Source: Lysobacter sp. (lineage in GTDB: Bacteria > Pseudomonadota > Gammaproteobacteria > Xanthomonadales > Xanthomonadaceae). From it: 64,000 nt of DNA. Below are positions 1 through 64,000 of the stretch, piece by piece. The number at the start of each line of letters is the position of its first letter. Position 1 is the stretch's first letter. A program made the translations under genes and the position numbers. Under the pieces are notes generated by a model. That model did not search any database and was not told the origin of the DNA. It saw only the letters and a program-made list of their open reading frames with translations. The DNA lies in NCBI GenBank assembly GCA_027306995.1, contig DAHUXS010000021.1:157178-221177 (forward strand), in the 5' to 3' direction.

Positions 1-2
1 TC

Positions 3-491
3 GACATCGCGATCCGCGTGCGGCCGCCGCCGCTGGAGGATTCCGATCTGGTGTTGCGCGTGTTGGCGACGCGCACGCAGTGCCTGGTCGCGAGTCCGGT
101 ATTGCTGGCGCGACTCGGCCAGCCGTCATCGCCCGGCGAATTGATGAACTACCCGAGCATGGATCTCGGATTGCCGCAGAACCTGCACGTCTGGGACCTG
201 CATGGTCCCGATGGCGAGCACGTCGCCATCCACCACCAGCCGCGTTTCGTCACCCGCGGAATGTTGGCGCTGCGCGATGCCGCGGTCGCCGGCGTCGGCG
301 TGGTGCAGCTGCCGAAGATGGTGACGCAGGAACTGGTGGCGCAAGGTCGCCTGCAACACGTGCTGGAAGGCTGGGCGCCGCGCGCGGAGATCGTCCACGC
401 GGTATTCCCGTCGCGCCGCGGCTTGCTGCCGTCGGTGCGCGCGTTGATCGATTTCCTGGTCGAACGATTCGCCGCGATCGAGGCGGATTGA
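3..491 (+). CDS. LysR-family transcriptional regulator, C-terminal part (cut by window start)
   Basis: The reading frame is open from base 3 and begins DIAIRV, typical of the middle of a LysR effector-binding domain, so the gene starts before the window. The visible ~162 residues contain a cofactor-domain pattern (GVGVVQLPKMVTQELVAQG) and a tail ending in LIDFLVERF, both standard for LysR proteins. The winged-helix DNA-binding half is missing. It converges on the ABC importer genes, whose ATPase stops 15 bp downstream, so it need not control them. The ORF-track start (GTG at 18) is an artefact of the cut. Confidence 0.85.
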   Translation, partial: DIAIRVRPPPLEDSDLVLRVLATRTQCLVASPVLLARLGQPSSPGELMNYPSMDLGLPQNLHVWDLHGPDGEHVAIHHQPRFVTRGMLALRDAAVAGVGVVQLPKMVTQELVAQGRLQHVLEGWAPRAEIVHAVFPSRRGLLPSVRALIDFLVERFAAIEAD

Positions 492-506
492 ACGGTCCGG
501 GCGTTC

Positions 507-1799
507 TCAGCCCGGATCCTCCAGCGAGAACATGTCGGCCTCATCGTCGTAGGCGAAGTATTCGGCGTAACGCCCCCAGCTCGTGATCGCTTTCAGGGTC
601 GCTTCGGCGTATTCGTCCGACATCGAATCTTCCAGTTCGTCGCGGAAGCGCAAGGCCGATGCGCGATGGCTGGGACGTTCGTCCAATACCCGGCGGATGT
701 GCGCGGCCAGCGGAACATGGGCTGCCAATTGCTGGGCGAACATGCGCTTGCGTTCGTCCACTTCGCTCTCGGCAAAACGCAGGCCTGCGGCAGTGAGGCG
801 GATGTCGCCGCCTTCCAGCTCGGCAAACCGCAGCAGTTGCAGGGTTTCCGCGATCGGGAACAGTTCGTCGATCTCGAGTTGCAGGCTGGCCGCCAGCGGT
901 GGCAGGTCGGCATGGCCGTGGTAGGGCTCGGCGGCGACCGCTTCGATCAGGCCCGCCAGCACGTTGCTCGACACGTGCGGCAATTCCATCGCGATGCCGA
1001 TGCCGGGGAAGATGCCGTCGCGCGTTGGCGTCGTCCGCGCCGTCATGCGCGCGTAGATATCCTCGACCAGGGCACGGAATGCGGGATCGAGGCGATTGCG
1101 CGGCTGCGGCAGGTTGACGCGGATCTCGCCGATGACGCGGCCGGGGTTGGAGCCGAAGATCACGATGCGATCGCACATCAGCACCGCTTCCTCGATATTG
1201 TGCGTCACCATCAGGATGGCGTCGATCGGCATGCGTCCTTCCGACCACAGGTCGAGGAGATCGGTGCGCAGGTTCTCGGCGGTGAGCACGTCGAGCGCGG
1301 AGAACGGCTCGTCCATCAGCAGCACCTTGGGATGCACCACCAATGCGCGGGCGAGTCCGACGCGTTGACGCATGCCACCGGACAACTCCTTCGGATAGGC
1401 GTTTTCGTAACCGTCGAGGCCGATCAGGTCGATGGCGGCGAGTGCGCGCGTGCGGCGCTCGGCCACCGGCATGCCGCGGGCTTCCAGCCCGATCTCCACG
1501 TTTTCCTGCACGGTGAGCCAGGGGAACAGGGCGAAACTCTGGAACACCATCGCGATGTCGCCGGCCGCGCCTTCGAATTCGATCACGCCTTCGCTGGGCC
1601 GGATCAGGCCTGCGATGGAGCGCAACAACGTGGACTTGCCCGAACCGGAACGTCCGAGCAGGCCGACGATTTCGCCGCGATGCAGTTCGAGATCGACCTT
1701 GTCGAGCACCAGCAAGGCTTCCGGGCCGCCCTTGTCGTAGAGCTTGCGGACGCCGCGCACGGAGACCAGGGGAGCAGCGGTTTGGATGGATGCGTTCAT
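507..1799 (-). CDS. ABC importer ATP-binding protein with C-terminal AAA-associated domain (anion/nitrate-sulfonate type)
   Basis: The protein has 430 residues. The first ~250 are an ABC ATPase with Walker A GLLGRSGSGKST, signature LSGGMRQRVGLARAL, Walker B VLLMDEPFSALD and the switch His in MVTHNIEEA. This arrangement is closest to the NrtD/SsuB/TauB group. Residues ~290-425 form the extra domain that Pfam calls AAA-associated C-terminal (family recollection), including a conserved SWGRYAEYFAYD end. The permease gene lies 13 bp upstream on the same strand, so the two form an operon. No periplasmic binding protein is nearby, so the substrate cannot be read from context. Confidence 0.9.
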   Translation of the reverse strand: MNASIQTAAPLVSVRGVRKLYDKGGPEALLVLDKVDLELHRGEIVGLLGRSGSGKSTLLRSIAGLIRPSEGVIEFEGAAGDIAMVFQSFALFPWLTVQENVEIGLEARGMPVAERRTRALAAIDLIGLDGYENAYPKELSGGMRQRVGLARALVVHPKVLLMDEPFSALDVLTAENLRTDLLDLWSEGRMPIDAILMVTHNIEEAVLMCDRIVIFGSNPGRVIGEIRVNLPQPRNRLDPAFRALVEDIYARMTARTTPTRDGIFPGIGIAMELPHVSSNVLAGLIEAVAAEPYHGHADLPPLAASLQLEIDELFPIAETLQLLRFAELEGGDIRLTAAGLRFAESEVDERKRMFAQQLAAHVPLAAHIRRVLDERPSHRASALRFRDELEDSMSDEYAEATLKAITSWGRYAEYFAYDDEADMFSLEDPG

Positions 1800-1812
1800 G
1801 GGATTCTCCGGA

Positions 1813-3567
1813 TCAGGCCAGCCGCAAGCGGCGTTCGGCGAAGACGTACAGGCGACGCCACAGGATTCGATTGAGCAGGGTGACGAACAGGGACATCACC
1901 GCGATGCCCAGCACCACGCGCGGGTAGTCGCCTGCCTGCGTCGCCTTGGCGATGTAGGAGCCAAGCCCGAAGGCTTCGACGCGCGTGTCGCCCCAATTGG
2001 CCAACTCGGCCACGATGCTGGCGTTCCATGAGCCGCCGGATGCGGTCAATGCACCGGTGACGTAATAGGGGAACACGCCCGGCAGGATCACCTTGCGCCA
2101 CCACGTCCATGAGCGCAGGTGATACACCGTGGCGACTTCGCGCAGATCGCCCGGGAATGCACTGGCGCCGGCGATGACGTTGAACAGGATGTACCACTGC
2201 GTGCCCAGCACCATCAACGGCGACAGCCAGATGTTCGGGTTGGCGTGCGTGGCCACGATCGCCACCACCGCGACCGGAAACAGCACGTTCGCGGGGAAGG
2301 CGGCGAGGAATTGCGCCAGTGGTTGCACGCGTTGCGCGACGTTCGGGCGCAGGCCGATCCAGACGCCGACCGGCACCCAGATCACGCTGGCGAGCGCGAT
2401 CAGGACGACGACGCGAACCAGTGTCGCGAGGCCCGCGGCGAGCGCATGTCCCACGTCGCTCCAATCCAGCGATTGCCGCATGTAGTTGACTGCCAGCCAT
2501 CCTCCGCCGAGCGCCGCAAGGATCACGATCGCGAGCCACAGGCGATCGCCGAGGATCGGTCGCCGCGGTGCGGCTGGGCTTCTTGTCGCGGGCATGATCG
2601 AAGGCAGGCGCGCGGCCATCATCCGCTGCGACAGCCATTCGATCGGCTGGTAAAGGCGCTTGAGCACGCGCGTGCGACGCATCAGTTCGTACATCCACGA
2701 GTGCGGCTGGCTCTTGCCCGCGGTCTGCTCGAAGCGGAATTTGTCCGCCCACGCCACGATCGGCCGGAACAGCAACTGGTCGTAGAGTCCGATCAGCACC
2801 GCCATCGCCAGCACCGCCCAGGCGATCGCGACGAAATTCTTGTGGTCGATGGCATGGGCCAGGTAGGAACCGATGCCCGGAAGTTCGACGGTGGTGTCGC
2901 CGACGGTGATGGCTTCCGACGCCACCACGAAGAACCAGCTGCCGGACATCGACATCATCATGTTCCAGATCAGGCCGGGCGCGGCGAACGGCGCTTCCAA
3001 CCGCCAGAACCGCTGCCACGCCGAGAAGCGGAAGCCACGGCTCACTTCATCCAGGTCCTGCGGAACCGTGCGCAGCGACTGGTAGAACGAGAACGCCATG
3101 TTCCACGCCTGCGCGGTGAAGATCGCGAAGATCGACGCACACTCCGCGCCGAGCTGGCTGCCCGGGAACAGGCGCATGAAGAAGGCGACGGTGAAGGTGA
3201 GGAAGCCGAGCACCGGCACCGACTGCAGGATGTCCAGCGCCGGAACGATCACCAGTTCGGCGCGCTTGTTCTTGGCCGCCAGCGTGGCGATGGTGAAAGT
3301 GAACAGCAGCGATGCCAGCATCGCGGCGAACATCCGCAAGGTGGTGCGCAAGCCGTATTCGGGCAGTCGCGACGGATCGAGGGTGATCGGTGCCTGCGCA
3401 AGCACGTTCAGCGGTGCGTGCATCTCGCCGACGCCGTGGGCGATCACTGCGATCAACCCGATGATGAGGACGAATGCGAGGACATCGTAGGCATTGGGTG
3501 CATGGCGCCCCGTGGCGAGCGCGGCCAGCGCATTGCGTTCGGACATCTTGCGGGGGAAGAACACCAT
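1813..3567 (-). CDS. ABC importer permease, duplicated (two permease domains fused)
   Basis: This is an inner-membrane protein of 584 residues made of two BPD-type permease modules in tandem. Each carries a recognisable EAA-loop region (EVSRGFRFSAWQRFWRLEAP and EVATVYHLRSWTWWRKVILP). The layout matches COG4986, anion transport permeases with a duplicated domain, and it pairs with the downstream ATPase. The start at 3567 is the upstream of two in-frame ATGs. It has a weak GGGA 7 bp before it, while the ATG at 3546 has none. Substrate is unknown; nitrate, sulfonate or bicarbonate-like anions are only family guesses. Confidence 0.88.
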   Translation of the reverse strand: MVFFPRKMSERNALAALATGRHAPNAYDVLAFVLIIGLIAVIAHGVGEMHAPLNVLAQAPITLDPSRLPEYGLRTTLRMFAAMLASLLFTFTIATLAAKNKRAELVIVPALDILQSVPVLGFLTFTVAFFMRLFPGSQLGAECASIFAIFTAQAWNMAFSFYQSLRTVPQDLDEVSRGFRFSAWQRFWRLEAPFAAPGLIWNMMMSMSGSWFFVVASEAITVGDTTVELPGIGSYLAHAIDHKNFVAIAWAVLAMAVLIGLYDQLLFRPIVAWADKFRFEQTAGKSQPHSWMYELMRRTRVLKRLYQPIEWLSQRMMAARLPSIMPATRSPAAPRRPILGDRLWLAIVILAALGGGWLAVNYMRQSLDWSDVGHALAAGLATLVRVVVLIALASVIWVPVGVWIGLRPNVAQRVQPLAQFLAAFPANVLFPVAVVAIVATHANPNIWLSPLMVLGTQWYILFNVIAGASAFPGDLREVATVYHLRSWTWWRKVILPGVFPYYVTGALTASGGSWNASIVAELANWGDTRVEAFGLGSYIAKATQAGDYPRVVLGIAVMSLFVTLLNRILWRRLYVFAERRLRLA

Positions 3568-3617
3568 GGCGAATCCCGTTGAGCGGAGGGTGGACGATCC
3601 GGCGACAGTCGTCGCGG

Positions 3618-4286
3618 TCAGTTTGCGAGCACGATGTTGAAGCCCAGTGTCAGCCAGGACGAAGGCGTCGTCCCGCCCTGGCGACCGCCGAGCAGGTCGA
3701 GGCTGGCGTTGTCGCCGATGGCGCGGCGCAGGCCGATCTGCGCGATCGTCGCGTGATCGGCATAGGCCTCGCCCAATAGGGTCCAGTGCGCATCGAGGCG
3801 TTGTTCGATGCCGATGCCGCGCGTCAGCCGGCCACGCGTGTGGCGCGGCTTGCTCCAGCCGAGATTGGCGTGGACGACCGTGTGGCGGTCGGCGTCGAGC
3901 GCGACGCTGACGGGGATATTGGCGTTCCAGCCGTCAAACCGGTGGTGCGCATTGTCCCAGCTGGCGCCGACCGAAGCGGCGATGCCCCAGCGTTGCGTAT
4001 CGAAGTCGCGAAAAGCGCGCTTCACTCCGAGATTGACGATCGGCCCGCGCGAGGGATGAGCGAACGTGTTCACGCCCAAGCCGAACTCCGTGCCGCGGAT
4101 ATTGCACGCTGGCACGCTGGCGAATTCATTGCCGGGCGCGTATCCGCGCACCCAGGACTCGACCTGGCAGTGGCCACGCGGCGTCACCGAGGCATCGTCG
4201 ACATACAGGCTGGCACCGGCACGTGCCAGCGATGGCGCAATGGACGCGACCACGCCCAGCACAACGAAGGTCAGCTTGAATGACAC
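3618..4286 (-). CDS. Secreted/outer-membrane beta-barrel-like protein, function unknown
   Basis: I place the start at a GTG (4284-4286), preceded by GGAGATT with 7 bp spacing. The ORF track begins seven codons earlier at another GTG. The product has about 222 residues. It begins with a Sec signal (KLTFVVLGVVASIAPSLARA) and continues as alternating amphipathic strands rich in Gly and aromatic residues, ending TLGFNIVLAN with the barrel-like aromatic pattern. Two cysteines (GHCQVE, VPACNI) may form a disulfide. It resembles the Phenol_MetA_deg/transporter-like outer-membrane group, but I cannot name the family firmly. Confidence 0.7.
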   Translation of the reverse strand: MSFKLTFVVLGVVASIAPSLARAGASLYVDDASVTPRGHCQVESWVRGYAPGNEFASVPACNIRGTEFGLGVNTFAHPSRGPIVNLGVKRAFRDFDTQRWGIAASVGASWDNAHHRFDGWNANIPVSVALDADRHTVVHANLGWSKPRHTRGRLTRGIGIEQRLDAHWTLLGEAYADHATIAQIGLRRAIGDNASLDLLGGRQGGTTPSSWLTLGFNIVLAN

Positions 4287-4518
4287 TGGCAATCTCCAGA
4301 CATGCACGGAAACGCCAGAGACCGATTTGCTCGGGTCCTAGGAGATGTGATCGGGTGATACGAAGCTCATGCGTGATGCCAGTTCACGCACCGCGGCCTC
4401 GCCCTGAACGGGCAGAGACCGACCTTGGGGTCAGGATCCGCCGGCTCAGGTGCCGTAACGCAATCGACTATGACTGTCCAAGGAAGCGGGTCTCCGGAGG
4501 GAGGATGACGTGGCGCGA

Positions 4519-4547
4519 ATGGTAGTGACCATGATCGATCCAGTCAA
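4519..4547 (-). promoter_or_regulatory. Candidate sigma-70 promoter for the 3618-4286 gene
   Basis: On the minus strand, TTGACT and TACCAT are separated by 17 bp in the 276-bp gap between the MipA-like gene and the 3618-4286 gene. The match is 5/6 and 4/6. It would give a leader of ~225 nt. I see nothing else in this gap except a short CAACA/TGTTG inverted repeat next to the MipA stop. Spacing and -35 are good, but a single match is weak evidence. Confidence 0.35.
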
Positions 4548-4562
4548 CACGTTATGTTGTAC

Positions 4563-5354
4563 TCAGAAGTGGTAGACGAAAGCGATGCCTTCGCTCAATT
4601 GATTCCGTTGTCCGAACGATTTCACCAACGGGCTGCGCGCAGGTTCGCCGAGCAGTCGCGCGTACTCGATGTTGGCGGCGATGCCCGTGTGCTGGCTGGT
4701 CGGCACGAAGATCTGGTATTGCAACGACGCTTGCTGCCAGCTGGCGCCGGGACGCGTCGGCGACAGATTCAATTGTGACGATTGTGTTGCATCCAGTCCG
4801 AAACGTTCGCGATTCGATGCCGCGTTGGCGGCGCGCACGGAAAACTCGAAGCCGTGCTCGACGTATCTGAACATCTTCGGCAGGGTGATGTCGGTGTAGA
4901 GATCGGCATAGGCGCCATTGCCGCCTATCTCGCGCATCGCGCGACCGCCGATCGTCACCGTCTTGTTGATTTCGTTCTCGAGATAGCCGCCGGCAGCCAG
5001 GCGATCGTTGATGCGCTTGACCGTCGGCGAGAGTTGCGGACCGAGGTCGCCGCGCGAACGGCCCCAGACGATGTCGGCATACACACCGCCGTGCCAGTGC
5101 TTGCCGCGCACGATATCGACGGTGAGTCCATCGACCGATGAGAGCTCGGCCTTGCCGGGCAATTCGATATCGAAGAACGGAACGGCCTGCGTGCGCTGGT
5201 GCTTCGCGCCCAACCACGCCGGCAGGCGTTGCACGCCGGCGCCGACGGCGTAGACCGGCGCGTCCGATGCTTGCGGCGACTCTTGCGCCTGTGCGGTCAA
5301 GCTGCAGCCGGCAAGCGTGATGGCGAGCACGAAGGGGTGGGGAAACCTGTTCAT
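4563..5354 (-). CDS. MipA/OmpV family outer-membrane protein
   Basis: The product has 263 residues, beginning with a signal peptide (MNRFPHPFVLAITLAGCSLTAQAQ). The mature start (APVYAVGAGVQRLPAWLGAK) and the closing LSEGIAFVYHF are characteristic of the MipA/OmpV barrel family. That family includes scaffold proteins for murein enzymes and various porin-like proteins. Strand periodicity and a terminal Phe agree with insertion by the BAM complex. The neighbouring 3618-4286 product is also predicted to be a surface protein, but the 276-bp gap suggests separate transcription. Confidence 0.85.
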   Translation of the reverse strand: MNRFPHPFVLAITLAGCSLTAQAQESPQASDAPVYAVGAGVQRLPAWLGAKHQRTQAVPFFDIELPGKAELSSVDGLTVDIVRGKHWHGGVYADIVWGRSRGDLGPQLSPTVKRINDRLAAGGYLENEINKTVTIGGRAMREIGGNGAYADLYTDITLPKMFRYVEHGFEFSVRAANAASNRERFGLDATQSSQLNLSPTRPGASWQQASLQYQIFVPTSQHTGIAANIEYARLLGEPARSPLVKSFGQRNQLSEGIAFVYHF

Positions 5355-5494
5355 GGCAGTGTGCTGTCGAGGTCCGCAAACTCTAGCCCAGGCGTGCGTC
5401 GCTGAACATTAAATCGCCGAAATCAGGCTTGAAAGGCGTGCGAAAGGCGCGCTGACGATGCTGGCCGCGTGATTCAAGGTCAAAGGTCATCGTT

Positions 5495-6190
5495 GTGAGC
5501 AACTGGACCGTGCTGTGTGACTTCGACGGCACCATCAGCGTCGAAGACGTGATCGATTCATTGCTGGTGCGTTTCGGCGAACCCGGATGGGAAACGCTGG
5601 AGCGCGACTGGCGCGCGGGCCGCATCGGTTCGCGCGAGTGCATGCAGGGACAAACCCGGCTGCTGCAGATGACGCGCGATCAACTGGATACGCATCTCGC
5701 CGAACTGTGGATCGATCCCGCGTTCCCGGCCTTCCATGCTGCCCTGCGCGCGCATGGCATTCCGATCCGCGTGGTCAGCGACGGACTCGATTACGCGATC
5801 CACAACATCCTCGCGCGTTTCGGCATGGACGATCTCGATGTCGTCGCCAACGCGCTGCGGCCGACCGCCGATCCGAAGCATTGGCGGCTGGAATCGCCGT
5901 TCAGCGCCGAAGGTTGCGGCAGCGGTACCTGCAAATGCGCGGTTGCACGGATGGCGCGCGAGCAGGGCCGCAAGACCCTGCTGATCGGCGATGGCGTCTC
6001 CGATTTCTGCGTCGCCGATCGTGCCGATTTCGTGTTCGCCAAGCATCGCTTGATCGAACACTGCCGCGCCGCCGGCATCCCCTACGTCCCGATCACCGGC
6101 TTCGCCGAGGCGCTGGAATGGCTGCCGCGGTTGTTGCGCGGCGATCTCGAATCCATCACCGAATACCTGGAGATCTCACATGTCGGCTAA
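5495..6190 (+). CDS. MtnX-like HAD-IB family phosphatase
   Basis: Product of 231 residues with GTG start. HAD motif I is CDFDGTIS near residue 8, motif II is VVSDGL and motifs III/IV are in LLIGDGVSDFC. The overall fold matches the MtnX/phosphoserine-phosphatase-like HAD-IB group, so a small phosphorylated metabolite is the likely substrate. There are no other methionine-salvage genes, so this is not evidence for that pathway. The 3' end overlaps the aminotransferase start by 11 bp, which makes this the first gene of a six-gene plus-strand operon. Confidence 0.85.
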   Translation: MSNWTVLCDFDGTISVEDVIDSLLVRFGEPGWETLERDWRAGRIGSRECMQGQTRLLQMTRDQLDTHLAELWIDPAFPAFHAALRAHGIPIRVVSDGLDYAIHNILARFGMDDLDVVANALRPTADPKHWRLESPFSAEGCGSGTCKCAVARMAREQGRKTLLIGDGVSDFCVADRADFVFAKHRLIEHCRAAGIPYVPITGFAEALEWLPRLLRGDLESITEYLEISHVG

Positions 6191-7601
6191 CCTCGCCGCG
6201 ATCCAGTCCACCCGTCCCGGCGACGGTTACGACGATGCCCAGCTTCTCGCCGACGAAGAGCTCTACAGCTCGCATGGCGATACCGTCCACTACGTCGATC
6301 CGCCGAAGATCTTCCACGGCTGCAACGGCAGCTACATGTACGACGGCGCCGGTATCCCCTACCTCGACCTGCAGATGTGGTATTCGGCCTGCAACTTCGG
6401 CTACGCCAATCCGCGCCTCAACGATGCGTTGAAGCGCCAGATCGACACCTTGCCGCAGGTCGCCAGCCAGTACCTGCACCCGACCCGCATCGAACTCGCC
6501 AAGACCATCGCGCTCGACGCGCAGGCCAAGTTCGGTCGCAAGGGTCGCGTCCACTTCAACGTTGGCGGCGCGCAGGCGATCGAGGATTCGCTGAAGATCG
6601 TCCGCAATGCCAGCAACGGCAAGAGCCTGATGTTCGCCTTCGAGGGCGGCTATCACGGCCGTACGCTCGGTGCGTCGTCGATCACCTCGAGCTATCGCTA
6701 TCGCCGCCGCTTCGGCCACTTCGGCGAGCGTGCGATGTTCATTCCGTTCCCGTACCCGTTCCGTCGTCCCAAGGGCATGACCGCGGACGAGTATTCCGAT
6801 GCCTGCGTGCAGCGTTTCGAGCGCCTGTTCGAAACCGAATACAACGGCGTGTGGGATCCCAAGGTCAACCAGGCCGAATACGCTGCCTTCTACGTCGAGC
6901 CGATCCAGGGCACCGGCGGCTATGTGATTCCGCCGCGCCACTTCTTCCGCGACCTGAAGAAGGTGCTCGACAAGTACGGCATCCTGCTGGTGGTCGATGA
7001 AATCCAGATGGGGTTCTGGCGCACCGGCAAGCTGTGGTCGATCGAACACTTCGGCGTCGAGCCCGACGTGCTGGTGTTCGGCAAGGCGCTGACCAACGGT
7101 CTCAATCCGCTGTCTGGCCTGTGGGCGCGCGAAGAGTTGATCAATCCGACGATCTTCCCCGCGGGCTCGACCCACTCGACGTTCAACTCCAATCCGCTGG
7201 GCACCGCGCTCGGACTGGAAGTGATGCGCCTCGGCAAGGACATGGATTACGAGCGCACGGTGCCGCTGAAGGGCGCGCATTTCCTCGACGGCCTGCGCGA
7301 CTTGCAGAAGCGCCACCCGGAAATTGGCGACGTCGATGGTCTCGGCCTGGCACTGCGCGCGGAAATCTGCGAAGCCGACGGCTTCACGCCGAATCGCGCA
7401 CTGCTCGATCGCATGGTCGACATCGGCCTGGCCGGCGACCTGCGCCACAACGGCCAGCCGATCGGTCTCGTGCTTGACGTCGGCGGCTGGTACAAGAACG
7501 TGATCACGCTGGCGCCGTCGCTCGACATCACGCACGAGGAGATCGATCTCGCGATCGCGCTGCTCGACCAGTTGCTGACTCGCGCCAAGGCGAGCACCTG
7601 A
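6180..7601 (+). CDS. PLP-dependent class III aminotransferase family protein
   Basis: The protein has 473 residues of the fold-type I class III (ornithine/GABA/acetylornithine) superfamily. Visible signatures are VVDEIQMGFWRTGKLW (PLP-ring Asp), the probable Schiff-base Lys in VFGKALTNG, and GYHGRTLGASS. Length is usual for the superfamily, which includes transaminases as well as phospho-lyases and racemases, so the exact reaction is open. It is translationally coupled to the phosphatase and followed 24 bp later by an acyl carrier protein. This suggests it makes or processes an amino-bearing building block handled together with an acyl thioester. Confidence 0.88.
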   Translation: MSANLAAIQSTRPGDGYDDAQLLADEELYSSHGDTVHYVDPPKIFHGCNGSYMYDGAGIPYLDLQMWYSACNFGYANPRLNDALKRQIDTLPQVASQYLHPTRIELAKTIALDAQAKFGRKGRVHFNVGGAQAIEDSLKIVRNASNGKSLMFAFEGGYHGRTLGASSITSSYRYRRRFGHFGERAMFIPFPYPFRRPKGMTADEYSDACVQRFERLFETEYNGVWDPKVNQAEYAAFYVEPIQGTGGYVIPPRHFFRDLKKVLDKYGILLVVDEIQMGFWRTGKLWSIEHFGVEPDVLVFGKALTNGLNPLSGLWAREELINPTIFPAGSTHSTFNSNPLGTALGLEVMRLGKDMDYERTVPLKGAHFLDGLRDLQKRHPEIGDVDGLGLALRAEICEADGFTPNRALLDRMVDIGLAGDLRHNGQPIGLVLDVGGWYKNVITLAPSLDITHEEIDLAIALLDQLLTRAKAST

Positions 7602-7625
7602 CATCGATTCCAAGAGGGAGGAACC

Positions 7626-7895
7626 ATGAGCGACACACCGGACGAGAAAGCGATTTTCGACGAGATCGCGTCACAGATCGCGGTCAAGGCCAAGATCGAT
7701 CTCGCGACCATCCATCCCGAGTCGACGCTGAAGGATATCGGCGTCAGTTCGCTGGACGCGATCGAGCTGCTGTTCGACATCGAAGAGCATTACGGCATCA
7801 CGTTCCCCGACCAGGGGCCGAACTTCGGCAGCGACACCGTGCAGCAACTGGTGAGCGTGGTGAAGGACGCGCTGGCGGCAAAGGCCCAGGGCTGA
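7626..7895 (+). CDS. Acyl carrier protein
   Basis: Small acidic protein of 89 residues with the helix-II carrier motif GVSSLDAIELLFDIEE. The second Ser is the expected 4'-phosphopantetheine site, in place of the usual DSL. A strong ribosome-binding site (GAGGGAGGAACC) precedes the ATG. It sits between the class III aminotransferase and a ketoacyl synthase, 4 bp before the latter, so it is a dedicated carrier for this cluster rather than the housekeeping fatty-acid ACP. The latter normally lies with fabD/fabG/fabF. Confidence 0.92.
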   Translation: MSDTPDEKAIFDEIASQIAVKAKIDLATIHPESTLKDIGVSSLDAIELLFDIEEHYGITFPDQGPNFGSDTVQQLVSVVKDALAAKAQG

Positions 7896-7899
7896 TTCC

Positions 7900-9114
7900 A
7901 TGAGCAGGCGGCGGGTCGTCATCACCGGCATGGGCGCGGTGAGTCCCTTCGGCGTGGGCATTGCCCCGCTGTGGCAGGGATTGCGGGAAGGGCGCTCGGC
8001 GATCGCGCCGTTGCGCCATCCCGAGTCGGCGCGCGTGCGCATGAAAGTCGCCGCGCAATTGCCGGAAGACATCGACCTCGCCGCGATGATGAGCGAATCG
8101 ATGCTGCCGTTGCTCGATCGCTGCTCGCAATTCGTCGTCGCCGCTTCGAACGAAGCCGTCAGCCAATGCGGCCTCGACCTGCGCGCCGAAGGCGATCGCA
8201 TCGGCGCCATCATCGGTACCGGCATCGGTGGCGTGACCTCGCACGACGAACAGAGCAAGCGCCTGTATGGCGAAGGCGCCGAGCGCATGCATCCGCTGAC
8301 CATCGTCCGCACCATGGTCAACGCACCAGCTAGCCACGTCAGCATGGTGCATGGCCTGCGCGGCCCGGTGTTCTCGGTGTCGAGCGCCTGTGCGTCCGCC
8401 AACCACGCGGTGGCGCAGGCGCTGGCGGCGATCCGTTCCGGCGCGGCCGACGTGATGTTGACCGGCGGTACCGAAGCCTGCCTCACCTTCGGCTTGCTGA
8501 AGGCCTGGGATGCGATGCGCGTGATCGCCGACGATACCTGCCGTCCGTTCAGCGCCAATCGCCGTGGCCTGGTGCTGGGCGAAGGCGCGGCAGTCTTCGT
8601 GCTGGAAGAAATGGAGCACGCGAAAGCGCGAGGCGCGACCATCCTCGCCGAACTCGCCGGCGCCGGGATGAGCGCGGACGCCGGCGACATCGTCGCGCCA
8701 TCGGCGGAAGGCGCCGCACTGTCGATCACCCGTGCGTTGCAGGATGCCGAACTGGAAGCCGCGGATATCGGCTACATCAATGCGCACGGGACCGGCACGC
8801 TGGCCAATGACGCGACCGAGACCAAGGCGATCCGCATCGCACTCGGCGCGCACGCGCAAGGCATTCCGGTGACGTCGACCAAGTCGATGCACGGGCACGC
8901 ATTGGGTGCGGCGGGTGCGCTGGAACTTGCAGCGATGGTGTCGGCGCTGGACGATCAGTTCGTGCCGCCGACCGCCAATTACGAGCAGGCCGATCCCGCC
9001 TGCGATCTCGATATCGTGCCGAACGTCGGTCGTCCGGCAAAAATCCGCGCGGCGCTCAGCAATTCGTTCGCGTTCGGCGGGTTGAATGCGGTGCTGGCGG
9101 TGCGCCAGGCGTGA
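7900..9114 (+). CDS. Beta-ketoacyl-ACP synthase (FabF/KAS II-like)
   Basis: Thiolase-fold condensing enzyme of 404 residues. The catalytic triad is visible: Cys in SVSSACASANHA, His in NAHGTGT and His in KSMHGHALGAAG. A Gly-rich SNSFAFGGLNAVL tail also matches FabF. It would extend an ACP-bound acyl chain by decarboxylative condensation. The stop overlaps the next gene's GTG start (GTGA). With a dedicated ACP and no ketoreductase or dehydratase nearby, it may perform a single condensation, or borrow reductive steps from primary fatty-acid synthesis. Confidence 0.92.
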   Translation: MSRRRVVITGMGAVSPFGVGIAPLWQGLREGRSAIAPLRHPESARVRMKVAAQLPEDIDLAAMMSESMLPLLDRCSQFVVAASNEAVSQCGLDLRAEGDRIGAIIGTGIGGVTSHDEQSKRLYGEGAERMHPLTIVRTMVNAPASHVSMVHGLRGPVFSVSSACASANHAVAQALAAIRSGAADVMLTGGTEACLTFGLLKAWDAMRVIADDTCRPFSANRRGLVLGEGAAVFVLEEMEHAKARGATILAELAGAGMSADAGDIVAPSAEGAALSITRALQDAELEAADIGYINAHGTGTLANDATETKAIRIALGAHAQGIPVTSTKSMHGHALGAAGALELAAMVSALDDQFVPPTANYEQADPACDLDIVPNVGRPAKIRAALSNSFAFGGLNAVLAVRQA

Positions 9115-10181
9115 ACGCGGCGGTGCGCGCGATCGATGCCGACGCGCGCTGGATCGCCCAGCTCGAGCCGGAAGCGCTGATCCGCGCGTGGCTTGCGCAT
9201 CCGCCCAGGGATTTCGTCGCCGGCACCGTTGCCGGGGTGCCGCGCTTCCGTGCCAGGTTCGACATCCTCACCACGCTTGAGCCGCCCTTGCTGCGCAAAT
9301 TGCAGCGATGGCCAGGATTCAATTGGTGGTCGCGGTGGTTGCGCTGGAACACCGAATTCGTTGGCTGCACGTCCAGCGAATATGCCTTGCTGCCGGTCGG
9401 CGTCGATGCGCGGGAACTCGCCGACACCATCGTGCGCGATGCCGATCCGGATGCACGGCTGCTGATCGTCAAGGATCTGGCGCGCAATTCGCCATTGTTG
9501 AGCGATGGCGAGAATGCCGCCTGCGAATCGCTGATCACCGAACTGGAGGCGCGTGGCTTCGTGCTGCTGGAAGGCATGCCGCTGGCATGGGTGCCGCTCG
9601 ACCACGCCAACGAGGACGACTACCTGTCGCGGCTGTCGGCCTCCCGGCGCAAGGACATTCGCCGCAAACTGCGTTCGCGCAAGGACGTGGAAATCGAGGA
9701 GATCGCCTGCGGCGATCCCTGTTTCGCCGACGAGGCGACGATCGATGCCTTCCACCGGCTGTTCGCCAACGTCCATGCGCAGAGCGAGGTGCATTTCGAC
9801 GAGCTGACGCGCGATTTCCTCGCGCAGCTGCTGCGCCAGCCTGAAGGCGATGGTGTCGTGTTCGTCTACCGGCGCGATGGCCGGATGATCGGCTGGAACC
9901 TGTGCTATCTCTGGCATGACATGCTGGTCGACAAATACGTCGGCTTCGCCTACCCGCAGGCGCGCGAGAACAATCTCTATGCCCTCAGCTGGATGCACAA
10001 TCTGGAGTTCGCGCGCTTGCTGGGCCTGAAGCGCTACGTCGCCGGCTGGACCGATGCCGAGGCCAAGCGCCAGCTGGGCGCGCGCTTCACGATGACCTGG
10101 CACGCGGTGCGTCCACGGGGTTCCGCCCTGCGCTGGCTGCTCGGACGGATGCGCGGCCTGTTCGAAGGCACGCCGGCATGA
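9111..10181 (+). CDS. GNAT/FemAB-like N-acyltransferase family protein
   Basis: Product of 356 residues, starting at a GTG that overlaps the ketoacyl-synthase stop. The segment LSRLSASRRKDIRRKLRS, followed by a GNAT-like core (VFVYRRDGRMIGWNLCYLW and NNLYALSWMHNLEFARLLG), resembles the double-GNAT FemAB-like proteins that databases label peptidoglycan biosynthesis/GNAT. Such enzymes acylate amines using acyl-CoA, acyl-ACP or aminoacyl-tRNA. Since it is encoded next to a carrier protein and an aminotransferase, transfer of the ACP-bound acyl chain to an amine is a reasonable inference. Confidence 0.75.
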   Translation: MNAAVRAIDADARWIAQLEPEALIRAWLAHPPRDFVAGTVAGVPRFRARFDILTTLEPPLLRKLQRWPGFNWWSRWLRWNTEFVGCTSSEYALLPVGVDARELADTIVRDADPDARLLIVKDLARNSPLLSDGENAACESLITELEARGFVLLEGMPLAWVPLDHANEDDYLSRLSASRRKDIRRKLRSRKDVEIEEIACGDPCFADEATIDAFHRLFANVHAQSEVHFDELTRDFLAQLLRQPEGDGVVFVYRRDGRMIGWNLCYLWHDMLVDKYVGFAYPQARENNLYALSWMHNLEFARLLGLKRYVAGWTDAEAKRQLGARFTMTWHAVRPRGSALRWLLGRMRGLFEGTPA

Positions 10182-11047
10182 GCGGACATGCTTCGAACGT
10201 GCCCCTCATCCTCGATCTCGACGATTCGGTAGGCGATATCGGCCTCTCCGATCGTTTGCCGCTGCAGCACTGGCAGGAACGCTTGCGGTTTTCCTGCAGT
10301 CGGCGCGATTTGCGGCGCTTCGCCGACGCCGTCGCGCCGCTGCTGATGGCGACGCACGGCACGGTGCTGATGGGCAGCGGCGACTTCCATCACCTCAGCC
10401 TGCCTTTGGTCGAGTTGGCGGCGCGCCGCCGACCATTGCGCGTGGTCGTGCTCGACAATCATCCCGACAACATGCGCTTCCCGTTCGGCGTGCATTGCGG
10501 ATCGTGGGTCGGGCGCGCGGCGGCGTTGCCTGGCGTGGTCGACGTCCACGTGCTGGGCATTTCGTCCGCCGACGCCGGCAGCAAGCATGTTTGGGAAAAC
10601 CAGCTCGGTGCGTTGCGAAATGGTCGTGTGCATTACTGGTGCGTCGGTGTCGACACGTCGTGGGCCGGGACGCGCGGAATCACCACGCTGCGCAGTTTCG
10701 ATTCGCCGCAACAGCTGCTCGCCGAATTCATTCCCGCCATGGCGAACGATCCGACGCCGGTCTATTTCTCGATCGACAAGGACGTGTTCGCGCCGGAAGT
10801 GGTGCATACCAACTGGGACCAAGGGCGGTTCCTGCTCGACGATGCGCTGGCGGTCATCGCGGCATTGAAGTCGAACATCGTCGCCAGCGACATCACCGGC
10901 GAGGTCTCCATGTATCGCTATCGCAGCCTGTTCAAGCGGCTGCTGAGCCGGCTCGACCAGCAGCCGGATCCGTCTCCGGACGAAATCGATGCATGGCAGC
11001 GCGAGCAGGCGGAAGTGAATCGCCAGCTGATCGCAGCGTTGGGCTAA
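10178..11047 (+). CDS. Arginase/ureohydrolase-fold protein, substrate unknown
   Basis: Product of 289 residues. Three metal-ligand motifs of the arginase-agmatinase-deacetylase fold are visible in order: GSGDFHHLSL for the His ligand, VVLDNHPDNM for the DxHxD ligands and YFSIDKDVF for the SxDxD ligands. The classic GGDHS and final DP elements are altered, so arginase or agmatinase activity should not be assumed. The family also contains formiminoglutamase-like and amidinohydrolase-like members. ATG overlaps the preceding stop (ATGA). It ends the plus operon, 4 bp into the convergent DegT gene. Confidence 0.75.
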   Translation: MSGHASNVPLILDLDDSVGDIGLSDRLPLQHWQERLRFSCSRRDLRRFADAVAPLLMATHGTVLMGSGDFHHLSLPLVELAARRRPLRVVVLDNHPDNMRFPFGVHCGSWVGRAAALPGVVDVHVLGISSADAGSKHVWENQLGALRNGRVHYWCVGVDTSWAGTRGITTLRSFDSPQQLLAEFIPAMANDPTPVYFSIDKDVFAPEVVHTNWDQGRFLLDDALAVIAALKSNIVASDITGEVSMYRYRSLFKRLLSRLDQQPDPSPDEIDAWQREQAEVNRQLIAALG

Positions 11048-12240
11048 CTCGCCTCGATCACCCGGCAGATCGCCTCGAAATCGCCATCGCCGAGCCGTGG
11101 GCTGTTGCTGATGGTGAGGCTGCGTGCGGCGAGATCGGCTGCGTTCGGACACTGTTGGCGCGGGACGATGTCGCGCAGTTCGGCGTAATCGGGCAGGGCG
11201 TGGATGAACATCCGGCTCACGCCGAGGCCGGAAGTCCACAGGCGATCGAGCACGGCGTCGCGTCGATGCTCGCTGTCCAATCGCACCAGCAAGATCGGCC
11301 AGACGCCGCGTTCGCCAGCCCGATCCGCGTAGATGTGGATGCCGGGAATCGCGCGCAATCGTTCGAGGCGCGACAGCGCGCAAGCACGGCGTTCACCCAG
11401 GAATTGAGGCAGACGCTGTGCAGCATTCGCACCGACGTCTTGGCGCCATTCGCCCATGCGATGCAACGGCACTTCCAACGGGAAGCGGTCGCCGATCGCG
11501 CCGACGGGGTCATGACGCTTCAGGGCGCGACGCAAGGGCAGGCCATAGGCCCAGCGCATCGGCAGCGGGCGATAGAACAACGTGTAGCCGAACAGTTCGA
11601 TGCAACGGCGACGCTCGAACGCCGCCTGCTTCGGCAAGTCGTCCTGCAGCGCCTGCATCGCGTCCAGCCATGCGGGATCGCGTGCAATGACCACACCACC
11701 TTCGTAAGTGGACAGGCCCTTGCCGGCAGCAAGACTGAAGAACCCGATGTCGCCCGCCAACCCGATGCCGCGGTCCTCGATGGTCGCGCCCAGCGATTGC
11801 GCCGCATCCTCGATCACTGTGATGCCGGAGTCGGCAACGATGCGATTGACGGCAGCGACATCGGTAACGCGCCCGCCGAGATGCGTCGGAACCACCGCCA
11901 ACACGCGATCGTCCAGCTGCGCACGCAAGGCATCGGGATCGAAATCGAGACTGTCACGGGCGAGATCGGCAATGCGCAGTCGCAGGCCCAGCGCATGCAC
12001 GGCGATCGCGACCAGCGGGCAGGTGAACGCCGGAACGACGACGACATCGCGGCGCGGTTGGCGCTGATGTGCGACGCGCAACGCCAGCATCAGCGCGGCA
12101 GTGCCGGAGCAGGTGACAAGCGCGCGTGCAGTGCCGAGTTGTGTCGACAATTCGCCTGGGAGATCACGCCGCGACGCGAACAGGTCGGACAGCCGTGGCG
12201 GCAGTCCGGCGGTCGGCGGGATTTCAGCCAGGCGTCGCAT
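11044..12240 (-). CDS. DegT/DnrJ/EryC1/StrS family aminotransferase
   Basis: PLP enzyme of 398 residues. Visible features are the cofactor pocket near CSGTAALMLAL, the Asp-Ala-Ala-Gln motif in VIEDAAQSLGA, and the probable PLP-lysine in FFSLAAGKGLSTYEGG. Relatives transaminate keto-sugars or aminocyclitols, for example ArnB on UDP-4-keto-arabinose. It is the last gene of the minus operon and starts 17 bp inside the second small transporter gene. That pairing with two half-size EamA proteins recalls the arn system, but no nucleotide-sugar or glycosyltransferase genes are near. Confidence 0.85.
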   Translation of the reverse strand: MRRLAEIPPTAGLPPRLSDLFASRRDLPGELSTQLGTARALVTCSGTAALMLALRVAHQRQPRRDVVVVPAFTCPLVAIAVHALGLRLRIADLARDSLDFDPDALRAQLDDRVLAVVPTHLGGRVTDVAAVNRIVADSGITVIEDAAQSLGATIEDRGIGLAGDIGFFSLAAGKGLSTYEGGVVIARDPAWLDAMQALQDDLPKQAAFERRRCIELFGYTLFYRPLPMRWAYGLPLRRALKRHDPVGAIGDRFPLEVPLHRMGEWRQDVGANAAQRLPQFLGERRACALSRLERLRAIPGIHIYADRAGERGVWPILLVRLDSEHRRDAVLDRLWTSGLGVSRMFIHALPDYAELRDIVPRQQCPNAADLAARSLTISNSPRLGDGDFEAICRVIEAS

Positions 12241-12625
12241 CAGTCGCGTCCGCGGTCTCCCGCGATTCCGATATCGCCAGCAATCCTATCCCGAGCACGA
12301 TGACCAGTGCGCCCAGCAGTTGCAGCGGGGTGATGCGTTCGTGCAGCCACCAGGCGGACACCAGCAGTACGCTCACGACTTCCAGGTGCGACGCCGCGAA
12401 GGCAGGGCCGATCGGTGCGTCGCGCAACAGCCGCATCCAGGTCAGGAAGGCGCCGAGATAGCCGCATAGCCCAATCCATGTCCAGGGTTGTTCCGCAACA
12501 CGCAGGATCCAAGTCAAATCTGTCGCAAATGGCAGCGCATGGTTGCCGGCGATCTTGAAACAGGTCTGCGCCAGCGTGTCGAAGGCCATCAGCGTGGGAA
12601 ATCCGATCGCGTAGAGCTTCCTCAT
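12224..12625 (-). CDS. Small EamA/SMR-type transporter, four TM segments (second of a pair)
   Basis: The true start is ATG 12623-12625, beginning MRKLYAIGFPTL; the ORF track's longer frame is upstream shadow. The product has 133 residues and four hydrophobic helices, with the conserved FLTWMRLLRDAPIGPAFAASHLE stretch of the drug/metabolite transporter superfamily. It is half the size of a normal EamA protein, so it should work as a dimer. Its ATG overlaps the stop of the 12622-12966 paralogue (ATGA), which suggests a stoichiometric heterodimer similar to ArnE/ArnF. Confidence 0.82.
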   Translation of the reverse strand: MRKLYAIGFPTLMAFDTLAQTCFKIAGNHALPFATDLTWILRVAEQPWTWIGLCGYLGAFLTWMRLLRDAPIGPAFAASHLEVVSVLLVSAWWLHERITPLQLLGALVIVLGIGLLAISESRETADATDATPG

Positions 12626-12966
12626 GCGCCGATCCCCACCAGCGCCACGCCGATGCAGACCAGCAGGATGCCGCCGACACGCAACGGCGTGAGTTTTTCG
12701 CGGAAGAACAATCGCCCGCAGATCATCACGACGACGATATTGATTGAGCCCAGCAGCACGCCGAGCGACAGCGGCACCTGCGACAGGAAGGCGATCCACA
12801 CCAGGAATTCGCCCAGGTAACACAGCAGGCCGAGCCACAGCATCGGTTGCCGGGCCAGTGCGCGCCAGCCGTTGTCGCCGTGGTGGGCGGCGGTCTTGAA
12901 GCAGAGTTGTCCGCCGGTATCGAGCGCGGCATTGGCGAGCCAGAGGGCGGTGGCCAGTGGCGTCAT
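12622..12966 (-). CDS. Small EamA/SMR-type transporter, four TM segments (first of a pair)
   Basis: Product of 114 residues, starting MTPLATALWLANAALD; its ATG overlaps the stop of the upstream hydrolase. Four helices and the segment FLVWIAFLSQVPLSLGVLLGS, parallel to its partner, mark it as a half-size drug/metabolite transporter. Size and pairing match the lipid-linked aminoarabinose flippase subunits ArnE (111 aa) and ArnF (128 aa). This is analogy only, and the cargo is likely the cluster's product or an intermediate. Confidence 0.82.
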   Translation of the reverse strand: MTPLATALWLANAALDTGGQLCFKTAAHHGDNGWRALARQPMLWLGLLCYLGEFLVWIAFLSQVPLSLGVLLGSINIVVVMICGRLFFREKLTPLRVGGILLVCIGVALVGIGA

Positions 12967-13808
12967 GCGCTGCGTTGCGGATTGGCGGCGATGCGATCGA
13001 AGAAGCTGGCGCTGCGATCGATCAGCAGGCGATGCTCGCGATCGATGGTGATCATGTGGTAGCTGTTGTCGAGCAGCAGCAATTCGGTCGGGCCGGACAC
13101 GCTGCGCAGCACGACTTCGGCATTGTCGAGGCTGGCGATGTCGTCGTCGCTGGCATGCGCGACCAGGCAGGGCGCGCTGACCTGCGACAACTGGCGGCGC
13201 ACGCGTTTCGCCAGCTGATGGAGTTCCGCCAGCGAATGCCAGGGATTGCCGGGCAATCCGGCGATGCTGCTGTCGCTGCCCTGCATGGCCGTGCTGATCT
13301 GCGCGCGCAGGCGCTCGTCGCGGATGCCGTAGGGCGGCTGTTCCATGAAGACGCGATCGCGGCCGATGTTGAATTTCTTCAGCAGCGGCAACAGGCCGGA
13401 CAATCGCGCGATGCGCGGCACGCTCCAGCCGTCGTAACGGAAGGTCGCGCCATAGACGCCGACGCCATCGACCAGGTCGGGGCGATCGGCGGCGAGGTTG
13501 AGCGCGAGCAGCGCGCCCATCGACAGGCCACCGACGAACAGGCGATCGCAATGCCCGCGCAGGCGTTCCGCCCCGGTCTGCACGCTCGCCGCCCAGTCCT
13601 GCCAGCGCGTCGCCAGCAAGTCGTCCATATCGCCGCAATGCCCGGCCAATTGCACACCGAACACGGTGAAGCCACGCCGGTTGAGGCCACGCGCCAGCAG
13701 GCGCATTTCGTTGGGCGTGCCGGTGAGGCCGTGGGTCAGCAGGACGGCATTGGGGCCGCCTTCGTAGAAGAATTCGGCCGTCTGTAGCGGGAAGGGTGCT
13801 TCGTTCAC
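12963..13808 (-). CDS. Alpha/beta hydrolase (carboxylesterase/monoacylglycerol lipase-like)
   Basis: Product of 281 residues with oxyanion motif LLTHGLTG, nucleophile elbow GLSMGA, acid near AHASDDDIA and catalytic His in DNSYHMIT. This layout resembles small carboxylesterases and monoglyceride lipases that cut acyl esters or act as thioesterases. It is the first gene of the four-gene minus operon leading into the two small transporters and the DegT aminotransferase. In context it could release or trim the acyl product made by the KS/ACP genes. Confidence 0.87.
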   Translation of the reverse strand: MNEAPFPLQTAEFFYEGGPNAVLLTHGLTGTPNEMRLLARGLNRRGFTVFGVQLAGHCGDMDDLLATRWQDWAASVQTGAERLRGHCDRLFVGGLSMGALLALNLAADRPDLVDGVGVYGATFRYDGWSVPRIARLSGLLPLLKKFNIGRDRVFMEQPPYGIRDERLRAQISTAMQGSDSSIAGLPGNPWHSLAELHQLAKRVRRQLSQVSAPCLVAHASDDDIASLDNAEVVLRSVSGPTELLLLDNSYHMITIDREHRLLIDRSASFFDRIAANPQRSA

Positions 13809-13820
13809 GCCGCCAGCTTG

Positions 13821-15230
13821 TCAGCCAGCGGTTTCACCGACCTTTCCGGGAGTATCTGCGGCAGGTAACAAAAGCTCCACCCGCAGGCCGCCTGCGCTGC
13901 CGCGCGCATAGCGCACGCGTCCGCCATAGCGTGACAACACCTCCTCGACGATCGCCAGGCCCAGGCCGCTGCCGCCATTGCCGCCAGCCACCTGGAAGAA
14001 GCGTTCGCCGAGCCGGGTCAGCACGGCGTCGTCGACACCGGGGCCGTCGTCTTCCATCGCCAGTTCGATGGTGCCGCCCTGTTGCGACAGGCTCACCGTC
14101 GCGACATGGCCACGACCGGCATGGTGCAGGGCATTGTCGATCAGGTTGTCGAGTGCTTCCTGCAACGCGGCGGCATCGATCATCGCGAACAACGCGCCTT
14201 GCTGCGACGCTTCGTAGCCGAGATCGACGCCGGCGCGCAATGCATCGGGCACGCGTTCGCCGACCATCTCGGGGATGACGACGGACAGATCGACGCGTTG
14301 CGGCAGCGTCGCCTGTACTGACTGCACGCGCGCCAGCGACAGCAGTTGTTCGGCGATGCGCGAGGTGCGGTCGGTCAATCGCGCAACATGGCCGAGTGCA
14401 TCCTCCAGCACTTCCGGGCGCGGATCGGCGAGCGCGCGTTCGGAGTGCAGGCGCAGGCCGGCCAGCGGCGTGCGCAGCTGGTGGGCGGCGTCGGCGATGA
14501 AGCGCGATTGCACCGCCAAGGCCTCGCGCAGGTTGGAGACCAGGGTGTCGATGGTGCTGGCGAGCGGCGCGACTTCCGAAGGAACATCGGCATCGAGCAA
14601 TGGCTTGTGCAGGGCGTCGCCGCGACGCAGGCGCGCGATCAGCGGATCCAGCTGTTTCAAGCCGGTATCGATGCCGCTGCGGATCACGAAGACCAAGCCG
14701 AGCACCATCAGCAACAGGGTCGGAATGGTCAGCAGCAGGATGCGTTGCGCCCAACGCCGACGATCTGTGAAGCTTTCGGCGACCGTGACCATCACGGTGT
14801 CGCTGGGATCGACCTTGGGATGGAACGAGCGCGACGCCAGGCGCAGATGGCGTTCGGCGCGAATCGTCGACAGCTTGACCGGCTCGTTGACCGTGGCTGT
14901 CAGCGATGCCATGGGCGGTTTGAAGTTGGCCGCGATCACGCCTTTGTGGACGCTGGTGATGGAATAGAACTGGAAGCCGTCGGGGTCGTACTGGATCAGG
15001 AACAGGGCCTGCGGCGAGAACGCGCGGAAGGTTTCCGGCTGCGTGTCCATCAGGTTGACGACGGAATCGACCTGCTCGACCAGTTCGGCATCGTGGGCGC
15101 GATTGGCGTAGTAACGCGCCATCTCGTAAGTCACCAGGCCGGCGATCAACGCCAGTACGGTCAACGGCACGCTGAGGTACACCAGCAGGCTGCGATACAG
15201 GCTGGTGCGCCGCGGCGCGCGGTCATTCAT
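13821..15230 (-). CDS. Sensor histidine kinase (TctE/QseC type)
   Basis: Membrane kinase of ~469 residues. TM1 lies at ~14-34, followed by a periplasmic 2CSK-type sensor region, TM2 near LLLTIPTLLLMVLGLVFVI, a HAMP-like linker, an H box ADAAHQLRTPL with the phospho-accepting His, an N box LIDNALHHA and G boxes DDGPGVDD and GSGLGLAI. I use ATG 15230 (MNDRAPRR); the track start two codons earlier is a TTG. It overlaps the response-regulator stop by 8 bp. The signal is unknown, though neighbours encode membrane proteins. Confidence 0.92.
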   Translation of the reverse strand: MNDRAPRRTSLYRSLLVYLSVPLTVLALIAGLVTYEMARYYANRAHDAELVEQVDSVVNLMDTQPETFRAFSPQALFLIQYDPDGFQFYSITSVHKGVIAANFKPPMASLTATVNEPVKLSTIRAERHLRLASRSFHPKVDPSDTVMVTVAESFTDRRRWAQRILLLTIPTLLLMVLGLVFVIRSGIDTGLKQLDPLIARLRRGDALHKPLLDADVPSEVAPLASTIDTLVSNLREALAVQSRFIADAAHQLRTPLAGLRLHSERALADPRPEVLEDALGHVARLTDRTSRIAEQLLSLARVQSVQATLPQRVDLSVVIPEMVGERVPDALRAGVDLGYEASQQGALFAMIDAAALQEALDNLIDNALHHAGRGHVATVSLSQQGGTIELAMEDDGPGVDDAVLTRLGERFFQVAGGNGGSGLGLAIVEEVLSRYGGRVRYARGSAGGLRVELLLPAADTPGKVGETAG

Positions 15231-15897
15231 CGCCAAGGGGTTCCAGCAGGTAACCGAGGCCGCGCACGGTACGCAGGCGCACGCCGCAATCCTGGATCTT
15301 GCGGCGCAGGCGATGCAACGCGATGTCGAGGCCGTTGTCGGTGAGCTCGTTGTCCCAGGCGCAGATCGTTTCCATCATCTGGGCGCGACTGACGATGCGG
15401 CCGGCGCGCGCGGCGAGCAGCGAGACCAGGGCGAATTCGCGGGCGGTGAGTTCGATCGGGCCATTCGGTCCGCGCGCGCGCTGGTCGCCGGGATCGATCG
15501 CCAGTCCGCCGACCTCCAATTCGGTTGCGCCTTGCGCCGAACCGCGGCGCAGATGGGCGCGCACGCGGGCGTCGAACTCGGCGATCGCGAATGGCTTGAC
15601 CAGGTAGTCGTCGGCGCCGAGATCGAGGATGCGCACGCGTTCGTTCAAGGCTTCGCCGGCGCTGACCACCAGGATCGGGGTATCGATGCGCGCCGCGCGC
15701 AAGCGGCGGATCACTTCGCCGCCTTCCAGCGAAGGCAGGCCGATGTCGAGGATCAGCAATTGATAGACGCCGCTTTTGCCAGCCTGTTCGGCCTGCTTGC
15801 CGTCGCCCACGCAATCGACCGCGTGGCCGCGCGCGACCAGCAGGTTCTGCATGCCGGCGGCGATGTGGGCGTCGTCTTCCGCGATGAGGATGCGCAT
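15223..15897 (-). CDS. OmpR-family response regulator
   Basis: Product of 224 residues. The receiver domain has acidic pocket AEDD, phospho-acceptor Asp in LLILDIGLP and Lys in DDYLVKPFA. A C-terminal winged helix with ELTAREFALVSLL and DIALHRLRRKI is typical of the QseB/TctD/PmrA type. It is co-transcribed with the overlapping sensor kinase downstream and lies 4 bp after the outer-membrane-protein gene. It probably responds to an envelope signal, but regulon and ligand are not visible. Confidence 0.93.
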   Translation of the reverse strand: MRILIAEDDAHIAAGMQNLLVARGHAVDCVGDGKQAEQAGKSGVYQLLILDIGLPSLEGGEVIRRLRAARIDTPILVVSAGEALNERVRILDLGADDYLVKPFAIAEFDARVRAHLRRGSAQGATELEVGGLAIDPGDQRARGPNGPIELTAREFALVSLLAARAGRIVSRAQMMETICAWDNELTDNGLDIALHRLRRKIQDCGVRLRTVRGLGYLLEPLGDE

Positions 15898-15901
15898 GGC
15901 G

Positions 15902-16666
15902 CTACTTTAGTACCTGGACCCCGAGATAGAACACCGGGGTGGCGCGTGGTCGTTCACCCGAGATTTGCCGACCCAGCGAAGCCATGAAGACCAGGTGCTC
16001 GCTGATCGGGTGACGGGTCCCGAGATTGATGATGGTCTGCGTCGTCCCGTGGTCGTCGCGGCTGCCGTTGATCTCGGCCAGGCACTGCCAGTCGCGTGGG
16101 CACGGACGCGCCCAGAACATTCCGGCCTGCCAGGCGTCGTTCCCCTTCTCGACGAAGTGGCGCACCACCTCGACACCCAGCGACGACTTGCCGAAGGTCT
16201 TGACGACCTGCAGCGGCAGCTGGAATTCCTGTGTCGCCGGACTCAGGTCCTTGCGGCGTGCCGCGGGCGGACCCGGCAGGATCCAGTGCGGCTGGATCGC
16301 CATGCTCACGCCGGCCTTGTCCTCGTCGAGGAAACGCCAGCGCAGGGCGAGTTCGGTGCCACCGATGCCGGAGGCGAAGGCCGATCCCGGTTCGCGGCGA
16401 TGCGCCCACGCCGGATGCACCGTCAGCTGGATGCGTTCGCCCAAGCCATAATTGATGTCGGCATCAGGCGCGATGACATTCCATGTATCGCCGGTGCGGT
16501 CGCCGGTCGCGGCGAGATTGATCTCCCAATGGCCATCGCCGGGCGAACCGGTGTCGTTGGTGATCAGTGGCGGCCCCGCCTGCGCGAAGGCGACGTGCGG
16601 AAGGCAGGTGCAGGCGATCAGGACGAGCGAAAACCATCCCCGGCGAACGCGATGAAGCGCCATCAT
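15902..16666 (-). CDS. Secreted beta-barrel-like (Phenol_MetA_deg/transporter-type) protein
   Basis: Product of ~254 residues, with a signal peptide ending CTCLPHVAFA and then the motif GPPLITNDTGSPGDGHWEIN, frequent in outer-membrane proteins annotated as transporter or MetA-pathway-like. The rest is amphipathic strands with a final FYLGVQVLK. I prefer the ATG at 16666 or 16663 over the track's TTG at 16675; none has a clear ribosome-binding site. It lies between COG4705 and the response regulator with almost no gap, so it is probably in one operon with them. Confidence 0.7.
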   Translation of the reverse strand: MMALHRVRRGWFSLVLIACTCLPHVAFAQAGPPLITNDTGSPGDGHWEINLAATGDRTGDTWNVIAPDADINYGLGERIQLTVHPAWAHRREPGSAFASGIGGTELALRWRFLDEDKAGVSMAIQPHWILPGPPAARRKDLSPATQEFQLPLQVVKTFGKSSLGVEVVRHFVEKGNDAWQAGMFWARPCPRDWQCLAEINGSRDDHGTTQTIINLGTRHPISEHLVFMASLGRQISGERPRATPVFYLGVQVLK

Positions 16667-16671
16667 CAAAA

Positions 16672-17484
16672 TCAATGTGCTTTGGTCGCAGGCCGTTGCG
16701 GGAAGATCAGGATGCCCAGCACGATCGCTGCGAGCAATATCAGCGAACCGCCATAGCGGCTGAGTTCGAGTCCGCCCTGGGCGTCCGGCTTGTCGAGGAA
16801 ATCGCCGACCACGGCGCCCAGTGGTCGCGTGAGCACGAACGCGGCCCAGAACAGCGCAGTGCGCGAGACCTTGGTCGTGAAGTACAGGAACGTGACCAGC
16901 AGCAGCAAGCCGCCGAAGATCATGATGCTGCCGGTATAGCCGTCGCTTTGGCTATCGGAAACCCAGTCACCCAACGCGGTGCCCAGCGTCTGCGAGAAAG
17001 TGATGGTGAGCCAGTAGAACAGTTCCGAGCGGCCGTCGCGCACGCTCTCGACTGCAATCGTGCCGGTGCTGCGATACCAGGTGAACAGCGTTGCCAGCAG
17101 CAACGCCAGCAGCAGCAGCGAACCGCCGGGGTAGCCGATTCCGAGCGAGCGATCGGCGAAATCCGCCAGCGTGGTACCGACGGTGGTGCTGGCGATGATG
17201 GCGAACCAGTACAACCATTTGTTGAAGCGCGGCGCGCGAATCTGCAACGCCACTGCCGCCGCGAACACCAGCGCGAAGATGGCGGTCCCGATCAGATAAC
17301 CAGGATGCCAGGCGACGGCGCTGGCCTCCGGCGTGGTCTCGCCCAGCCACGACATGGTGACGGCATCGCCGCCGATTTCACCGAAAGTGGTCGCCAGGAT
17401 CTTGATGATCCAGAAGCCGAGGGTGATCGCGGGAACCTTGGCCACCCAGTCGGCCGGGCCGTTGTCTCGGGAAAGATCGTTCAT
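16672..17484 (-). CDS. COG4705 family multi-pass membrane protein
   Basis: Start is ATG 17482-17484 (MNDLSRDNGPADWVAKVP); the 686-residue track frame upstream is shadow of nrdB. The product has 270 residues and about eight hydrophobic helices, with repeated half-motifs TTFGEIGGDA, TTLADFADRS, TALGDWVSDS and AVVGDFLDKP. Each contains a T/G..D pattern inside or next to a membrane helix, so the protein looks like a four-fold internal repeat. This matches the COG4705 uncharacterised membrane family. It probably heads an operon with the barrel protein and the two-component system. Confidence 0.8.
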   Translation of the reverse strand: MNDLSRDNGPADWVAKVPAITLGFWIIKILATTFGEIGGDAVTMSWLGETTPEASAVAWHPGYLIGTAIFALVFAAAVALQIRAPRFNKWLYWFAIIASTTVGTTLADFADRSLGIGYPGGSLLLLALLLATLFTWYRSTGTIAVESVRDGRSELFYWLTITFSQTLGTALGDWVSDSQSDGYTGSIMIFGGLLLLVTFLYFTTKVSRTALFWAAFVLTRPLGAVVGDFLDKPDAQGGLELSRYGGSLILLAAIVLGILIFPQRPATKAH

Positions 17485-17500
17485 GCAGGCATCGTACGGC

Positions 17501-17529
17501 GGAAAGCCCGTATGGTGGCCGGGCCTTCC
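17501..17529. terminator. Hairpin between nrdB and the COG4705 gene (possible terminator)
   Basis: GGAAAGCCCG and CGGGCCTTCC form a 10-bp stem with one mismatch (a G-U wobble in the minus-strand RNA) around a 9-nt loop, 42 bp after the nrdB stop. No T-run follows on the minus strand, so intrinsic termination would be weak. It could instead lie in the leader of the COG4705 gene. Confidence 0.35.
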
Positions 17530-17570
17530 CGATGGCGTGTTAAACGAAGCTTTCAGGCTCCGGGGTTTCG

Positions 17571-18587
17571 TCAGAAGGCGTGATCGAAACCGACTTCTCC
17601 CGTCACCCCGAGCTGGTAGGCGCTGACACGACGCTCGAAGAAGTTGGTCAGTTCCTGCACGTCCTGCAGCTCCATGAACGGCAGCGGATTGCGCACGTTG
17701 TAGCGCTTCTCCATGCCCAGCTTGGCGAAGTGGTTGTCGGCGCAGTGCTGCAGGTACTGGCGCATGTCGCGCTCGGAAATGCCGGCCACGCCGCCCGACA
17801 GCACGTCGGAAGCGAACTGCATCTCGCACTCGATCGCTTCTTCCAGCATGGCATGGACCTGCTGCTTCATCTCGTCGTCGAACAAGTCGGGCTCTTCCTC
17901 GCGCACGGTGCGCACCGCCTCGAAGGCGAATTCCATGTGGCAGGACTCGTCGCGGAACACCCAGTTGGTGCCCGAGGCCAGCCCCGGCAGCAGGCCGCGC
18001 GAGCGGAAGTGGTAGACGTAGGCGAACGCGGCGAAGAAGAACAGGCCTTCGATGCATGCAGCGAAGCAGATCTGGTTGAGCAGGAACTGGCGGCGCTGTT
18101 CGCGTGTTTCGATGCGATCGAGGCCCTGGATCGAGTCGATCCACTTGAAGCAGAACTCGGCCTTCTTGCGGATCGACGGGATGTTCTCGATCGCGGCGAA
18201 GGCGCGGGCACGCTCCAACGGGTCGGGCAGGTAGTTGTCGAGCAGGGTGAGGTAGAACTGCACGTGCAGCGCTTCCTCGTACAGCTGGCGCGACAGGTAC
18301 ATGCGCGCTTCCGGCGCGTTGAGATGCTTGTAGAGATTGAGCACCAGGTTGTTGGCGACGATCGAATCTCCGGTGGCGAAGAACGCCACCAGTCGGTGGA
18401 TGAGATGGCGATCGGCCGGCGACATCTTGGCGTGGAGGTCGGTGATGTCGATCTGGAAATCGATCTCCTCCACTGTCCAGGTGTTGCGCACGGCGTTGCG
18501 GTACATCTCGTAGAACTGCGGATAACGCATCGGCCGCAGGGTGAGTTCGAAGCCGGGGTCGAGCAGGCGGGTGACGATCGCGTTCAT
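17571..18587 (-). CDS. nrdB: Class Ia ribonucleoside-diphosphate reductase, beta subunit
   Basis: Product of 338 residues starting MNAIVTRLLDPGFELTL. Di-iron ligands are visible in FFATGDSIVANN, in YEEALHVQ (ExxH) and in the later pair IEGLFFFAAF and DESCHMEFAF. A tyrosine in HVQFYLTLL is placed for the stable radical. It generates the tyrosyl radical used by NrdA for making deoxyribonucleotides in aerobic growth. Start overlaps the nrdA stop (ATGA), so the two subunits are coupled. Regulation comes from the shared nrdA promoter, NrdR boxes and cobalamin riboswitch. Confidence 0.96.
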   Translation of the reverse strand: MNAIVTRLLDPGFELTLRPMRYPQFYEMYRNAVRNTWTVEEIDFQIDITDLHAKMSPADRHLIHRLVAFFATGDSIVANNLVLNLYKHLNAPEARMYLSRQLYEEALHVQFYLTLLDNYLPDPLERARAFAAIENIPSIRKKAEFCFKWIDSIQGLDRIETREQRRQFLLNQICFAACIEGLFFFAAFAYVYHFRSRGLLPGLASGTNWVFRDESCHMEFAFEAVRTVREEEPDLFDDEMKQQVHAMLEEAIECEMQFASDVLSGGVAGISERDMRQYLQHCADNHFAKLGMEKRYNVRNPLPFMELQDVQELTNFFERRVSAYQLGVTGEVGFDHAF

Positions 18588-20959
18588 TGGCAGGCTCCGC
18601 AGCTTTCCGGATTCTCGAGCGAGCAGGCGACCGCTTCGGCCGGCGTGTAGCTTCCCACCGTGGTCTTGGCGATGCGCGTCGCCGGGCGCGAGCGCAGGTA
18701 ATAGGTGGTCTTGATGCCGCGTCGCCATGCATGCATGTACATCGACGACAGCGCGCCGATGTTCGGGCTTTCCATGAACAGGTTGAGCGATGCCGACTGG
18801 TCGATGAAGGCGCCGCGATCGGCGGCCATGTCGATCAGGCTGCGCATCGGCAGTTCCCACGCGGTGCGATAGACCTGACGCAGCGTCTCCGGAATCGCGG
18901 GGATGCCCTGGATCGATCCTTCGGCCAGCTTGATGGTGTCGCGCATTTCCGGCGTCCACATCCCGAGCTTCTTCAACTCGTCGACCAGGTAGCGATTCAC
19001 CTGCAGGAAATCGCCGGACAGCGTCTCGCGCTTGAACAGGTTGCTGACCTGCGGTTCCACGCATTCGTAGCAGCCGGCGATCGAGGCGATGGTCGCGGTC
19101 GGCGCGATCGCGATCAACAGCGAATTGCGCAGGCCATGCTCGCGGATGCGGGCGCGCAGCGTGTCCCAGCGCTCCATCTGTTCCGGCTTCACGTCCCATG
19201 CGTCGAATTGCAGCTCGCCCAGCGATGCGCGGGTGTCGGCGAACGAGGCATGCGCACCCTTGGCCATCGCCAGCTCGCAGGAAGCGTCGAGCGCATGGAA
19301 ATAGATCGCCTCCGCGATCTCGCGCGACAGCGTGCGTGCTTCCTCGCTGTCGAAGGCCAGGCGCTTGCGGAAGAACACATCCTGCAGGCCCATGCAGCCG
19401 AGTCCGACCGGCCGCCAGCGCAGGTTGCCGCGACGCGCCGGTTCGATCGGATAGAAGTTGAGGTCGATCACGCGATCGAGCTGCGCCACCGCCTGGCGCA
19501 CGGTTTCGCCGAGTTTGGTGAAATCGAATTCGCCGTCTGCGTCGAAATGGCGGGCGAGGTTGATCGAGCCGAGGTTGCACACCGCGGTTTCCTCGGCGGA
19601 CGTCACTTCGAGAATCTCGGTGCACAGGTTGGACAGATGGATCACGTTGCGCTCGCGCAGCGTCTGGTTGCTGGCGCGGTTGCACTTGTCCTTGAAGGTC
19701 ACCCAGCCGTTTCCGGTCTCGGCCAGCGTGCGCATCATCCGTGCGTAGAGCTTGCGCGCCGGGATCGTCTTCGCGGCCTTGCCTTGGGCTTCCGCCTGCA
19801 GGTAAGCGGTGTTGAACGCATCGTTGTGCAGATCGACCAGCTCCGGCACCGTACCGGGATCGAACAGCGACCATTCCTGGTCGGTTTCGACGCGCTGCAT
19901 GAAGAGATCCGGCACCCAGTTCGCCAGGTTGAGGTTGTGGGTGCGGCGTGCCTCGTCGCCGGTGTTGTCGCGCAATTCGAGGAAGTCCTCGATATCGGCG
20001 TGCCAGGTTTCCAGGTAGACGCAGGCCGCGCCCTTGCGCTTGCCGCCCTGGTTCACCGCCATCACCGAGGAGTCCAGCGTCTTCAACCACGGCACGATGC
20101 CGTTGGAATGGCCATTGGTGGAGCGGATCAGCGCACCGCGTGCGCGCACGCGGCTGTAGCTCACGCCGATGCCGCCACTGAACTTCGACAGCTGGGCGAT
20201 CTCGCCGTAGCGGGCGTAGATCGATTCCAGCGTGTCCTGCGGCGAGTCGAGCAGGAAGCACGACGACAGCTGTTCGTGGCGCGTGCCGGAATTGAACAGG
20301 GTCGGCGAACTCGGGAGATATTCCAGTGCGCTCATCGTCGTGTACAGGGCGAGCGCTTCGGTCACGTCCTCGCTCAGCGCGCAGGCGATGCGCAGGAAGA
20401 ACTGTTGCGGCGTTTCGATCACCTTGCGGCTGTGCGGATGGCGCAGCAGATAGCGGTCATAGAGCGTGCGCAGCCCGAAATAATCGAAATGACGGTCCTG
20501 CGTCGGGTCGATGGCGTCGTTGAGCTTGCGGGCGTTGGCCTGCACGAAATCGAGCAGGCGATCGTTGATCAATCCGACTTCATGCCCGCGTGCCACCGAC
20601 TGCGAGAACGCGTGGATTTCCTGTCCCGCCACTTCCTTGGCGATCGCCCCGGCCAGCAGTCGCGCCGCCAGCTTGCCGTACTCGGGCTCTTCGCCGGTCA
20701 ACAGCGCTGCGGTGCGGATCGACAATTCGTCGAGCTCGCGCGTGGTCGCGCCGTCGTAGAGGCCGGAAATCGTGCGTGTCGCCACGCGCATCGGGTCGAT
20801 CGCGTACAGGCCTTCGCTGCAACGCTGGATCGCAAACACGATCTTGTTGAGATCGACCGATTGGCGTGCGCCATTGCGCTTGGTCACCATCATCGCCAGC
20901 GCGTTGTGCGGCGGCGTCAGTGCGAATTGCGGGTCGTGGGATTGCAGGGATGTGGACAT
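18584..20959 (-). CDS. nrdA: Class Ia ribonucleoside-diphosphate reductase, alpha subunit
   Basis: Product of 791 residues from ATG 20959 (MSTSLQSHDPQFAL); the longer track frame runs back into the leader. An N-terminal ATP-cone (MMVTKRNGARQSVDLNKIVFAIQR) senses ATP/dATP. Active-site cysteines are in LSSCFLLDSP, NLCTEI and AVCNLGSINL. The C-terminal redox pair is ESCGACQ. It reduces ribonucleoside diphosphates with electrons from thioredoxin or glutaredoxin. It is the first gene of nrdAB, with a leader of ~365 nt holding the riboswitch. A GAGA lies 7 bp before the chosen start. Confidence 0.96.
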   Translation of the reverse strand: MSTSLQSHDPQFALTPPHNALAMMVTKRNGARQSVDLNKIVFAIQRCSEGLYAIDPMRVATRTISGLYDGATTRELDELSIRTAALLTGEEPEYGKLAARLLAGAIAKEVAGQEIHAFSQSVARGHEVGLINDRLLDFVQANARKLNDAIDPTQDRHFDYFGLRTLYDRYLLRHPHSRKVIETPQQFFLRIACALSEDVTEALALYTTMSALEYLPSSPTLFNSGTRHEQLSSCFLLDSPQDTLESIYARYGEIAQLSKFSGGIGVSYSRVRARGALIRSTNGHSNGIVPWLKTLDSSVMAVNQGGKRKGAACVYLETWHADIEDFLELRDNTGDEARRTHNLNLANWVPDLFMQRVETDQEWSLFDPGTVPELVDLHNDAFNTAYLQAEAQGKAAKTIPARKLYARMMRTLAETGNGWVTFKDKCNRASNQTLRERNVIHLSNLCTEILEVTSAEETAVCNLGSINLARHFDADGEFDFTKLGETVRQAVAQLDRVIDLNFYPIEPARRGNLRWRPVGLGCMGLQDVFFRKRLAFDSEEARTLSREIAEAIYFHALDASCELAMAKGAHASFADTRASLGELQFDAWDVKPEQMERWDTLRARIREHGLRNSLLIAIAPTATIASIAGCYECVEPQVSNLFKRETLSGDFLQVNRYLVDELKKLGMWTPEMRDTIKLAEGSIQGIPAIPETLRQVYRTAWELPMRSLIDMAADRGAFIDQSASLNLFMESPNIGALSSMYMHAWRRGIKTTYYLRSRPATRIAKTTVGSYTPAEAVACSLENPESCGACQ

Positions 20960-21129
20960 GGCGTCGTCTCGCATGGACGCACGGATCGCATGGCTGTCCC
21001 GCGCAGCCAGGCGGCGAAAGGGATCGGCGGAATGTGGGCCACGGATACGACGGCGCCACCATTCGCGGCGACGCCCCCTCGGGCGGCGGATTGCTCCGCA
21101 TGCCGGCACCGCGCGTGCGTGCAAAGCGC

Positions 21130-21290
21130 GCGGCTGTCGGCAGGTCTTCGGACTTACGGGCGCGAAGGACGGAGCCTTCTCCTAACCGCCGCTTCCCGGA
21201 TCGCTCCAGTGCATGTGGCGGGTTCGTTCCCGATTACCGCTGCGGGGCAGTGCCGGAATTGGCCTCGCAAGGCCGCACCGACTTCCCTTT
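21130..21290 (-). promoter_or_regulatory. Cobalamin (B12) riboswitch upstream of nrdAB
   Basis: Read on the minus strand, the leader contains GGGAAGTCGGTG at the 5' side, then CACTGCCCCGCAGCGGTAAT, CCCGCCACATGCACTGG, CGGGAAGCGGCGG, and the B12-box AGTCCGAAGACCTGCC near the 3' side. These are the ordered conserved blocks of the AdoCbl riboswitch. It lies ~35 nt after the predicted transcription start and ~170 nt before nrdA. The usual logic is OFF when cobalamin binds. I see no T-run after it, so control may be translational or Rho-dependent. Confidence 0.93.
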
Positions 21291-21326
21291 TCATCCGGCG
21301 ATCGAACCCACCGCCGGAACCGACGA

Positions 21327-21342
21327 CCACAACATATTGGGT
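21327..21342. promoter_or_regulatory. NrdR-like box, promoter-proximal (nrdAB)
   Basis: CCACAACATATTGGGT matches the NrdR consensus, as I recall it (acaCwAtATaTwGtgt), at all six strongly conserved positions. It covers the -10 hexamer of the nrdAB promoter. Confidence 0.65.
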
Positions 21343-21359
21343 CGCCCGGACTCTGTCAA
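21331..21359 (-). promoter_or_regulatory. nrdAB promoter (sigma-70 type)
   Basis: Minus-strand TTGACA, a 17-bp spacer and TATGTT form a near-consensus promoter (6/6 and 4/6). Initiation would fall near 21324, just before the riboswitch. The -10 lies inside one NrdR-like box and the -35 touches the second, so repressor binding would block polymerase. Confidence 0.75.
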
Positions 21360-21374
21360 CACGAATTATGGTGT
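21359..21374. promoter_or_regulatory. NrdR-like box, promoter-distal (nrdAB)
   Basis: ACACGAATTATGGTGT matches the recalled NrdR consensus at five of six strongly conserved positions and has perfect ACAC/GTGT flanks. Its centre is 32 bp, three helical turns, from the proximal box. That is the usual spacing of paired NrdR boxes. It touches the first base of the neighbouring dsbA-like stop codon. Confidence 0.65.
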
Positions 21375-22033
21375 TAGTGGTTTTCTGCGGCGATTTGGCG
21401 CAATGCCTGCTCGAACACTTCTACCGGCTGCCCGCCGGAGATCAGGTGCTTGCGATCGACGATGACCGCCGGCACGCCCTGGATGCCGTTGCCGGTCCAG
21501 AAGCGTTCCGCTTCGCGCACCGCAGCCGCGTATTCGTTCGAGGCAAGGATCGATCGCGCTTCCACGCCCGCCAAGCCGACGCTTTCGGCGACACCCACCA
21601 ACACTTCGTGGTCGGAGATGTTCCGGCCTTCGCTGAAATAGGCGCGGAACAACGCACGCTCGAGTTCGGACTGATGGCCGGCGGTTTCCGCCCAGCGCAC
21701 CAGGCGGTGCGCATCGAAGGTGTTGTAGATGCGGCTGCGCGCGTCCATGTCGAAGGTGAAACCGAGCGCCGCGCCGCGCTGGCGGATCGCTTCCTGGCTT
21801 TCGGTGAATTGCGCGCGCGACATCCCGTACTTCTGTTGCAGGTGCTCGAAGATGTCCTGGCCTTCCGGACCGAGTTGGGGATTGAGCTCGAATGGCTCGA
21901 AATGCAGTTCGGCCTGCACCACGCCATCGAGCCGCGCCAGCGCCTGCGACAGCGATGCCAATCCGATCGCGCACCACGGGCAGACCACGTCGGCGACGAA
22001 ATCAATGCGGAGGGGAGTGGGGGCGTTGGTCAT
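21374..22033 (-). CDS. DsbA family oxidoreductase (FrnE-like)
   Basis: Product of 219 residues with no signal peptide. The redox motif CPWC lies near residue 18 in DFVADVVCPWCAIG, followed by a helical insertion and the cis-Pro region GIQGVPAVIVDRKHLISGGQP. This matches the FrnE/2-hydroxychromene-isomerase-like branch of the DsbA fold, usually cytoplasmic. It may help in thiol-disulfide or glutathione-linked chemistry. It is transcribed toward nrdA, but the nrdAB promoter lies right behind its stop codon, so nrdAB does not depend on it. Confidence 0.9.
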   Translation of the reverse strand: MTNAPTPLRIDFVADVVCPWCAIGLASLSQALARLDGVVQAELHFEPFELNPQLGPEGQDIFEHLQQKYGMSRAQFTESQEAIRQRGAALGFTFDMDARSRIYNTFDAHRLVRWAETAGHQSELERALFRAYFSEGRNISDHEVLVGVAESVGLAGVEARSILASNEYAAAVREAERFWTGNGIQGVPAVIVDRKHLISGGQPVEVFEQALRQIAAENH

Positions 22034-22183
22034 GGGGCTTGGCTCGCTGCGGATTTCCGCATCCTACGCCGACGTGGGAAGTCGTGTCGGAATCCCGGAT
22101 CTGATTCGACCGCAAGAATCGGAGTTCGTGACGGCGAACCGATGACTAACCTCATGTCCCGCATGGACGAGCAGGAGCAAGCG

Positions 22184-22882
22184 GTGAAACCCGGAATCGA
22201 AACACGCGACTGGACCGGCATCGGGCATGGGCTCGACGCACGCGGACATGCCGTATTGCCCGGTGTGTTGACGGAAGGCCGATGCCGCGAACTCGCAGCA
22301 CTCTATCCGCTGGAGACCGGCTATCGCTCGCGGGTAGTGATGGCACGCCATGGCTTCGGGCGCGGCGAATACAAGTATTTCGCGTATCCGTTGCCGCCAT
22401 TGCTCGATCAGCTGCGCCATGCGTTGTATCCGCGGCTCGCGACAATCGCCAATCGCTGGAATCGCCAGTTGGGCATCGACACGCAATACCCGGACGAACT
22501 GGCGACATTCCTGCAACGCTGCCATCAGGCTGGCCAGACACGACCGACACCGCTGATCCTCCAATACGGCGAGGGCGACTACAACTGCCTGCATCAGGAT
22601 CTGTACGGCGAGCATGTCTTCCCGTTGCAAGTCGCCATCCTGCTGTCGGAACCGGGCCGGGATTTCAGCGGTGGTGAATTCGTGATGACGGAGGTGTCCG
22701 GCAAGAGCCAGCGCGCCGATGTCGTTCCGATGCGCCAGGGCGATGCCGTCGTGTTCACCGTCAACCAACGGCCGACAACGGGGCGGCGTGGATTCCGCAA
22801 GGCCGCCATGCGACATGGCGTCAGCCGCATCCGCAGCGGTCGGCGACACACTGTCGGCTTGATCTTTCACGACGCGAAATGA
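22184..22882 (+). CDS. 2OG-Fe(II) oxygenase, Oxygenase-NA family (putative nucleic-acid modifying)
   Basis: I choose the GTG at 22184 because AGGAG sits 6 bp before it and the N-terminus then aligns with the paralogue at 23660; the upstream ATG at 22142 has no such site. The product has ~232 residues. The double-stranded beta-helix core shows NCLHQDLYGEHVFPLQ (HxD iron ligands), GGEFVMTE, the distal His in MRHGVSRI and the 2OG-binding Arg in SGRRHTVGLIFHDA. These fit the family proposed by comparative genomics to act on nucleic acids. It is the first gene of a unit containing ogt. Confidence 0.85.
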   Translation: MKPGIETRDWTGIGHGLDARGHAVLPGVLTEGRCRELAALYPLETGYRSRVVMARHGFGRGEYKYFAYPLPPLLDQLRHALYPRLATIANRWNRQLGIDTQYPDELATFLQRCHQAGQTRPTPLILQYGEGDYNCLHQDLYGEHVFPLQVAILLSEPGRDFSGGEFVMTEVSGKSQRADVVPMRQGDAVVFTVNQRPTTGRRGFRKAAMRHGVSRIRSGRRHTVGLIFHDAK

Positions 22883-23112
22883 GCGTGGCTTCCATGCGCC
22901 TGCCAATGACGCCAACCGAAGCGCGTTGCCTCATCGAATCCTGCTGCCAGGTGCTGGTCGATGCAGGCGCGGCGCAATGGGATGCCGCCGAAAACGGCGA
23001 TGCCGAACTGCACATGGAGTCCGGCGAAATCTTCCGCTTCGGCGGATTGGGCGTGACACGGCTGGAACGATCTACCAATGCATTTCACCCATCGACGAGG
23101 AATGAACCATGA
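22879..23112 (+). CDS. Small hypothetical protein between oxygenase and ogt
   Basis: Product of 77 residues, unrecognised. Start ATG overlaps the oxygenase stop (ATGA) and its own stop overlaps the ogt start (ATGA), strong evidence for a translated gene. It is mildly acidic, with a Cys-rich helix EARCLIESCCQVLVDAGAAQ and then ENGDAELHMESGEIFRFGG, which looks like a short beta hairpin. No signal or membrane segment. A role with the repair enzymes is inferred only from coupling. Confidence 0.7.
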   Translation: MSVASMRLPMTPTEARCLIESCCQVLVDAGAAQWDAAENGDAELHMESGEIFRFGGLGVTRLERSTNAFHPSTRNEP

Positions 23113-23660
23113 AACTGTTTCTGAGCCGCCTGGATTCACCGCTGGGCGAAATGCTGCTGGTGACGGACACCGACCAGGTCGTGCGTGCGCTAGATTTTTC
23201 CGATCACGAGGCCCGCATGCAGCGCGGCTTGCGCGATCACTACGGTGCGGCCGAGTTGACGGAAATTCCGGCCCCTTCCGGAATTTCGGATGCGCTGTCC
23301 CGGTACTTCAATGGCGAATTGGATGCCGTAAACGCATTGAAGACGCGGACTTCGGGCTCGGAATTCCAGCGCCGGGTGTGGGAGGCATTGCGCCGGATTC
23401 CGGCAGGGACCACCACGACATACGGAAAGCTGGCCAAGGAGCTGGGTTGCGATGATCCGCGTGCCGCCATCGACGTGGGAGCAGCGAATGGCGCCAACCC
23501 GATCGCGATCATCGTGCCCTGCCATCGGGTCATCGCCAGTAATGGCGATCTGAAAGGCTATGCCTGGGGCCTGCATCGCAAGCGTTGGTTGCTGGAACAC
23601 GAGAAGGCGATGACTTTCGCGGAAGAACAGCCGCGCACCGCCACATTGCCGGGGTTCTGA
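23109..23660 (+). CDS. ogt: Methylated-DNA--[protein]-cysteine S-methyltransferase
   Basis: Product of 183 residues. The alkyl-acceptor Cys is in IIVPCHRVIASNGDLKGYAWG, and the helix-turn-helix recognition segment is RRVWEALRRIPAGTTTTYGKLA. It transfers O6-alkyl groups from guanine onto itself, a suicide repair reaction. There is no Ada N-terminal domain, so it is Ogt rather than Ada. GAGGA precedes the ATG. The stop overlaps the start of a second oxygenase (TGATG). Confidence 0.95.
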   Translation: MKLFLSRLDSPLGEMLLVTDTDQVVRALDFSDHEARMQRGLRDHYGAAELTEIPAPSGISDALSRYFNGELDAVNALKTRTSGSEFQRRVWEALRRIPAGTTTTYGKLAKELGCDDPRAAIDVGAANGANPIAIIVPCHRVIASNGDLKGYAWGLHRKRWLLEHEKAMTFAEEQPRTATLPGF

Positions 23661-24244
23661 TGGATCGTCTGGACTGGACAAGCATCGCCACCCAACTCGA
23701 TGCGGAAGGATATGCACTGCTTCCCGGTTTGTTGGACGCGGGTCGTGCGCGCAACCTCGCCAGACGCATCACGACTGCGGACGGCGATCTTTCCTCGCCA
23801 CTTGAGGCATGGCACAAGGAGCTCCATCGCCATCTGCCCGTCATCGCCAATCGCTGGAATGAACTCCTGGGCAGGGATGAGCGCTATTCCGTGGATCGGA
23901 TGCGAGAACAGTGCCATCCGAACCGGCTGGTTGAGGGAGATCACATTCCGTTGCACCAGCGCGAGGAGGAACGCGTATTCCCGCTGCAAATCGTCGCGCT
24001 GCTGTCCGAACCCGGGCAGGACTTTCGGGGTGGGGAGTTCGTGATGACAGAACGGCGCCCGCGAATGCAATCGCGCCCGATGGTATTGCCGCTGAAACTG
24101 GGTGATGCCGCCATCATCACCACTGCCGAGCGTCCCTTCAAAGGCTTCGGCGGGTATTACCGAGTCAATCTCAAGCACGCCATCAGTCGCGTGCTTGGAG
24201 GCGAGCGCATCGGTCTCGAGTTGTCATTCCACGATGCGCTGTAG
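23660..24244 (+). CDS. Degenerate Oxygenase-NA-like protein (iron-ligand Asp lost)
   Basis: Start is ATG 23660, overlapping the ogt stop; the track start is upstream shadow. The product has 194 residues, paralogous to the oxygenase at 22184 (FPLQIVALLSEPGQDF, GGEFVMTE, LSFHDAL). The region before the core is short and divergent. The HxD metal motif reads LHQREEERV instead of LHQDLYGEH, so the Asp ligand is missing, and the SGRRHTVG Arg region is changed to GGERIGLE. The distal His (KHAISRV) remains. It may be a pseudoenzyme or a gene in decay. Its 3' end overlaps the convergent SRPBCC gene by 21 bp. Confidence 0.78.
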   Translation: MDRLDWTSIATQLDAEGYALLPGLLDAGRARNLARRITTADGDLSSPLEAWHKELHRHLPVIANRWNELLGRDERYSVDRMREQCHPNRLVEGDHIPLHQREEERVFPLQIVALLSEPGQDFRGGEFVMTERRPRMQSRPMVLPLKLGDAAIITTAERPFKGFGGYYRVNLKHAISRVLGGERIGLELSFHDAL

Positions 24245-24676
24245 CCGATCAAATGCTTCCTCGGTGCCCCGCATCCGCTCTGCGCGGTCCTCCTGCCCAT
24301 CGAGATAGGCGAGTTGTTCGCTATAGGCCATGCGCGTGCCGCGCTTGGACGGGAAGAACTCGACCGTCACCAGTGATACCGACAGGCGTTTTGAGCCGAA
24401 ACGGATGTCGTAGGCGAAGACGATCCGCTGGCCCTCGACGATATCGAAGAAGAAGCTGTCGACTCGCTCGATGTCACCATTCGCCGCGGTGGCTTCGTAA
24501 ACCTCGTGGCCATGCACGCGAAAATCCAGGCGATGCTCTCGGGTGTTGTCGGGGTGACAATTCGACCACTTCATCCGCGCATCGGGATCGGCCCAGGCCG
24601 CAAACACTTCATCGGGCGTGGCCGAGAACTCGCGTTCGATCACGAAATCGGTATGCAGCGTCGGAATCGCGGTCAT
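24224..24676 (-). CDS. SRPBCC/AHSA1-like protein
   Basis: Product of 150 residues starting MTAIPTLHTDFVIEREF. The pattern ATPDEVFAAWADPDARMKW, a central VYEATAANGDIERVDSFFF and the C-terminal TEEAFDRLQRIVE helix fit the START/SRPBCC fold of the AHSA1 (activator of Hsp90-like) group. Such proteins bind small hydrophobic ligands and are commonly encoded with ArsR regulators. Start overlaps the ArsR stop (ATGA). It is the third gene of the GST-ArsR-SRPBCC operon. Confidence 0.88.
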   Translation of the reverse strand: MTAIPTLHTDFVIEREFSATPDEVFAAWADPDARMKWSNCHPDNTREHRLDFRVHGHEVYEATAANGDIERVDSFFFDIVEGQRIVFAYDIRFGSKRLSVSLVTVEFFPSKRGTRMAYSEQLAYLDGQEDRAERMRGTEEAFDRLQRIVE

Positions 24677-25020
24677 GGGCCTTGCCTCTTCGATTTCGCG
24701 GCGAGATGCAGTTCCAGTCGGTCAAATTGCGTGTTCAACATCTTCTTGTGACGTGCCAGCCATGTATCCATCGCGCGAATCGCCTTTGGCTCGACCGCGT
24801 ACATGCGCACGCGCCCGGTTTTCTCCGAGACCACGAATCCGCTCTGCTCCAGCACGGCGAGATGCTTGACTGCGGAGGGCAGGGCGATGCCGAGCGGTTC
24901 CGCCAGTTCCGATGCCGATGCGGTGCCGCGACCGAGGCGGTCGAGCATGCTGCGGCGATGTCCATCCGACAGCGCGAAGAACATGCGATCGAGACGCTCC
25001 GATTGCGCGCTGGCCTGCAT
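24673..25020 (-). CDS. ArsR-family winged-helix regulator
   Basis: Start is ATG 25020 (MQASAQSERLDRMF); the track frame is longer. The product has 115 residues. The helix-turn-helix segment SASELAEPLGIALPSAVKHLAVLEQSGFV and the wing SEKTGRVRMYAVEPKAI match the ArsR subgroup paired with SRPBCC proteins. No metal-binding Cys cluster is seen, so it probably responds to an organic ligand or another cue. It lies 1 bp after the GST gene. The perfect inverted repeat over the operon promoter is a likely binding site. Confidence 0.9.
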   Translation of the reverse strand: MQASAQSERLDRMFFALSDGHRRSMLDRLGRGTASASELAEPLGIALPSAVKHLAVLEQSGFVVSEKTGRVRMYAVEPKAIRAMDTWLARHKKMLNTQFDRLELHLAAKSKRQGP

Positions 25021-25021
25021 C

Positions 25022-25711
25022 TCAAACCTCGGCTGGATCGAAATAACGGCGCGACAATCCGGCACGACCCGGATAGAACTTGAACCAGTCGCGAGACTGG
25101 TCGATGGTCGCAGCAACCGCAGGATGATCCATCAATCGTTCCAGGTACGCCGACAGATGGGCATGTTCCGGGGAGAGCGGGACATAGGTGACGGCATAGA
25201 ACAAGGCAGGCGCCGCCGAGCAATCGGCCATGCTGAAAGCGTCTCCAGCCATCCACGTGCGCCCGGCGAGGTGGCGTTCAAGGATCGCATAGCTGCGCTC
25301 CAACAGATCGCTGGCCCGGGCGATGGTGTCCGGGTCGCGTTTGTCTTCTGCTTTCAGCAGGTCAGCGGTATGTGCCTGCATCGGCGTCATCACGTACTGG
25401 TCGAAGAAGCGATCCCATAGCCGCACGTCGAGCGCGGAATCGAAATCATCGGGAATGAGTCGTACACCCTGTTGCGCGTGATGGCGCTGCAGGTATTCGA
25501 TGATGATGCTGGTCTCCGGGACCGTGTGGCCGCCATCCACGAGCAGTGGCATCTTGCCGATCGGCCAGAGGGCGTAATAGGCGCTGCGCTGGGCGGAGTC
25601 CGCAAGATCGAGCAACTGCTTGCGGGCATCGATTCCGAGCGCATCGATCGCGATCGTGACCTTCCAGCAATAGGACGAGAGCGGGTGGTAGTGCAGGACG
25701 AGCTCGGACAT
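25022..25711 (-). CDS. Glutathione S-transferase family protein
   Basis: Product of 229 residues with an N-terminal thioredoxin-like domain (HYHPLSSYCWKVTIAI), a glutathione-binding VPETSIIIEYLQRH and an all-helical C-terminal domain containing GDAFSMADCSAAPALFY. The Ser/Cys near residues 12-15 could be catalytic. It begins with ATG after GAGG (5 bp spacing). First gene of an operon with ArsR and SRPBCC genes, suggesting inducible detoxification. The substrate is unknown. Confidence 0.9.
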   Translation of the reverse strand: MSELVLHYHPLSSYCWKVTIAIDALGIDARKQLLDLADSAQRSAYYALWPIGKMPLLVDGGHTVPETSIIIEYLQRHHAQQGVRLIPDDFDSALDVRLWDRFFDQYVMTPMQAHTADLLKAEDKRDPDTIARASDLLERSYAILERHLAGRTWMAGDAFSMADCSAAPALFYAVTYVPLSPEHAHLSAYLERLMDHPAVAATIDQSRDWFKFYPGRAGLSRRYFDPAEV

Positions 25712-25720
25712 GGCGGCCTC

Positions 25721-25746
25721 AATACTTTCCGTATTGGGAAAGTATT
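25721..25746. promoter_or_regulatory. Operator-like inverted repeat at GST-ArsR operon
   Basis: AATACTTTCC, six bases, then GGAAAGTATT is a perfect 10-bp inverted repeat. It overlaps the -10 region and ends 10 bp before the GST start codon, ideal for repression by the ArsR protein encoded next door. Confidence 0.65.
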
Positions 25747-25770
25747 ATTCCCGACCAGGTGGATTGTCAA
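25742..25770 (-). promoter_or_regulatory. Promoter of the GST-ArsR-SRPBCC operon
   Basis: Minus-strand TTGACA, 17 bp, TAATAC. The -35 is perfect and the -10 matches 3/6. The -10 lies in the inverted repeat, and the -35 overlaps the end of the upstream LysR gene. Confidence 0.55.
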
Positions 25771-26705
25771 GCGTGGACGGGCCGGGCATCAGCCATTGGT
25801 CCATCCATGCCGCGATCCCATTCCGGCGCTTCGCCGAAACGTTCGACCAGGAAATCCAGGAACATCCGCACCGACAGCGGCATCTGCTTGCGCGAGAGAT
25901 ACACGCCGTGGATTCCCATTTCATCCAGCGTGTAATCCGGCAATACGGCGACCAACTCGCCGCTGCGCAACATCGGGGCGACCAGGTATGTCGGCAGGAA
26001 ACCGATGCCGGCGCCTTCGCGCACGGCCTGCGCGAGCAACGTCGCGTCGTTGCCGCTGATTGGCCCCTTGACCGCCACGCTGGTCGCCTGTCCATCCTTG
26101 TAGAGCTGCCACAAGCTGCGGCCGACATAGTGGTGGCTCAGGCAGGCGTGTGCGGCGAGATCCTGCGGTTCGCGCGGCGTGCCGCGTCGCACCAGGTATT
26201 CGGGAGATGCGCAGATCACCGACCGACACACGCTGATGCGTCGCGAGATCAGGCCCGGTTCGAGTGCGCGTGCAATGCGGATGGCGACATCGACACGCTC
26301 TTCCACCAGATTCATGGCGCGATCGGCGAGCACCACGTCGATCGATATGCCCGGATAGCGATGCACGAAATCGACGACTGCCGACGCCAGGTGGCTCAGG
26401 CCGAACGAGGTGCTGCAGGTGACGCGGATCTGCCCGTGTGGCATGCCGTCGCTGTCGAGCGAATACTGCAATTCCTGGCCGATCGCAAGCATCCGCCGGC
26501 AATGTTCGAGTGCCTGTTCGCCGGCGGGCGTGAGGCTGATGCGGCGTGTCGTGCGGTGCAGGACGCGTGCGCCCAGCCATTCCTCGAGTGCGGAGAGATA
26601 GCGGGTCACCATGGCCCGGGACATGTCGAGGGCGTCCGCTGCAGAGGTCAGGCTGCCGCGCTCGGCCACCTCCACGAACACCGTCATTGCAGTCATTCGA
26701 TCCAT
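25767..26705 (-). CDS. LysR-family transcriptional regulator
   Basis: Product of 312 residues. The N-terminal helix-turn-helix is GSLTSAADALDMSRAMVTRYLSALE, followed by a linker helix and an effector domain (VTCSTSFGLSHLASAVVDFVHRYPGI, VREGAGIGFLPTYL, FLDFLVERFGE). It is divergent from the MBL-fold lipoprotein gene across ~107 bp, the usual arrangement for a LysR target. A GCAA-N7-TTGC dyad in that gap is a plausible operator. The effector is unknown. Confidence 0.93.
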   Translation of the reverse strand: MDRMTAMTVFVEVAERGSLTSAADALDMSRAMVTRYLSALEEWLGARVLHRTTRRISLTPAGEQALEHCRRMLAIGQELQYSLDSDGMPHGQIRVTCSTSFGLSHLASAVVDFVHRYPGISIDVVLADRAMNLVEERVDVAIRIARALEPGLISRRISVCRSVICASPEYLVRRGTPREPQDLAAHACLSHHYVGRSLWQLYKDGQATSVAVKGPISGNDATLLAQAVREGAGIGFLPTYLVAPMLRSGELVAVLPDYTLDEMGIHGVYLSRKQMPLSVRMFLDFLVERFGEAPEWDRGMDGPMADARPVHA

Positions 26706-26718
26706 TTGTTCGATTTAA

Positions 26719-26733
26719 GCAACAATTATTTGC
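26719..26733. promoter_or_regulatory. Possible LysR operator in the divergent LysR/MBL gap
   Basis: GCAACAATTATTTGC is an interrupted dyad (GCAA-N7-TTGC) with an AT-rich centre, located 14 bp from the LysR start and upstream of the MBL gene. It fits the loose T-N11-A pattern of LysR sites. No second site was identified. Confidence 0.35.
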
Positions 26734-26812
26734 AATATACACGGTTTTTCGGACTGATTCGCTCAACTATCGTGTCGGCACAGAAGTTCCCGTTATCGCC
26801 ATGGAGATCGTC

Positions 26813-27733
26813 ATGTTCCGTTCCCTGCTCACCATCGCCTGCTCCGCCGCATTGGCTTTCGGCTTCACGGCTTGCGAGCGCAATTCCTCGGCGCCTGTTT
26901 CCGCATCCGCGCCACAGCCAGTCGCAGCCGCCCTGCAGACGCAGGTCTACAACCCGGGGGCGCAAGGCATCTTCCCGGTGACATCGGTGCTGGTCACGGG
27001 TCCGCGTGATGCGGTGCTTATCGACGCGCAGTTCTCCACGGCCGATGCCGCCAAGCTGGTCGACATGATCAAGGCTTCGGGAAAGCACCTGACCACGATC
27101 TACATCAGCCACGGCGATCCCGACTACTACTTCGGCCTGGAAACGCTGAAGGCGGCTTTCCCGGATGCCAGGATCGTCGCGACACCGCAAACCGTCGCGC
27201 ATATCGAGCAAACGCGTGCAGGCAAGCTCGCTTATTGGTCGAAGCCGCTAGGCGCGGGTGCGCCGAAACAGACGATCGTGCCGGATGTGTTGCAAGGTGA
27301 TCGCATCGATCTGGACGGACAGTCGTTGCAGATCATCGGACTGGATGGCGCGACACCCGATCGCACGTTTGTCTGGATTCCGTCGACGCGCACGGTGTTG
27401 GGCGGCATTCCGGCGATGGCTGGCGAGCATGTGTGGATGGCCGATACGCAGACGCCACAATCGCATGCCGACTGGCTGGCGACCCTGGATCGCATCGCCG
27501 CATTGAAGCCGCAGGCCGTGATTCCGGGTCATTTCGCCCCCGGTGCCCCGCAGAACCTGGAGGCGGTGAAATTCACTGGGGATTACATTCGCGCCTATGA
27601 CGAGGAAGCGGCAAAGGCGAAGAATTCCGCCGAACTTGTCGCGGCGATGCAAAAGCGCTATCCCAACCTGGCCGGTGAACAATCGCTGCAGTTGAGCGCG
27701 AAAGTCAGCAAGGGTGAAATGAAGTGGCCATGA
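26813..27733 (+). CDS. MBL-fold metallo-hydrolase-like lipoprotein with altered metal motif
   Basis: I choose ATG 26813, which has GGAG 6 bp upstream; the ATG at 26801 lacks one. The product has ~306 residues. The N-terminal signal ends ALAFGFTACE, a probable lipobox Cys, so it is likely a periplasm-facing lipoprotein. The metallo-beta-lactamase fold is seen in VLIDAQFST, the motif region and PGHFAPGAP. The usual HxHxDH is replaced by SHGDPDYYFG, so at least two His ligands are absent. Activity may be altered. Divergent from a LysR gene. Confidence 0.82.
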   Translation: MFRSLLTIACSAALAFGFTACERNSSAPVSASAPQPVAAALQTQVYNPGAQGIFPVTSVLVTGPRDAVLIDAQFSTADAAKLVDMIKASGKHLTTIYISHGDPDYYFGLETLKAAFPDARIVATPQTVAHIEQTRAGKLAYWSKPLGAGAPKQTIVPDVLQGDRIDLDGQSLQIIGLDGATPDRTFVWIPSTRTVLGGIPAMAGEHVWMADTQTPQSHADWLATLDRIAALKPQAVIPGHFAPGAPQNLEAVKFTGDYIRAYDEEAAKAKNSAELVAAMQKRYPNLAGEQSLQLSAKVSKGEMKWP

Positions 27734-27792
27734 CGGTTGCGCGATGATCCGATTGCGAGTGTCGGCGCGCCAGATGTCGCCCTGATCGACCT

Positions 27793-28011
27793 CTACTTTG
27801 CGCCATCTTCTTTTTGCGTCGTGCGGCGATGAATCCGAGGGCCGGCAGGCGCGGCAGCTTCCGGTTTCGGTTCCGGAACCGGTTCGATTGAAGGCGATGG
27901 CGGATCAGGATTCGTGCGCGCCATGCGTTTGCGCGCGTCCTTCTCTTCCTGCTTGCGCTTCTTCTCCAGCTCGCGCAGTCGCTTTTCGAAGGGATAGTTG
28001 GGCTTGGCCAA
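27793..28011 (-). CDS. Small basic, coiled protein (KPNYPFEKR-type)
   Basis: I place the start at TTG 28009-28011, with GGAG 9 bp upstream, giving MAKPNYPFEKRLRELEKKRK and 72 residues. The AKPNY.FEKR opening followed by a charged helix is a recurrent small proteobacterial protein. No ATG is available near this conserved start. The tail is Pro/Ala-rich (PPSPSIEPVPEPKPEAAAPA). Function unknown, possibly nucleic-acid binding. It lies 19 bp after the 28031-28276 gene. Confidence 0.65.
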   Translation of the reverse strand: MAKPNYPFEKRLRELEKKRKQEEKDARKRMARTNPDPPSPSIEPVPEPKPEAAAPAGPRIHRRTTQKEDGAK

Positions 28012-28030
28012 AACAGGGATCTCCGTTCGG

Positions 28031-28276
28031 TTACGAGCGATGACGCGATGGAGTGGGCCTGGCGGGTGCGGGTGACGAGGCTGCCGGGTCGATGTTGATC
28101 CGTTGCAGGGTACGGGTCGTGCCCAATACTTCGATCTTGCCGCCGGCATCGCGGAAGGCTTCCAGGTCTTTCGCGATCATCTCGTGGGTCAGCGGAGTGC
28201 GATCGCTGGCCTTGCGCGTGGTGAACAAGACGTCGGACGTTCTGCCCGCAGGGGGCGATTTATTGGTACGAGGCAT
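28031..28276 (-). CDS. Small hypothetical protein
   Basis: Product of 81 residues from ATG 28276 (MPRTNKSPPAGRTSDVLF), with GAGG 6 bp before it; a second ATG lies four codons upstream. The middle (TPLTHEMIAKDLEAFRDAGGKIEVLGTTRTLQRI) looks like a helix plus a beta hairpin. The ends are basic and Pro-rich. I do not recognise the family. Probably co-transcribed with the next small gene. Confidence 0.55.
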   Translation of the reverse strand: MPRTNKSPPAGRTSDVLFTTRKASDRTPLTHEMIAKDLEAFRDAGGKIEVLGTTRTLQRINIDPAASSPAPARPTPSRHRS

Positions 28277-28439
28277 GCATGTCCTCATGCAAGTGCGGCG
28301 AGGAGGGTTTTGTCGTCACGTGCTGTCGTGCAAACGCTCCCGGAAGGGGGCGTCACTCTCGACAAAAAAGATGGTGGTGCGTGGAAGGGCCAGACAGGCG
28401 ACGATCGAATGTGTCGGGCTGGGCGTGTAGACGCACAAT

Positions 28440-28458
28440 GCGTAGGAGCATCCTACGC
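28440..28458. repeat. Perfect hairpin upstream of LytS-type kinase gene
   Basis: GCGTAGGA-GCA-TCCTACGC, an 8-bp perfect stem with a 3-nt loop, about 100 bp before the kinase start. It has no T-run. The remaining ~280-bp gap shows nothing else that I can name. It could be an operator or an RNA structure. Confidence 0.4.
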
Positions 28459-28559
28459 GCATTTGCCCTGCCTTGCCGGGGTCCACTTCATCCCGCCTAA
28501 GTCTCCGTTCGTCCCAGCAACGGCATCGATGGCCTGTGGTGTGGCTACACTCGGTCGCG

Positions 28560-29666
28560 ATGAACGTGGCATCCCACCCAGATCCGACAGACACCCACGC
28601 GAAGGACGAAGCGACGTTCCTTCCCAGAACGTTGGCGGCGCTGTGGGCGGTGTTCTGGCTGCTGATGATCTGCGTGGCGCTTCAGGATGCGTTCCGCAAT
28701 TCGGGCGTCCGTTGGTGGGAACCCATCCTGTGGGAAGGGAGTTCTGCACTCGTCGCCACAGGGTGGATGCTGTTCGCGGTGCGGACACGTGCGCGTCATG
28801 CGCGCTATCTCGATCGACCGCTGCTTTGGTTCGGCACTTATCTGCTCTGGTTGCCGTTGATCATCATCACCTGGCTAGCGGTGGTGTATCCGATCAGGCA
28901 TGCGGTCTATGCCGCCGCGGGGCTCACCTACGCGCACCCGGGCTGGGGCCTGGTCGTGGCGTACGAGAGCGTCAAGCTGACGATTTTCACCGGCTTGTGG
29001 CTCGGCATCCTGTTCGGCATCGATTCCCATGGGCAATGGCAACTCCAGCGCCAGCGCCTGTTGCGAATGCACAAGGCGCTGGCCGAGGCGCAACTCGCGC
29101 AACTGCAGGGGCAGCTGCGGCCGCACTTCCTGTTCAATGCGCTCAACACCGTCTCCGCCCTGATGCATACGGATGTCGAGCGGGCCGATCGCATGATCGC
29201 GACGCTCGGAGACCTGCTGCGGATCAGCCTGCGTACGAACGGCAACGAAATGACGCCGCTTGCCGAAGAGCTCCGCACGCTCGAGCTGTATGCGGACATC
29301 ATGTGCGAGCGGTTCCGGGATCGCGTCACCGTCAGTTGGCACACGGAAGCGGCGCTTGCGGAAAGTCCTGTACCGGCGTTGTTGTTGCAGCCCCTGCTTG
29401 AAAATGCGTTCAGGCACGGGGTCGAGCCCAACGTGGCAAAGGTATACATCGAGATCCGCGCCCGTCGCGACAACGATGCGTTGGAAGTCGTCGTGCACAA
29501 CACCGGATCCATGCTTGCGCCGGAACACCATGAGGGCATCGGGCTGCGCAATTGCCGTGAACGGTTGGGCATCATCTATGGCGATGCGGCATCGCTATCG
29601 ATCCGCAACGAGGGCGGAGGTGTTGCCGCATGCGTCCGGATACAGCTGTCGGAGACCATTCGATGA
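28560..29666 (+). CDS. LytS/AlgZ-type sensor histidine kinase
   Basis: Start is ATG 28560 (MNVASHPDPTDTHAKDE); the track frame is longer. The product has 368 residues. About four TM helices in the first 170 residues are followed by a His_kinase domain with LRPHFLFNALNTVSALMH, where the His is the phospho-acceptor, and an ATPase domain with LLLQPLLENAFRHGVEP and GIGLRNCRERLGIIYG. The stop overlaps the LytTR regulator start (ATGA). Signal unknown. Confidence 0.92.
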   Translation: MNVASHPDPTDTHAKDEATFLPRTLAALWAVFWLLMICVALQDAFRNSGVRWWEPILWEGSSALVATGWMLFAVRTRARHARYLDRPLLWFGTYLLWLPLIIITWLAVVYPIRHAVYAAAGLTYAHPGWGLVVAYESVKLTIFTGLWLGILFGIDSHGQWQLQRQRLLRMHKALAEAQLAQLQGQLRPHFLFNALNTVSALMHTDVERADRMIATLGDLLRISLRTNGNEMTPLAEELRTLELYADIMCERFRDRVTVSWHTEAALAESPVPALLLQPLLENAFRHGVEPNVAKVYIEIRARRDNDALEVVVHNTGSMLAPEHHEGIGLRNCRERLGIIYGDAASLSIRNEGGGVAACVRIQLSETIR

Positions 29667-30403
29667 TTCGCGTCGTCATTGCCGACGATGAAACCCCGGC
29701 GCGCGAGAAGCTCGAGCGTTGGCTGGCGGAGCAAGCGGACATGACGGTCGTTGCTTCGGTCGAGGACGGATTGTCCGCGGCGCAGGACATCGAACGACTC
29801 CATCCGGATGTCGCCTTCCTCGATGTGCAAATGTCGGCGCTGTCCGGGCTCCAGGTGGCCGCGCAGCTTGAGCCGTCAAGTGCGCCGCTCATCGTCTTCG
29901 TCACCGCCTTCGACGCGCATGCGGTGAAGGCCTTCGATCTCAATGCCGTCGATTACCTGCTCAAGCCCTACGACCACGAACGGTTTGCCAATGCGGTGCA
30001 GCGCGTGCGCGAGCGCCTGCGTTCCCATGAGACCGGCGCGGCAGCGGTGGCGGTCGGGCGAGCGCGATCGCCAGGTTGCGAGCGCTTGCTGGTGCCGGAC
30101 CGCGACCGACTCCAGCTGATCGAAACCGCATCCATCGAATGGCTGGAAGCCGACGGCAACTACGTCCATGTGCACACTGCCGGACGCGCCTATCTGTTGC
30201 GGCGGACGTTGCAGGACCTGTTGTCCCAGCTCGGCGACCAGCGCTTCATGCGGATACACAGATCGACGGCGGTCAATCTCGGCTGCATCGCATCGTTGGC
30301 CCCGCTCTTCAAGGGCGACTACGAACTGTATCTGCACAACGGCCGTGCGCTGCGGCTCAGCCGTCGTTATCGCGAGGCCTTGTTCGCTCGCATGGGCCAG
30401 TAA
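29663..30403 (+). CDS. LytTR-family response regulator
   Basis: Product of 246 residues from ATG 29663. The receiver domain has IADDETPAREKLE, phospho-acceptor Asp in VAFLDVQMSALSG and YLLKPYDHERF. The C-terminal LytTR DNA-binding domain has IEWLEADGNYVHVHTAGRAYLLRRTL and RFMRIHRSTAVNL. It forms a pair with the overlapping kinase. The acyltransferase gene starts 104 bp downstream and is a plausible target or operon member. Confidence 0.94.
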   Translation: MIRVVIADDETPAREKLERWLAEQADMTVVASVEDGLSAAQDIERLHPDVAFLDVQMSALSGLQVAAQLEPSSAPLIVFVTAFDAHAVKAFDLNAVDYLLKPYDHERFANAVQRVRERLRSHETGAAAVAVGRARSPGCERLLVPDRDRLQLIETASIEWLEADGNYVHVHTAGRAYLLRRTLQDLLSQLGDQRFMRIHRSTAVNLGCIASLAPLFKGDYELYLHNGRALRLSRRYREALFARMGQ

Positions 30404-30507
30404 CGTCCGACTCGCCACGGCCTGGGCTCCATCCGTCACAAACCTGCTGGCAGCCGACTCTTGTTGGGCCAGGCTCCAGGTCATTGCCGGAGCAGGAGAC
30501 TGGGAGC

Positions 30508-31674
30508 ATGCAGGTTGCCGATGAACGAAAGGAGCGCTACGACTTCCTCGACTGGTTGCGGGTCATCGCGATCTTCGTCCTGTTCTTTTTCCACACGGGA
30601 ATGATCTTCGTCGGCTGGGGTTGGCATGTCGTCAACCAGCAGACCATTCCCTCCCTGCGATGGCCGATGGATATCGCCCATCGCCTGCGCATGCCACTGT
30701 TGTTCGTCATCTCCGGCGCCGGCATGTGGTTCGCATTGCAGCGGCGCGGGGTCGCGCGATTTCTAAAGGAACGCACGGTCAAGCTGCTGCTGCCGTTGGT
30801 GGTCGGCATGTTCCTGGTGGTGCCGCCGCAGATCTACTACGAGCGACTGCAGCGCGGACAGTGGAGTGGGGGCTATGCGGAGTTCTACGTCACGCATGTG
30901 CTGAAGTTCATTCCGTATCCGATGGGCGATTTCAGCTGGCACCACCTGTGGTTCATCCTGTATCTCTACGTGTATGTCCTGTTGCTGCTGCCGGGGATGC
31001 TGTGGTGGAAGCGCGTCCGGCCGAACATCGCCCCGGGCGCATGGCTATGCCTGCTCGGGCTTCCCCTTGGCATCAACGAAGCGCTGCTGAAATCCGTATT
31101 CCCGGAGGCGCATACCCTCGTCAATGATTGGTACATCTTCAACCACTACCTGCTGCTGACGATCTACGGATATCTGCTGGCGTCCATGCCTGGTGTCTGG
31201 AAATGGATGGCCGGGTTCCGCCGCTGGTCGCTGTTCGCTGGGCTCGCGTCCATCGCCCTGTTGATCACGATGTTCAATACCGGCGTCGTCGCGCACGATT
31301 CGGTGGCCGACGCCGTCGGGGCCAATATCTTCACCTGGCTGTCAATGATGGCGTTCATGGGCTACGGATATCGCTACCTGTCATTCACGAATCCACTGCT
31401 GGTCTGGACGAGGGAAGCCAGCTACCCGTTCTACATCCTGCACCAGACGGTGATCGTCGCGATCGGGTACTACATCGTCCAGACTGCGTGGACGCCCTGG
31501 ACGAAGTACTTCGTCGTCCTGGCTCTCAGCATGGGCGCGTGCCTGGTCCTCTATGAAGGATGCGTGCGGAGGTTCGCGGTATTGCGCCTGGTCTTCGGGA
31601 TGAAGCTGCGATCCACGCGTCCCCAGCCCGTTTCGATTCCGATTGCGCATGGGGCACGCGAAGACGTCCAGTAG
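30508..31674 (+). CDS. Acyltransferase family 3 membrane protein
   Basis: Product of 388 residues from ATG 30508, with AGGAG and GGGAG before it. There are ten or so TM helices. The opening YDFLDWLRVIAIFVLFFFHTGM has the conserved Arg and His of acyltransferase-3 proteins, and FRMPLLFVISG-like LRMPLLFVISGAGMWF and SYPFYILHQTVIV are typical. Family members O-acylate polysaccharides, glucans or lipids using cytoplasmic acyl-CoA. It resembles the OpgC-like branch. The acceptor is unknown. Confidence 0.9.
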   Translation: MQVADERKERYDFLDWLRVIAIFVLFFFHTGMIFVGWGWHVVNQQTIPSLRWPMDIAHRLRMPLLFVISGAGMWFALQRRGVARFLKERTVKLLLPLVVGMFLVVPPQIYYERLQRGQWSGGYAEFYVTHVLKFIPYPMGDFSWHHLWFILYLYVYVLLLLPGMLWWKRVRPNIAPGAWLCLLGLPLGINEALLKSVFPEAHTLVNDWYIFNHYLLLTIYGYLLASMPGVWKWMAGFRRWSLFAGLASIALLITMFNTGVVAHDSVADAVGANIFTWLSMMAFMGYGYRYLSFTNPLLVWTREASYPFYILHQTVIVAIGYYIVQTAWTPWTKYFVVLALSMGACLVLYEGCVRRFAVLRLVFGMKLRSTRPQPVSIPIAHGAREDVQ

Positions 31675-31726
31675 ATTCGTTCAGGGGCTGCAGGCATGAT
31701 GGTGCGATCCCACGAGGAGCGCGCGC

Positions 31727-32743
31727 ATGCAGCTTGGAATGATCGGCCTCGGCCGGATGGGTTCGAACATGGTGCGTCGCCTCTTGGCAGGCGGACACCA
31801 GTGCGTCGCGTACGACAGGTCTCCCGATGCGGTGCAAACGGTCGTCAAGGAAGGCGCGACGGGCACCGCATCGTTGGGCGAATTCGTGCAGGCATTGGCA
31901 ACGCCGCGCGCCATCTGGCTGATGGTGCCGGCGGGCGTGGTCGACGAGACCATCGCCGACCTGCTGCCCCGTCTCGAACCGGGCGATATCCTGATCGATG
32001 GCGGCAATTCGTATTACATCGACGACATCCGTCGCGCCAATGCATTGGCGGCGCAAGGCATCCACTACGTCGATGCCGGCACCAGTGGCGGGGTCTGGGG
32101 ATTGGAGCGCGGTTATTGCCTGATGATCGGCGGCGAGACGGACGTGGTGAAGCATCTCGATGCGATCTTCGCGACGCTGGCGCCGGGGCGCGGCGATATC
32201 GCCCGCACCGCAGGCCGCGAGCATGCGGGCGGCACCGCCGAGGACGGGTATCTGCATTGCGGTCCCAGTGGCGCCGGACACTTCGTCAAGATGGTGCATA
32301 ACGGCATCGAATACGGCTTGATGGCGGCCTATGCGGAAGGCCTGGCGATTCTCAAGGGCGCCAATATCGGCAATACGAGTGGCACGGTTGATGCCGAGAC
32401 AACCCCGCTGCGCGATCCCGAACACTATCGATACGATTTGAACCTGGCCGACATCACCGAAGTCTGGCGCCGTGGCAGCGTCGTCACGTCATGGCTGCTG
32501 GATCTTTCGGCGGCGGCGCTGATGAAGGATCCGGGGTTGTCGAAGTTTGCCGGCCGGGTTTCGGATTCCGGGGAAGGCCGCTGGACGGTCAAGGCCGCCA
32601 TCGATGAGGGCGTGCCCGCGCATGTCCTGTCATCGGCGCTCTACGAGCGTTTCAGTTCGCGTGGCAATGCGGACTTCGCGGACAAGCTGCTGTCGGCGAT
32701 GCGCTACGAGTTCGGTGGACACGTCGAAAAGCCCGCGGGGTGA
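31727..32743 (+). CDS. gnd: 6-phosphogluconate dehydrogenase, decarboxylating (short form)
   Basis: Product of 338 residues. The Rossmann motif is [14 protein letters not shown], followed by [30 protein letters not shown] and the catalytic region [19 protein letters not shown] with Lys. The length fits the short, probably NAD-preferring bacterial type (YqeC-like) rather than the ~470-residue E. coli Gnd. It converts 6-phosphogluconate to ribulose 5-phosphate plus CO2. Apparently monocistronic, convergent with an AraC gene. Confidence 0.9.
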
Positions 32744-32761
32744 TGGCCGATCGGCATTCAC
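32740..32761. terminator. Imperfect palindrome between convergent gnd and AraC genes
   Basis: GTGATGGCCGATCGGCATTCAC matches itself in reverse complement at 9 of 11 positions per arm and covers both stop codons' neighbourhood. No T-run on either side. It could act as a weak bidirectional terminator. Confidence 0.3.
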
Positions 32762-33678
32762 CGACGCTTGCGCGATGCGGCGCGATAGTCGGTGGGCGCT
32801 GATCCGAATTGCCGCTTGAATGCGCGGCTGAAGGCGGGCTCGGAGTCGTAACCTGCGCGCTGTGCGATTTGCGAGATGCGCAACTTCGTGGAAGTCAGCA
32901 TGTCCGCTGCCAGGTGCATGCGCCAGCGTGTCAGGTAACGCATCGGGGGTTCGCCCAGCGTTTCGACGAAACGTTGCGACAGGCCGGAGCGCGATTGGTT
33001 CAATTCGCTTGCCAATCTGGCGACGCTCCAGTCTTTCCCGGGTTGTGCATGCAACAACGCCAGCGCGCGACCGACCACGGCGTCATCCAGCGCCCGGGCG
33101 AGGCCGCCGGCTTGCGGCGATGCAGTCACCAGCCAGTGTCGCAGCGACCACACGAACAACAGGTCCACCAGTCGCGACAGCATCACCGAACTGCCCAGCC
33201 ACGGCTGGTCGGCTTCCCGCCGGATCGCTGCCAATGTCACGGACAGCCATTCTTTCGGCGTATCCGGGAAGGCCGCAGGCGGCTCCGCCGCATTCGCGAC
33301 ATGCAGCAGTGCGGGCAGGGCATTCGCCAACAATATTCCACCGACGCCTTCGAAACGGAACTCGCATGTGGTGATCTGCGGTCGCGCAATGTCATTGCCT
33401 GCGCATTCCAACCGGTGCGAGCCGCCTTGTGGCAGGAGCACCAGGTCTCCCGGTTCAAGCACGATGCCACGACGTTCGCCTGCGATGTGCAGGCGACATG
33501 GTGCGTGTTCGATGAAATGAAAGCGTGGCGAGGCGTGCGGAAATTCCAGCAATTGACCGGCATGCAATGCACGGCTGGTGGTGTTGCCGCCGCGAATTCG
33601 TGCGGACTCGAAGATGTCGAAGAACGCATCGGCATCGCGCATCACCTGGATTTCTTCCCTGTTCTGGCGTTTTGGCAT
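32758..33678 (-). CDS. AraC-family transcriptional regulator
   Basis: Product of 306 residues. The N-terminal cupin-like sensor (FHFIEHAPCRLHIAGERRGIVLEPGDLVLLP) is followed by a C-terminal AraC domain with two helix-turn-helix units: WSVARLASELNQSRSGLSQRF and LRISQIAQRAGYDSEPAFSRAFKR. It is divergent from an alpha/beta hydrolase gene across ~80 bp, so that gene is the obvious candidate target. The inducer is unknown. Confidence 0.92.
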   Translation of the reverse strand: MPKRQNREEIQVMRDADAFFDIFESARIRGGNTTSRALHAGQLLEFPHASPRFHFIEHAPCRLHIAGERRGIVLEPGDLVLLPQGGSHRLECAGNDIARPQITTCEFRFEGVGGILLANALPALLHVANAAEPPAAFPDTPKEWLSVTLAAIRREADQPWLGSSVMLSRLVDLLFVWSLRHWLVTASPQAGGLARALDDAVVGRALALLHAQPGKDWSVARLASELNQSRSGLSQRFVETLGEPPMRYLTRWRMHLAADMLTSTKLRISQIAQRAGYDSEPAFSRAFKRQFGSAPTDYRAASRKRR

Positions 33679-33759
33679 GGCAATCCGGTGTTTGGGTCAA
33701 TCCGGCGTCACGAAGCGGTTGTACAGTTCCCGCCACGTCCCTTCAAGCAGGAGTGAGCG

Positions 33760-34449
33760 ATGAGCAAGCCCGCAGTGGTTCTGGTCCATGGCTTCTGGGG
33801 CGGTGCCGCCCATTGGGCCAAGGCGATCGTCGAATTGAAGCGCCTGGGTTACAACGACCTGCATGCAGTGGAGAATCCGCTGACCTCGCTGGCCGATGAC
33901 GTCGAGCGTACCCGCAAGATGGTCGCGCAGATCAACGGTCCCGTCGTATTGGTCGGTCATTCCTATGGTGGCGCGGTCATTACCGAGGCCGGCAACCTGC
34001 CGAATGTTGCCGCGCTGGTCTACATCGCGGCATTCGCGCCCGATGCCGGCGAAAGCCCTGGCGGCATTACCCAGCAACATCCGCCGGCGGCCGTTGCCAA
34101 TATCGCTCCGGACAGCGATGGCTTTCTGTGGGTCATTCCCGACAAGTTCCACGAAAGCTTCTGCCAGGATCTCACTGCCGACGAAGGACTGGTGATGGCA
34201 GTGACGCAAAAGGCACCACTGGGTTCCACCTTCGGCGACAACATCAGCGATCCGGCATGGAAGCACAAACCGTGCTGGTACCAGATCTCCAGCCAGGACC
34301 GGATGATCGCGCCGGAAAACCAGCAGCGCATGTCGGCGCGCATGAATCCACGCAAGACCATCACCCTGGAGTCCAGCCATGCCTCGCTGGCATCGCGCCC
34401 AGCGGAGGTCGCGGCGTTGATCGACGAGGCGGCGAAAACGACGGCCTGA
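33760..34449 (+). CDS. Alpha/beta hydrolase (salicylate-esterase-like)
   Basis: Product of 229 residues. Oxyanion motif LVHGFWGGAAHW, nucleophile in LVGHSYGGAV, and catalytic His near TLESSHASLASRP. Its short lid-less architecture resembles the plant methylesterase and hydroxynitrile-lyase-like group common in bacteria next to AraC regulators. No signal peptide, so it is cytoplasmic. AGGAG lies upstream of the ATG. The substrate is not identifiable. Confidence 0.9.
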   Translation: MSKPAVVLVHGFWGGAAHWAKAIVELKRLGYNDLHAVENPLTSLADDVERTRKMVAQINGPVVLVGHSYGGAVITEAGNLPNVAALVYIAAFAPDAGESPGGITQQHPPAAVANIAPDSDGFLWVIPDKFHESFCQDLTADEGLVMAVTQKAPLGSTFGDNISDPAWKHKPCWYQISSQDRMIAPENQQRMSARMNPRKTITLESSHASLASRPAEVAALIDEAAKTTA

Positions 34450-34461
34450 GTCCGCGCAGAG

Positions 34462-34947
34462 CTACGACGTGGCTCGATACCGCATCGCCACGTCGCAGCG
34501 CTCGTAACGGGCGCCATACTGTTCCATGATCTGTGCGTCGTGCACGAAGCCGAGTTTCTCGTAGAGATGGATGGCCGGCGCGCACTTCGAGCTCGTGAGC
34601 AGGTACAGGGGATCGGCCTTCAGTGATGCCGCGCGCTCGATGATGGCGGACAGCAGGAATTCGCCGGCCTTCTGGCCGCGCACCGATTCCCGCACGCCCA
34701 TCTTCGTGAGTTCATAGCTGGACGCGCCGGTCTTCTGCAGGGCGCAGGCGCCGACGATGCCCAGTGTTTCGTGTTCGACGAAGAGGATGACGCCACCCGG
34801 CTCGATGATCTTCTTCCCCGGGTTTTCGAGCACTTCGCGATCGGTGTCCTCGAGCCGGAACATCGAGCGGATCCATTCGGCGTTGATGTCGTGGAAATGT
34901 GGTGCCAGCGCTTCGCTGTACTCACGGATGGTCAGGGCATTGTTCAT
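34462..34947 (-). CDS. GNAT family N-acetyltransferase
   Basis: Start is ATG 34947 (MNNALTIREYSEAL); the track frame extends into the upstream gene. The product has 161 residues. The acetyl-CoA loop is KMGVRESVRGQKAGEFLL, followed by LYLLTSSKCAPAIHLYEKLGF, both classic GNAT elements. Start overlaps the pseudouridine-synthase stop (ATGA), so the two are coupled. The acceptor is unknown. Confidence 0.9.
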   Translation of the reverse strand: MNNALTIREYSEALAPHFHDINAEWIRSMFRLEDTDREVLENPGKKIIEPGGVILFVEHETLGIVGACALQKTGASSYELTKMGVRESVRGQKAGEFLLSAIIERAASLKADPLYLLTSSKCAPAIHLYEKLGFVHDAQIMEQYGARYERCDVAMRYRATS

Positions 34948-35834
34948 GGCGACAGGATAAAGCCACTGGAGAAACTGCGCTCGACACCACTGACGGGATC
35001 GATGAAGTCGAGGCGCCTGGCGAGCAATTGCAGGGGCGCCGAATAGTCGCCTGCTCCGCGATGGCGCAGTAACGGATACACGCCATCGTTGGCGATCGGC
35101 GCACCCAGCGCCGCCATGTGCAGGCGCAGCTGGTGCTTGCGGCCGGTGATGGGCGTCAATGCGTAGCGCCAGTATCCGTCGCCGCGTGCGATGACCTCGA
35201 TGCGGGTTTCGCTGTTCGCCGGGCCTTCGATCTCCTGCATGCGGAAGAACGGTTCGCCGGCGACGATGCGGCTCTTGTGAACGCACGGAAACGCGACGCC
35301 GGGCAATGCCGGAGCGAGCGCCTCGTAGCTCTTGTGGATGCGTCGTTCTCGGAACAACGCCTGGTAGCGCGCACGGCTGCGTGGATTGGTGGAGAACAGC
35401 ACCAGTCCGGCGGTCTCGCGGTCGATCCGGTGCAGCGGCGCCAGGTCGTGATTCCCGGTGCGACGAATCAAGCGGCCGAGCAGGGTTTCATGGACATGCG
35501 GGCCGACAGGCGTGACCGGGAGGAAATGCGGCTTGTCCGCGACCAACAGGTCCGAGTCTTCGTGCAGCACGACTTCATCGAACGGAATCGGTGCTTCGTC
35601 GGGAACTTCGCGGTAGTAATGGACTTCGAGCCCGACCCGATGCGGCGTTTCCGGCGTCAGGCATCGCTCCTCGCCATCGATCACGCGTCCACGCGCCATG
35701 CGTTCCAGCCATTGCACGCGCGACACCGACGGAAAACGCTCGCACAGGCAGTCGAGCACCGTCGGCCATGTGCCCGGCGGCAACTGGAGCGTGCTTGCGG
35801 CGAGGCCGTCGATGGTAGGAGGGCGTTTGCGCAT
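34944..35834 (-). CDS. RluA-family RNA pseudouridine synthase
   Basis: Start is ATG 35834 (MRKRPPTIDGLAAST). The product has 296 residues. The RluA catalytic motif is LHRIDRETAGLVLFS with the essential Asp; ADKPHFLPV and LTPITGRKHQLRLHMAALG are also family-typical. An S4-like segment (RVQWLERMARGRVIDGE) precedes the core. It isomerises uridine to pseudouridine in rRNA or tRNA, but the site is unknown. Coupled to a GNAT gene. Confidence 0.9.
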   Translation of the reverse strand: MRKRPPTIDGLAASTLQLPPGTWPTVLDCLCERFPSVSRVQWLERMARGRVIDGEERCLTPETPHRVGLEVHYYREVPDEAPIPFDEVVLHEDSDLLVADKPHFLPVTPVGPHVHETLLGRLIRRTGNHDLAPLHRIDRETAGLVLFSTNPRSRARYQALFRERRIHKSYEALAPALPGVAFPCVHKSRIVAGEPFFRMQEIEGPANSETRIEVIARGDGYWRYALTPITGRKHQLRLHMAALGAPIANDGVYPLLRHRGAGDYSAPLQLLARRLDFIDPVSGVERSFSSGFILSP

Positions 35835-35905
35835 GATAAAGAAGCGTGCCCATGGCACAGGATGTGGTTTCGTGGTGACGATCTGTTGATTGCCACATAC
35901 TTCGC

Positions 35906-36496
35906 GTGATGATAACGACCCCATATCGCGGACGGGCATTCGTCTACATATTGCCCTTGGCCGGTCCCGAAGACCTGCTGAAGGTCGGGCTTACGCATGA
36001 TCCCCTGGCACGCTGGCCGGCATTCCATTCGCGTTGGTTCGAAGAGTTTGATATCGATCGTGCGATGTTGCTGGAGACGGAATCCCGCAAGGATGCACAG
36101 ATGCTGGAAACACGCCTGAGGCGAGAGCTTGTCGAATTCAACTGCCCGGCACCACTGACGATACGCGTGCAGGCAGGCGGGCAGAGGGAGTGGCATCGCG
36201 GTGCTTATGAATTGGCCCGGCGGTTCGTTTTTGATCGGGAGCTGGAAGGATATTTCGTGCGGTCATCGGCGAGGGAACTCCTGACCGAATCGATGCATGA
36301 AATGGCGGGGAGCACCAACGCCTTGTTGCATCAGGCGGTCAGCGATTTCCAGGCCGGGCAATTGAGTGCTTCCCAGATGGCTGCGCTTGGAAATCTCGTG
36401 GATGCCCATCGCGCATTTGGCAGCGACGTTTCCCGCGAAGGCTTCGACGCCCTTCAAGTGGAATGGCGTTTGAGGGCATCTGCGCACGAGCGATGA
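35906..36496 (+). CDS. GIY-YIG (T5orf172-like) nuclease family protein
   Basis: Product of 196 residues. The N-terminal ~90 residues carry GIY-YIG elements: VYILPLAG, LLKVGLTHDPLARW with the catalytic Arg, and QMLETRLRRELV with a Glu. The spacing is like the T5orf172 branch. The C-terminal half is helical, with no recognised domain. Neighbours give no hint of a restriction system or mobile element. Its transcript ends at the strong hairpin at 36518. Confidence 0.8.
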   Translation: MMITTPYRGRAFVYILPLAGPEDLLKVGLTHDPLARWPAFHSRWFEEFDIDRAMLLETESRKDAQMLETRLRRELVEFNCPAPLTIRVQAGGQREWHRGAYELARRFVFDRELEGYFVRSSARELLTESMHEMAGSTNALLHQAVSDFQAGQLSASQMAALGNLVDAHRAFGSDVSREGFDALQVEWRLRASAHER

Positions 36497-36517
36497 AGTC
36501 GAGGGGATGGGCAGACG

Positions 36518-36543
36518 AAAACGGGACCTTTCGGTCCCGTTTT
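36518..36543. terminator. Bidirectional intrinsic terminator
   Basis: AAAACGGGACC-TTTC-GGTCCCGTTTT is an 11-bp perfect stem with a 4-nt loop, a T-run on the plus side and the matching A-run on the other. It lies 21 bp after the GIY-YIG stop and 24 bp after the nrdJb stop. It serves both convergent genes. Confidence 0.9.
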
Positions 36544-36567
36544 CTATTGCTGGAATTTCTCAACCCA

Positions 36568-37341
36568 TCAACCGCACTTGCTGTATCCGCAGTTCAGGCA
36601 AGTCGCGCAGCCATCCATGATCACCACCGATTTGTTGTTGCACTTGTGGCACATGGTGGCGCTGGGCGGGAAGCTGGTGCCTTCGCCGGTGACGGCGATG
36701 TCTTCCTCGATCACGACGACTGGGTGGGCATCAGCGTTTTTTTTTGAGCCCTGCTCGTAGGCGCGACGCTTTTCGGCGATCAGCGCGCGCTGGTGCTCGT
36801 CCATGTCCGGGTCGTGCATCATGCCGATGGTCTTGAGGTGGTCTTCAACAATACTGCCGAGTTCGGCCACCAGCGACGGCATGTAGACGCCGCCGGCCTT
36901 GTAGTAACCACCCTTGGGATCGAACACCGCCTTCATCTCGTCGACCAGGAAGGTGACGTCGCCACCCTTGCGGAACACCGCCGACATGATGCGGGTCAGC
37001 GCGACGATCCACTGGAAGTGTTCCATCGACTTCGAGTTGATGAAGACTTCGAACGGACGACGCAGTTCGTGTTCGGTGCCGGCATTGAGCACGATGTCAT
37101 TGATGGTCACGTACATCGCGTGTTCCACCAGCGGCGATTTGATCTTGTAGGTGCTGCCGATCAGGATTTCCGGACGCTCGATCTTCTCGTGCATCTGGAT
37201 CACGTCGGCCATCGGCAATTCCGCTTCGGCCTTCTCGCGGCTGATGCTGCCGCCGGACTGCGCGGGTGCGGCATCGCGTGCCTTGTCTTCCGGCGTGACG
37301 ACGTTGTAGCCCTTGATTTTCTGGTCGATCTTGACAGCCAT
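36568..37341 (-). CDS. nrdJb: B12-dependent ribonucleotide reductase, C-terminal subunit NrdJb
   Basis: Product of 257 residues, homologous to the C-terminal part of long class II reductases, here a separate polypeptide as in Pseudomonas aeruginosa. The central region (YVTINDIVLNAGTEHELRRPFEVF, WIVALTRIMSAVFRKGGDV) and the Cys-rich tail (MCHKCNNKSVVIMDG, CATCLNCGYSKCG) are diagnostic. The tail probably binds zinc and delivers electrons to the active site. Starts 3 bp after nrdJa. An A9 run inside encodes GSKKNADA and is a slippage-prone site just before the tail. Confidence 0.93.
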   Translation of the reverse strand: MAVKIDQKIKGYNVVTPEDKARDAAPAQSGGSISREKAEAELPMADVIQMHEKIERPEILIGSTYKIKSPLVEHAMYVTINDIVLNAGTEHELRRPFEVFINSKSMEHFQWIVALTRIMSAVFRKGGDVTFLVDEMKAVFDPKGGYYKAGGVYMPSLVAELGSIVEDHLKTIGMMHDPDMDEHQRALIAEKRRAYEQGSKKNADAHPVVVIEEDIAVTGEGTSFPPSATMCHKCNNKSVVIMDGCATCLNCGYSKCG

Positions 37342-37344
37342 GAT

Positions 37345-39501
37345 TCAGAACTTCCCGTAGTAGCCTTCTTTCAGTGCATCGAACAGGTTGGCGGCGGTGT
37401 GGGTTTCGCCGTCGTATTCGATTTCCTCGTTGCCCTTCACCTCGATCATGCTGCCGTCTTCCAGTTCGAAGCGGTAGGTGGTGTTCTCGAGGTCCTTCTC
37501 CTTCACCAGCACGCCCTGGAAGGCGGCCGGGTTGAAGCGGAAGGTGGTGCAGCCCTTCAGCCCTTGCTGGTAGGCGTAGCGGTAGATGTCCTTGAAGTCC
37601 TCGTACGGGTAATCCGTCGGGACGTTCGCGGTCTTGGAGATCGAGCTGTCCACCCACTTCTGCGCGGCGGCCTGCACGTCGACGTGTTCCTTCGGCGTGA
37701 TGTCGTCGGCGGCGATGAAGTAGTCCGGCAGCGCGGCCTTGGGGTCATCGGAGAACGGCATCGCGTCGGCGTTGATGCGTTCGCGGTAGGCCAGCAGTTC
37801 GAAGGAATAGACGTCGACCTTTTCCTTCGACTTCTTGCCTTCGCGGATCACGTTGCGGCTGTAGTGGTGGGCGAACGACGGTTCGATGCCGTTGCTGGCG
37901 TTGTTGGCCAGCGACAGGCTGATGGTGCCGGTCGGTGCGATCGAGCTGTGGTGGGTGAAGCGCGCGCCGACGTCGGCGAGTTCGTCGACGAGTTCCGGCG
38001 CGACTTCGGCGATGCGCTGCATGTAGCGCGAGTAACGCGCGTGCAGCACCTTGCCTTCGATTTCCTGGCCGATGCGCCAGCCGTCCTTCGCCATCTCCGG
38101 ACGCTTGCGCAGCATCTCGGCGGTGACTTCGAAGCGCTCGTCCATGATCGGCGCCGGACCTTTTTCCTTCGCCAGGTCCACCGCGACTTCCCAGCCGGCG
38201 ATCGCCATTTCGCGGGCGATGCGTTCGGTGAATTCGCACGACTCCTTCGAGCCGTACTTCATCTTGAGCATGGTCACGGTACTGCCCAGGCCGAGGAAGC
38301 CCATGCCGTGGCGGCGCTTGCGCATGATCTCGTCGCGCTGCTTCTGCAAGGGCAGGCCGTTCACTTCCACCACGTTGTCGAGCATGCGGGTGAAGACGCG
38401 CACCACTTCCTTGTATTCGGCCCAGTCGAAGCTGGCTTCGTCGGTGAAGGGCTGGCGCACGAACTTGGTCAGGTTGACCGAGCCGAGCAGGCAGGCGCCG
38501 TAGGCCGGCAGCGGCTGTTCGCCGCAGGGATTGGTCGCGCGGATGTTCTCGCACCACCAGTTGTTGTTCATCTCGTTGACCTTGTCGATCAGGATGAAGC
38601 CCGGCTCGGCATAGTCATAGGTGGACGCCATGATCATGTCCCACAGATGGCGGGCACGGACCTGGCCGTAGACGCGGCAGGCGACCAGGCCATCGTCGCG
38701 GGTGACGTAGCCTTCGTGGTTCGGCCAGTCGCGCCACACCACCTGGTTGGGGTCCTCGACGTTCACTTCGCCGAGCTCCTTGTGCGACAGCGGAAACACC
38801 AGCGGCCACTGGCCGTCGGCTTCCACCGCCTGCATGAAGCCGTCGGTGATCAGCAGCGAGAGATTGAACTGGCGCAGGCGACCGTCTTCGCGCTTGGCGC
38901 GGATGAAGTCGCGGGCGTCGGGGTGGCTAACGTCGAAGGTGCCCATCTGCGCACCGCGGCGACCGCCGGCCGAGGACACGGTGAAGCACATCTTGTCGTA
39001 GATATCCATGAAGGACATCGGGCCCGAGGTGTAGGCGCCGGCGCCGGCGACGAAGGCGCCCTTGGGACGCAGCGTCGAGAATTCGTAGCCGATGCCGCAA
39101 CCGGCCTTCAGCGTCAGGCCGGCCTCGTGCACGCGCTCGAGGATGCCGTCCATCGAATCCGGGATGGTGCCGGAGACGGTGCAGTTGATGGTGCTGGTGG
39201 CGGGCTTGTGGGCCTGCGCGCCGGCATTGGACGTGATGCGGCCGGCCGGGATCGCGCCGCGACGCAGCGCCCACAGGAAACGGTCGGTCCAGAACGGACG
39301 CTGCTCGGCGTTCGGCTCGGCTTCCGCCAAGGCCTTGGCCACGCGCAGATAGGTGGCGTCGATGTCGGTATCGATCGCTTCGCCCTGCTTGGTCTTCAAC
39401 CGGTACTTCTTGTCCCAGATGTCGAGCGATGCCGGCTGCATCGGGATATCCCCTTCGGGGGCGGCGATGCGAACGGCTTCCAGGCGGGGCGCGGTGCTCA
39501 T
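37345..39501 (-). CDS. nrdJa: Adenosylcobalamin-dependent ribonucleotide reductase, catalytic subunit NrdJa
   Basis: Product of 718 residues. Class II hallmarks include AGCGIGYEFSTLRPKGAFV, the SAGGRRGAQMGTFDVSHPD segment and the catalytic Cys in NPCGEQPLPAYGACLLGSVNL, plus SSIAPTGTISLSLANNAS. It makes deoxyribonucleotides using AdoCbl to form the thiyl radical and needs no oxygen, complementing the oxygen-dependent NrdAB. First gene of nrdJa-nrdJb. The promoter and paired NrdR-like boxes lie upstream, but no cobalamin riboswitch was seen in its leader. Confidence 0.95.
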   Translation of the reverse strand: MSTAPRLEAVRIAAPEGDIPMQPASLDIWDKKYRLKTKQGEAIDTDIDATYLRVAKALAEAEPNAEQRPFWTDRFLWALRRGAIPAGRITSNAGAQAHKPATSTINCTVSGTIPDSMDGILERVHEAGLTLKAGCGIGYEFSTLRPKGAFVAGAGAYTSGPMSFMDIYDKMCFTVSSAGGRRGAQMGTFDVSHPDARDFIRAKREDGRLRQFNLSLLITDGFMQAVEADGQWPLVFPLSHKELGEVNVEDPNQVVWRDWPNHEGYVTRDDGLVACRVYGQVRARHLWDMIMASTYDYAEPGFILIDKVNEMNNNWWCENIRATNPCGEQPLPAYGACLLGSVNLTKFVRQPFTDEASFDWAEYKEVVRVFTRMLDNVVEVNGLPLQKQRDEIMRKRRHGMGFLGLGSTVTMLKMKYGSKESCEFTERIAREMAIAGWEVAVDLAKEKGPAPIMDERFEVTAEMLRKRPEMAKDGWRIGQEIEGKVLHARYSRYMQRIAEVAPELVDELADVGARFTHHSSIAPTGTISLSLANNASNGIEPSFAHHYSRNVIREGKKSKEKVDVYSFELLAYRERINADAMPFSDDPKAALPDYFIAADDITPKEHVDVQAAAQKWVDSSISKTANVPTDYPYEDFKDIYRYAYQQGLKGCTTFRFNPAAFQGVLVKEKDLENTTYRFELEDGSMIEVKGNEEIEYDGETHTAANLFDALKEGYYGKF

Positions 39502-39566
39502 GCGGCGTGTGTCTCCTCAAGTCCAGTATGGACCCGACAGCGCCAGGCGTGGCGGCCGCGAGTCCT

Positions 39567-39578
39567 CTATATATATAG
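39567..39578. repeat. AT palindrome in the nrdJa leader
   Basis: CTATATATATAG is a perfect 12-bp palindrome in GC-rich DNA, ~65 bp upstream of nrdJa. Its half-sites resemble an NrdR core but are two bases too far apart. A further regulator site or a second -10 is possible. Confidence 0.35.
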
Positions 39579-39584
39579 ATGAGA

Positions 39585-39600
39585 ACCCCAGATTTGGGTC
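39585..39600. promoter_or_regulatory. NrdR-like box, degenerate (nrdJ)
   Basis: ACCCCAGATTTGGGTC keeps all six strongly conserved positions of the recalled NrdR consensus but not its flanks. Its centre is 31 bp from the stronger box at 39616, matching paired-box spacing. Confidence 0.45.
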
Positions 39601-39615
39601 TTCCATCTCCCCCGA

Positions 39616-39631
39616 CCACAAGATGTTGTGG
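39616..39631. promoter_or_regulatory. NrdR-like box (nrdJ)
   Basis: CCACAAGATGTTGTGG is a near-perfect palindrome and matches the recalled NrdR consensus at all six strongly conserved positions. It lies just downstream of the predicted nrdJ transcription start, a repressing position. Confidence 0.65.
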
Positions 39632-39642
39632 AACGGGTGGAA

Positions 39643-39671
39643 AAACTAAAGCCAGCCTGAAGGACTGTCAA
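39643..39671 (-). promoter_or_regulatory. Promoter of nrdJa-nrdJb
   Basis: Minus-strand TTGACA, 17 bp, TAGTTT. The -35 is perfect and the -10 matches 3/6. Initiation near 39636 gives a ~135-nt leader. The 346-bp gap between nrdJa and the protease also holds GCGACGCA/TGCGTCGC (39727-39757) and GCCAGCC/GGCTGGC (39796-39815) inverted repeats upstream of the protease. Confidence 0.5.
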
Positions 39672-39847
39672 GCGCGAAGAATGTTTCAATCGGAAGACCG
39701 GGATTTCCTCGTATTCATCATTTTTTGCGACGCAGCATCCGGTCGCCGGTGCGTCGCAGCTCCCCTGAAACGCCAAGGCTGCGTACCATTCATGTGCCAG
39801 CCACGGTCGGCTGGCGATAACACGGTGTCAGGACCCACGAATACACC

Positions 39848-41230
39848 ATGCGCAAGACCCCGCTCATCCTCGTTTTGGCGGCCGCCGCGGCCTTCGGCGG
39901 CTTCGCCGCGACCGCCCTGCGCGAGGCCGTGACCACGCCGGCGGATGCCCATACGCCTCCCACCTTGGCCCTGCCGACAGCGGCCACGCTGCCCTCGGCG
40001 GTGGCCGGGCAGACGGTGCCTTCGCTGGCGCCGATGCTGCAGAAGGTCCTGCCGGCGGTGGTCAGCGTCCACAGCAAACAGCGCCAGCGGGTGAACACCC
40101 CGTTCGGCGACGACCCGGTCTATCGCCGCCTGTTCGGCATTCCCGAGGAGCGCGTGTTGGAGTCGCTGGGGTCGGGCGTGATCGTCGATGCCCAGCAGGG
40201 TCTCGTCCTCACCAACCATCACGTGATCGAAGGTGCCGACGATGTCTCGGTGACGCTGTCGGACGGCCGCACCCTGAAGGCGGTCTTCCGGGGTTCCGAT
40301 GCCGATACCGATATCGCGTTGATGCAGATCCCGGCGCAGAACCTCAACGCACTGCCGATCGCGAACAGCGATCGCCTGCGCGTCGGCGACTTCGTGGTCG
40401 CCGTCGGCAATCCCTTCGGCGTCGGCCAGACCGTGACCTCCGGGATTGTCTCCGCGCTTGGCCGCAACAATCTGCCTGGCCTCGGCTACCAGAACTTCAT
40501 CCAGACCGACGCCTCGATCAATCCCGGCAATTCCGGGGGCGCGCTGGTCGATCTCAACGGGCAACTGGTCGGCATCAACACCGCCAGCTTCAATCCGGGC
40601 GGATCGATGGCCGGCAACATCGGCCTCGGGTTCGCCATTCCGTCCAATTTGGCGTCGACGGTGATGCGCCAGCTGCTGACCAACAAAGGCATGGTCAGGC
40701 GCGGCACGCTCGGCGTCGCCACCACCGACTCGAATTCGCCGGTGGGCGCGCGCGTCACCAATGTCTACGACAAGGCCTCGGGGCTGCTGGTCGGCGACGT
40801 GATCACCGCGGTGAACGGCCAGCGCGTTTCCAGCATGGACGACTTCCACAACCTGGAAGGCCTGCAGGTCGGCGCAAGTTCGGCGAAGCTCGACATCATG
40901 CGCGCGGGCAAGGCGGCGACGCTCAACGTGGCGCTGCGCCAGCAGTCGGGTGATGGGGCGAGCCTCGATCCGCGCCTGGCCGGCGTCACATTCGCCGAGT
41001 TGCCGGAGAGTTATCGTCGCCAGGGACTGAGTGGCGTGCTGGTGGCGTCGGTGTCAGCCAACAGCCGTGCCGCGCGTTCTGGATTGAGTGCAGGTGACGT
41101 GTTGCAGGCGGGAACCAATGGCCGCTTCAACGATCTCACCAGTTTCCGTGCAAGTTTCCGCGCACCGCCGCAGCAACTTGTATTCCGCGTACTGCGTGAC
41201 CAAGAGGTCGGGCAGATAGTGATTCGATGA
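39848..41230 (+). CDS. Do-family periplasmic serine endopeptidase (DegQ/DegP-like)
   Basis: Product of 460 residues with an N-terminal signal or anchor (RKTPLILVLAAAAAFGGFAA). The trypsin-like domain has His in LTNHHVIEG, Asp in DTDIALMQI and Ser in NPGNSGGALVD. Two PDZ domains follow (GVATTDSNSPVGARVTNVY and the LAGVTFAELPESY region). Without the long LA loop of DegP it looks more DegQ-like. It degrades or refolds damaged envelope proteins. No RpoE promoter was recognised. The stop overlaps a lipoprotein gene. Confidence 0.94.
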   Translation: MRKTPLILVLAAAAAFGGFAATALREAVTTPADAHTPPTLALPTAATLPSAVAGQTVPSLAPMLQKVLPAVVSVHSKQRQRVNTPFGDDPVYRRLFGIPEERVLESLGSGVIVDAQQGLVLTNHHVIEGADDVSVTLSDGRTLKAVFRGSDADTDIALMQIPAQNLNALPIANSDRLRVGDFVVAVGNPFGVGQTVTSGIVSALGRNNLPGLGYQNFIQTDASINPGNSGGALVDLNGQLVGINTASFNPGGSMAGNIGLGFAIPSNLASTVMRQLLTNKGMVRRGTLGVATTDSNSPVGARVTNVYDKASGLLVGDVITAVNGQRVSSMDDFHNLEGLQVGASSAKLDIMRAGKAATLNVALRQQSGDGASLDPRLAGVTFAELPESYRRQGLSGVLVASVSANSRAARSGLSAGDVLQAGTNGRFNDLTSFRASFRAPPQQLVFRVLRDQEVGQIVIR

Positions 41231-41655
41231 CAGTCATGATGACAAAAGCATTTCCCATATTGATCCTCGGTCTGGCATTCATCGCCGGTTGCCAGAAACA
41301 GGACGCGCCAGCCGCCGCGCCAGCGCCGCCGCAGGCCGCCGCCGCCGCGCCAGCGGCCCCTGTGCCGACGCCGGCAAATGCCGCGGTCGCCAGGAAGAAA
41401 GCCGTGGGTTCGCGCGACGGCATCTTCACCGGCATGCGCTTCCCGATGAACAAAGCCGACTTCATCACGCAGATCAACGGTCGCCTTAGCGACAATTGCA
41501 GGCGTCCGGATCGTCATGGACGCTTGTGCCCGAAGCTGGAACAGCGGAGTGCCGTCTGTTCGGCTGCGGTGAAGCGCCCTGTCATCACCGATGCGGATGC
41601 GGCGCGCGACGCCGGTGGCAAGTACTTGCGCTGCCTGCATCGCGGCCACGCCTGA
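41227..41655 (+). CDS. Putative lipoprotein, unknown function
   Basis: Product of 142 residues. The signal ends ILGLAFIAGC, a good lipobox, so the mature protein is likely lipid-anchored. An Ala/Pro-rich spacer follows, then a compact C-terminal domain with four Cys (DNCRRP, RLCPK, AVCSA, LRCLH) that could form two disulfides. ATG overlaps the protease stop (ATGA); other ATGs lie at 41236 and 41239. Coupling to DegQ suggests an envelope role. Confidence 0.75.
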   Translation: MTVMMTKAFPILILGLAFIAGCQKQDAPAAAPAPPQAAAAAPAAPVPTPANAAVARKKAVGSRDGIFTGMRFPMNKADFITQINGRLSDNCRRPDRHGRLCPKLEQRSAVCSAAVKRPVITDADAARDAGGKYLRCLHRGHA

Positions 41656-41677
41656 TCCATCCATACAGGAGAACAGC

Positions 41678-42031
41678 ATGTCGACGATGAAAGAAAACCT
41701 CAGCGATGCCGGTGGCCACCTGAAGCAGGCGGCGATCCATGCCGGCGACAGCATGAAGAGCGCGGCAGCCGCAGCGGGCGAGGAGTTCAAGCTCGGACGC
41801 GCCAACATGAAGTCGGAACTCGCCGATGGTGCGCAGTCCGGCAAAGCCGCCGCCGAACAGATGGGCGCCGCCGCCAAGGAACAGATGGATGCGCTGATGG
41901 GCAAGAGCCGCGACATGATGGATTCCGCGGCGGAACTGATCCGCGAACGTCCGCTCACCGCGTTCGGCGTCGCCTTCGCCGCAGGCTGGGTGATCGCCAA
42001 GCTCGCTCGTTCCGGCAACAGCGACAAGTAA
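41678..42031 (+). CDS. DUF883 family protein (ElaB/YqjD-like)
   Basis: Start is ATG 41678 with AGGAG 8 bp upstream. The product has 117 residues. A long amphipathic Ala-rich helical region is followed by a single C-terminal TM helix (RPLTAFGVAFAAGWVIAKLA) preceded by the RERP motif typical of ElaB/YqjD. E. coli homologues are inner-membrane tail-anchored proteins linked to ribosomes in stationary phase. It is followed by a YqjE-like gene, so the E. coli yqjD-yqjE order is kept. Confidence 0.88.
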   Translation: MSTMKENLSDAGGHLKQAAIHAGDSMKSAAAAAGEEFKLGRANMKSELADGAQSGKAAAEQMGAAAKEQMDALMGKSRDMMDSAAELIRERPLTAFGVAFAAGWVIAKLARSGNSDK

Positions 42032-42041
42032 GCCGCCCCCC

Positions 42042-42521
42042 GTGACGGAAGAGTCCGGGCCGGAGCGCGATCCGGAGACGCCTGGAACTCCGGGCGATCT
42101 TCTCGGCGCCTTCCGCGACGTCGGTGCGGCGGGACGATCCGGTTTCGCCGCGGCGAAGCACGTCGGCGAAGCGCTGCGCGCGCTGGTCGCTGCCGATATC
42201 GCGCTGGCACGCAGCGCGCTCGGTCGCGCGCTGGCATTCACCGCGGTGGCGATCGTGTTTGGCGTCTCGGCATGGTTGCTGTTGATGGCGGCGCTGGTCG
42301 CCGTATTGGGCGCGGCGATGCAATGGTCGTGGCCGTTGGCGTTGTCGGTGGTCGCGCTCGCCAATGTCGCGGTGACCGCATGGGCCGGCTGGCGCGCGAT
42401 CAGCTATTTCGAACACACGCGGATGAAGGCGACGCGCCGGCAGCTGGCGCAGCTCGGCATTGGCGATGGAGATGGCGACAACGAGGGCGTCGCCGACGGC
42501 GACGAGGCGGCGCGATCATGA
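42042..42521 (+). CDS. YqjE/holin-like membrane protein (phage holin family PF07332 type)
   Basis: Product of 159 residues with GTG start. Two adjacent TM helices (LAFTAVAIVFGVSAWLLLMAALVAVLGAAM and ALSVVALANVAVTAWAGWRA) lie between charged ends, as in YqjE. The database name holin is historical and no lytic genes are near. The stop overlaps the next gene (ATGA). Confidence 0.82.
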   Translation: MTEESGPERDPETPGTPGDLLGAFRDVGAAGRSGFAAAKHVGEALRALVAADIALARSALGRALAFTAVAIVFGVSAWLLLMAALVAVLGAAMQWSWPLALSVVALANVAVTAWAGWRAISYFEHTRMKATRRQLAQLGIGDGDGDNEGVADGDEAARS

Positions 42522-42910
42522 GTTTCGACGAGAGCATCCAGCGGGTGAAGCGCGCGGAACTGGCGCTCGACGCCAGCACCCGCAAGGTCACGGATCACTG
42601 GCAGCAGCTGCGCCAGACTTGGCGTGATGCGTGGACGCCCGGGCGCATCGTGATCGCCGGCATCGCCAGTGGGTTCGTGGTCGGTCGCGGTGAATTGCCG
42701 ACGGCAACCGGCAGTGGCTTCATCAATCTCGTCAGTGCCGTCAGCAGCCTGTTCGCGATCGATCAGGCGGGTGAAGTCGCGGAGGTCGCAGGAGATGCCG
42801 TCGACCAGGCGCAACAGGTCGCGGAGGCAGCCGATGCTGGTGGTGCCATTGCGGAAGACGAAGAACCTGTCCGTGCATACGAGGCGCTGCGGCGGTCGGG
42901 TGCATGGTGA
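42518..42910 (+). CDS. Hypothetical membrane-associated protein, third of a YqjD-YqjE-YqjK-like trio
   Basis: Start is ATG 42518; the track frame begins earlier. The product has 130 residues. The first ~60 are basic and helical (SIQRVKRAELALDASTRKVTDHW), followed by a hydrophobic stretch RIVIAGIASGFVVGRG and an acidic tail. Position after DUF883 and YqjE genes parallels YqjK in E. coli, but sequence similarity cannot be judged here. ATG overlaps the previous stop and the 3' end overlaps the next gene by 7 bp. Confidence 0.7.
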   Translation: MSFDESIQRVKRAELALDASTRKVTDHWQQLRQTWRDAWTPGRIVIAGIASGFVVGRGELPTATGSGFINLVSAVSSLFAIDQAGEVAEVAGDAVDQAQQVAEAADAGGAIAEDEEPVRAYEALRRSGAW

Positions 42911-44034
42911 ATCCGCCGATGGACGACGCAGACGGAGAGGAATCCGCGCACCTTGAGGTGACGGACGAAGGCGCGGAACGACCGCCGCGACCGCAGTCCT
43001 CGAAAGCGGCGATCGTGATTGCCACGCTGATGGTGGCGGTGGTGTTGTGGGCGACGCAGGAAATCGTGCTGCCGATCCTGCTGGCGCTGTTCTTCGCGCT
43101 GATCGGCAATCCGATCATCCGCCTGCTCGGACGTTTGCATGTTCCACGCGTGCTGTCGGCGATCGTGGTGGTGTTTGGCGGCATCGTGCTCGCGGTGGCG
43201 CTGGCAGGCCAGGTCGCGCAGCCGGCGATGGACTGGGCGCGCACCTTGCCGCAGCAGGTGACGAAAGTGACGCCGAAGCTGCGCGCGTTGATCAAGCCGG
43301 TGCAGGAGGCCAACCGCATGGCCGAAAGCCTGGCCAAGGTCACGGCGACGCCGAATGCACCGAAACAGGTGCAGGTGATCGCGGCCGACAGCTCCGACCC
43401 GATGACGCGGGTCGCGAAGTTCGCGCCGCACCTGGTCGCGCAGTTGCTGGCGGTGGTGCTGCTGACGCTGTTCTTCATGATCTTCGGCGAGACGCTGCAG
43501 AAGCATTCGCTCGAACTGGTGCCGAGCTGGCGCAAGAAGCGCGTGACCATGGAGATCCTGCAATCGATCGAGCAGGAAGTGTCGCGCTACGTGCTCACCA
43601 TCAGCCTAATCAATATCGCGCTGGGGCTGGCGATCGCCGGCTGCCTCTATGCCATCGCCGGCATCGACCTGCAAAGCGCGCTGCTGTGGGGCACGATGGC
43701 GATGGTGCTGAACTACGCGCCGATCGTCGGGCCGCTGATCGGCGTGGTGGTGATGCTGGTGATGGGTATCGTGACCGAACCCGATCTCGCCCACGCACTG
43801 ATTCCCGGCGCCATCTATCTCGGCCTGCACACGCTGGAAGGGCAGATCATCACCCCGGTGGTGCTGGGCAAGCGCATGGCGATCTCGCCGCTGCTGCTGA
43901 TGATCGCGCTGATGGTGTTCGGCTGGGCCTGGGGCATCGTCGGCCTGCTGCTGGCGGTGCCGCTGCTGGTCTGCCTGAAGATCGTGCTGTCGAAACTCGA
44001 CGGCATGGAGGGCTGGGCGCGGCTGATGGAATGA
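42904..44034 (+). CDS. AI-2E family transporter (PerM/YdiK type)
   Basis: Product of 376 residues, about eight TM helices. Conserved segments include LALFFALIGNPIIRLL and the C-terminal NYAPIVGPLIGVVVMLVM and LEGQIITPVVLGKRMAISPLLL, both diagnostic of AI-2E transporters. Relatives export autoinducer-2, act as Na+/H+ antiporters or have unknown roles. The N-terminal ~40 residues are acidic and probably cytoplasmic. Coupled to the upstream trio. Confidence 0.92.
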   Translation: MVNPPMDDADGEESAHLEVTDEGAERPPRPQSSKAAIVIATLMVAVVLWATQEIVLPILLALFFALIGNPIIRLLGRLHVPRVLSAIVVVFGGIVLAVALAGQVAQPAMDWARTLPQQVTKVTPKLRALIKPVQEANRMAESLAKVTATPNAPKQVQVIAADSSDPMTRVAKFAPHLVAQLLAVVLLTLFFMIFGETLQKHSLELVPSWRKKRVTMEILQSIEQEVSRYVLTISLINIALGLAIAGCLYAIAGIDLQSALLWGTMAMVLNYAPIVGPLIGVVVMLVMGIVTEPDLAHALIPGAIYLGLHTLEGQIITPVVLGKRMAISPLLLMIALMVFGWAWGIVGLLLAVPLLVCLKIVLSKLDGMEGWARLME

Positions 44035-44072
44035 GCCCAGCGAGTGAGTCCGGGCGCGTTCGGCCCTAGACT

Positions 44073-44798
44073 ATGCGGATGGCAAGTCCGATCTCCGCGA
44101 TCACCCTCGACCTCGACGATACCCTGTGGCCGTTCCCGCCGATCGGCGAACGCATCGAACGCGTGCTCCACGCCTGGTTCGAACGCCACAGCCCGCCCAC
44201 GGCGGCGATGTTCCCGATCCCGGCGATGCGTGTGTTGCGCCAGCAGCTGATGGAGCGCCATCCCGAACTCGCGCACGACGCCAGCACGCTGCGCCAGCGC
44301 GGCATCGAGCATGCATTGCGCGAGAGTGGCGGCGACCTGACATTGGCCGGCCCTGCCTATGACGCCTTTTACGAGGAGCGCAATCGCGTCGAGTTCTACG
44401 ACGACGCGATCGAGGCGCTGCAACGCATCGCCGCGCGCTTCCCGATCATCGCGCTGACCAATGGCAATGCCGATCTCGAACGCATCGGCATCGCCCATCT
44501 GTTCCAGGGCGTGGTAACCGCGCGCGAATTCGGTGCCGGCAAGCCCGATCCGGCGATCTTCCATCACGCCTGCGATTTGATGGGCGCGACACCGCAACGG
44601 ACCTTGCACGTTGGCGATGACGTCGAACTCGACGTCATCGGCGCGCAATCGGCGGGATTGCAGACGGCATGGATCAACCGCATCGACGCGGCGTGGCCCA
44701 CCGACTTGCGCGCGCCCGACACGACGTTCACCACCTTGTCCGCCTGCGCCGATTGGCTGGACGCAGACCATGCAGACCATGCAGACCGTAACCGCTGA
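44073..44798 (+). CDS. HAD-superfamily hydrolase (HAD-IA)
   Basis: Product of 241 residues. Motif I is LDLDDTLWPF, motif II is ALTNGNADL, Lys is in GAGKPDPAIF and motif IV is HVGDDVELDVIGAQ. The cap is alpha-helical, typical of subfamily IA phosphatases of small phospho-metabolites. ATG 44073 and 44079 are both possible. A leucyl aminopeptidase gene follows 6 bp after the stop. Confidence 0.9.
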   Translation: MRMASPISAITLDLDDTLWPFPPIGERIERVLHAWFERHSPPTAAMFPIPAMRVLRQQLMERHPELAHDASTLRQRGIEHALRESGGDLTLAGPAYDAFYEERNRVEFYDDAIEALQRIAARFPIIALTNGNADLERIGIAHLFQGVVTAREFGAGKPDPAIFHHACDLMGATPQRTLHVGDDVELDVIGAQSAGLQTAWINRIDAAWPTDLRAPDTTFTTLSACADWLDADHADHADRNR

Positions 44799-44804
44799 AT
44801 CGCC

Positions 44805-46190
44805 ATGACCGATCGTTCCTCCATCGTCACCCATTCCGACAACGCCAGGCCGCTGTGGTGCCTGACCGCCGATGCTTTTCCGGCGTGGTTGGCCACGCAG
44901 CCCGCGGACGTCGCGCGCTGGATCGAAGCGCAGGCATACACGGCGAATGCGGGTAGTGCGTTGTTGCTGCCGGGCACGGATGGCCTTGGCGGTGCGATCC
45001 TCGCCATCGGCGATCCGCTCGATGCGTATTCGTATTCGCACGGGCCGCTGGCGTTGCCGGTGGGCGATTGGTCGCCGCAGGACATGGCCGACGATGCGCG
45101 GCGCGCGGCCTTGCAGCTGGGCTGGAGCCTCGGCGCCTATCGCTTCGGTCGCTACAAGGCGGCCTTGCGCGAACCGGCGCGCTTGCTGCTGGAGAATCCC
45201 GACGCCGAAGTCGTCGACGTGTTCGCGGCCTGCTGCCGCGTGCGCGACATGGTGCACACGCCGACCGAACACATGGGTCCGGACGAGATCGAGGCGATCG
45301 CCCGCGAAATCGCCGCGAAACATGGCGCCAGCATCGACGTGCACGCGGGCGATGCCCTGATCGCCGACAACTACCCGGCGATCCACGCGGTGGGACGCGC
45401 TTCGCATCGTGCGCCGCGCATCATCGAATTGAACTGGGGCGATGCCGGAGCGCCGCATCTGGCGATCGTCGGCAAGGGCGTGTGTTTCGATACCGGCGGC
45501 CTCAATCTCAAGGCCGGCCCCGGCATGCGCAACATGAAGAAGGACATGGGCGGTGCCGCGCACGCCATTGCGCTCGCCGAGTTGCTGATGCAGCGCAAGG
45601 CGCCGCTGCGCATCACCTTGCTGGTACCGGCGGTGGAGAACGCGGTTGGCCCGAATGCGTTGCGTCCGGGCGAGATCATTTCTACCCGCAAGGGTGTCAG
45701 CGTCGAGATCGACAATACCGATGCCGAAGGTCGCCTAGTGCTGGCCGATGCCTTGACGCGCGCGGCGGAACTCAAGCCTGCATTGGTGATCGATTTCGCG
45801 ACCTTGACCGGTGCCGCGCGTGTCGCGCTCGGCCCAGACCTGCCGGCGCTGTATGCCAACGATGAAGCGGTCGCCGCCGCATGGCTGCAATCCGGCGGCG
45901 AACAGCGCGACCCGCTGTGGCGGATGCCGCTGTGGCAGCCCTATCTGCGCTATCTCGTCAGCGGGATCGCCGACATCGCCAACGGCAGTTCGACGACGAT
46001 GGCCGGTAGCGTCACCGCGGCCTTGTTCCTGCAGAAGTTCGTGCCAGTGGAACAGCGCTGGGCGCATGTCGACGTCTATTCCTGGAACGACAGCGATCGT
46101 CCCGGCCGTCCCGCCGGTGGCGAAGCACAAGGCTTGCGCGCCGCGTTCGCGATGTTGAAGAACGCGAAAGTGGTTAGCCCCCAGTCATGA
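44805..46190 (+). CDS. M17 leucyl aminopeptidase family protein
   Basis: Product of 461 residues. The M17 active site is clear: KGVCFDTGGLNLK, KKDMGGAAHAIAL and NTDAEGRLVLADAL carry the two-metal ligands and catalytic Lys. It removes N-terminal residues from peptides in the cytoplasm. It is a little shorter than PepA (~500), mainly in the N-terminal domain. Probably co-transcribed with the upstream HAD gene. The 3' end overlaps the convergent M50-like gene by 6 bp. Confidence 0.93.
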   Translation: MTDRSSIVTHSDNARPLWCLTADAFPAWLATQPADVARWIEAQAYTANAGSALLLPGTDGLGGAILAIGDPLDAYSYSHGPLALPVGDWSPQDMADDARRAALQLGWSLGAYRFGRYKAALREPARLLLENPDAEVVDVFAACCRVRDMVHTPTEHMGPDEIEAIAREIAAKHGASIDVHAGDALIADNYPAIHAVGRASHRAPRIIELNWGDAGAPHLAIVGKGVCFDTGGLNLKAGPGMRNMKKDMGGAAHAIALAELLMQRKAPLRITLLVPAVENAVGPNALRPGEIISTRKGVSVEIDNTDAEGRLVLADALTRAAELKPALVIDFATLTGAARVALGPDLPALYANDEAVAAAWLQSGGEQRDPLWRMPLWQPYLRYLVSGIADIANGSSTTMAGSVTAALFLQKFVPVEQRWAHVDVYSWNDSDRPGRPAGGEAQGLRAAFAMLKNAKVVSPQS

Positions 46191-46988
46191 GTTCGTAATC
46201 GTCGGGCCGAACACGATCGCGTAAGCCAGCACCACCACGATGCTGGCGGCGATCCATGCCCAGCTGCGCGGGAATGTCACGGCATCGGAATCGCCGGCGC
46301 CGACGCGCGCGCGTGGCGGACCCCAGGCGAAGCCGGAGGTTCCGCCAAGACTCGCGGCCGCAGCGGAAGTGAGGACGATGACGATGCCTTCCGGATTGAA
46401 CAGGCCGATGGTGATGCAGGTGACGGCGCCGGCGAGATAGGTGAGCAGGGCGATGCGTTGCACGCGCTGCGGGCGCTCCTCGCGGCCTCCAACGATGCCG
46501 GCGAGCGTGCGCATGCTCCAGACCACGCTGCGGTCGTAGAAGAAGTAACCGACGCCTGCCATCAGCACGCGCCACAGCCACGGCATCGCCACGTCGTGCA
46601 GCAGGCCATCGCTGCCGATGCCGAGATCGCCAATGCCGGCGACGCCCGAGAACATCATGTAGCCGAAAGCGGTCATCAGGCCGATGCTGGCCAGCATCCA
46701 AGTGAACAATCGCGTCAGCGGCGCGCGGGCGACCGGCAGCAATCGCGCGCACACCAGTCCGGTGAGCAGGCTCACGACCGGGCCGGCCAGCGCCACCAAC
46801 TTCACGCCCAGCGCGCTCAGGCGCGGATCGTTGCATTCGACGTAGAAGGCGCCGAACTTCTTGACGTCGCTGCCGAGCGCGATGCAGCTGGCAGCGTGTC
46901 CGAGATGTTCATGCAGCGCAGTTCCGGTGACATAGGCCAGCGCAGCGAGTGCGATGACGGTCAGCCAGTCGAAACTGCGCGTGTTCAC
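46185..46988 (-). CDS. M50-like membrane protein with unusual HEHLGH motif
   Basis: Start is GTG 46986-46988, overlapping the response-regulator stop (GTGA). The product has 267 residues and six or seven TM helices. The first helix region holds GTALHEHLGHAASC, which looks like the M50 HELGH zinc motif with one extra residue (HExxxH). A later VALAGPVVSLLTGL resembles the conserved G-P region of site-2-type membrane proteins. Zinc protease activity is therefore uncertain. Last gene of the ABC-DesK-DesR operon. Confidence 0.8.
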   Translation of the reverse strand: MNTRSFDWLTVIALAALAYVTGTALHEHLGHAASCIALGSDVKKFGAFYVECNDPRLSALGVKLVALAGPVVSLLTGLVCARLLPVARAPLTRLFTWMLASIGLMTAFGYMMFSGVAGIGDLGIGSDGLLHDVAMPWLWRVLMAGVGYFFYDRSVVWSMRTLAGIVGGREERPQRVQRIALLTYLAGAVTCITIGLFNPEGIVIVLTSAAAASLGGTSGFAWGPPRARVGAGDSDAVTFPRSWAWIAASIVVVLAYAIVFGPTITNS

Positions 46989-47602
46989 AGCCAGCCTTTC
47001 TGGCGCGCGAGTCGCGCCGCTTCGATGCGGTTGCCGACGCCAAGCTTGCCGATGATTTCCGACAGGTAGTTGCGCACCGTACCCTGCGAGAGATTGAGCC
47101 GGCCGGCGATTTCGTTGCTCGACAGGCCGTCGCCGGCGAGGCGCAGCACCTGGCGTTCGCGGTCGTTGAGCGGATCGGGTTCGGTCCACGCCGCCATCGC
47201 CAGTTGCGGGTCGATGGCACGGCCGCCGCGATGCACCTGTCGCAAGGCTTCGGCGAGTTGTTCGGCGGGTGCGTCCTTCAACAGGTATCCGGTGACGCCG
47301 GCATCCAGTGCGCGACGCAGGAAGCCGGCACGGCCGAAGGTGGTGACGATCGCGACCTTGATCGGCAGTTCGTGGCGCTGGATGCGTTGCGCGAGATCGA
47401 GTCCGGACAGTCCGGGCATTTCGATGTCGGTGAGCAGCAGGTCGGGCTTGAGTCGCTGCAGTTCGCGCCAGGCGATTTCGCCATCGGCGGCGTCGCCGAC
47501 CACGTCGATGTCGTTCTCCAGCCGCAGCAAGGCCGCCAGCGCGCCGCGCACCATGGCCTGGTCTTCGGCGATCAAAACGCGGATCTTGTTGGGCGCGGTC
47601 AT
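46985..47602 (-). CDS. NarL/DesR-type response regulator
   Basis: Product of 205 residues from ATG 47602 (MTAPNKIRVLIAEDQ). Receiver domain with Asp in LLLTDIEMPGLSG and YLLKDAPAE, then LuxR-type helix-turn-helix ERQVLRLAGDGLSSNEIAGRLNLSQGTVRNYLSEIIGKL. The ATG overlaps the kinase stop (ATGA). It likely regulates the adjacent ABC exporter, as DesR does for its own membrane target. That is inference. Confidence 0.95.
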   Translation of the reverse strand: MTAPNKIRVLIAEDQAMVRGALAALLRLENDIDVVGDAADGEIAWRELQRLKPDLLLTDIEMPGLSGLDLAQRIQRHELPIKVAIVTTFGRAGFLRRALDAGVTGYLLKDAPAEQLAEALRQVHRGGRAIDPQLAMAAWTEPDPLNDRERQVLRLAGDGLSSNEIAGRLNLSQGTVRNYLSEIIGKLGVGNRIEAARLARQKGWL

Positions 47603-48723
47603 GCCAGGCACCTCGCGGGCAGGCGCGCGACCAGCGTGGTGCCGCGATCGCTGCGCTCGCCGTTTCCGAGCAATTCCAACGATCCGCCGTGCGCCTCCAG
47701 GCGTTCGCGCATGCCGGTGAGTCCGTTGCCGGCGCGCAATTCGCCACCACGGCCGTCGTCGCGGATTTCCATCGCCACGCCCTTGCCGTCGCGTTGCAGG
47801 CGCACCTCCACGTAGCGGGCGCCCGCATGTCGTTGCACATTGGTGATGGCTTCGCGCAGGCTCATCGCCAGCGCCGATTCCGCATCGGGCTTGAGCAGGA
47901 TCTCGTCGATCTGGGTCGCGAGCAGGATGTTGTCGGCGTGCAGCAACACCTTGGCCGAGGCCAGTTCCGCGGTCAGTACCGCGTTGCGCATGTTGGTGAC
48001 GGTGGCGCGCACTTCCGACAATGTGTCGCGGGCGATGCGCGCGACTTCCGTCATCTCGCGCTGTGCGCCTTGCGGATCGCGATCGATCAGCTTGCCGGCG
48101 AGATCGGCTTTCAGCGCGACCACCGACAAGGTGTGTCCGAGCAGGTCATGGAGATCACGGCCGATGCGCTCGCGTTCGGCGAAGGCGGCCATGCGCCGCA
48201 CTTCGGCGTGCGATAGCGCCAGCTCGGCGTTCTTGCGCGCATTGCTGCGTTCGAACTGCACCAGGATGCCGATGATGATGGTGGTGATCGGCAGCCAGGC
48301 CAGCGCGCCCCACGGATAGTGCAGCCAGCGCCCTTCGGCGATGCAGACGAGGTTGGCGAACAGCAAGCCGATACCATAGTGGATCGGTCGCAACAGGCCG
48401 CAGCTCAGCATGATGCAGCCGAACACGAAATAGGTCATGCCGCTGGGGTACCACGGCATCAGCACCAGGCTCATCGCCAGCATCGCCGTGGCGTACCACC
48501 CCGCCACGCGCGGCGATCCGGTGCAGCACTTGGCGTAGAAAAACAGGAACAACGAATAGCTGACCAGCGTCAGCCATACCCAGCGAAGGGTGTAGCCGTG
48601 GTCATCGAAGACCGGGATGATGAACACCCACGACGACCACAGCAGCTGGATGGCATGGCTCCACACCGGATGACCGCGCGCCAGGTCACGCGCGACCAGC
48701 GAGTCCGGGGCGGGGGTGAACAT
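47599..48723 (-). CDS. DesK-type sensor histidine kinase
   Basis: Product of 374 residues from ATG 48723 (MFTPAPDSLVARDL); a TTG six codons upstream has a GAGGG 9 bp before it and is an alternative. Five or six TM helices are followed by a HisKA_3 dimerisation box ERERIGRDLHDLLGHTLSVVALK and an ATPase domain with EAITNVQRHAG and DDGRGG. Similar kinases sense membrane state or antibiotics. Downstream of the permease gene by 29 bp. Confidence 0.93.
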   Translation of the reverse strand: MFTPAPDSLVARDLARGHPVWSHAIQLLWSSWVFIIPVFDDHGYTLRWVWLTLVSYSLFLFFYAKCCTGSPRVAGWYATAMLAMSLVLMPWYPSGMTYFVFGCIMLSCGLLRPIHYGIGLLFANLVCIAEGRWLHYPWGALAWLPITTIIIGILVQFERSNARKNAELALSHAEVRRMAAFAERERIGRDLHDLLGHTLSVVALKADLAGKLIDRDPQGAQREMTEVARIARDTLSEVRATVTNMRNAVLTAELASAKVLLHADNILLATQIDEILLKPDAESALAMSLREAITNVQRHAGARYVEVRLQRDGKGVAMEIRDDGRGGELRAGNGLTGMRERLEAHGGSLELLGNGERSDRGTTLVARLPARCLA

Positions 48724-48752
48724 GGCGCGTAATGCTTGCAAGATTGCGACCC

Positions 48753-49520
48753 TCAGCCGTTGTTGCGCAGGCGACGCTGTGCGAGCAGGAAGAACACCAG
48801 CGCGAACATCGCCAGTGCTGCGATGTGCTGCCACACCGGGTAGCCGGAATCATAGCCCACCACTTTCAGCGACAGCTGCACCAGGTGCCAGGATGGCAGC
48901 GCCATCGCGATCTTCGACATGATCGGCGGCATCACCGATAGCGGCATCCACAGGCCAGACAGCAGCGACATCGGCAGGTAGATCAGGTTGACCGCCGCGG
49001 GTGCGCCATTGGCGGGCAGACGCGTGCCGAGGAAGAGCCCGAGCGAACCCATCGGCAACACGCCGAGGACGTTGATCAGAATCAGTTCCGCGTATTGCCC
49101 GACGTGCAGGCGCACGCCGCCGAGGGTGACCGCCAGCAGCAACAGTCCGATGCTGACGATCGCGGCGAACAGCATCGCCATGCCGAGCTTGGCGACCAGA
49201 TAGGCCGAAGGCGGCATCGGCAGTGCGCGCTTGTATTGCAAATGGCCGAGCGCGCGTTCGTTCGCCACTGTCAATCCGAAACCGAACAGGGAAATGCCCA
49301 GCGTGCCGAACACGCCGTAGCTGACGTAGAGGTAGGTCGCGCCCTGGGCGTTGCCGTGGTTCATCAGCAGGCCGAACATCACGTAGAACAGCATCGGGAA
49401 TCCGATGGTCGGGAACACGAACATCGGCGCGCGCATCAGTCGCAGGAATTCGTTGCGGGTTTCGAGCGCGTGGATGCGCAGGCGCGACGGCTGCGAAGCA
49501 GGAATGTCGAAGGCGGACAT
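48753..49520 (-). CDS. ABC-2 type exporter permease
   Basis: Product of 255 residues with six TM helices. Typical ABC-2 features: RLMRAPMFVFPTIGFPMLFYVMFG at the start and LPMSLLSGLWMPLSVMPPIMSKIAMALPSWH, close to the transporter signature. It forms the membrane channel for the ATPase encoded just upstream (start and stop share one base). Cargo unknown; relatives export lipids, polysaccharide, antibiotics or dyes. Confidence 0.93.
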   Translation of the reverse strand: MSAFDIPASQPSRLRIHALETRNEFLRLMRAPMFVFPTIGFPMLFYVMFGLLMNHGNAQGATYLYVSYGVFGTLGISLFGFGLTVANERALGHLQYKRALPMPPSAYLVAKLGMAMLFAAIVSIGLLLLAVTLGGVRLHVGQYAELILINVLGVLPMGSLGLFLGTRLPANGAPAAVNLIYLPMSLLSGLWMPLSVMPPIMSKIAMALPSWHLVQLSLKVVGYDSGYPVWQHIAALAMFALVFFLLAQRRLRNNG

Positions 49521-50455
49521 CAGTGGGTCTCCTGAACGTCATGGGCAAGGGCGTCGCGGGTGAGGGCGAGGAAGGCGTCGGCCAGTCCGGCACGGGTGAC
49601 TTCCAGTTCGCTGAGGGTGGGGTCGATCGACAGCAGCCAGCGCAGCACCGCAGCGGCATCTTCCACCTGCAATTCGACGCGCCCGTCGATGACACTGGCC
49701 TCGCGCACGCCGGGCCATGCCGCGAGCTGTTCCTGCGCGACCAGGCTGCGGCAACGGATGCGTTGGCCGCTGACCAGTGCGCGGATATCGTCGACGGTGC
49801 CCTGCGCGACCTCGCGACCGTTGCGCACCACCACCACGCGGTCGGCCAGTGCCTGCGCTTCTTCCAGGTAGTGGGTGGTGAGGAGGACGGCGGTGCCCTG
49901 CGCGACGAGACCGCGGATGGCGGCCCACAGGGTTTCGCGCGATTCGCTGTCGAGGCCGGTGGTCGGCTCGTCGAGGAAGATCAGTTCGGGATTGCCGCAG
50001 ATCGCCAGCGCGAATTGCACGCGGCGCTGCTGGCCGCCGGACAGTTTCGCGTAGCGGCGCTTGAGCAGATCCTGCAGTCCGGCCATGCGCACGCATTCGT
50101 CGAAGGGGCGCGGTGTCGCGTAGTAGCTGCGGGTGAGTTCGAGCAATTCCTGCACGGTGTTGTTGTCGGGCAGGCTCGCGGTCTGCAGCATCACGCCGAT
50201 GCGCTGGCGCGCCGCGATTTCCTGCGGCGATTGCCCGAACAACTGCGCTTCGCCCTGCGTCGGTGCGGCAAGCCCGAGCAGCAGCGAGATCGCGGTGGTC
50301 TTGCCGGCGCCATTGGCACCGAGCAACGCCAGCACTTCGCCGCGGTGGATGTCGAGGTCGAGGCCATCGAGGGCCATGACCGAGTCGTACTTTTTGCGAG
50401 CGCCATCGAGTCGGGCGATCGTGCCCGTTGAAAGCGGGCGGGTGGGCATATCCAT
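49520..50455 (-). CDS. ABC exporter ATP-binding protein
   Basis: Product of 311 residues. Walker A is LLGANGAGKTTAI, signature is LSGGQQRRVQFALAI, Walker B is LIFLDEPTTGLD and the His is in LLTTHYLEEAQ. A C-terminal extension of ~90 residues is typical of drug/lipid ABC-2 exporters. First gene of a five-gene operon with permease, DesK, DesR and M50-like genes. Divergent from the MacA-like gene across ~185 bp. Confidence 0.94.
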   Translation of the reverse strand: MDMPTRPLSTGTIARLDGARKKYDSVMALDGLDLDIHRGEVLALLGANGAGKTTAISLLLGLAAPTQGEAQLFGQSPQEIAARQRIGVMLQTASLPDNNTVQELLELTRSYYATPRPFDECVRMAGLQDLLKRRYAKLSGGQQRRVQFALAICGNPELIFLDEPTTGLDSESRETLWAAIRGLVAQGTAVLLTTHYLEEAQALADRVVVVRNGREVAQGTVDDIRALVSGQRIRCRSLVAQEQLAAWPGVREASVIDGRVELQVEDAAAVLRWLLSIDPTLSELEVTRAGLADAFLALTRDALAHDVQETH

Positions 50456-50641
50456 GCAGGCATCCTCTTGGGGTGGCCCACTGTGCGATTCGGCGCCACC
50501 GGAATGGAGTCGCAGGCGTCAGCCGATCGACATGACAACCGTCACCTGACACCGGCACCGACCGACCTTAATGTGGCATGGCACTCGACCGGGGTCTCCG
50601 GGACGGGCACACTCCGCCAAACGCCAGAACGCTCGGACTGC

Positions 50642-51892
50642 ATGAATACGAACGCCGACCTGTTGTCACAATTGCGCATTGATCGTTCCGCGCCGCCGCC
50701 CAAGCGCTCGTTGCGCTGGTTGTGGATCACGCTCGCAGTCTTGGTCGTGCTAGCGATTCTCGCAGTCGTCGGCTGGATGCTCATTGCGCGCAGCCGCGTC
50801 ACCGAAGTGCAGACCGCAACGGTTGCGGCGATGGGCGGTTCCGGCAATCAGGCGGCCTCGGTGCTCGATGCCACCGGTTATGTCGTGGCGCGGCGCATCG
50901 CCACGGTATCGGCCAAGGTCACCGGGAAACTGCGCGACGTGCGCATCCAGGAAGGCCAGCATGTCGTGGCGGGGCAGATCATCGCCACCCTTGATCCGAT
51001 CGATGCCGACGAAGCGCGGTCGCTCGCGGTCGCGCAGGCGCATGCGACGGAAAGCCAGGCCGGCAGCCTGCAGGCGCAATTGACCGACGCCGAAGCCAAC
51101 GTCAAGCGATTGGTCCCCTTGATGCAACAGAAATTGGTCTCACAGGCGCAGTACACGCAGGCGGTGGCGCAGCGCGACAGCCTGCGCGCGCAGCTGGCGT
51201 CGGCCAACGCCAGCACCAAGGCGGCGCATGCACAGCTCGCCATCGCCGGCACCGGCGTCGACAACACCATCATTCGCGCACCGTTCGATGGCGTGGTGAT
51301 TGCCAAGGCGGCGCAGCCGGGCGAAATCGTCTCGCCGTTCTCCGCGGGCGGCGGCTTTACCCGTACCGGCATCGGCACGATCGTCGACATGGATTCCCTG
51401 GAAGTGGAAGTCGATGTCGGCGAGGCTTACATCGGCCGCGTGCAACCGGGCATGCCGGTCGAGGCCACGCTCAACGCCTATCCCGACTGGAAGATCCCGG
51501 CGCATGTGATCGCGATCATCCCGACCGCGGATCGCGGCAAGGCGACGGTGAAGGTGCGCGTTGCACTCGACAAGAAGGACGACCGCATCGTGCCCGACAT
51601 GGGCGTGAGCGTGAGCTTCCTGGAAAAAGCGCGCCCCGCGGACCAGCCCGCGCCCAAGGGCGTAAAGGTGCCGGCGGCCGCGGTCGTGCAGCGTGATGGC
51701 AAGGATGTGGTATTCGTGGTCGGCGATGGCGGCAAGGTGGCGATGCACGAAGTCACCGTCGCCGGAAAGGTCGGCAATGACGCGAAACAGGTGATCGCGG
51801 GCGCATCCGCCGGCGACACGGTGGTGGTGCAACCACCGGCCGAATTGAAGGACGGCAGCAAGGTGAAGGACGCTGCCGCGAAAAGCGAATGA
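50642..51892 (+). CDS. MacA/RND-type periplasmic adaptor subunit
   Basis: Start is ATG 50642 (MNTNADLLSQLRIDRS). The product has 416 residues. A short cytoplasmic tail and one TM anchor (WLWITLAVLVVLAILAVVGWML) precede a lipoyl/barrel-sandwich segment (DATGYVVARRIATVSAKVTGKL), a coiled-coil hairpin rich in Ala/Gln, and beta-barrel domains. It should connect an inner-membrane exporter to an outer-membrane channel, none of which is encoded here. It heads an operon with a MacB-like split ABC transporter. Confidence 0.92.
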   Translation: MNTNADLLSQLRIDRSAPPPKRSLRWLWITLAVLVVLAILAVVGWMLIARSRVTEVQTATVAAMGGSGNQAASVLDATGYVVARRIATVSAKVTGKLRDVRIQEGQHVVAGQIIATLDPIDADEARSLAVAQAHATESQAGSLQAQLTDAEANVKRLVPLMQQKLVSQAQYTQAVAQRDSLRAQLASANASTKAAHAQLAIAGTGVDNTIIRAPFDGVVIAKAAQPGEIVSPFSAGGGFTRTGIGTIVDMDSLEVEVDVGEAYIGRVQPGMPVEATLNAYPDWKIPAHVIAIIPTADRGKATVKVRVALDKKDDRIVPDMGVSVSFLEKARPADQPAPKGVKVPAAAVVQRDGKDVVFVVGDGGKVAMHEVTVAGKVGNDAKQVIAGASAGDTVVVQPPAELKDGSKVKDAAAKSE

Positions 51893-51946
51893 CCGGCGCA
51901 TCGCGCCAAAACCGAAGTGCCGAATCGAATCCCTGGGAGCAATGAC

Positions 51947-52639
51947 ATGACTGCATTGGTATCGACCCGCAATCTCACCAAGACCTACCAGCGCGGGCCC
52001 GAGAAGGTCGAAGTGCTGCACGGCATCGACCTCGACATCGCGCCGGGTGATTTCGTCGCCCTGATGGGACCGTCGGGTTCGGGCAAATCGACCTTGCTCA
52101 ACCTGATCGGCGGGCTCGACACCCCGACCTCGGGCGAGATCAGTGTCGGCGGCACCCGCATCGACCGCATGGGTGGCGGACAACTCGCGCAGTGGCGCAG
52201 TGACCACGTCGGCTTCGTCTTCCAGTTCTACAACCTGATGCCGATGCTCACCGCGCAGAAGAACGTCGAGCTGCCGTTGCTGCTCACCAATTTGAGCGCC
52301 GCGCAGCGCAAGCAGAACGCCGAGATCGCATTGAAGCTCGTCGGCCTCGACGATCGCATGAAGCATCGCCCGAACGAACTCTCGGGCGGCCAGCAGCAGC
52401 GCGTGGCGATCGCGCGCGCCATCGTGTCCGATCCGACCCTGCTGATCTGCGACGAACCGACCGGTGACCTCGATCGCCATTCGGCCGAGGAAATCCTCAA
52501 CCTGCTGCAGACCCTGAATCGCCAGCACGGCAAGACCATCGTGATGGTGACCCACGATCCCAAGGCCGCCGAATACGCCACCCACACCCTGCATCTCGAC
52601 AAGGGTGTGCTGGTGGAACAAGTCGCGCACGCGGCCTGA
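51947..52639 (+). CDS. MacB/LolD-type ABC ATP-binding protein
   Basis: Start is ATG 51947 with GGAG 7 bp upstream. The product has 230 residues. Walker A is LMGPSGSGKSTLL, signature is LSGGQQQRVAIARAI, Walker B is LLICDEPTGDLD and the switch His is in VMVTHDPKAA. These match the LolD/MacB/FtsE mechanotransmission group. It pairs with the two following FtsX-type permeases. Confidence 0.95.
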   Translation: MTALVSTRNLTKTYQRGPEKVEVLHGIDLDIAPGDFVALMGPSGSGKSTLLNLIGGLDTPTSGEISVGGTRIDRMGGGQLAQWRSDHVGFVFQFYNLMPMLTAQKNVELPLLLTNLSAAQRKQNAEIALKLVGLDDRMKHRPNELSGGQQQRVAIARAIVSDPTLLICDEPTGDLDRHSAEEILNLLQTLNRQHGKTIVMVTHDPKAAEYATHTLHLDKGVLVEQVAHAA

Positions 52640-52653
52640 CCGGAGCCACGGCG

Positions 52654-53820
52654 ATGAAATATCTCCATCTCATCTGGGCGGAACTCTTCCGCCGCAAGAC
52701 GCGCACGATATTGACGATCCTGTCGATCCTCGCGGCCTTCCTGTTGTTCGGCCTGCTCAACGGCGTGCGTGAGAGCTTCATCAACGCCGGCAAGAGCGCG
52801 ATCGGCGCCGAACGCCTGCAGACCGGTTCGCGCCTGTCCTTCATCCAGTCGTTGCCGATGTCGCTGCAGGCACGCATTGCGCAAGTGGACGGCGTCAAGA
52901 CCGTCACCTACGCCAACTGGTTCGGTGGCGCTTACCAGGAACCTCGCAATCAGATCTTCAGCTTCGCGGTCGCGCCCAACTACTTGGATGTCTATCCCGA
53001 GATCCAGGTCGATCCCAAGCAGCGCGAGGCCTTCAACAACACCCGCACCGGCGCACTGGTCGGCGAGGGACTGATGAAGCGCTTCGGCTGGAAGGTCGGG
53101 CAGCGCGTGCCGCTGATCTCGACGATCTTCCCCAATCGCGACGGCAGCAAGAACTGGCAGTTCGACATCGTTGGCGTGTTGCACGCCAAGGACAAGAAGA
53201 CGGCCGGCTGGTACGACCAGATGTTCATGCTGCAATGGAAGTATTTCGACGAATCGACGCCGTACAACCAGGGCGCCGCCGGCTGGTACGTCGAGCTGGT
53301 GAACGATCCCAAGCAGGCCGATCGCGTCGCCAAGGCGGTCGATGCCCTGTCGATGAATTCGCCGAACGAAACCAAGACCCAGACCGAAGCCGCGGCGATG
53401 GCGTCGTGGATGAAGCAGACCGCCGACATCGGCCTGATCGTCACTTCGATCATGGGCGCGGTGTTCTTCACCCTGATCCTGCTGACCGGCAACACCATGG
53501 CGCAGGCCGTGCGCGAACGCATTCCGGAACTGGCGGTGCTCAAGACGATTGGTTTTCGCGATCGCACGGTGCTCGGTCTGGTGCTGGCGGAATCGGTGCT
53601 GCTGGTGCTGCTCGGCGGTGTCTGCGGGCTGGGGCTTGCCGCCGTGCTCGGGCCGATTCTCAGCGCCGGATCGGGCGGCACGATTGGCTTGCCGCCGATC
53701 GGAGTCGCAAGCTGGTCGCTCGGTCTCGCGTTGATGGTCGTCATCGGTCTCGTCGTCGGCGCGCTGCCGGCCATCCGCGCCATGCGCCTCAACATCGTCG
53801 ATGCCCTTTCCGGGCGCTGA
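52654..53820 (+). CDS. FtsX/MacB-type ABC permease (first)
   Basis: Product of 388 residues. TM1 (TILTILSILAAFLLFGLLNGV) is followed by a ~220-residue periplasmic MacB_PCD domain. The FtsX-like C-terminal TM trio contains MAQAVRERIPELAVLKTIGFRD, the coupling motif. It probably forms a heterodimer with the next gene's product. Not fused to its ATPase, unlike E. coli MacB. Confidence 0.93.
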   Translation: MKYLHLIWAELFRRKTRTILTILSILAAFLLFGLLNGVRESFINAGKSAIGAERLQTGSRLSFIQSLPMSLQARIAQVDGVKTVTYANWFGGAYQEPRNQIFSFAVAPNYLDVYPEIQVDPKQREAFNNTRTGALVGEGLMKRFGWKVGQRVPLISTIFPNRDGSKNWQFDIVGVLHAKDKKTAGWYDQMFMLQWKYFDESTPYNQGAAGWYVELVNDPKQADRVAKAVDALSMNSPNETKTQTEAAAMASWMKQTADIGLIVTSIMGAVFFTLILLTGNTMAQAVRERIPELAVLKTIGFRDRTVLGLVLAESVLLVLLGGVCGLGLAAVLGPILSAGSGGTIGLPPIGVASWSLGLALMVVIGLVVGALPAIRAMRLNIVDALSGR

Positions 53821-53836
53821 TCGGGAACTCAGTCAC

Positions 53837-55162
53837 ATGAGCAAGTTCAAATCTTTCGCGCTCGGCTTCGGCCTGTTCCTGATCGTCGTCATCGGGGTCG
53901 CCATCTGGCTGGCATCGCCGTGGTTCGTGCTGCTGGCGCTCGCGGTCGCGTTCGCCGCGTGGATGTTCGCCACCCGGCGCGGCCAGCAGACGGCATCGGT
54001 GACGCAGGTCGGCGTCAGCACGCTGCGCCAGCGCCTTGGTTCGTCGTCAGTGATCGTGCTCGGCATCGCCGGCGTGGTCGCGGTGTTGGTGGCGATGCTG
54101 GCGATGGCGGAAGGCTATCGCCAGACATTGCAGGCCAGTGGCAGCGAGGACACAGCCATCGTCCTGCGCGGTGCATCCTCGGCCGAGGTGATGTCGACGC
54201 TGGGCAACGATGCGATCCAGGTGATCCAGCAGGTGCCCGGCATCGCCAAGGGCAGCGATGGCCGCCCGCTTGCGTCCGCCGAAACCGTGGTCGCGGCCAA
54301 CCTGCCGATCCGCAATGGCGGTCCCGACGAGGACGGCAGCGTGCAGCTGCGTGGCGTCGGTCCGCAGGCGTGGCTGGTGCGACCGAATCTCAAGATCACC
54401 CAAGGCCGCAAGTTCGAGCCGGGCCGTCGCGAGATCGTGGTCGGCAGCGGCGCGCAGCGACAGTTCCGCGGGCTCGACGTCGGCAAGCAGGTGCGCATCG
54501 GCAGCGACATGTGGAATGTCGTCGGCGTGTTCCATGCCGGTGATGCCAACGATTCCGAAATCTGGGCCGATGCCGAAATCGTCGCCGCGACCTATCGCCG
54601 CGGCAGTTCGCGCAACTCTGTGATCGCCAAGCTGGAGAATCCGCAGGCGTTCAAGGCCTTCAAGGCGACGCTTGCCGCCGATCCGCGAGTTGAAGTGGAA
54701 ACGCAGACCACGCTGGATTACTTCAGCAAGCAGTCGGAAACGATGACCAAGGTGATCCGCGCCATCGGCATGGTGGTCGGTGCGATCATGGCGATCGGCG
54801 CGGTGTTCGGCGCGCTCAACACCATGTTCGCGACGGTGGCAACGCGTGCCCGCGAGATCGCGACATTGCGCGCGATCGGTTTCCGCAGCGTGCCGGTGGT
54901 GATCGCGGTGATGCTGGAGACGATGCTGCTGGCCCTGCTCGGCGGGCTCATCGGGGGGGCATTGGCGTGGCTGGTGTTCAACGGCTATACCGCATCGACC
55001 ATTGCCGGCGGTGTCGGTCAGCTCACCTTCGCCTTCAAGGTCTCGCCCGACGTGTTGTGGACCGGCCTCAAGTGGGCGCTGGCGATCGGCTTCATCGGTG
55101 GTCTGTTCCCGGCGCTGCGCGCCGCGCGCATGCCGGTGACGGATGCGTTGAGGAGCCTGTAA
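53837..55162 (+). CDS. FtsX/MacB-type ABC permease (second)
   Basis: Start is ATG 53837 (MSKFKSFALGFGLFL). The product has 441 residues. Two extra N-terminal TM helices precede the usual FtsX/MacB layout, where the MacB_PCD periplasmic domain is followed by three TM helices with FATVATRAREIATLRAIGFRS. The extra N-terminal segment distinguishes it from its partner. Last gene of the macA-like operon. Faces the EamA gene convergently with a 3-bp gap. Confidence 0.92.
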   Translation: MSKFKSFALGFGLFLIVVIGVAIWLASPWFVLLALAVAFAAWMFATRRGQQTASVTQVGVSTLRQRLGSSSVIVLGIAGVVAVLVAMLAMAEGYRQTLQASGSEDTAIVLRGASSAEVMSTLGNDAIQVIQQVPGIAKGSDGRPLASAETVVAANLPIRNGGPDEDGSVQLRGVGPQAWLVRPNLKITQGRKFEPGRREIVVGSGAQRQFRGLDVGKQVRIGSDMWNVVGVFHAGDANDSEIWADAEIVAATYRRGSSRNSVIAKLENPQAFKAFKATLAADPRVEVETQTTLDYFSKQSETMTKVIRAIGMVVGAIMAIGAVFGALNTMFATVATRAREIATLRAIGFRSVPVVIAVMLETMLLALLGGLIGGALAWLVFNGYTASTIAGGVGQLTFAFKVSPDVLWTGLKWALAIGFIGGLFPALRAARMPVTDALRSL

Positions 55163-55165
55163 GCC

Positions 55166-56047
55166 TCAGCCGATCGGCAACGGTTCGTCTTCCGACACGG
55201 GGCGGCGCGTACTCAGTGCCGTCCCGGCCGCGGCCACGACGATTGCGGCAATCGCCAACCATTGCAGCGGTCCCAGGTGTTCGCTCAGCAGGGCGACGCC
55301 CGCAAGCGCTGCGATCGCCGGCTCCAGGCTCAGCAGCACGCTGAAGGTGCGCGTCGACATCCGCGTCATCGCGATCATCTCGAGCGAATACGGCAGCGCC
55401 GAACTCAGCACCGCGACGCCGAGCGCGTAGGGCAGCAGGTCGAGCGAGAACAGCGCGGTACCCGCATGCGCAAAGCCAATCGGGATCGTCGCCAGCGCGC
55501 CGATGGCGATGCCGAGCGGCACGGCAGTAGCGCCATAGGCGGCGCCGGCCTTGCGTCCCAGCACGATGTAGAGCGCCCAGCCCACACCAGCAGCCAGCGC
55601 ATACATCACGCCGACCGGATCGAGTGGCTTGTCGAGGCCGCGCAACGGCAGCAGCAACAGCAGCCCGGCGACGACGAGTGCCGTCCACACGAAATCGACC
55701 GGGCGTCGCGAGTGGAACAGGGCGAGCGCGAGCGGCCCGGTGAATTCCAGCGCCACCGCGATGCCGAGCGGAATCGTCCGCAGCGACATGTAGAACACGA
55801 AGTTCATCGCGCCGATCGCGAGGCCATAACCCCACAGCACGCGCCAGTCTTTCTTCGCCGACGACGGCGACGATCGCCATGGACGCCGCAGCAACACCAG
55901 GATGATCGCGCTCAGTCCGAGTCGATAGGCGGTTGCGCCTTCCGCGCCGACCGCCGGGAATAGGTGCTTGGCCAGGCTCGCGCCGAACTGGTACGAGACC
56001 ATCGCGGCCACCAGCGCAGCGATGGCGACGAGTGCGCCCCGATTCAC
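55166..56047 (-). CDS. EamA/RhtA-type exporter
   Basis: Start is GTG 56045-56047 (VNRGALVAIAALVAAM), overlapping the DinB stop (GTGA). The product has 293 residues with ten TM helices in two EamA repeats. It resembles RhtA (threonine/homoserine exporter), with ATAYRLGLSAIILVLLRRPWR, LEFTGPLALAL and LEPAIAALAGVALLSEHL. Substrate is not certain. Confidence 0.9.
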   Translation of the reverse strand: MNRGALVAIAALVAAMVSYQFGASLAKHLFPAVGAEGATAYRLGLSAIILVLLRRPWRSSPSSAKKDWRVLWGYGLAIGAMNFVFYMSLRTIPLGIAVALEFTGPLALALFHSRRPVDFVWTALVVAGLLLLLPLRGLDKPLDPVGVMYALAAGVGWALYIVLGRKAGAAYGATAVPLGIAIGALATIPIGFAHAGTALFSLDLLPYALGVAVLSSALPYSLEMIAMTRMSTRTFSVLLSLEPAIAALAGVALLSEHLGPLQWLAIAAIVVAAAGTALSTRRPVSEDEPLPIG

Positions 56048-56535
56048 GCGATGCCGCTGCGTGTCGCGTCGATCTTGCCGAGCAGCCACTGCAGGCCGGC
56101 CAGATGCTGCTGGTCGTGGCTGCACAGATAGTGGACGAGGCCGCGCGTAGTCGTCGGGCCGTAATCCTCGAACATCGCGGTACGTGCGAGTTGCGTCGCA
56201 TCCAGTCCGGCCAGCATCGCCACCGTGCGTTCGCGCGCGGCGCGGAAGCCCGCGAGCGCCTCGGTGGCATCCTTGCTCGCATAGGCGCGCGACTGCGCCA
56301 ACGCTTCACTGCCGAGGTCGGGCAGGAACGGATGGTCTTCCTCGAGGATGCGGCGGAAACGCTGGTGATACCCGTCGATCTCGACATCATGGACATGCCA
56401 CAGCTGTTCGATCGCGGTGAAGCGTTCGCTGGGAATCCCGGTCCAGTCCGCAGGTGCCCAATGGACGTGGCTGGCCGGGAATTCGCCGTAACACGCCGCC
56501 AGCTGCGTCGGAAACGCAGCCAGCGCGTGGAGCAT
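56044..56535 (-). CDS. DinB-family four-helix metal protein
   Basis: Product of 163 residues from ATG 56535 (MLHALAAFPTQL); a TTG at 56559 with GAGG is an alternative start. His ligands of the DinB/YfiT fold are visible in LWHVHDVEIDGYH and in YLCSHDQQHLAGL. Family members are often thiol-dependent S-transferases or have unknown roles. It lies 31 bp after accC. No link to DNA polymerase DinB. Confidence 0.85.
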   Translation of the reverse strand: MLHALAAFPTQLAACYGEFPASHVHWAPADWTGIPSERFTAIEQLWHVHDVEIDGYHQRFRRILEEDHPFLPDLGSEALAQSRAYASKDATEALAGFRAARERTVAMLAGLDATQLARTAMFEDYGPTTTRGLVHYLCSHDQQHLAGLQWLLGKIDATRSGIA

Positions 56536-56566
56536 TGCAGTGGAAATCGCGGCGCTCAAGAAAGCC

Positions 56567-57934
56567 TCAACCGATCGGCAGGGTGCGACCCTTGCGTTCG
56601 GCCAGTCGCTTCTCGAGGTAGTGGATGTTCTGTCCACCATTCTGGAAACCGACGTCGCGCATGATGCGCTGCTGCAGCGGGATGTTGGTCTTGATGCCGT
56701 CGACCACCATCTCCGACAACGCCACGCGCATGCGCGCGATCGCGGTCTCGCGGTCGGGGCCGTGCACGATCAGCTTGCCGATCATCGAATCGTAGTTCGG
56801 CGGCACGCGATAGCCTTCATAGATGTGCGAATCCACGCGCACGCCGGGACCGCCCGGTGCGTGGAAATGCTGGATCAGGCCGGGCGAGGGCAGGAACGAT
56901 TCCGGATCCTCGGCATTGATGCGGCATTCGATCGCATGGCCGCGCAACACGATGTCTTCCTGCTTGATCGTGAGCTTCTGCCCGGCGGCGATCTTCAGCT
57001 GCTCGGCCACCAGATCGATGCCGGTGACGAATTCGGTCACCGGATGTTCCACCTGGATGCGGGTGTTCATTTCGATGAAGTAGAAACGCCCGTTCTCGTA
57101 GAGGAACTCGAACGTGCCGGCGCCGCGATAGCCGATGCGCTTGCACGCCTCGACGCAGACCTTGCCGATCTCCGCGCGCTGTTCGTCGGTGATGCCGGGT
57201 GCCGGTGCTTCTTCCACCACCTTCTGGTGGCGGCGCTGCATCGAGCAGTCGCGTTCGCCGAGATGGATCGCGTTGCCCTGGCCGTCGGCCAGCACCTGGA
57301 TCTCGACATGGCGCGGGTTCTCGAGGAACTTCTCCATGTAGACCATGGCGTTGCCGAATGCCGCCTTGGCTTCGGCCTGCGTGGTGGCGATGGCATTGAT
57401 CAGCGCGGCTTCGCTGTGGACCACGCGCATGCCGCGACCGCCGCCGCCGCCCGCCGCCTTCACGATCACCGGATAACCGATTTCGCGGGCGATGCGGATG
57501 TTCTCGTCGGCGTCGTCGCCGAGTGGACCGCCGCTGCCGGGGACACAGGGCACGCCCGCTGCCTTCATCGCGCGGATCGCTTCCACCTTGTCGCCCATCA
57601 GGCGGATGGTGTCGGCCTTCGGCCCGATGAAGACGAAGCCCGATTGCTCGACGCGTTCGGCGAAGTCGGCGTTCTCGCTGAGGAAGCCGTAACCGGGATG
57701 GATGGCCTGAGCGTCCGTGACCTCGGCAGCGGCGATGATCGCCGGCATGTTGAGGTAGCTCTCCGACGATGCCGCCGGGCCGATGCAGACCGACTCGTCG
57801 GCCATGGCGACGTGCTTGAGGTTGCGGTCGACGGTGGAATGCACCGCGACCGTGCGGATGCCCATTGCCTGGCAAGCGCGCACGATGCGCAGCGCGATCT
57901 CGCCGCGATTGGCGATGACGACTTTATCGAGCAT
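56567..57934 (-). CDS. accC: Acetyl-CoA carboxylase, biotin carboxylase subunit
   Basis: Product of 455 residues. ATP-grasp elements are visible: [15 protein letters not shown] (Gly-rich loop), [17 protein letters not shown], and the catalytic [14 protein letters not shown]-terminus [17 protein letters not shown] is the family signature. It carboxylates biotin on AccB in the first step of fatty-acid synthesis. Coupled 9 bp downstream of accB. Length equals the usual ~450. Confidence 0.97.
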
Positions 57935-57943
57935 GGCTGTGGA

Positions 57944-58414
57944 TCACCCGATGACGAACAGCGGCTGGTCGAACTCGACCGGCTGGCCGCTCTCGCACTG
58001 GATCGCCAGCACGGTGCCGCCGACTTCGGCTTCGATCGGATTGAACATCTTCATCGCCTCGATGATGCCCAGCGTGTCACCCGGCTTGACCTGCTGGCCG
58101 ACGGTGACGAAGGCCGGCTTGTCTGGCGACGGCGAGGCGTAGAAGGTGCCGACCATCGGCGCGCGCACCACGTGGCCCGGCGGCAGGTCGCTCGGCTTCG
58201 GGGCGCCGCCGGTCGCGGCCTGCACCGGCGACTGCATCGGCATCGGCGCGGCGGGGGCGACCGCAGGCGCGGCGACGACCACGGCGGGTGCGGCGGCCGG
58301 TGCGGCGCTGGCGCGCGACAGGCGCACGGCTTCCTCACCCTCGCGGATTTCGATCTCGGTGAGGTTCGACTCCTCGAGGAGGTCGATCAGCTTCTTGATT
58401 TTGCGAAGGTCCAT
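57944..58414 (-). CDS. accB: Acetyl-CoA carboxylase, biotin carboxyl carrier protein
   Basis: Product of 156 residues. The N-terminal [28 protein letters not shown] region, an Ala/Pro-rich linker and a C-terminal biotinyl domain with [15 protein letters not shown] are seen, the Lys in AMKM being biotinylated. Forms an aroQ-accB-accC operon, conserved in Xanthomonadales and many other proteobacteria. Confidence 0.97.
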
Positions 58415-58455
58415 GGGGCCTCTCTTCTTTATTGAATTCGTGGTGGCGACGTGGG

Positions 58456-58902
58456 TCAGGCGGCCGCGGCCAGCTTCTTCAGCGCGGCGTCCAGGGCGTA
58501 GCGGTAACTGTCGGCCCCGAAGCCGGCGATGGTGCCGACGGCGAGATCGCTGAAATAACTGGTGTGGCGGAACGGTTCGCGCGTATGCGGATTGGACAGG
58601 TGGACTTCGATGAAGGGGATCGCAACCGCCGCCAGGGCATCGCGCATCGCCACCGAGGTATGGGTGAAGGCGGCAGGATTGGCGATGATGAAGGCGGTGC
58701 CGTCGCTGCGCGCGGCCTGGATGCGTTCGACCATCTCGCCTTCATGGTTGGTCTGGAACGTTTCCAGCGCGATGCCGGCCTGTTCGCTGCGTGTCCGCAG
58801 CTGTTCGTCGATGTCGGCCAGCGTGGCATGTCCGTAGATGCCGGGCTCGCGCGAGCCAAGCAGATTCAGGTTCGGACCGTGCAGGACGAGGATCGAGGGC
58901 AT
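58456..58902 (-). CDS. aroQ: 3-dehydroquinate dehydratase, type II
   Basis: Product of 148 residues. Family marks: [20 protein letters not shown] (with the catalytic Tyr), [31 protein letters not shown] and [14 protein letters not shown] with catalytic His. It dehydrates 3-dehydroquinate in the shikimate pathway. First in the aroQ-accB-accC operon. The preceding 123-bp gap shows nothing I can name. Confidence 0.97.
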
Positions 58903-59025
58903 CCGGGGGAGAGCGGACGATGGATTGGACGGTGGGCGCGTAGTCTGGCCGATCCCGGGGCTTGCTGTCCAGTTCGGCGACGATGGGCGATTTTAAACGA
59001 TTGCTTGAGTTGCGGTGCCTGCGTG

Positions 59026-59616
59026 TCAGTCAATCCTTGACCACTCCGCCAGTTCATTCGTGCTCTGGAACGGCCCGACATGCTGGCGAACGACGCGTCC
59101 ACCGGCATCGACCAGCAAGGTGTAGGGCAGCACGCCCGAAGGATCACCGAGCAGGGTGGCGTTGGCCTTGGTCGGTTCGGTCAGCAGCACCGGATAGCCC
59201 AAGGGCCGGCGCTGCACGAAGGCGCGGACATCGTCGGCCTCGTCCCAGGCGACCCCGACCACCCGGGTGGTTCCGGTGGCGGCCAGCGACTCCAGCATCG
59301 GCATCTCGCGGAGGCAGGGACCGCACCAGGTCGCCCAGACATTGATCAGCAGCGGCTTGCCGAGATAGGCCGCGGGCAGCGGGATGCGCGCGCCTTGGAG
59401 GTCCGGCAGTTCCATCTTCGGCAAGGGTTCGCCGTTGCGCGCCATCACTGCGCCCTCCGGCACGTGGGCGCGGAACTGCAGCCAGCGGTTGAGCATGTGC
59501 TGGCCGATGCTGGTCCGCCACAGCGGCGCGAAGCCCTGGGTCACCAGCGTCACGAACAACAGCAGGCTGGCGAAGATCGCCGCCAGCGAGACGATGGTGC
59601 CGAAGCGCGGCTTCAT
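59026..59616 (-). CDS. TlpA-like membrane-anchored thioredoxin
   Basis: Product of 196 residues. An N-terminal TM anchor (TIVSLAAIFASLLLFVTLVTQ) is followed by a periplasmic thioredoxin domain with ATWCGPCLREMPML (CxxC: CGPC) and the cis-Pro region GVLPYTLLVDAGG. It should reduce periplasmic substrates, with DsbD as electron donor; its gene lies 10 bp upstream. Alternative partners include cytochrome c maturation. Confidence 0.92.
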   Translation of the reverse strand: MKPRFGTIVSLAAIFASLLLFVTLVTQGFAPLWRTSIGQHMLNRWLQFRAHVPEGAVMARNGEPLPKMELPDLQGARIPLPAAYLGKPLLINVWATWCGPCLREMPMLESLAATGTTRVVGVAWDEADDVRAFVQRRPLGYPVLLTEPTKANATLLGDPSGVLPYTLLVDAGGRVVRQHVGPFQSTNELAEWSRID

Positions 59617-59626
59617 GCGGGCACGC

Positions 59627-61924
59627 TCATCTGGCCGCGGCGCGCGCCAGGGCGTTGTCGACGATGCCGTTGGTCAGCACGGTTTGCAGCAGTTCGCCAT
59701 CGCCGCCGGAACGCGGATAGACCACGTAGAGCGGTACGCCGACCGCGTTGTGCGCCTTGAGGAAGGCGGCGATATCGGCGTCCTCGTTGGTGAAGTCGCC
59801 GACCAGATAGAACGCATCGTGCTTCTCCAGCGACTGCTTGAAGGCATCGCTGGTGAACACCGCCTTCTCGTTGACCTTGCAGGTGATGCACCAATCGGCG
59901 GTCATGTTGACGAAGACGACCTTGTGCTGCGCGCGCAGTTGGGCGAGGCGTTGCGGCGTCCATGGCTGCACGCGGCTGTCGGCATTTGCAGGGAGGGAAG
60001 ACGTCGTGGCCGGCGGTGGCATCCGCGCGATCGTCGCCAGCGCCAGTCCACACAGCGCGATGCCGATGATCGCGGCGATCTTGCCCCAGCGCGCGCGCGA
60101 CCACGCCCACAGCGCGAACGTCAGCGCGATCGCCGCCAGACCCCAGGCGAGGACGACATCGGCGCCACGCTGGTTCGTCAACGTCCACAGCATCCATGCG
60201 GCAGTGATGTACATCGGGAATGCCAGCACCTGCTTGAAGGTGTCCATCCATGCGCCGGGTTTTGGCAGGCGCTTCGCCAATGCCGGCACGAAGGCGATCA
60301 GCAGCACCGGCAACGCCAGCCCGAGTCCGAGCATCACGAACACCAGCAACGTCGCTGCCGCAGGTGCAGTCAGGGCATAAGCAAGCGCGGTCACCATGAA
60401 GGGGCCGGTGCACGGCGTCGCCACCATCACCGCGAGCAGGCCGGTGAGGAAATCGCCACGCGCGCTGTCTGCGTTCGATGCCGCAGCGAGCCCTTGCGGC
60501 GCGAATCCCGGCAATGCCCACAGGCCCGATAGCGACAGTCCGAGCGCGAACATCAGCAGGCCGAGCACGGCGACCACCAGCGGCGACTGCAGCCAGAAGC
60601 CCCAGCCGGCGGCGTGGCCCGCGCGTTGCAGCAACACCACGGCCAGCCACAATGCGACCATCGCGGCGAGGATGCCCAGCGTGTAGAAGATCGCGTGACG
60701 TTTGGCGTGTTCGCGACTGTGCCCGCCTTGCACCAGCGACAACGCCTTGAGCGACAGCACCGGTAGCACGCAGGGCATCAGGTTGAGGATGACGCCGCCA
60801 AGCAGCGCGAACAGCAACGCACCGATCAGCCCGATGCGATTGACGGGTGCGGTGGCGGTGTTCACGGGTGTCGTGGCCTGCACCGTGGGTGCTGCGCCCG
60901 CCGCGGCGACTGCTGCGGTCGCCACTGCCGCGGTTTCCGCTGGAGTCACGGATGTGGGCGCCGCGGAAATCGCCGTCTGCGCGGGTTCGCTCGTCACGGC
61001 CTTCGTCTGCTGCGTCGATGCGGCGGCGGGCAGCGCGAGATTGAAGCGGTTGCGCATCACCGGATAGCAGATGCCGCCGTCCTGGCAGCCCTGCCATTCG
61101 GCATCGAGTGTCACGTTGGTGGCGCGATCGTGCGCGCGCTGCAACGGCACCGGGATCATCGCTTCGCCGAAGTACACCGCGACATCGCCGAAGTGCTCGT
61201 CGTGATGGGGCTGCGCCTTCGGCAACTGCGGCGTGCCGAGCTTGATGCCGGGATCGCCGGACAGTTTCAGCTTGAGCTTGTCGCGATAGAGGTAATAGCC
61301 CTTGGCCGGCGTCACCCGCAGCAATAGCCTGGATCCGCCATCGGCGATCGCCTCGAACTTGAACGCCTGTTCCGGCGGCAGCGGTGCGTTGGCCTGCCCG
61401 CCGATCAAACCACTGCCGGCATCGCTACGTGCGCCACCAAGGCTCTTGCCGAAGGCGGCGAAGCCGGCATCCCCGCCACCATCATTCGCGGCCGGCAATA
61501 CCACCGACTGCGTGCGGGTCTGCGGCGGATAGCAGACGCCGGCATCGGCGCAGCCCTGGTATTTGATGCGCAGGCTCACCGCGTCAGCGCTGGCCTTGCC
61601 CGGCAGCACCGCAGTCACGCTGTCGCGATAGGTCTGGACGTCGCCGAAGAATTCGTCGTGGTGCTTCGCGCCGTCGGGCAGTTGCAGCGCACCGGCTTCG
61701 AACCCGCCCAGCGGCTGCACGCCCATGCGGTGGCGATAGAGGTAATAACCCTTGGCGATCGTCCACGTCACCTCGATGCGGTCGCGGCTGGGGGCGCTCA
61801 CTTTCGGGATGAAGACGCTGTCGACCGGCGGCAGCTGGGTCGGATCGACCGTTTGCGCCGCGGCGGGCAGGAACAGCGACAGGCCGACGGCCAGCGCGGC
61901 GAGGTGGCGGAACAGGGGCTTCAT
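59627..61924 (-). CDS. dsbD: Thiol:disulfide interchange protein DsbD with two N-terminal alpha domains
   Basis: Start is ATG 61924. The product has 765 residues, longer than E. coli DsbD (~565). After a signal peptide, two tandem DsbD-alpha domains (about 30-145 and 160-300) each carry Cys pairs: YQGCADAGVCYPP and WQGCQDGGICYPV. The eight-TM beta domain has LMPCVLPVL and ATPCTGPF, and the C-terminal gamma thioredoxin has TADWCITCK. It moves electrons from cytoplasmic thioredoxin to the periplasm. Coupled with cutA and tlpA. Confidence 0.93.
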   Translation of the reverse strand: MKPLFRHLAALAVGLSLFLPAAAQTVDPTQLPPVDSVFIPKVSAPSRDRIEVTWTIAKGYYLYRHRMGVQPLGGFEAGALQLPDGAKHHDEFFGDVQTYRDSVTAVLPGKASADAVSLRIKYQGCADAGVCYPPQTRTQSVVLPAANDGGGDAGFAAFGKSLGGARSDAGSGLIGGQANAPLPPEQAFKFEAIADGGSRLLLRVTPAKGYYLYRDKLKLKLSGDPGIKLGTPQLPKAQPHHDEHFGDVAVYFGEAMIPVPLQRAHDRATNVTLDAEWQGCQDGGICYPVMRNRFNLALPAAASTQQTKAVTSEPAQTAISAAPTSVTPAETAAVATAAVAAAGAAPTVQATTPVNTATAPVNRIGLIGALLFALLGGVILNLMPCVLPVLSLKALSLVQGGHSREHAKRHAIFYTLGILAAMVALWLAVVLLQRAGHAAGWGFWLQSPLVVAVLGLLMFALGLSLSGLWALPGFAPQGLAAASNADSARGDFLTGLLAVMVATPCTGPFMVTALAYALTAPAAATLLVFVMLGLGLALPVLLIAFVPALAKRLPKPGAWMDTFKQVLAFPMYITAAWMLWTLTNQRGADVVLAWGLAAIALTFALWAWSRARWGKIAAIIGIALCGLALATIARMPPPATTSSLPANADSRVQPWTPQRLAQLRAQHKVVFVNMTADWCITCKVNEKAVFTSDAFKQSLEKHDAFYLVGDFTNEDADIAAFLKAHNAVGVPLYVVYPRSGGDGELLQTVLTNGIVDNALARAAAR

Positions 61925-62241
61925 GGGACGCGGGTTTCCGTGGCGATCCAGTCGAGATAGGCGGGCAGTCCGCCCGTTGCTTCGACCGCGATCAGTTCGG
62001 GGAGTTCGTAGGGATGGAGTGCGGCCAGCCGCTCGCGCAGGGCATCGAGGCGGTCGGCGCTGGTCTTGATGACGAGCAGGACCTCGTCGTCGCGTTGGAC
62101 CTGACCCTGCCAGCGGTAGGTGGAACGGACGCCGGGCAGCACGTTGACGCAGGCGACCAGCCGTTCCTCCACCAGGGCGGTGGCGAGGCGGTCGGCACTG
62201 GCGGCGTCGGGGCAGGTGCTGAAACAGACGAGCGGGCTCAT
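61921..62241 (-). CDS. cutA: Divalent-cation tolerance protein CutA
   Basis: Product of 106 residues from ATG 62241 (MSPLVCFSTCPD); ATG 62247 is equally possible and neither has a clear ribosome-binding site. CutA1 features include STCPDAASADRLATALVEERLVACVNVLPG, STYRWQGQVQRDDEVLLVIKT and HPYELPELIA. It is a trimeric ferredoxin-like protein whose physiological role is debated. Overlaps the dsbD start (ATGA), an arrangement common in proteobacteria. Divergent from groES. Confidence 0.95.
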   Translation of the reverse strand: MSPLVCFSTCPDAASADRLATALVEERLVACVNVLPGVRSTYRWQGQVQRDDEVLLVIKTSADRLDALRERLAALHPYELPELIAVEATGGLPAYLDWIATETRVP

Positions 62242-62312
62242 ATACATAGGGTACGGGTTGGGCCTCGCCGGCGTCTGTGACCGACGGTCCGCCCGACATG
62301 CCGGGGCGTCCC

Positions 62313-62340
62313 CTTGAAACCCGCCGCCGCCGCCCCATCT
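62313..62340 (+). promoter_or_regulatory. Heat-shock (sigma-32) promoter of groESL
   Basis: CTTGAAA, 13 bp, CCCCATCT matches the RpoH consensus (CTTGAAA, 11-16 bp, CCCCATnT) essentially perfectly. Transcription would start near 62347, ~108 nt before groES. No CIRCE repeat was found in the rest of the gap. A TAAAAT hexamer at ~62404 may belong to an additional housekeeping promoter. Confidence 0.85.
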
Positions 62341-62454
62341 CCAAGCCATACCCCGTTCGCGGCTCATTGCGCCCGGGATTCTGGCAGTCGCCCCCGCGGA
62401 CTGCTAAAATCGACGAGTTTTCTCCATCCAATCAACTACTTAAAGAGATTGCGC

Positions 62455-62742
62455 ATGAACCTCAAGCCGCTCTACGACCGCGTGGTCGTCAAGCCGATCG
62501 ACGCCGAAGAAACCTCCATCGGCGGAATCATCATTCCCGACGCCGCCAAGGAAAAGCCCACCAAGGGTGAAGTGATCGCCGTCGGCTCCGGCAAGGTGTT
62601 CGACAACGGCCAGACCCGCGCCATGACCGTCAAGGTCGGCGACAAGGTGATCTACGGCCAGTACTCCGGCAGCGCCTACAAGTCCGACGGCGTCGAATAC
62701 AAGATCGTGAAGGAAGACGACATCCTCGCCGTCCTCGCCTGA
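62455..62742 (+). CDS. groES: Co-chaperonin GroES
   Basis: Product of 95 residues starting [19 protein letters not shown], with the mobile loop [17 protein letters not shown] that docks on GroEL and the C-terminal [14 protein letters not shown]. It caps the GroEL folding chamber as a heptamer. Followed 39 bp later by groL, in one operon under the sigma-32 promoter. Typical length. Confidence 0.98.
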
Positions 62743-62766
62743 TCCGCTTTTCCAAGCATCAACTAA

Positions 62767-64000
<1,234 letters not shown>

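Follow-up and report, generated by a model that had tools for sequence, protein, structure and literature searches.

Predicted NrdR boxes and a cobalamin riboswitch in succession on the nrdAB operon of a Lysobacter species

The class I RNR operon nrdAB of this Lysobacter sp. is very likely controlled by two regulators in succession, the repressor NrdR acting at the DNA and a B12 (cobalamin) riboswitch acting at the RNA. The operon lies in the window, by which we mean the whole 64-kb stretch of DNA that was analysed. An initial annotation had pointed to two NrdR-like boxes exactly 32 bp apart over the nrdAB promoter, one on the -10 and the other touching a perfect TTGACA, and had read them as the known architecture of NrdR repression, which would place nucleotide sensing and B12 sensing in series on one transcript. 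Here we describe the box pair and its conservation, the riboswitch in the nrdA leader and the relation of both to nrdJ, the gene of a B12-dependent class II RNR.

Results and Discussion

Two predicted NrdR boxes overlap the nrdAB promoter

The elements of the nrdAB locus are as follows.

21359..21374, minus strand: predicted NrdR box A, ACACCATAATTCGTGT, the upstream box, touching the -35
21327..21342, minus strand: predicted NrdR box B, ACCCAATATGTTGTGG, covering the -10
21331..21359, minus strand: sigma-70-type nrdAB promoter, TTGACA-17-TATGTT, 10/12 matches, predicted +1 near 21324
21122..21339, minus strand: cobalamin riboswitch aptamer, RF00174, 116.3 bits (gathering 31.5, E 1.5e-30)
20960..21121, minus strand: rest of the nrdA leader, ~160 bases, with conserved hairpins; probable expression platform
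18584..20959, minus strand: nrdA, class I RNR catalytic subunit with N-terminal ATP-cone (TIGR02506, 728 bits; PF03477)
17571..18593, minus strand: nrdB, class I RNR small subunit (PF00268, 267 bits; stretch tested, start approximate)

Read 5' to 3' on the minus strand, the promoter has the order ACACCATAATTCGTGT-TGACAGAGTCCGGGCG-ACCCAATATGTTGTGG, i.e. box A, 16 bp and box B, which gives a gap of 16 bp and a centre to centre distance of 32 bp. Compared with the NrdR consensus ACACWATATATWGTGT, box A has 12/16 matches and box B 13/16, and both keep C4 and G13. The -35 hexamer TTGACA (21359-21354) has one base in common with box A, and the -10 hexamer TATGTT (21336-21331), separated from TTGACA by a spacer of 17 bp, falls within box B. 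The sequence, coordinates and offset of the boxes, as well as their contacts with the two hexamers, are exactly as first described. A scan of 600 bp gave no other sigma-70-like site (shuffle mean 0.1), and the promoter directly follows the stop codon of a DsbA-like gene upstream. Judged by the distance from the -10, transcription would start at about 21324, 7 bases past the hexamer. The region combines what characterizes an NrdR operator, with tandem palindromes carrying C4-G13, a permitted gap, an RNR operon downstream and an overlapped RNA polymerase site.

The pair matches the published consensus at 25 of 32 positions. For comparison, the best pair (30-33 bp offset) reached 21 when the whole window was dinucleotide-shuffled 300 times, and no more than 22 when the local 415 bp were shuffled 20,000 times. 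A matrix scan had been named beforehand as a test, and with an NrdR matrix built solely from boxes of other families the score was far above background: among all sites in the window box B ranked first, the nrdJ box (see below) second and box A third, and among pairs the nrdAB pair ranked first and the nrdJ pair second. In a pattern search of the genome (2.83 Mb), ≤3 mismatches to the NrdR consensus were found at two places only, one of them being box B. The other, TCACTATATATCCTGT (G000:C10:198061-198076, L122), is without G13 and is probably a chance match.

The genome encodes a complete NrdR

One NrdR is encoded in the genome (TIGR00244, 189 bits), beside ribD and on a contig other than that of the window. 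By alignment to the solved NrdR chains (173 bits) it has the Cys4 Zn ribbon, D15, R17, R26-R29 (RRRR) and the ATP-cone, where D15, R17 and R26-R29 correspond to the DNA-contacting residues in the Streptomyces coelicolor NrdR structure (PMC9110341). With dATP and ATP, NrdR forms a tetramer whose two DNA sites suit boxes about three turns apart, and the DNA is bent at each box (PMC9110341). Binding is tight at 14-17 bp between the boxes, and the permitted gaps of 14-17 (or 24-27) bp place both boxes on one helix face (PMC12051234). The 16-bp gap found here fits this published geometry and, together with the conservation of the pair and the complete NrdR, supports the architecture proposed initially. 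Both the nucleotide logic and the geometry are taken from work on other species, and by analogy the local NrdR would follow them. With regard to NrdR autoregulation, no box pair above background was found upstream of nrdR.

The box pair is conserved in relatives

We compared the nrdAB promoters of 80 relatives, fetched by NrdA, with that of the window (81 in total). In 75/81 promoters we found a pair whose two boxes both keep C4 and G13, and 66 had TTGA at the edge of box A. The offset was exactly 32 bp in about 70/81, a count that is approximate because a few pair assignments are shifted in register (Thermomonas and similar loci). In 29 non-redundant promoters, conservation was 1.17 bits/column in box A, 1.62 in box B and 1.78 in the remainder of the -35, as compared to 0.30 in the free spacer and 0.21 in the 5' flank. 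With boxes and spacing conserved and the spacer sequence variable, the pair is therefore under selection as a unit, including its spacing. Among 16 riboswitch-bearing promoters from other genera and families, most have an NrdR pair at 31-33 bp and TTGAC, followed by the aptamer, with weaker cases in family f9. Some variation is seen closer to the window: the distal half of box A looks diverged in a species of the same genus (L138), and sister lineages have atypical pairs, at 29 bp in L005 and L009 and at 31-32 bp with an altered box B in the NML group. The nrdA sequences closest to that of the window come from the MAGs SZAS-110 and SH_66_9 (Lysobacteraceae/Xanthomonadaceae group).

A cobalamin riboswitch begins at about the predicted transcription start

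The RF00174 match at 21339-21122 covers the full length of the model (1-189) and has all core motifs. Model positions 1-12 fall in box B and the -10, and the pairing-capable 5' strand of P1 begins near 21324, the expected +1. As the P1 start coincides with the +1 placed by promoter spacing, aptamer and transcript seem to have a common start, and because the riboswitch begins at about the predicted +1, the suggestion of nucleotide and B12 sensing in series on one transcript gains support. This reading is strengthened by the presence of the B12-dependent nrdJ in the window and by the finding that, across the order, class I operons have the riboswitch only in genomes with nrdJ (see below). RF00174 is expected at B12-related genes or B12-independent isozymes; here it precedes the class I operon nrdAB, and the class II gene nrdJ lies within the same 64 kb.

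The leader between the aptamer and nrdA contains hairpins (GCCGCGCG..CGCGCGG; GCCC-GAGG-GGGC; TGGCTG-CGCGGGA-CAGCCA) with compensatory stem changes in relatives. Hairpins with a G-rich loop (C-G-N-GGG) occur in 42/45 riboswitch-bearing leaders vs 12/36 riboswitch-less ones, often two per leader. No intrinsic terminator was found behind the aptamer in the nrdA leader, and RNAalifold returned hairpins, yet no convincing alternative fold joining the aptamer to the start codon. It is tempting to go further and regard promoter, operator and aptamer as fused, since box B, the -10 and the P1 start are contiguous. A transcript beginning at the first P1 base would then couple NrdR clearance to aptamer folding, and repeated CGNGGG-loop hairpins would constitute a so far undescribed off-device in the leader. 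We hold this extended version to be speculative and rather unlikely.

Elsewhere in the order, two divergent cobalamin riboswitches were seen back to back within a few hundred bases in two genomes (G105:C1:333028-333721 and G054:C17:62350-62902), one of those in G105 being on nrdAB.

With regard to B12 supply, a family search of the genome gave no CobN, CbiC or CobA/BtuR match. A PduO-type adenosyltransferase is encoded, and a second cobalamin riboswitch precedes a gene for a BtuB-like receptor. This gene content suggests that B12 is probably imported (scavenged) and then adenosylated, in which case the riboswitch would report B12 in the surroundings.

Predicted NrdR boxes at the nrdJ promoter

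The class II RNR, which is absent from the initial annotation, is encoded in the same window, 16 kb from nrdAB.

37345..39501, minus strand: nrdJ, adenosylcobalamin-dependent class II RNR (TIGR02504, 580 bits, cut-off 400)
36568..37341, minus strand: second polypeptide of the split class II RNR, TSCPD domain (PF12637; C-terminal part of PRK08665), directly after nrdJ
39616..39631, minus strand: predicted NrdR box of the nrdJ promoter, CCACAACATCTTGTGG, second best site in 64 kb
39585..39600, minus strand: second, weak nrdJ NrdR box, GACCCAAATCTGGGGT, 31 bp downstream, 8/16 matches; rank 15 alone, as a pair second best in 64 kb

A strong box was found at the corresponding place in 27/27 nrdJ promoters of relatives, and most of these promoters have a weaker second box 31-34 bp away. 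As nrdJ has a box pair of its own that recurs in relatives, NrdR very probably covers both RNRs, while the riboswitch is on the B12-independent one only. The split nrdJ unit (36568-39631) adjoins a divergent gene for a DegP/Q-like protease.

The riboswitch depends on nrdJ across the order

A riboswitch that hands over to NrdJ should not outlast the loss of nrdJ, and this prediction was tested in two samples. In 51 relatives we found riboswitch and nrdJ together in 29 and neither in 19, where the 29 include one nrdJ cut by a contig end (L010) and one with its frame broken by N or a shift (L068). Two relatives had a riboswitch without an intact nrdJ, an incomplete MAG (L004) and Stenotrophomonas mori (L032), and one had nrdJ without a riboswitch (L033). 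In an order-wide sample of 91 genomes drawn evenly, riboswitch-bearing class I RNR operons coexisted with nrdJ in 30/30 genomes, representing 22 genera and 7 families; for class I operons without a riboswitch the figure was 10/22 (Fisher p 3e-6, with kinship ignored). The converse does not hold: family f8 and one further genome (G131) have nrdJ without a riboswitch, and a strict equivalence between riboswitch and nrdJ was rejected on these grounds. Since family f8 keeps both nrdAB and nrdJ, the rule is one-way.

Several genomes appear to be caught in the process of decay. In S. mori (nrdA in L032, nrdJ in L119) the aptamer core is missing 8 nt (ACCAAGCA) and nrdJ has a large internal deletion; barring an error in the assembly, the two sides of the B12 logic seem to be decaying in parallel here. 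L005 has no nrdJ and an aptamer so degenerate that Rfam no longer recognises it, and leaders of the S. rhizophila type retain the 3' end of the aptamer alone. Read from the sequences, these intermediates point to loss of the riboswitch, not gain. The NrdR pair stays in most lineages where the riboswitch has decayed or been lost, including the whole S. maltophilia group. The outgroup Rhodanobacter has the riboswitch, and the best tree requires 5 riboswitch changes, 3 of them on strongly supported branches. A kinship-corrected sign test on the tree was non-significant (p 0.25), because these three make too few independent changes. The case draws its strength from the near-absence of counter-examples together with the decayed intermediates.

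Long nrdJ frames of 1,093-1,394 aa, interrupted at about model position 282, were found in L121, L115, G125, G072, G140, G099, G134 and G131 and probably contain an intein. In the family of the window, the sole two nrdJ found without a riboswitch (L033, G131) are of this intein-like type, which suggests later re-acquisition.

Three other observations were made in these genomes. In the S. maltophilia group, which has lost nrdJ and the riboswitch, SJTL3 (L120) and other genomes have an additional class I RNR operon, with an alpha of ~850 aa and a beta of 346 aa. In four genomes of families f7 and f9 (G057, G082, G099, G129), all of which have nrdJ as well, a short class I-type alpha (~630-670 aa) is preceded by a cobalamin riboswitch, located 260-320 bases ahead of the model match. 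The entry titled Bacillus subtilis SK7B5 (L020) contains a Stenotrophomonas nrdAB locus, i.e. the assembly is mislabelled or contaminated.

A model for control at two levels

We propose the following sequence of events. At high dATP, NrdR loaded with dATP and ATP would bind as a tetramer to both boxes, three helical turns apart, and because box A is at the edge of the -35 and box B on the -10, the bent complex would block RNA polymerase. The nrdJ promoter, 18 kb away, would be covered by the same NrdR, and by acting at both promoters NrdR would thereby set the total RNR supply. A transcript that escapes would begin at about the first base of the aptamer P1 stem. Binding of adenosylcobalamin would then turn the leader off, via sequestration or Rho-type termination, nrdAB expression would drop and the B12-dependent NrdJ take over. 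NrdR would thus determine how much RNR is made and the riboswitch which RNR.

Since both boxes meet a promoter hexamer (box A at the edge of the -35, box B around the -10), the palindromes could be mere by-products of a strong sigma-70 promoter to which no repressor is bound. This is highly improbable, as conservation runs through both palindromes past the hexamers (box A 1.17 bits/column vs 0.21 in the upstream flank), the spacing is that of NrdR, and the same box recurs at the nrdJ promoter, where it lies downstream of the -35/-10. Several factors bind nrdAB promoters elsewhere, and the pair might serve another dimeric regulator or an architectural protein, e.g. of DnaA or AlgR type. The C4/G13 positions and the 16-bp gap are hallmarks of NrdR, however, the top sites of an NrdR-type matrix in the window are at the two nrd promoters and a conserved NrdR is encoded in the genome, so we give this very little credence.

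It can also be argued that the NrdR sites are real and the riboswitch vestigial, with nucleotide sensing alone in operation, considering that decayed riboswitches do occur in several relatives. That decay is found where nrdJ is missing or broken, whereas the aptamer of the window scores 116 bits with all core motifs and shares its genome with an intact nrdJ and an adenosyltransferase, which makes a vestigial riboswitch very unlikely. Taken together, the evidence favours NrdR at the DNA and the B12 riboswitch at the RNA as successive regulators of nrdAB.

Relation to known systems

NrdR and a B12 riboswitch on nrdAB are already known in combination from Streptomyces and Propionibacterium, and the locus described here is a new, well supported instance. 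The passages on S. coelicolor nrdABS and nrdRJ in PMC9110341 and in PMC4991794 (citing Borovok 2006) describe NrdR boxes together with a B12 riboswitch on nrdAB. In both systems the promoters of nrdAB and of the class II RNR carry NrdR boxes, the nrdAB leader holds an adenosylcobalamin riboswitch and nrdJ is the B12-dependent partner. S. coelicolor belongs to another phylum, and its nrdR is co-transcribed with nrdJ, whereas here nrdR is beside ribD on another contig, nrdJ is near nrdAB and the aptamer appears to begin at the promoter +1. The nrdAB operon of Propionibacterium (Cutibacterium) acnes has an NrdR-type box over a mapped promoter and a cobalamin riboswitch in the leader, with premature termination observed (PMC3848588), but a single box is reported there as opposed to the complete pair found here. 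In Pseudomonas aeruginosa, a gammaproteobacterium as well, the nrdA, nrdJ and nrdD promoters have two NrdR boxes each, one of them over the -10, as supported by data from box mutations and an nrdR mutant (PMC4409342). Paired boxes and nrdJ under NrdR are thus shared with the present case, although the P. aeruginosa nrdA leader is not described with a B12 riboswitch in that paper (PMC4409342). The arrangement also resembles RF00174 on other B12-independent isozymes, e.g. metE, where B12 shuts off the isozyme if a B12-dependent counterpart exists; unlike those cases, the riboswitch is here joined with a nucleotide-sensing repressor at the same promoter.

A literature search, with curated regulon databases outside its reach, gave no description of the combination of NrdR boxes and a B12 riboswitch in this bacterial order. 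What is new here, as judged by comparison of the loci, is that both parts are found together and conserved across an order of proteobacteria, in an unusually compact layout and with a clear evolutionary test.

The locus lends itself to a clean comparison of how an essential enzyme is controlled in two layers at one promoter, by a protein that senses the product pool and an RNA that gauges the cofactor of the rival enzyme, and the order concerned counts plant and human pathogens among its members (Xanthomonas, Stenotrophomonas). The layers separate in evolution, as the riboswitch decays when nrdJ is lost and the NrdR pair is kept, and the division of labour in which NrdR would set the amount of RNR and B12 the choice of enzyme can therefore be tested in pairs of related species. 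The same logic predicts in which species B12 would shut down the production of class I RNR.
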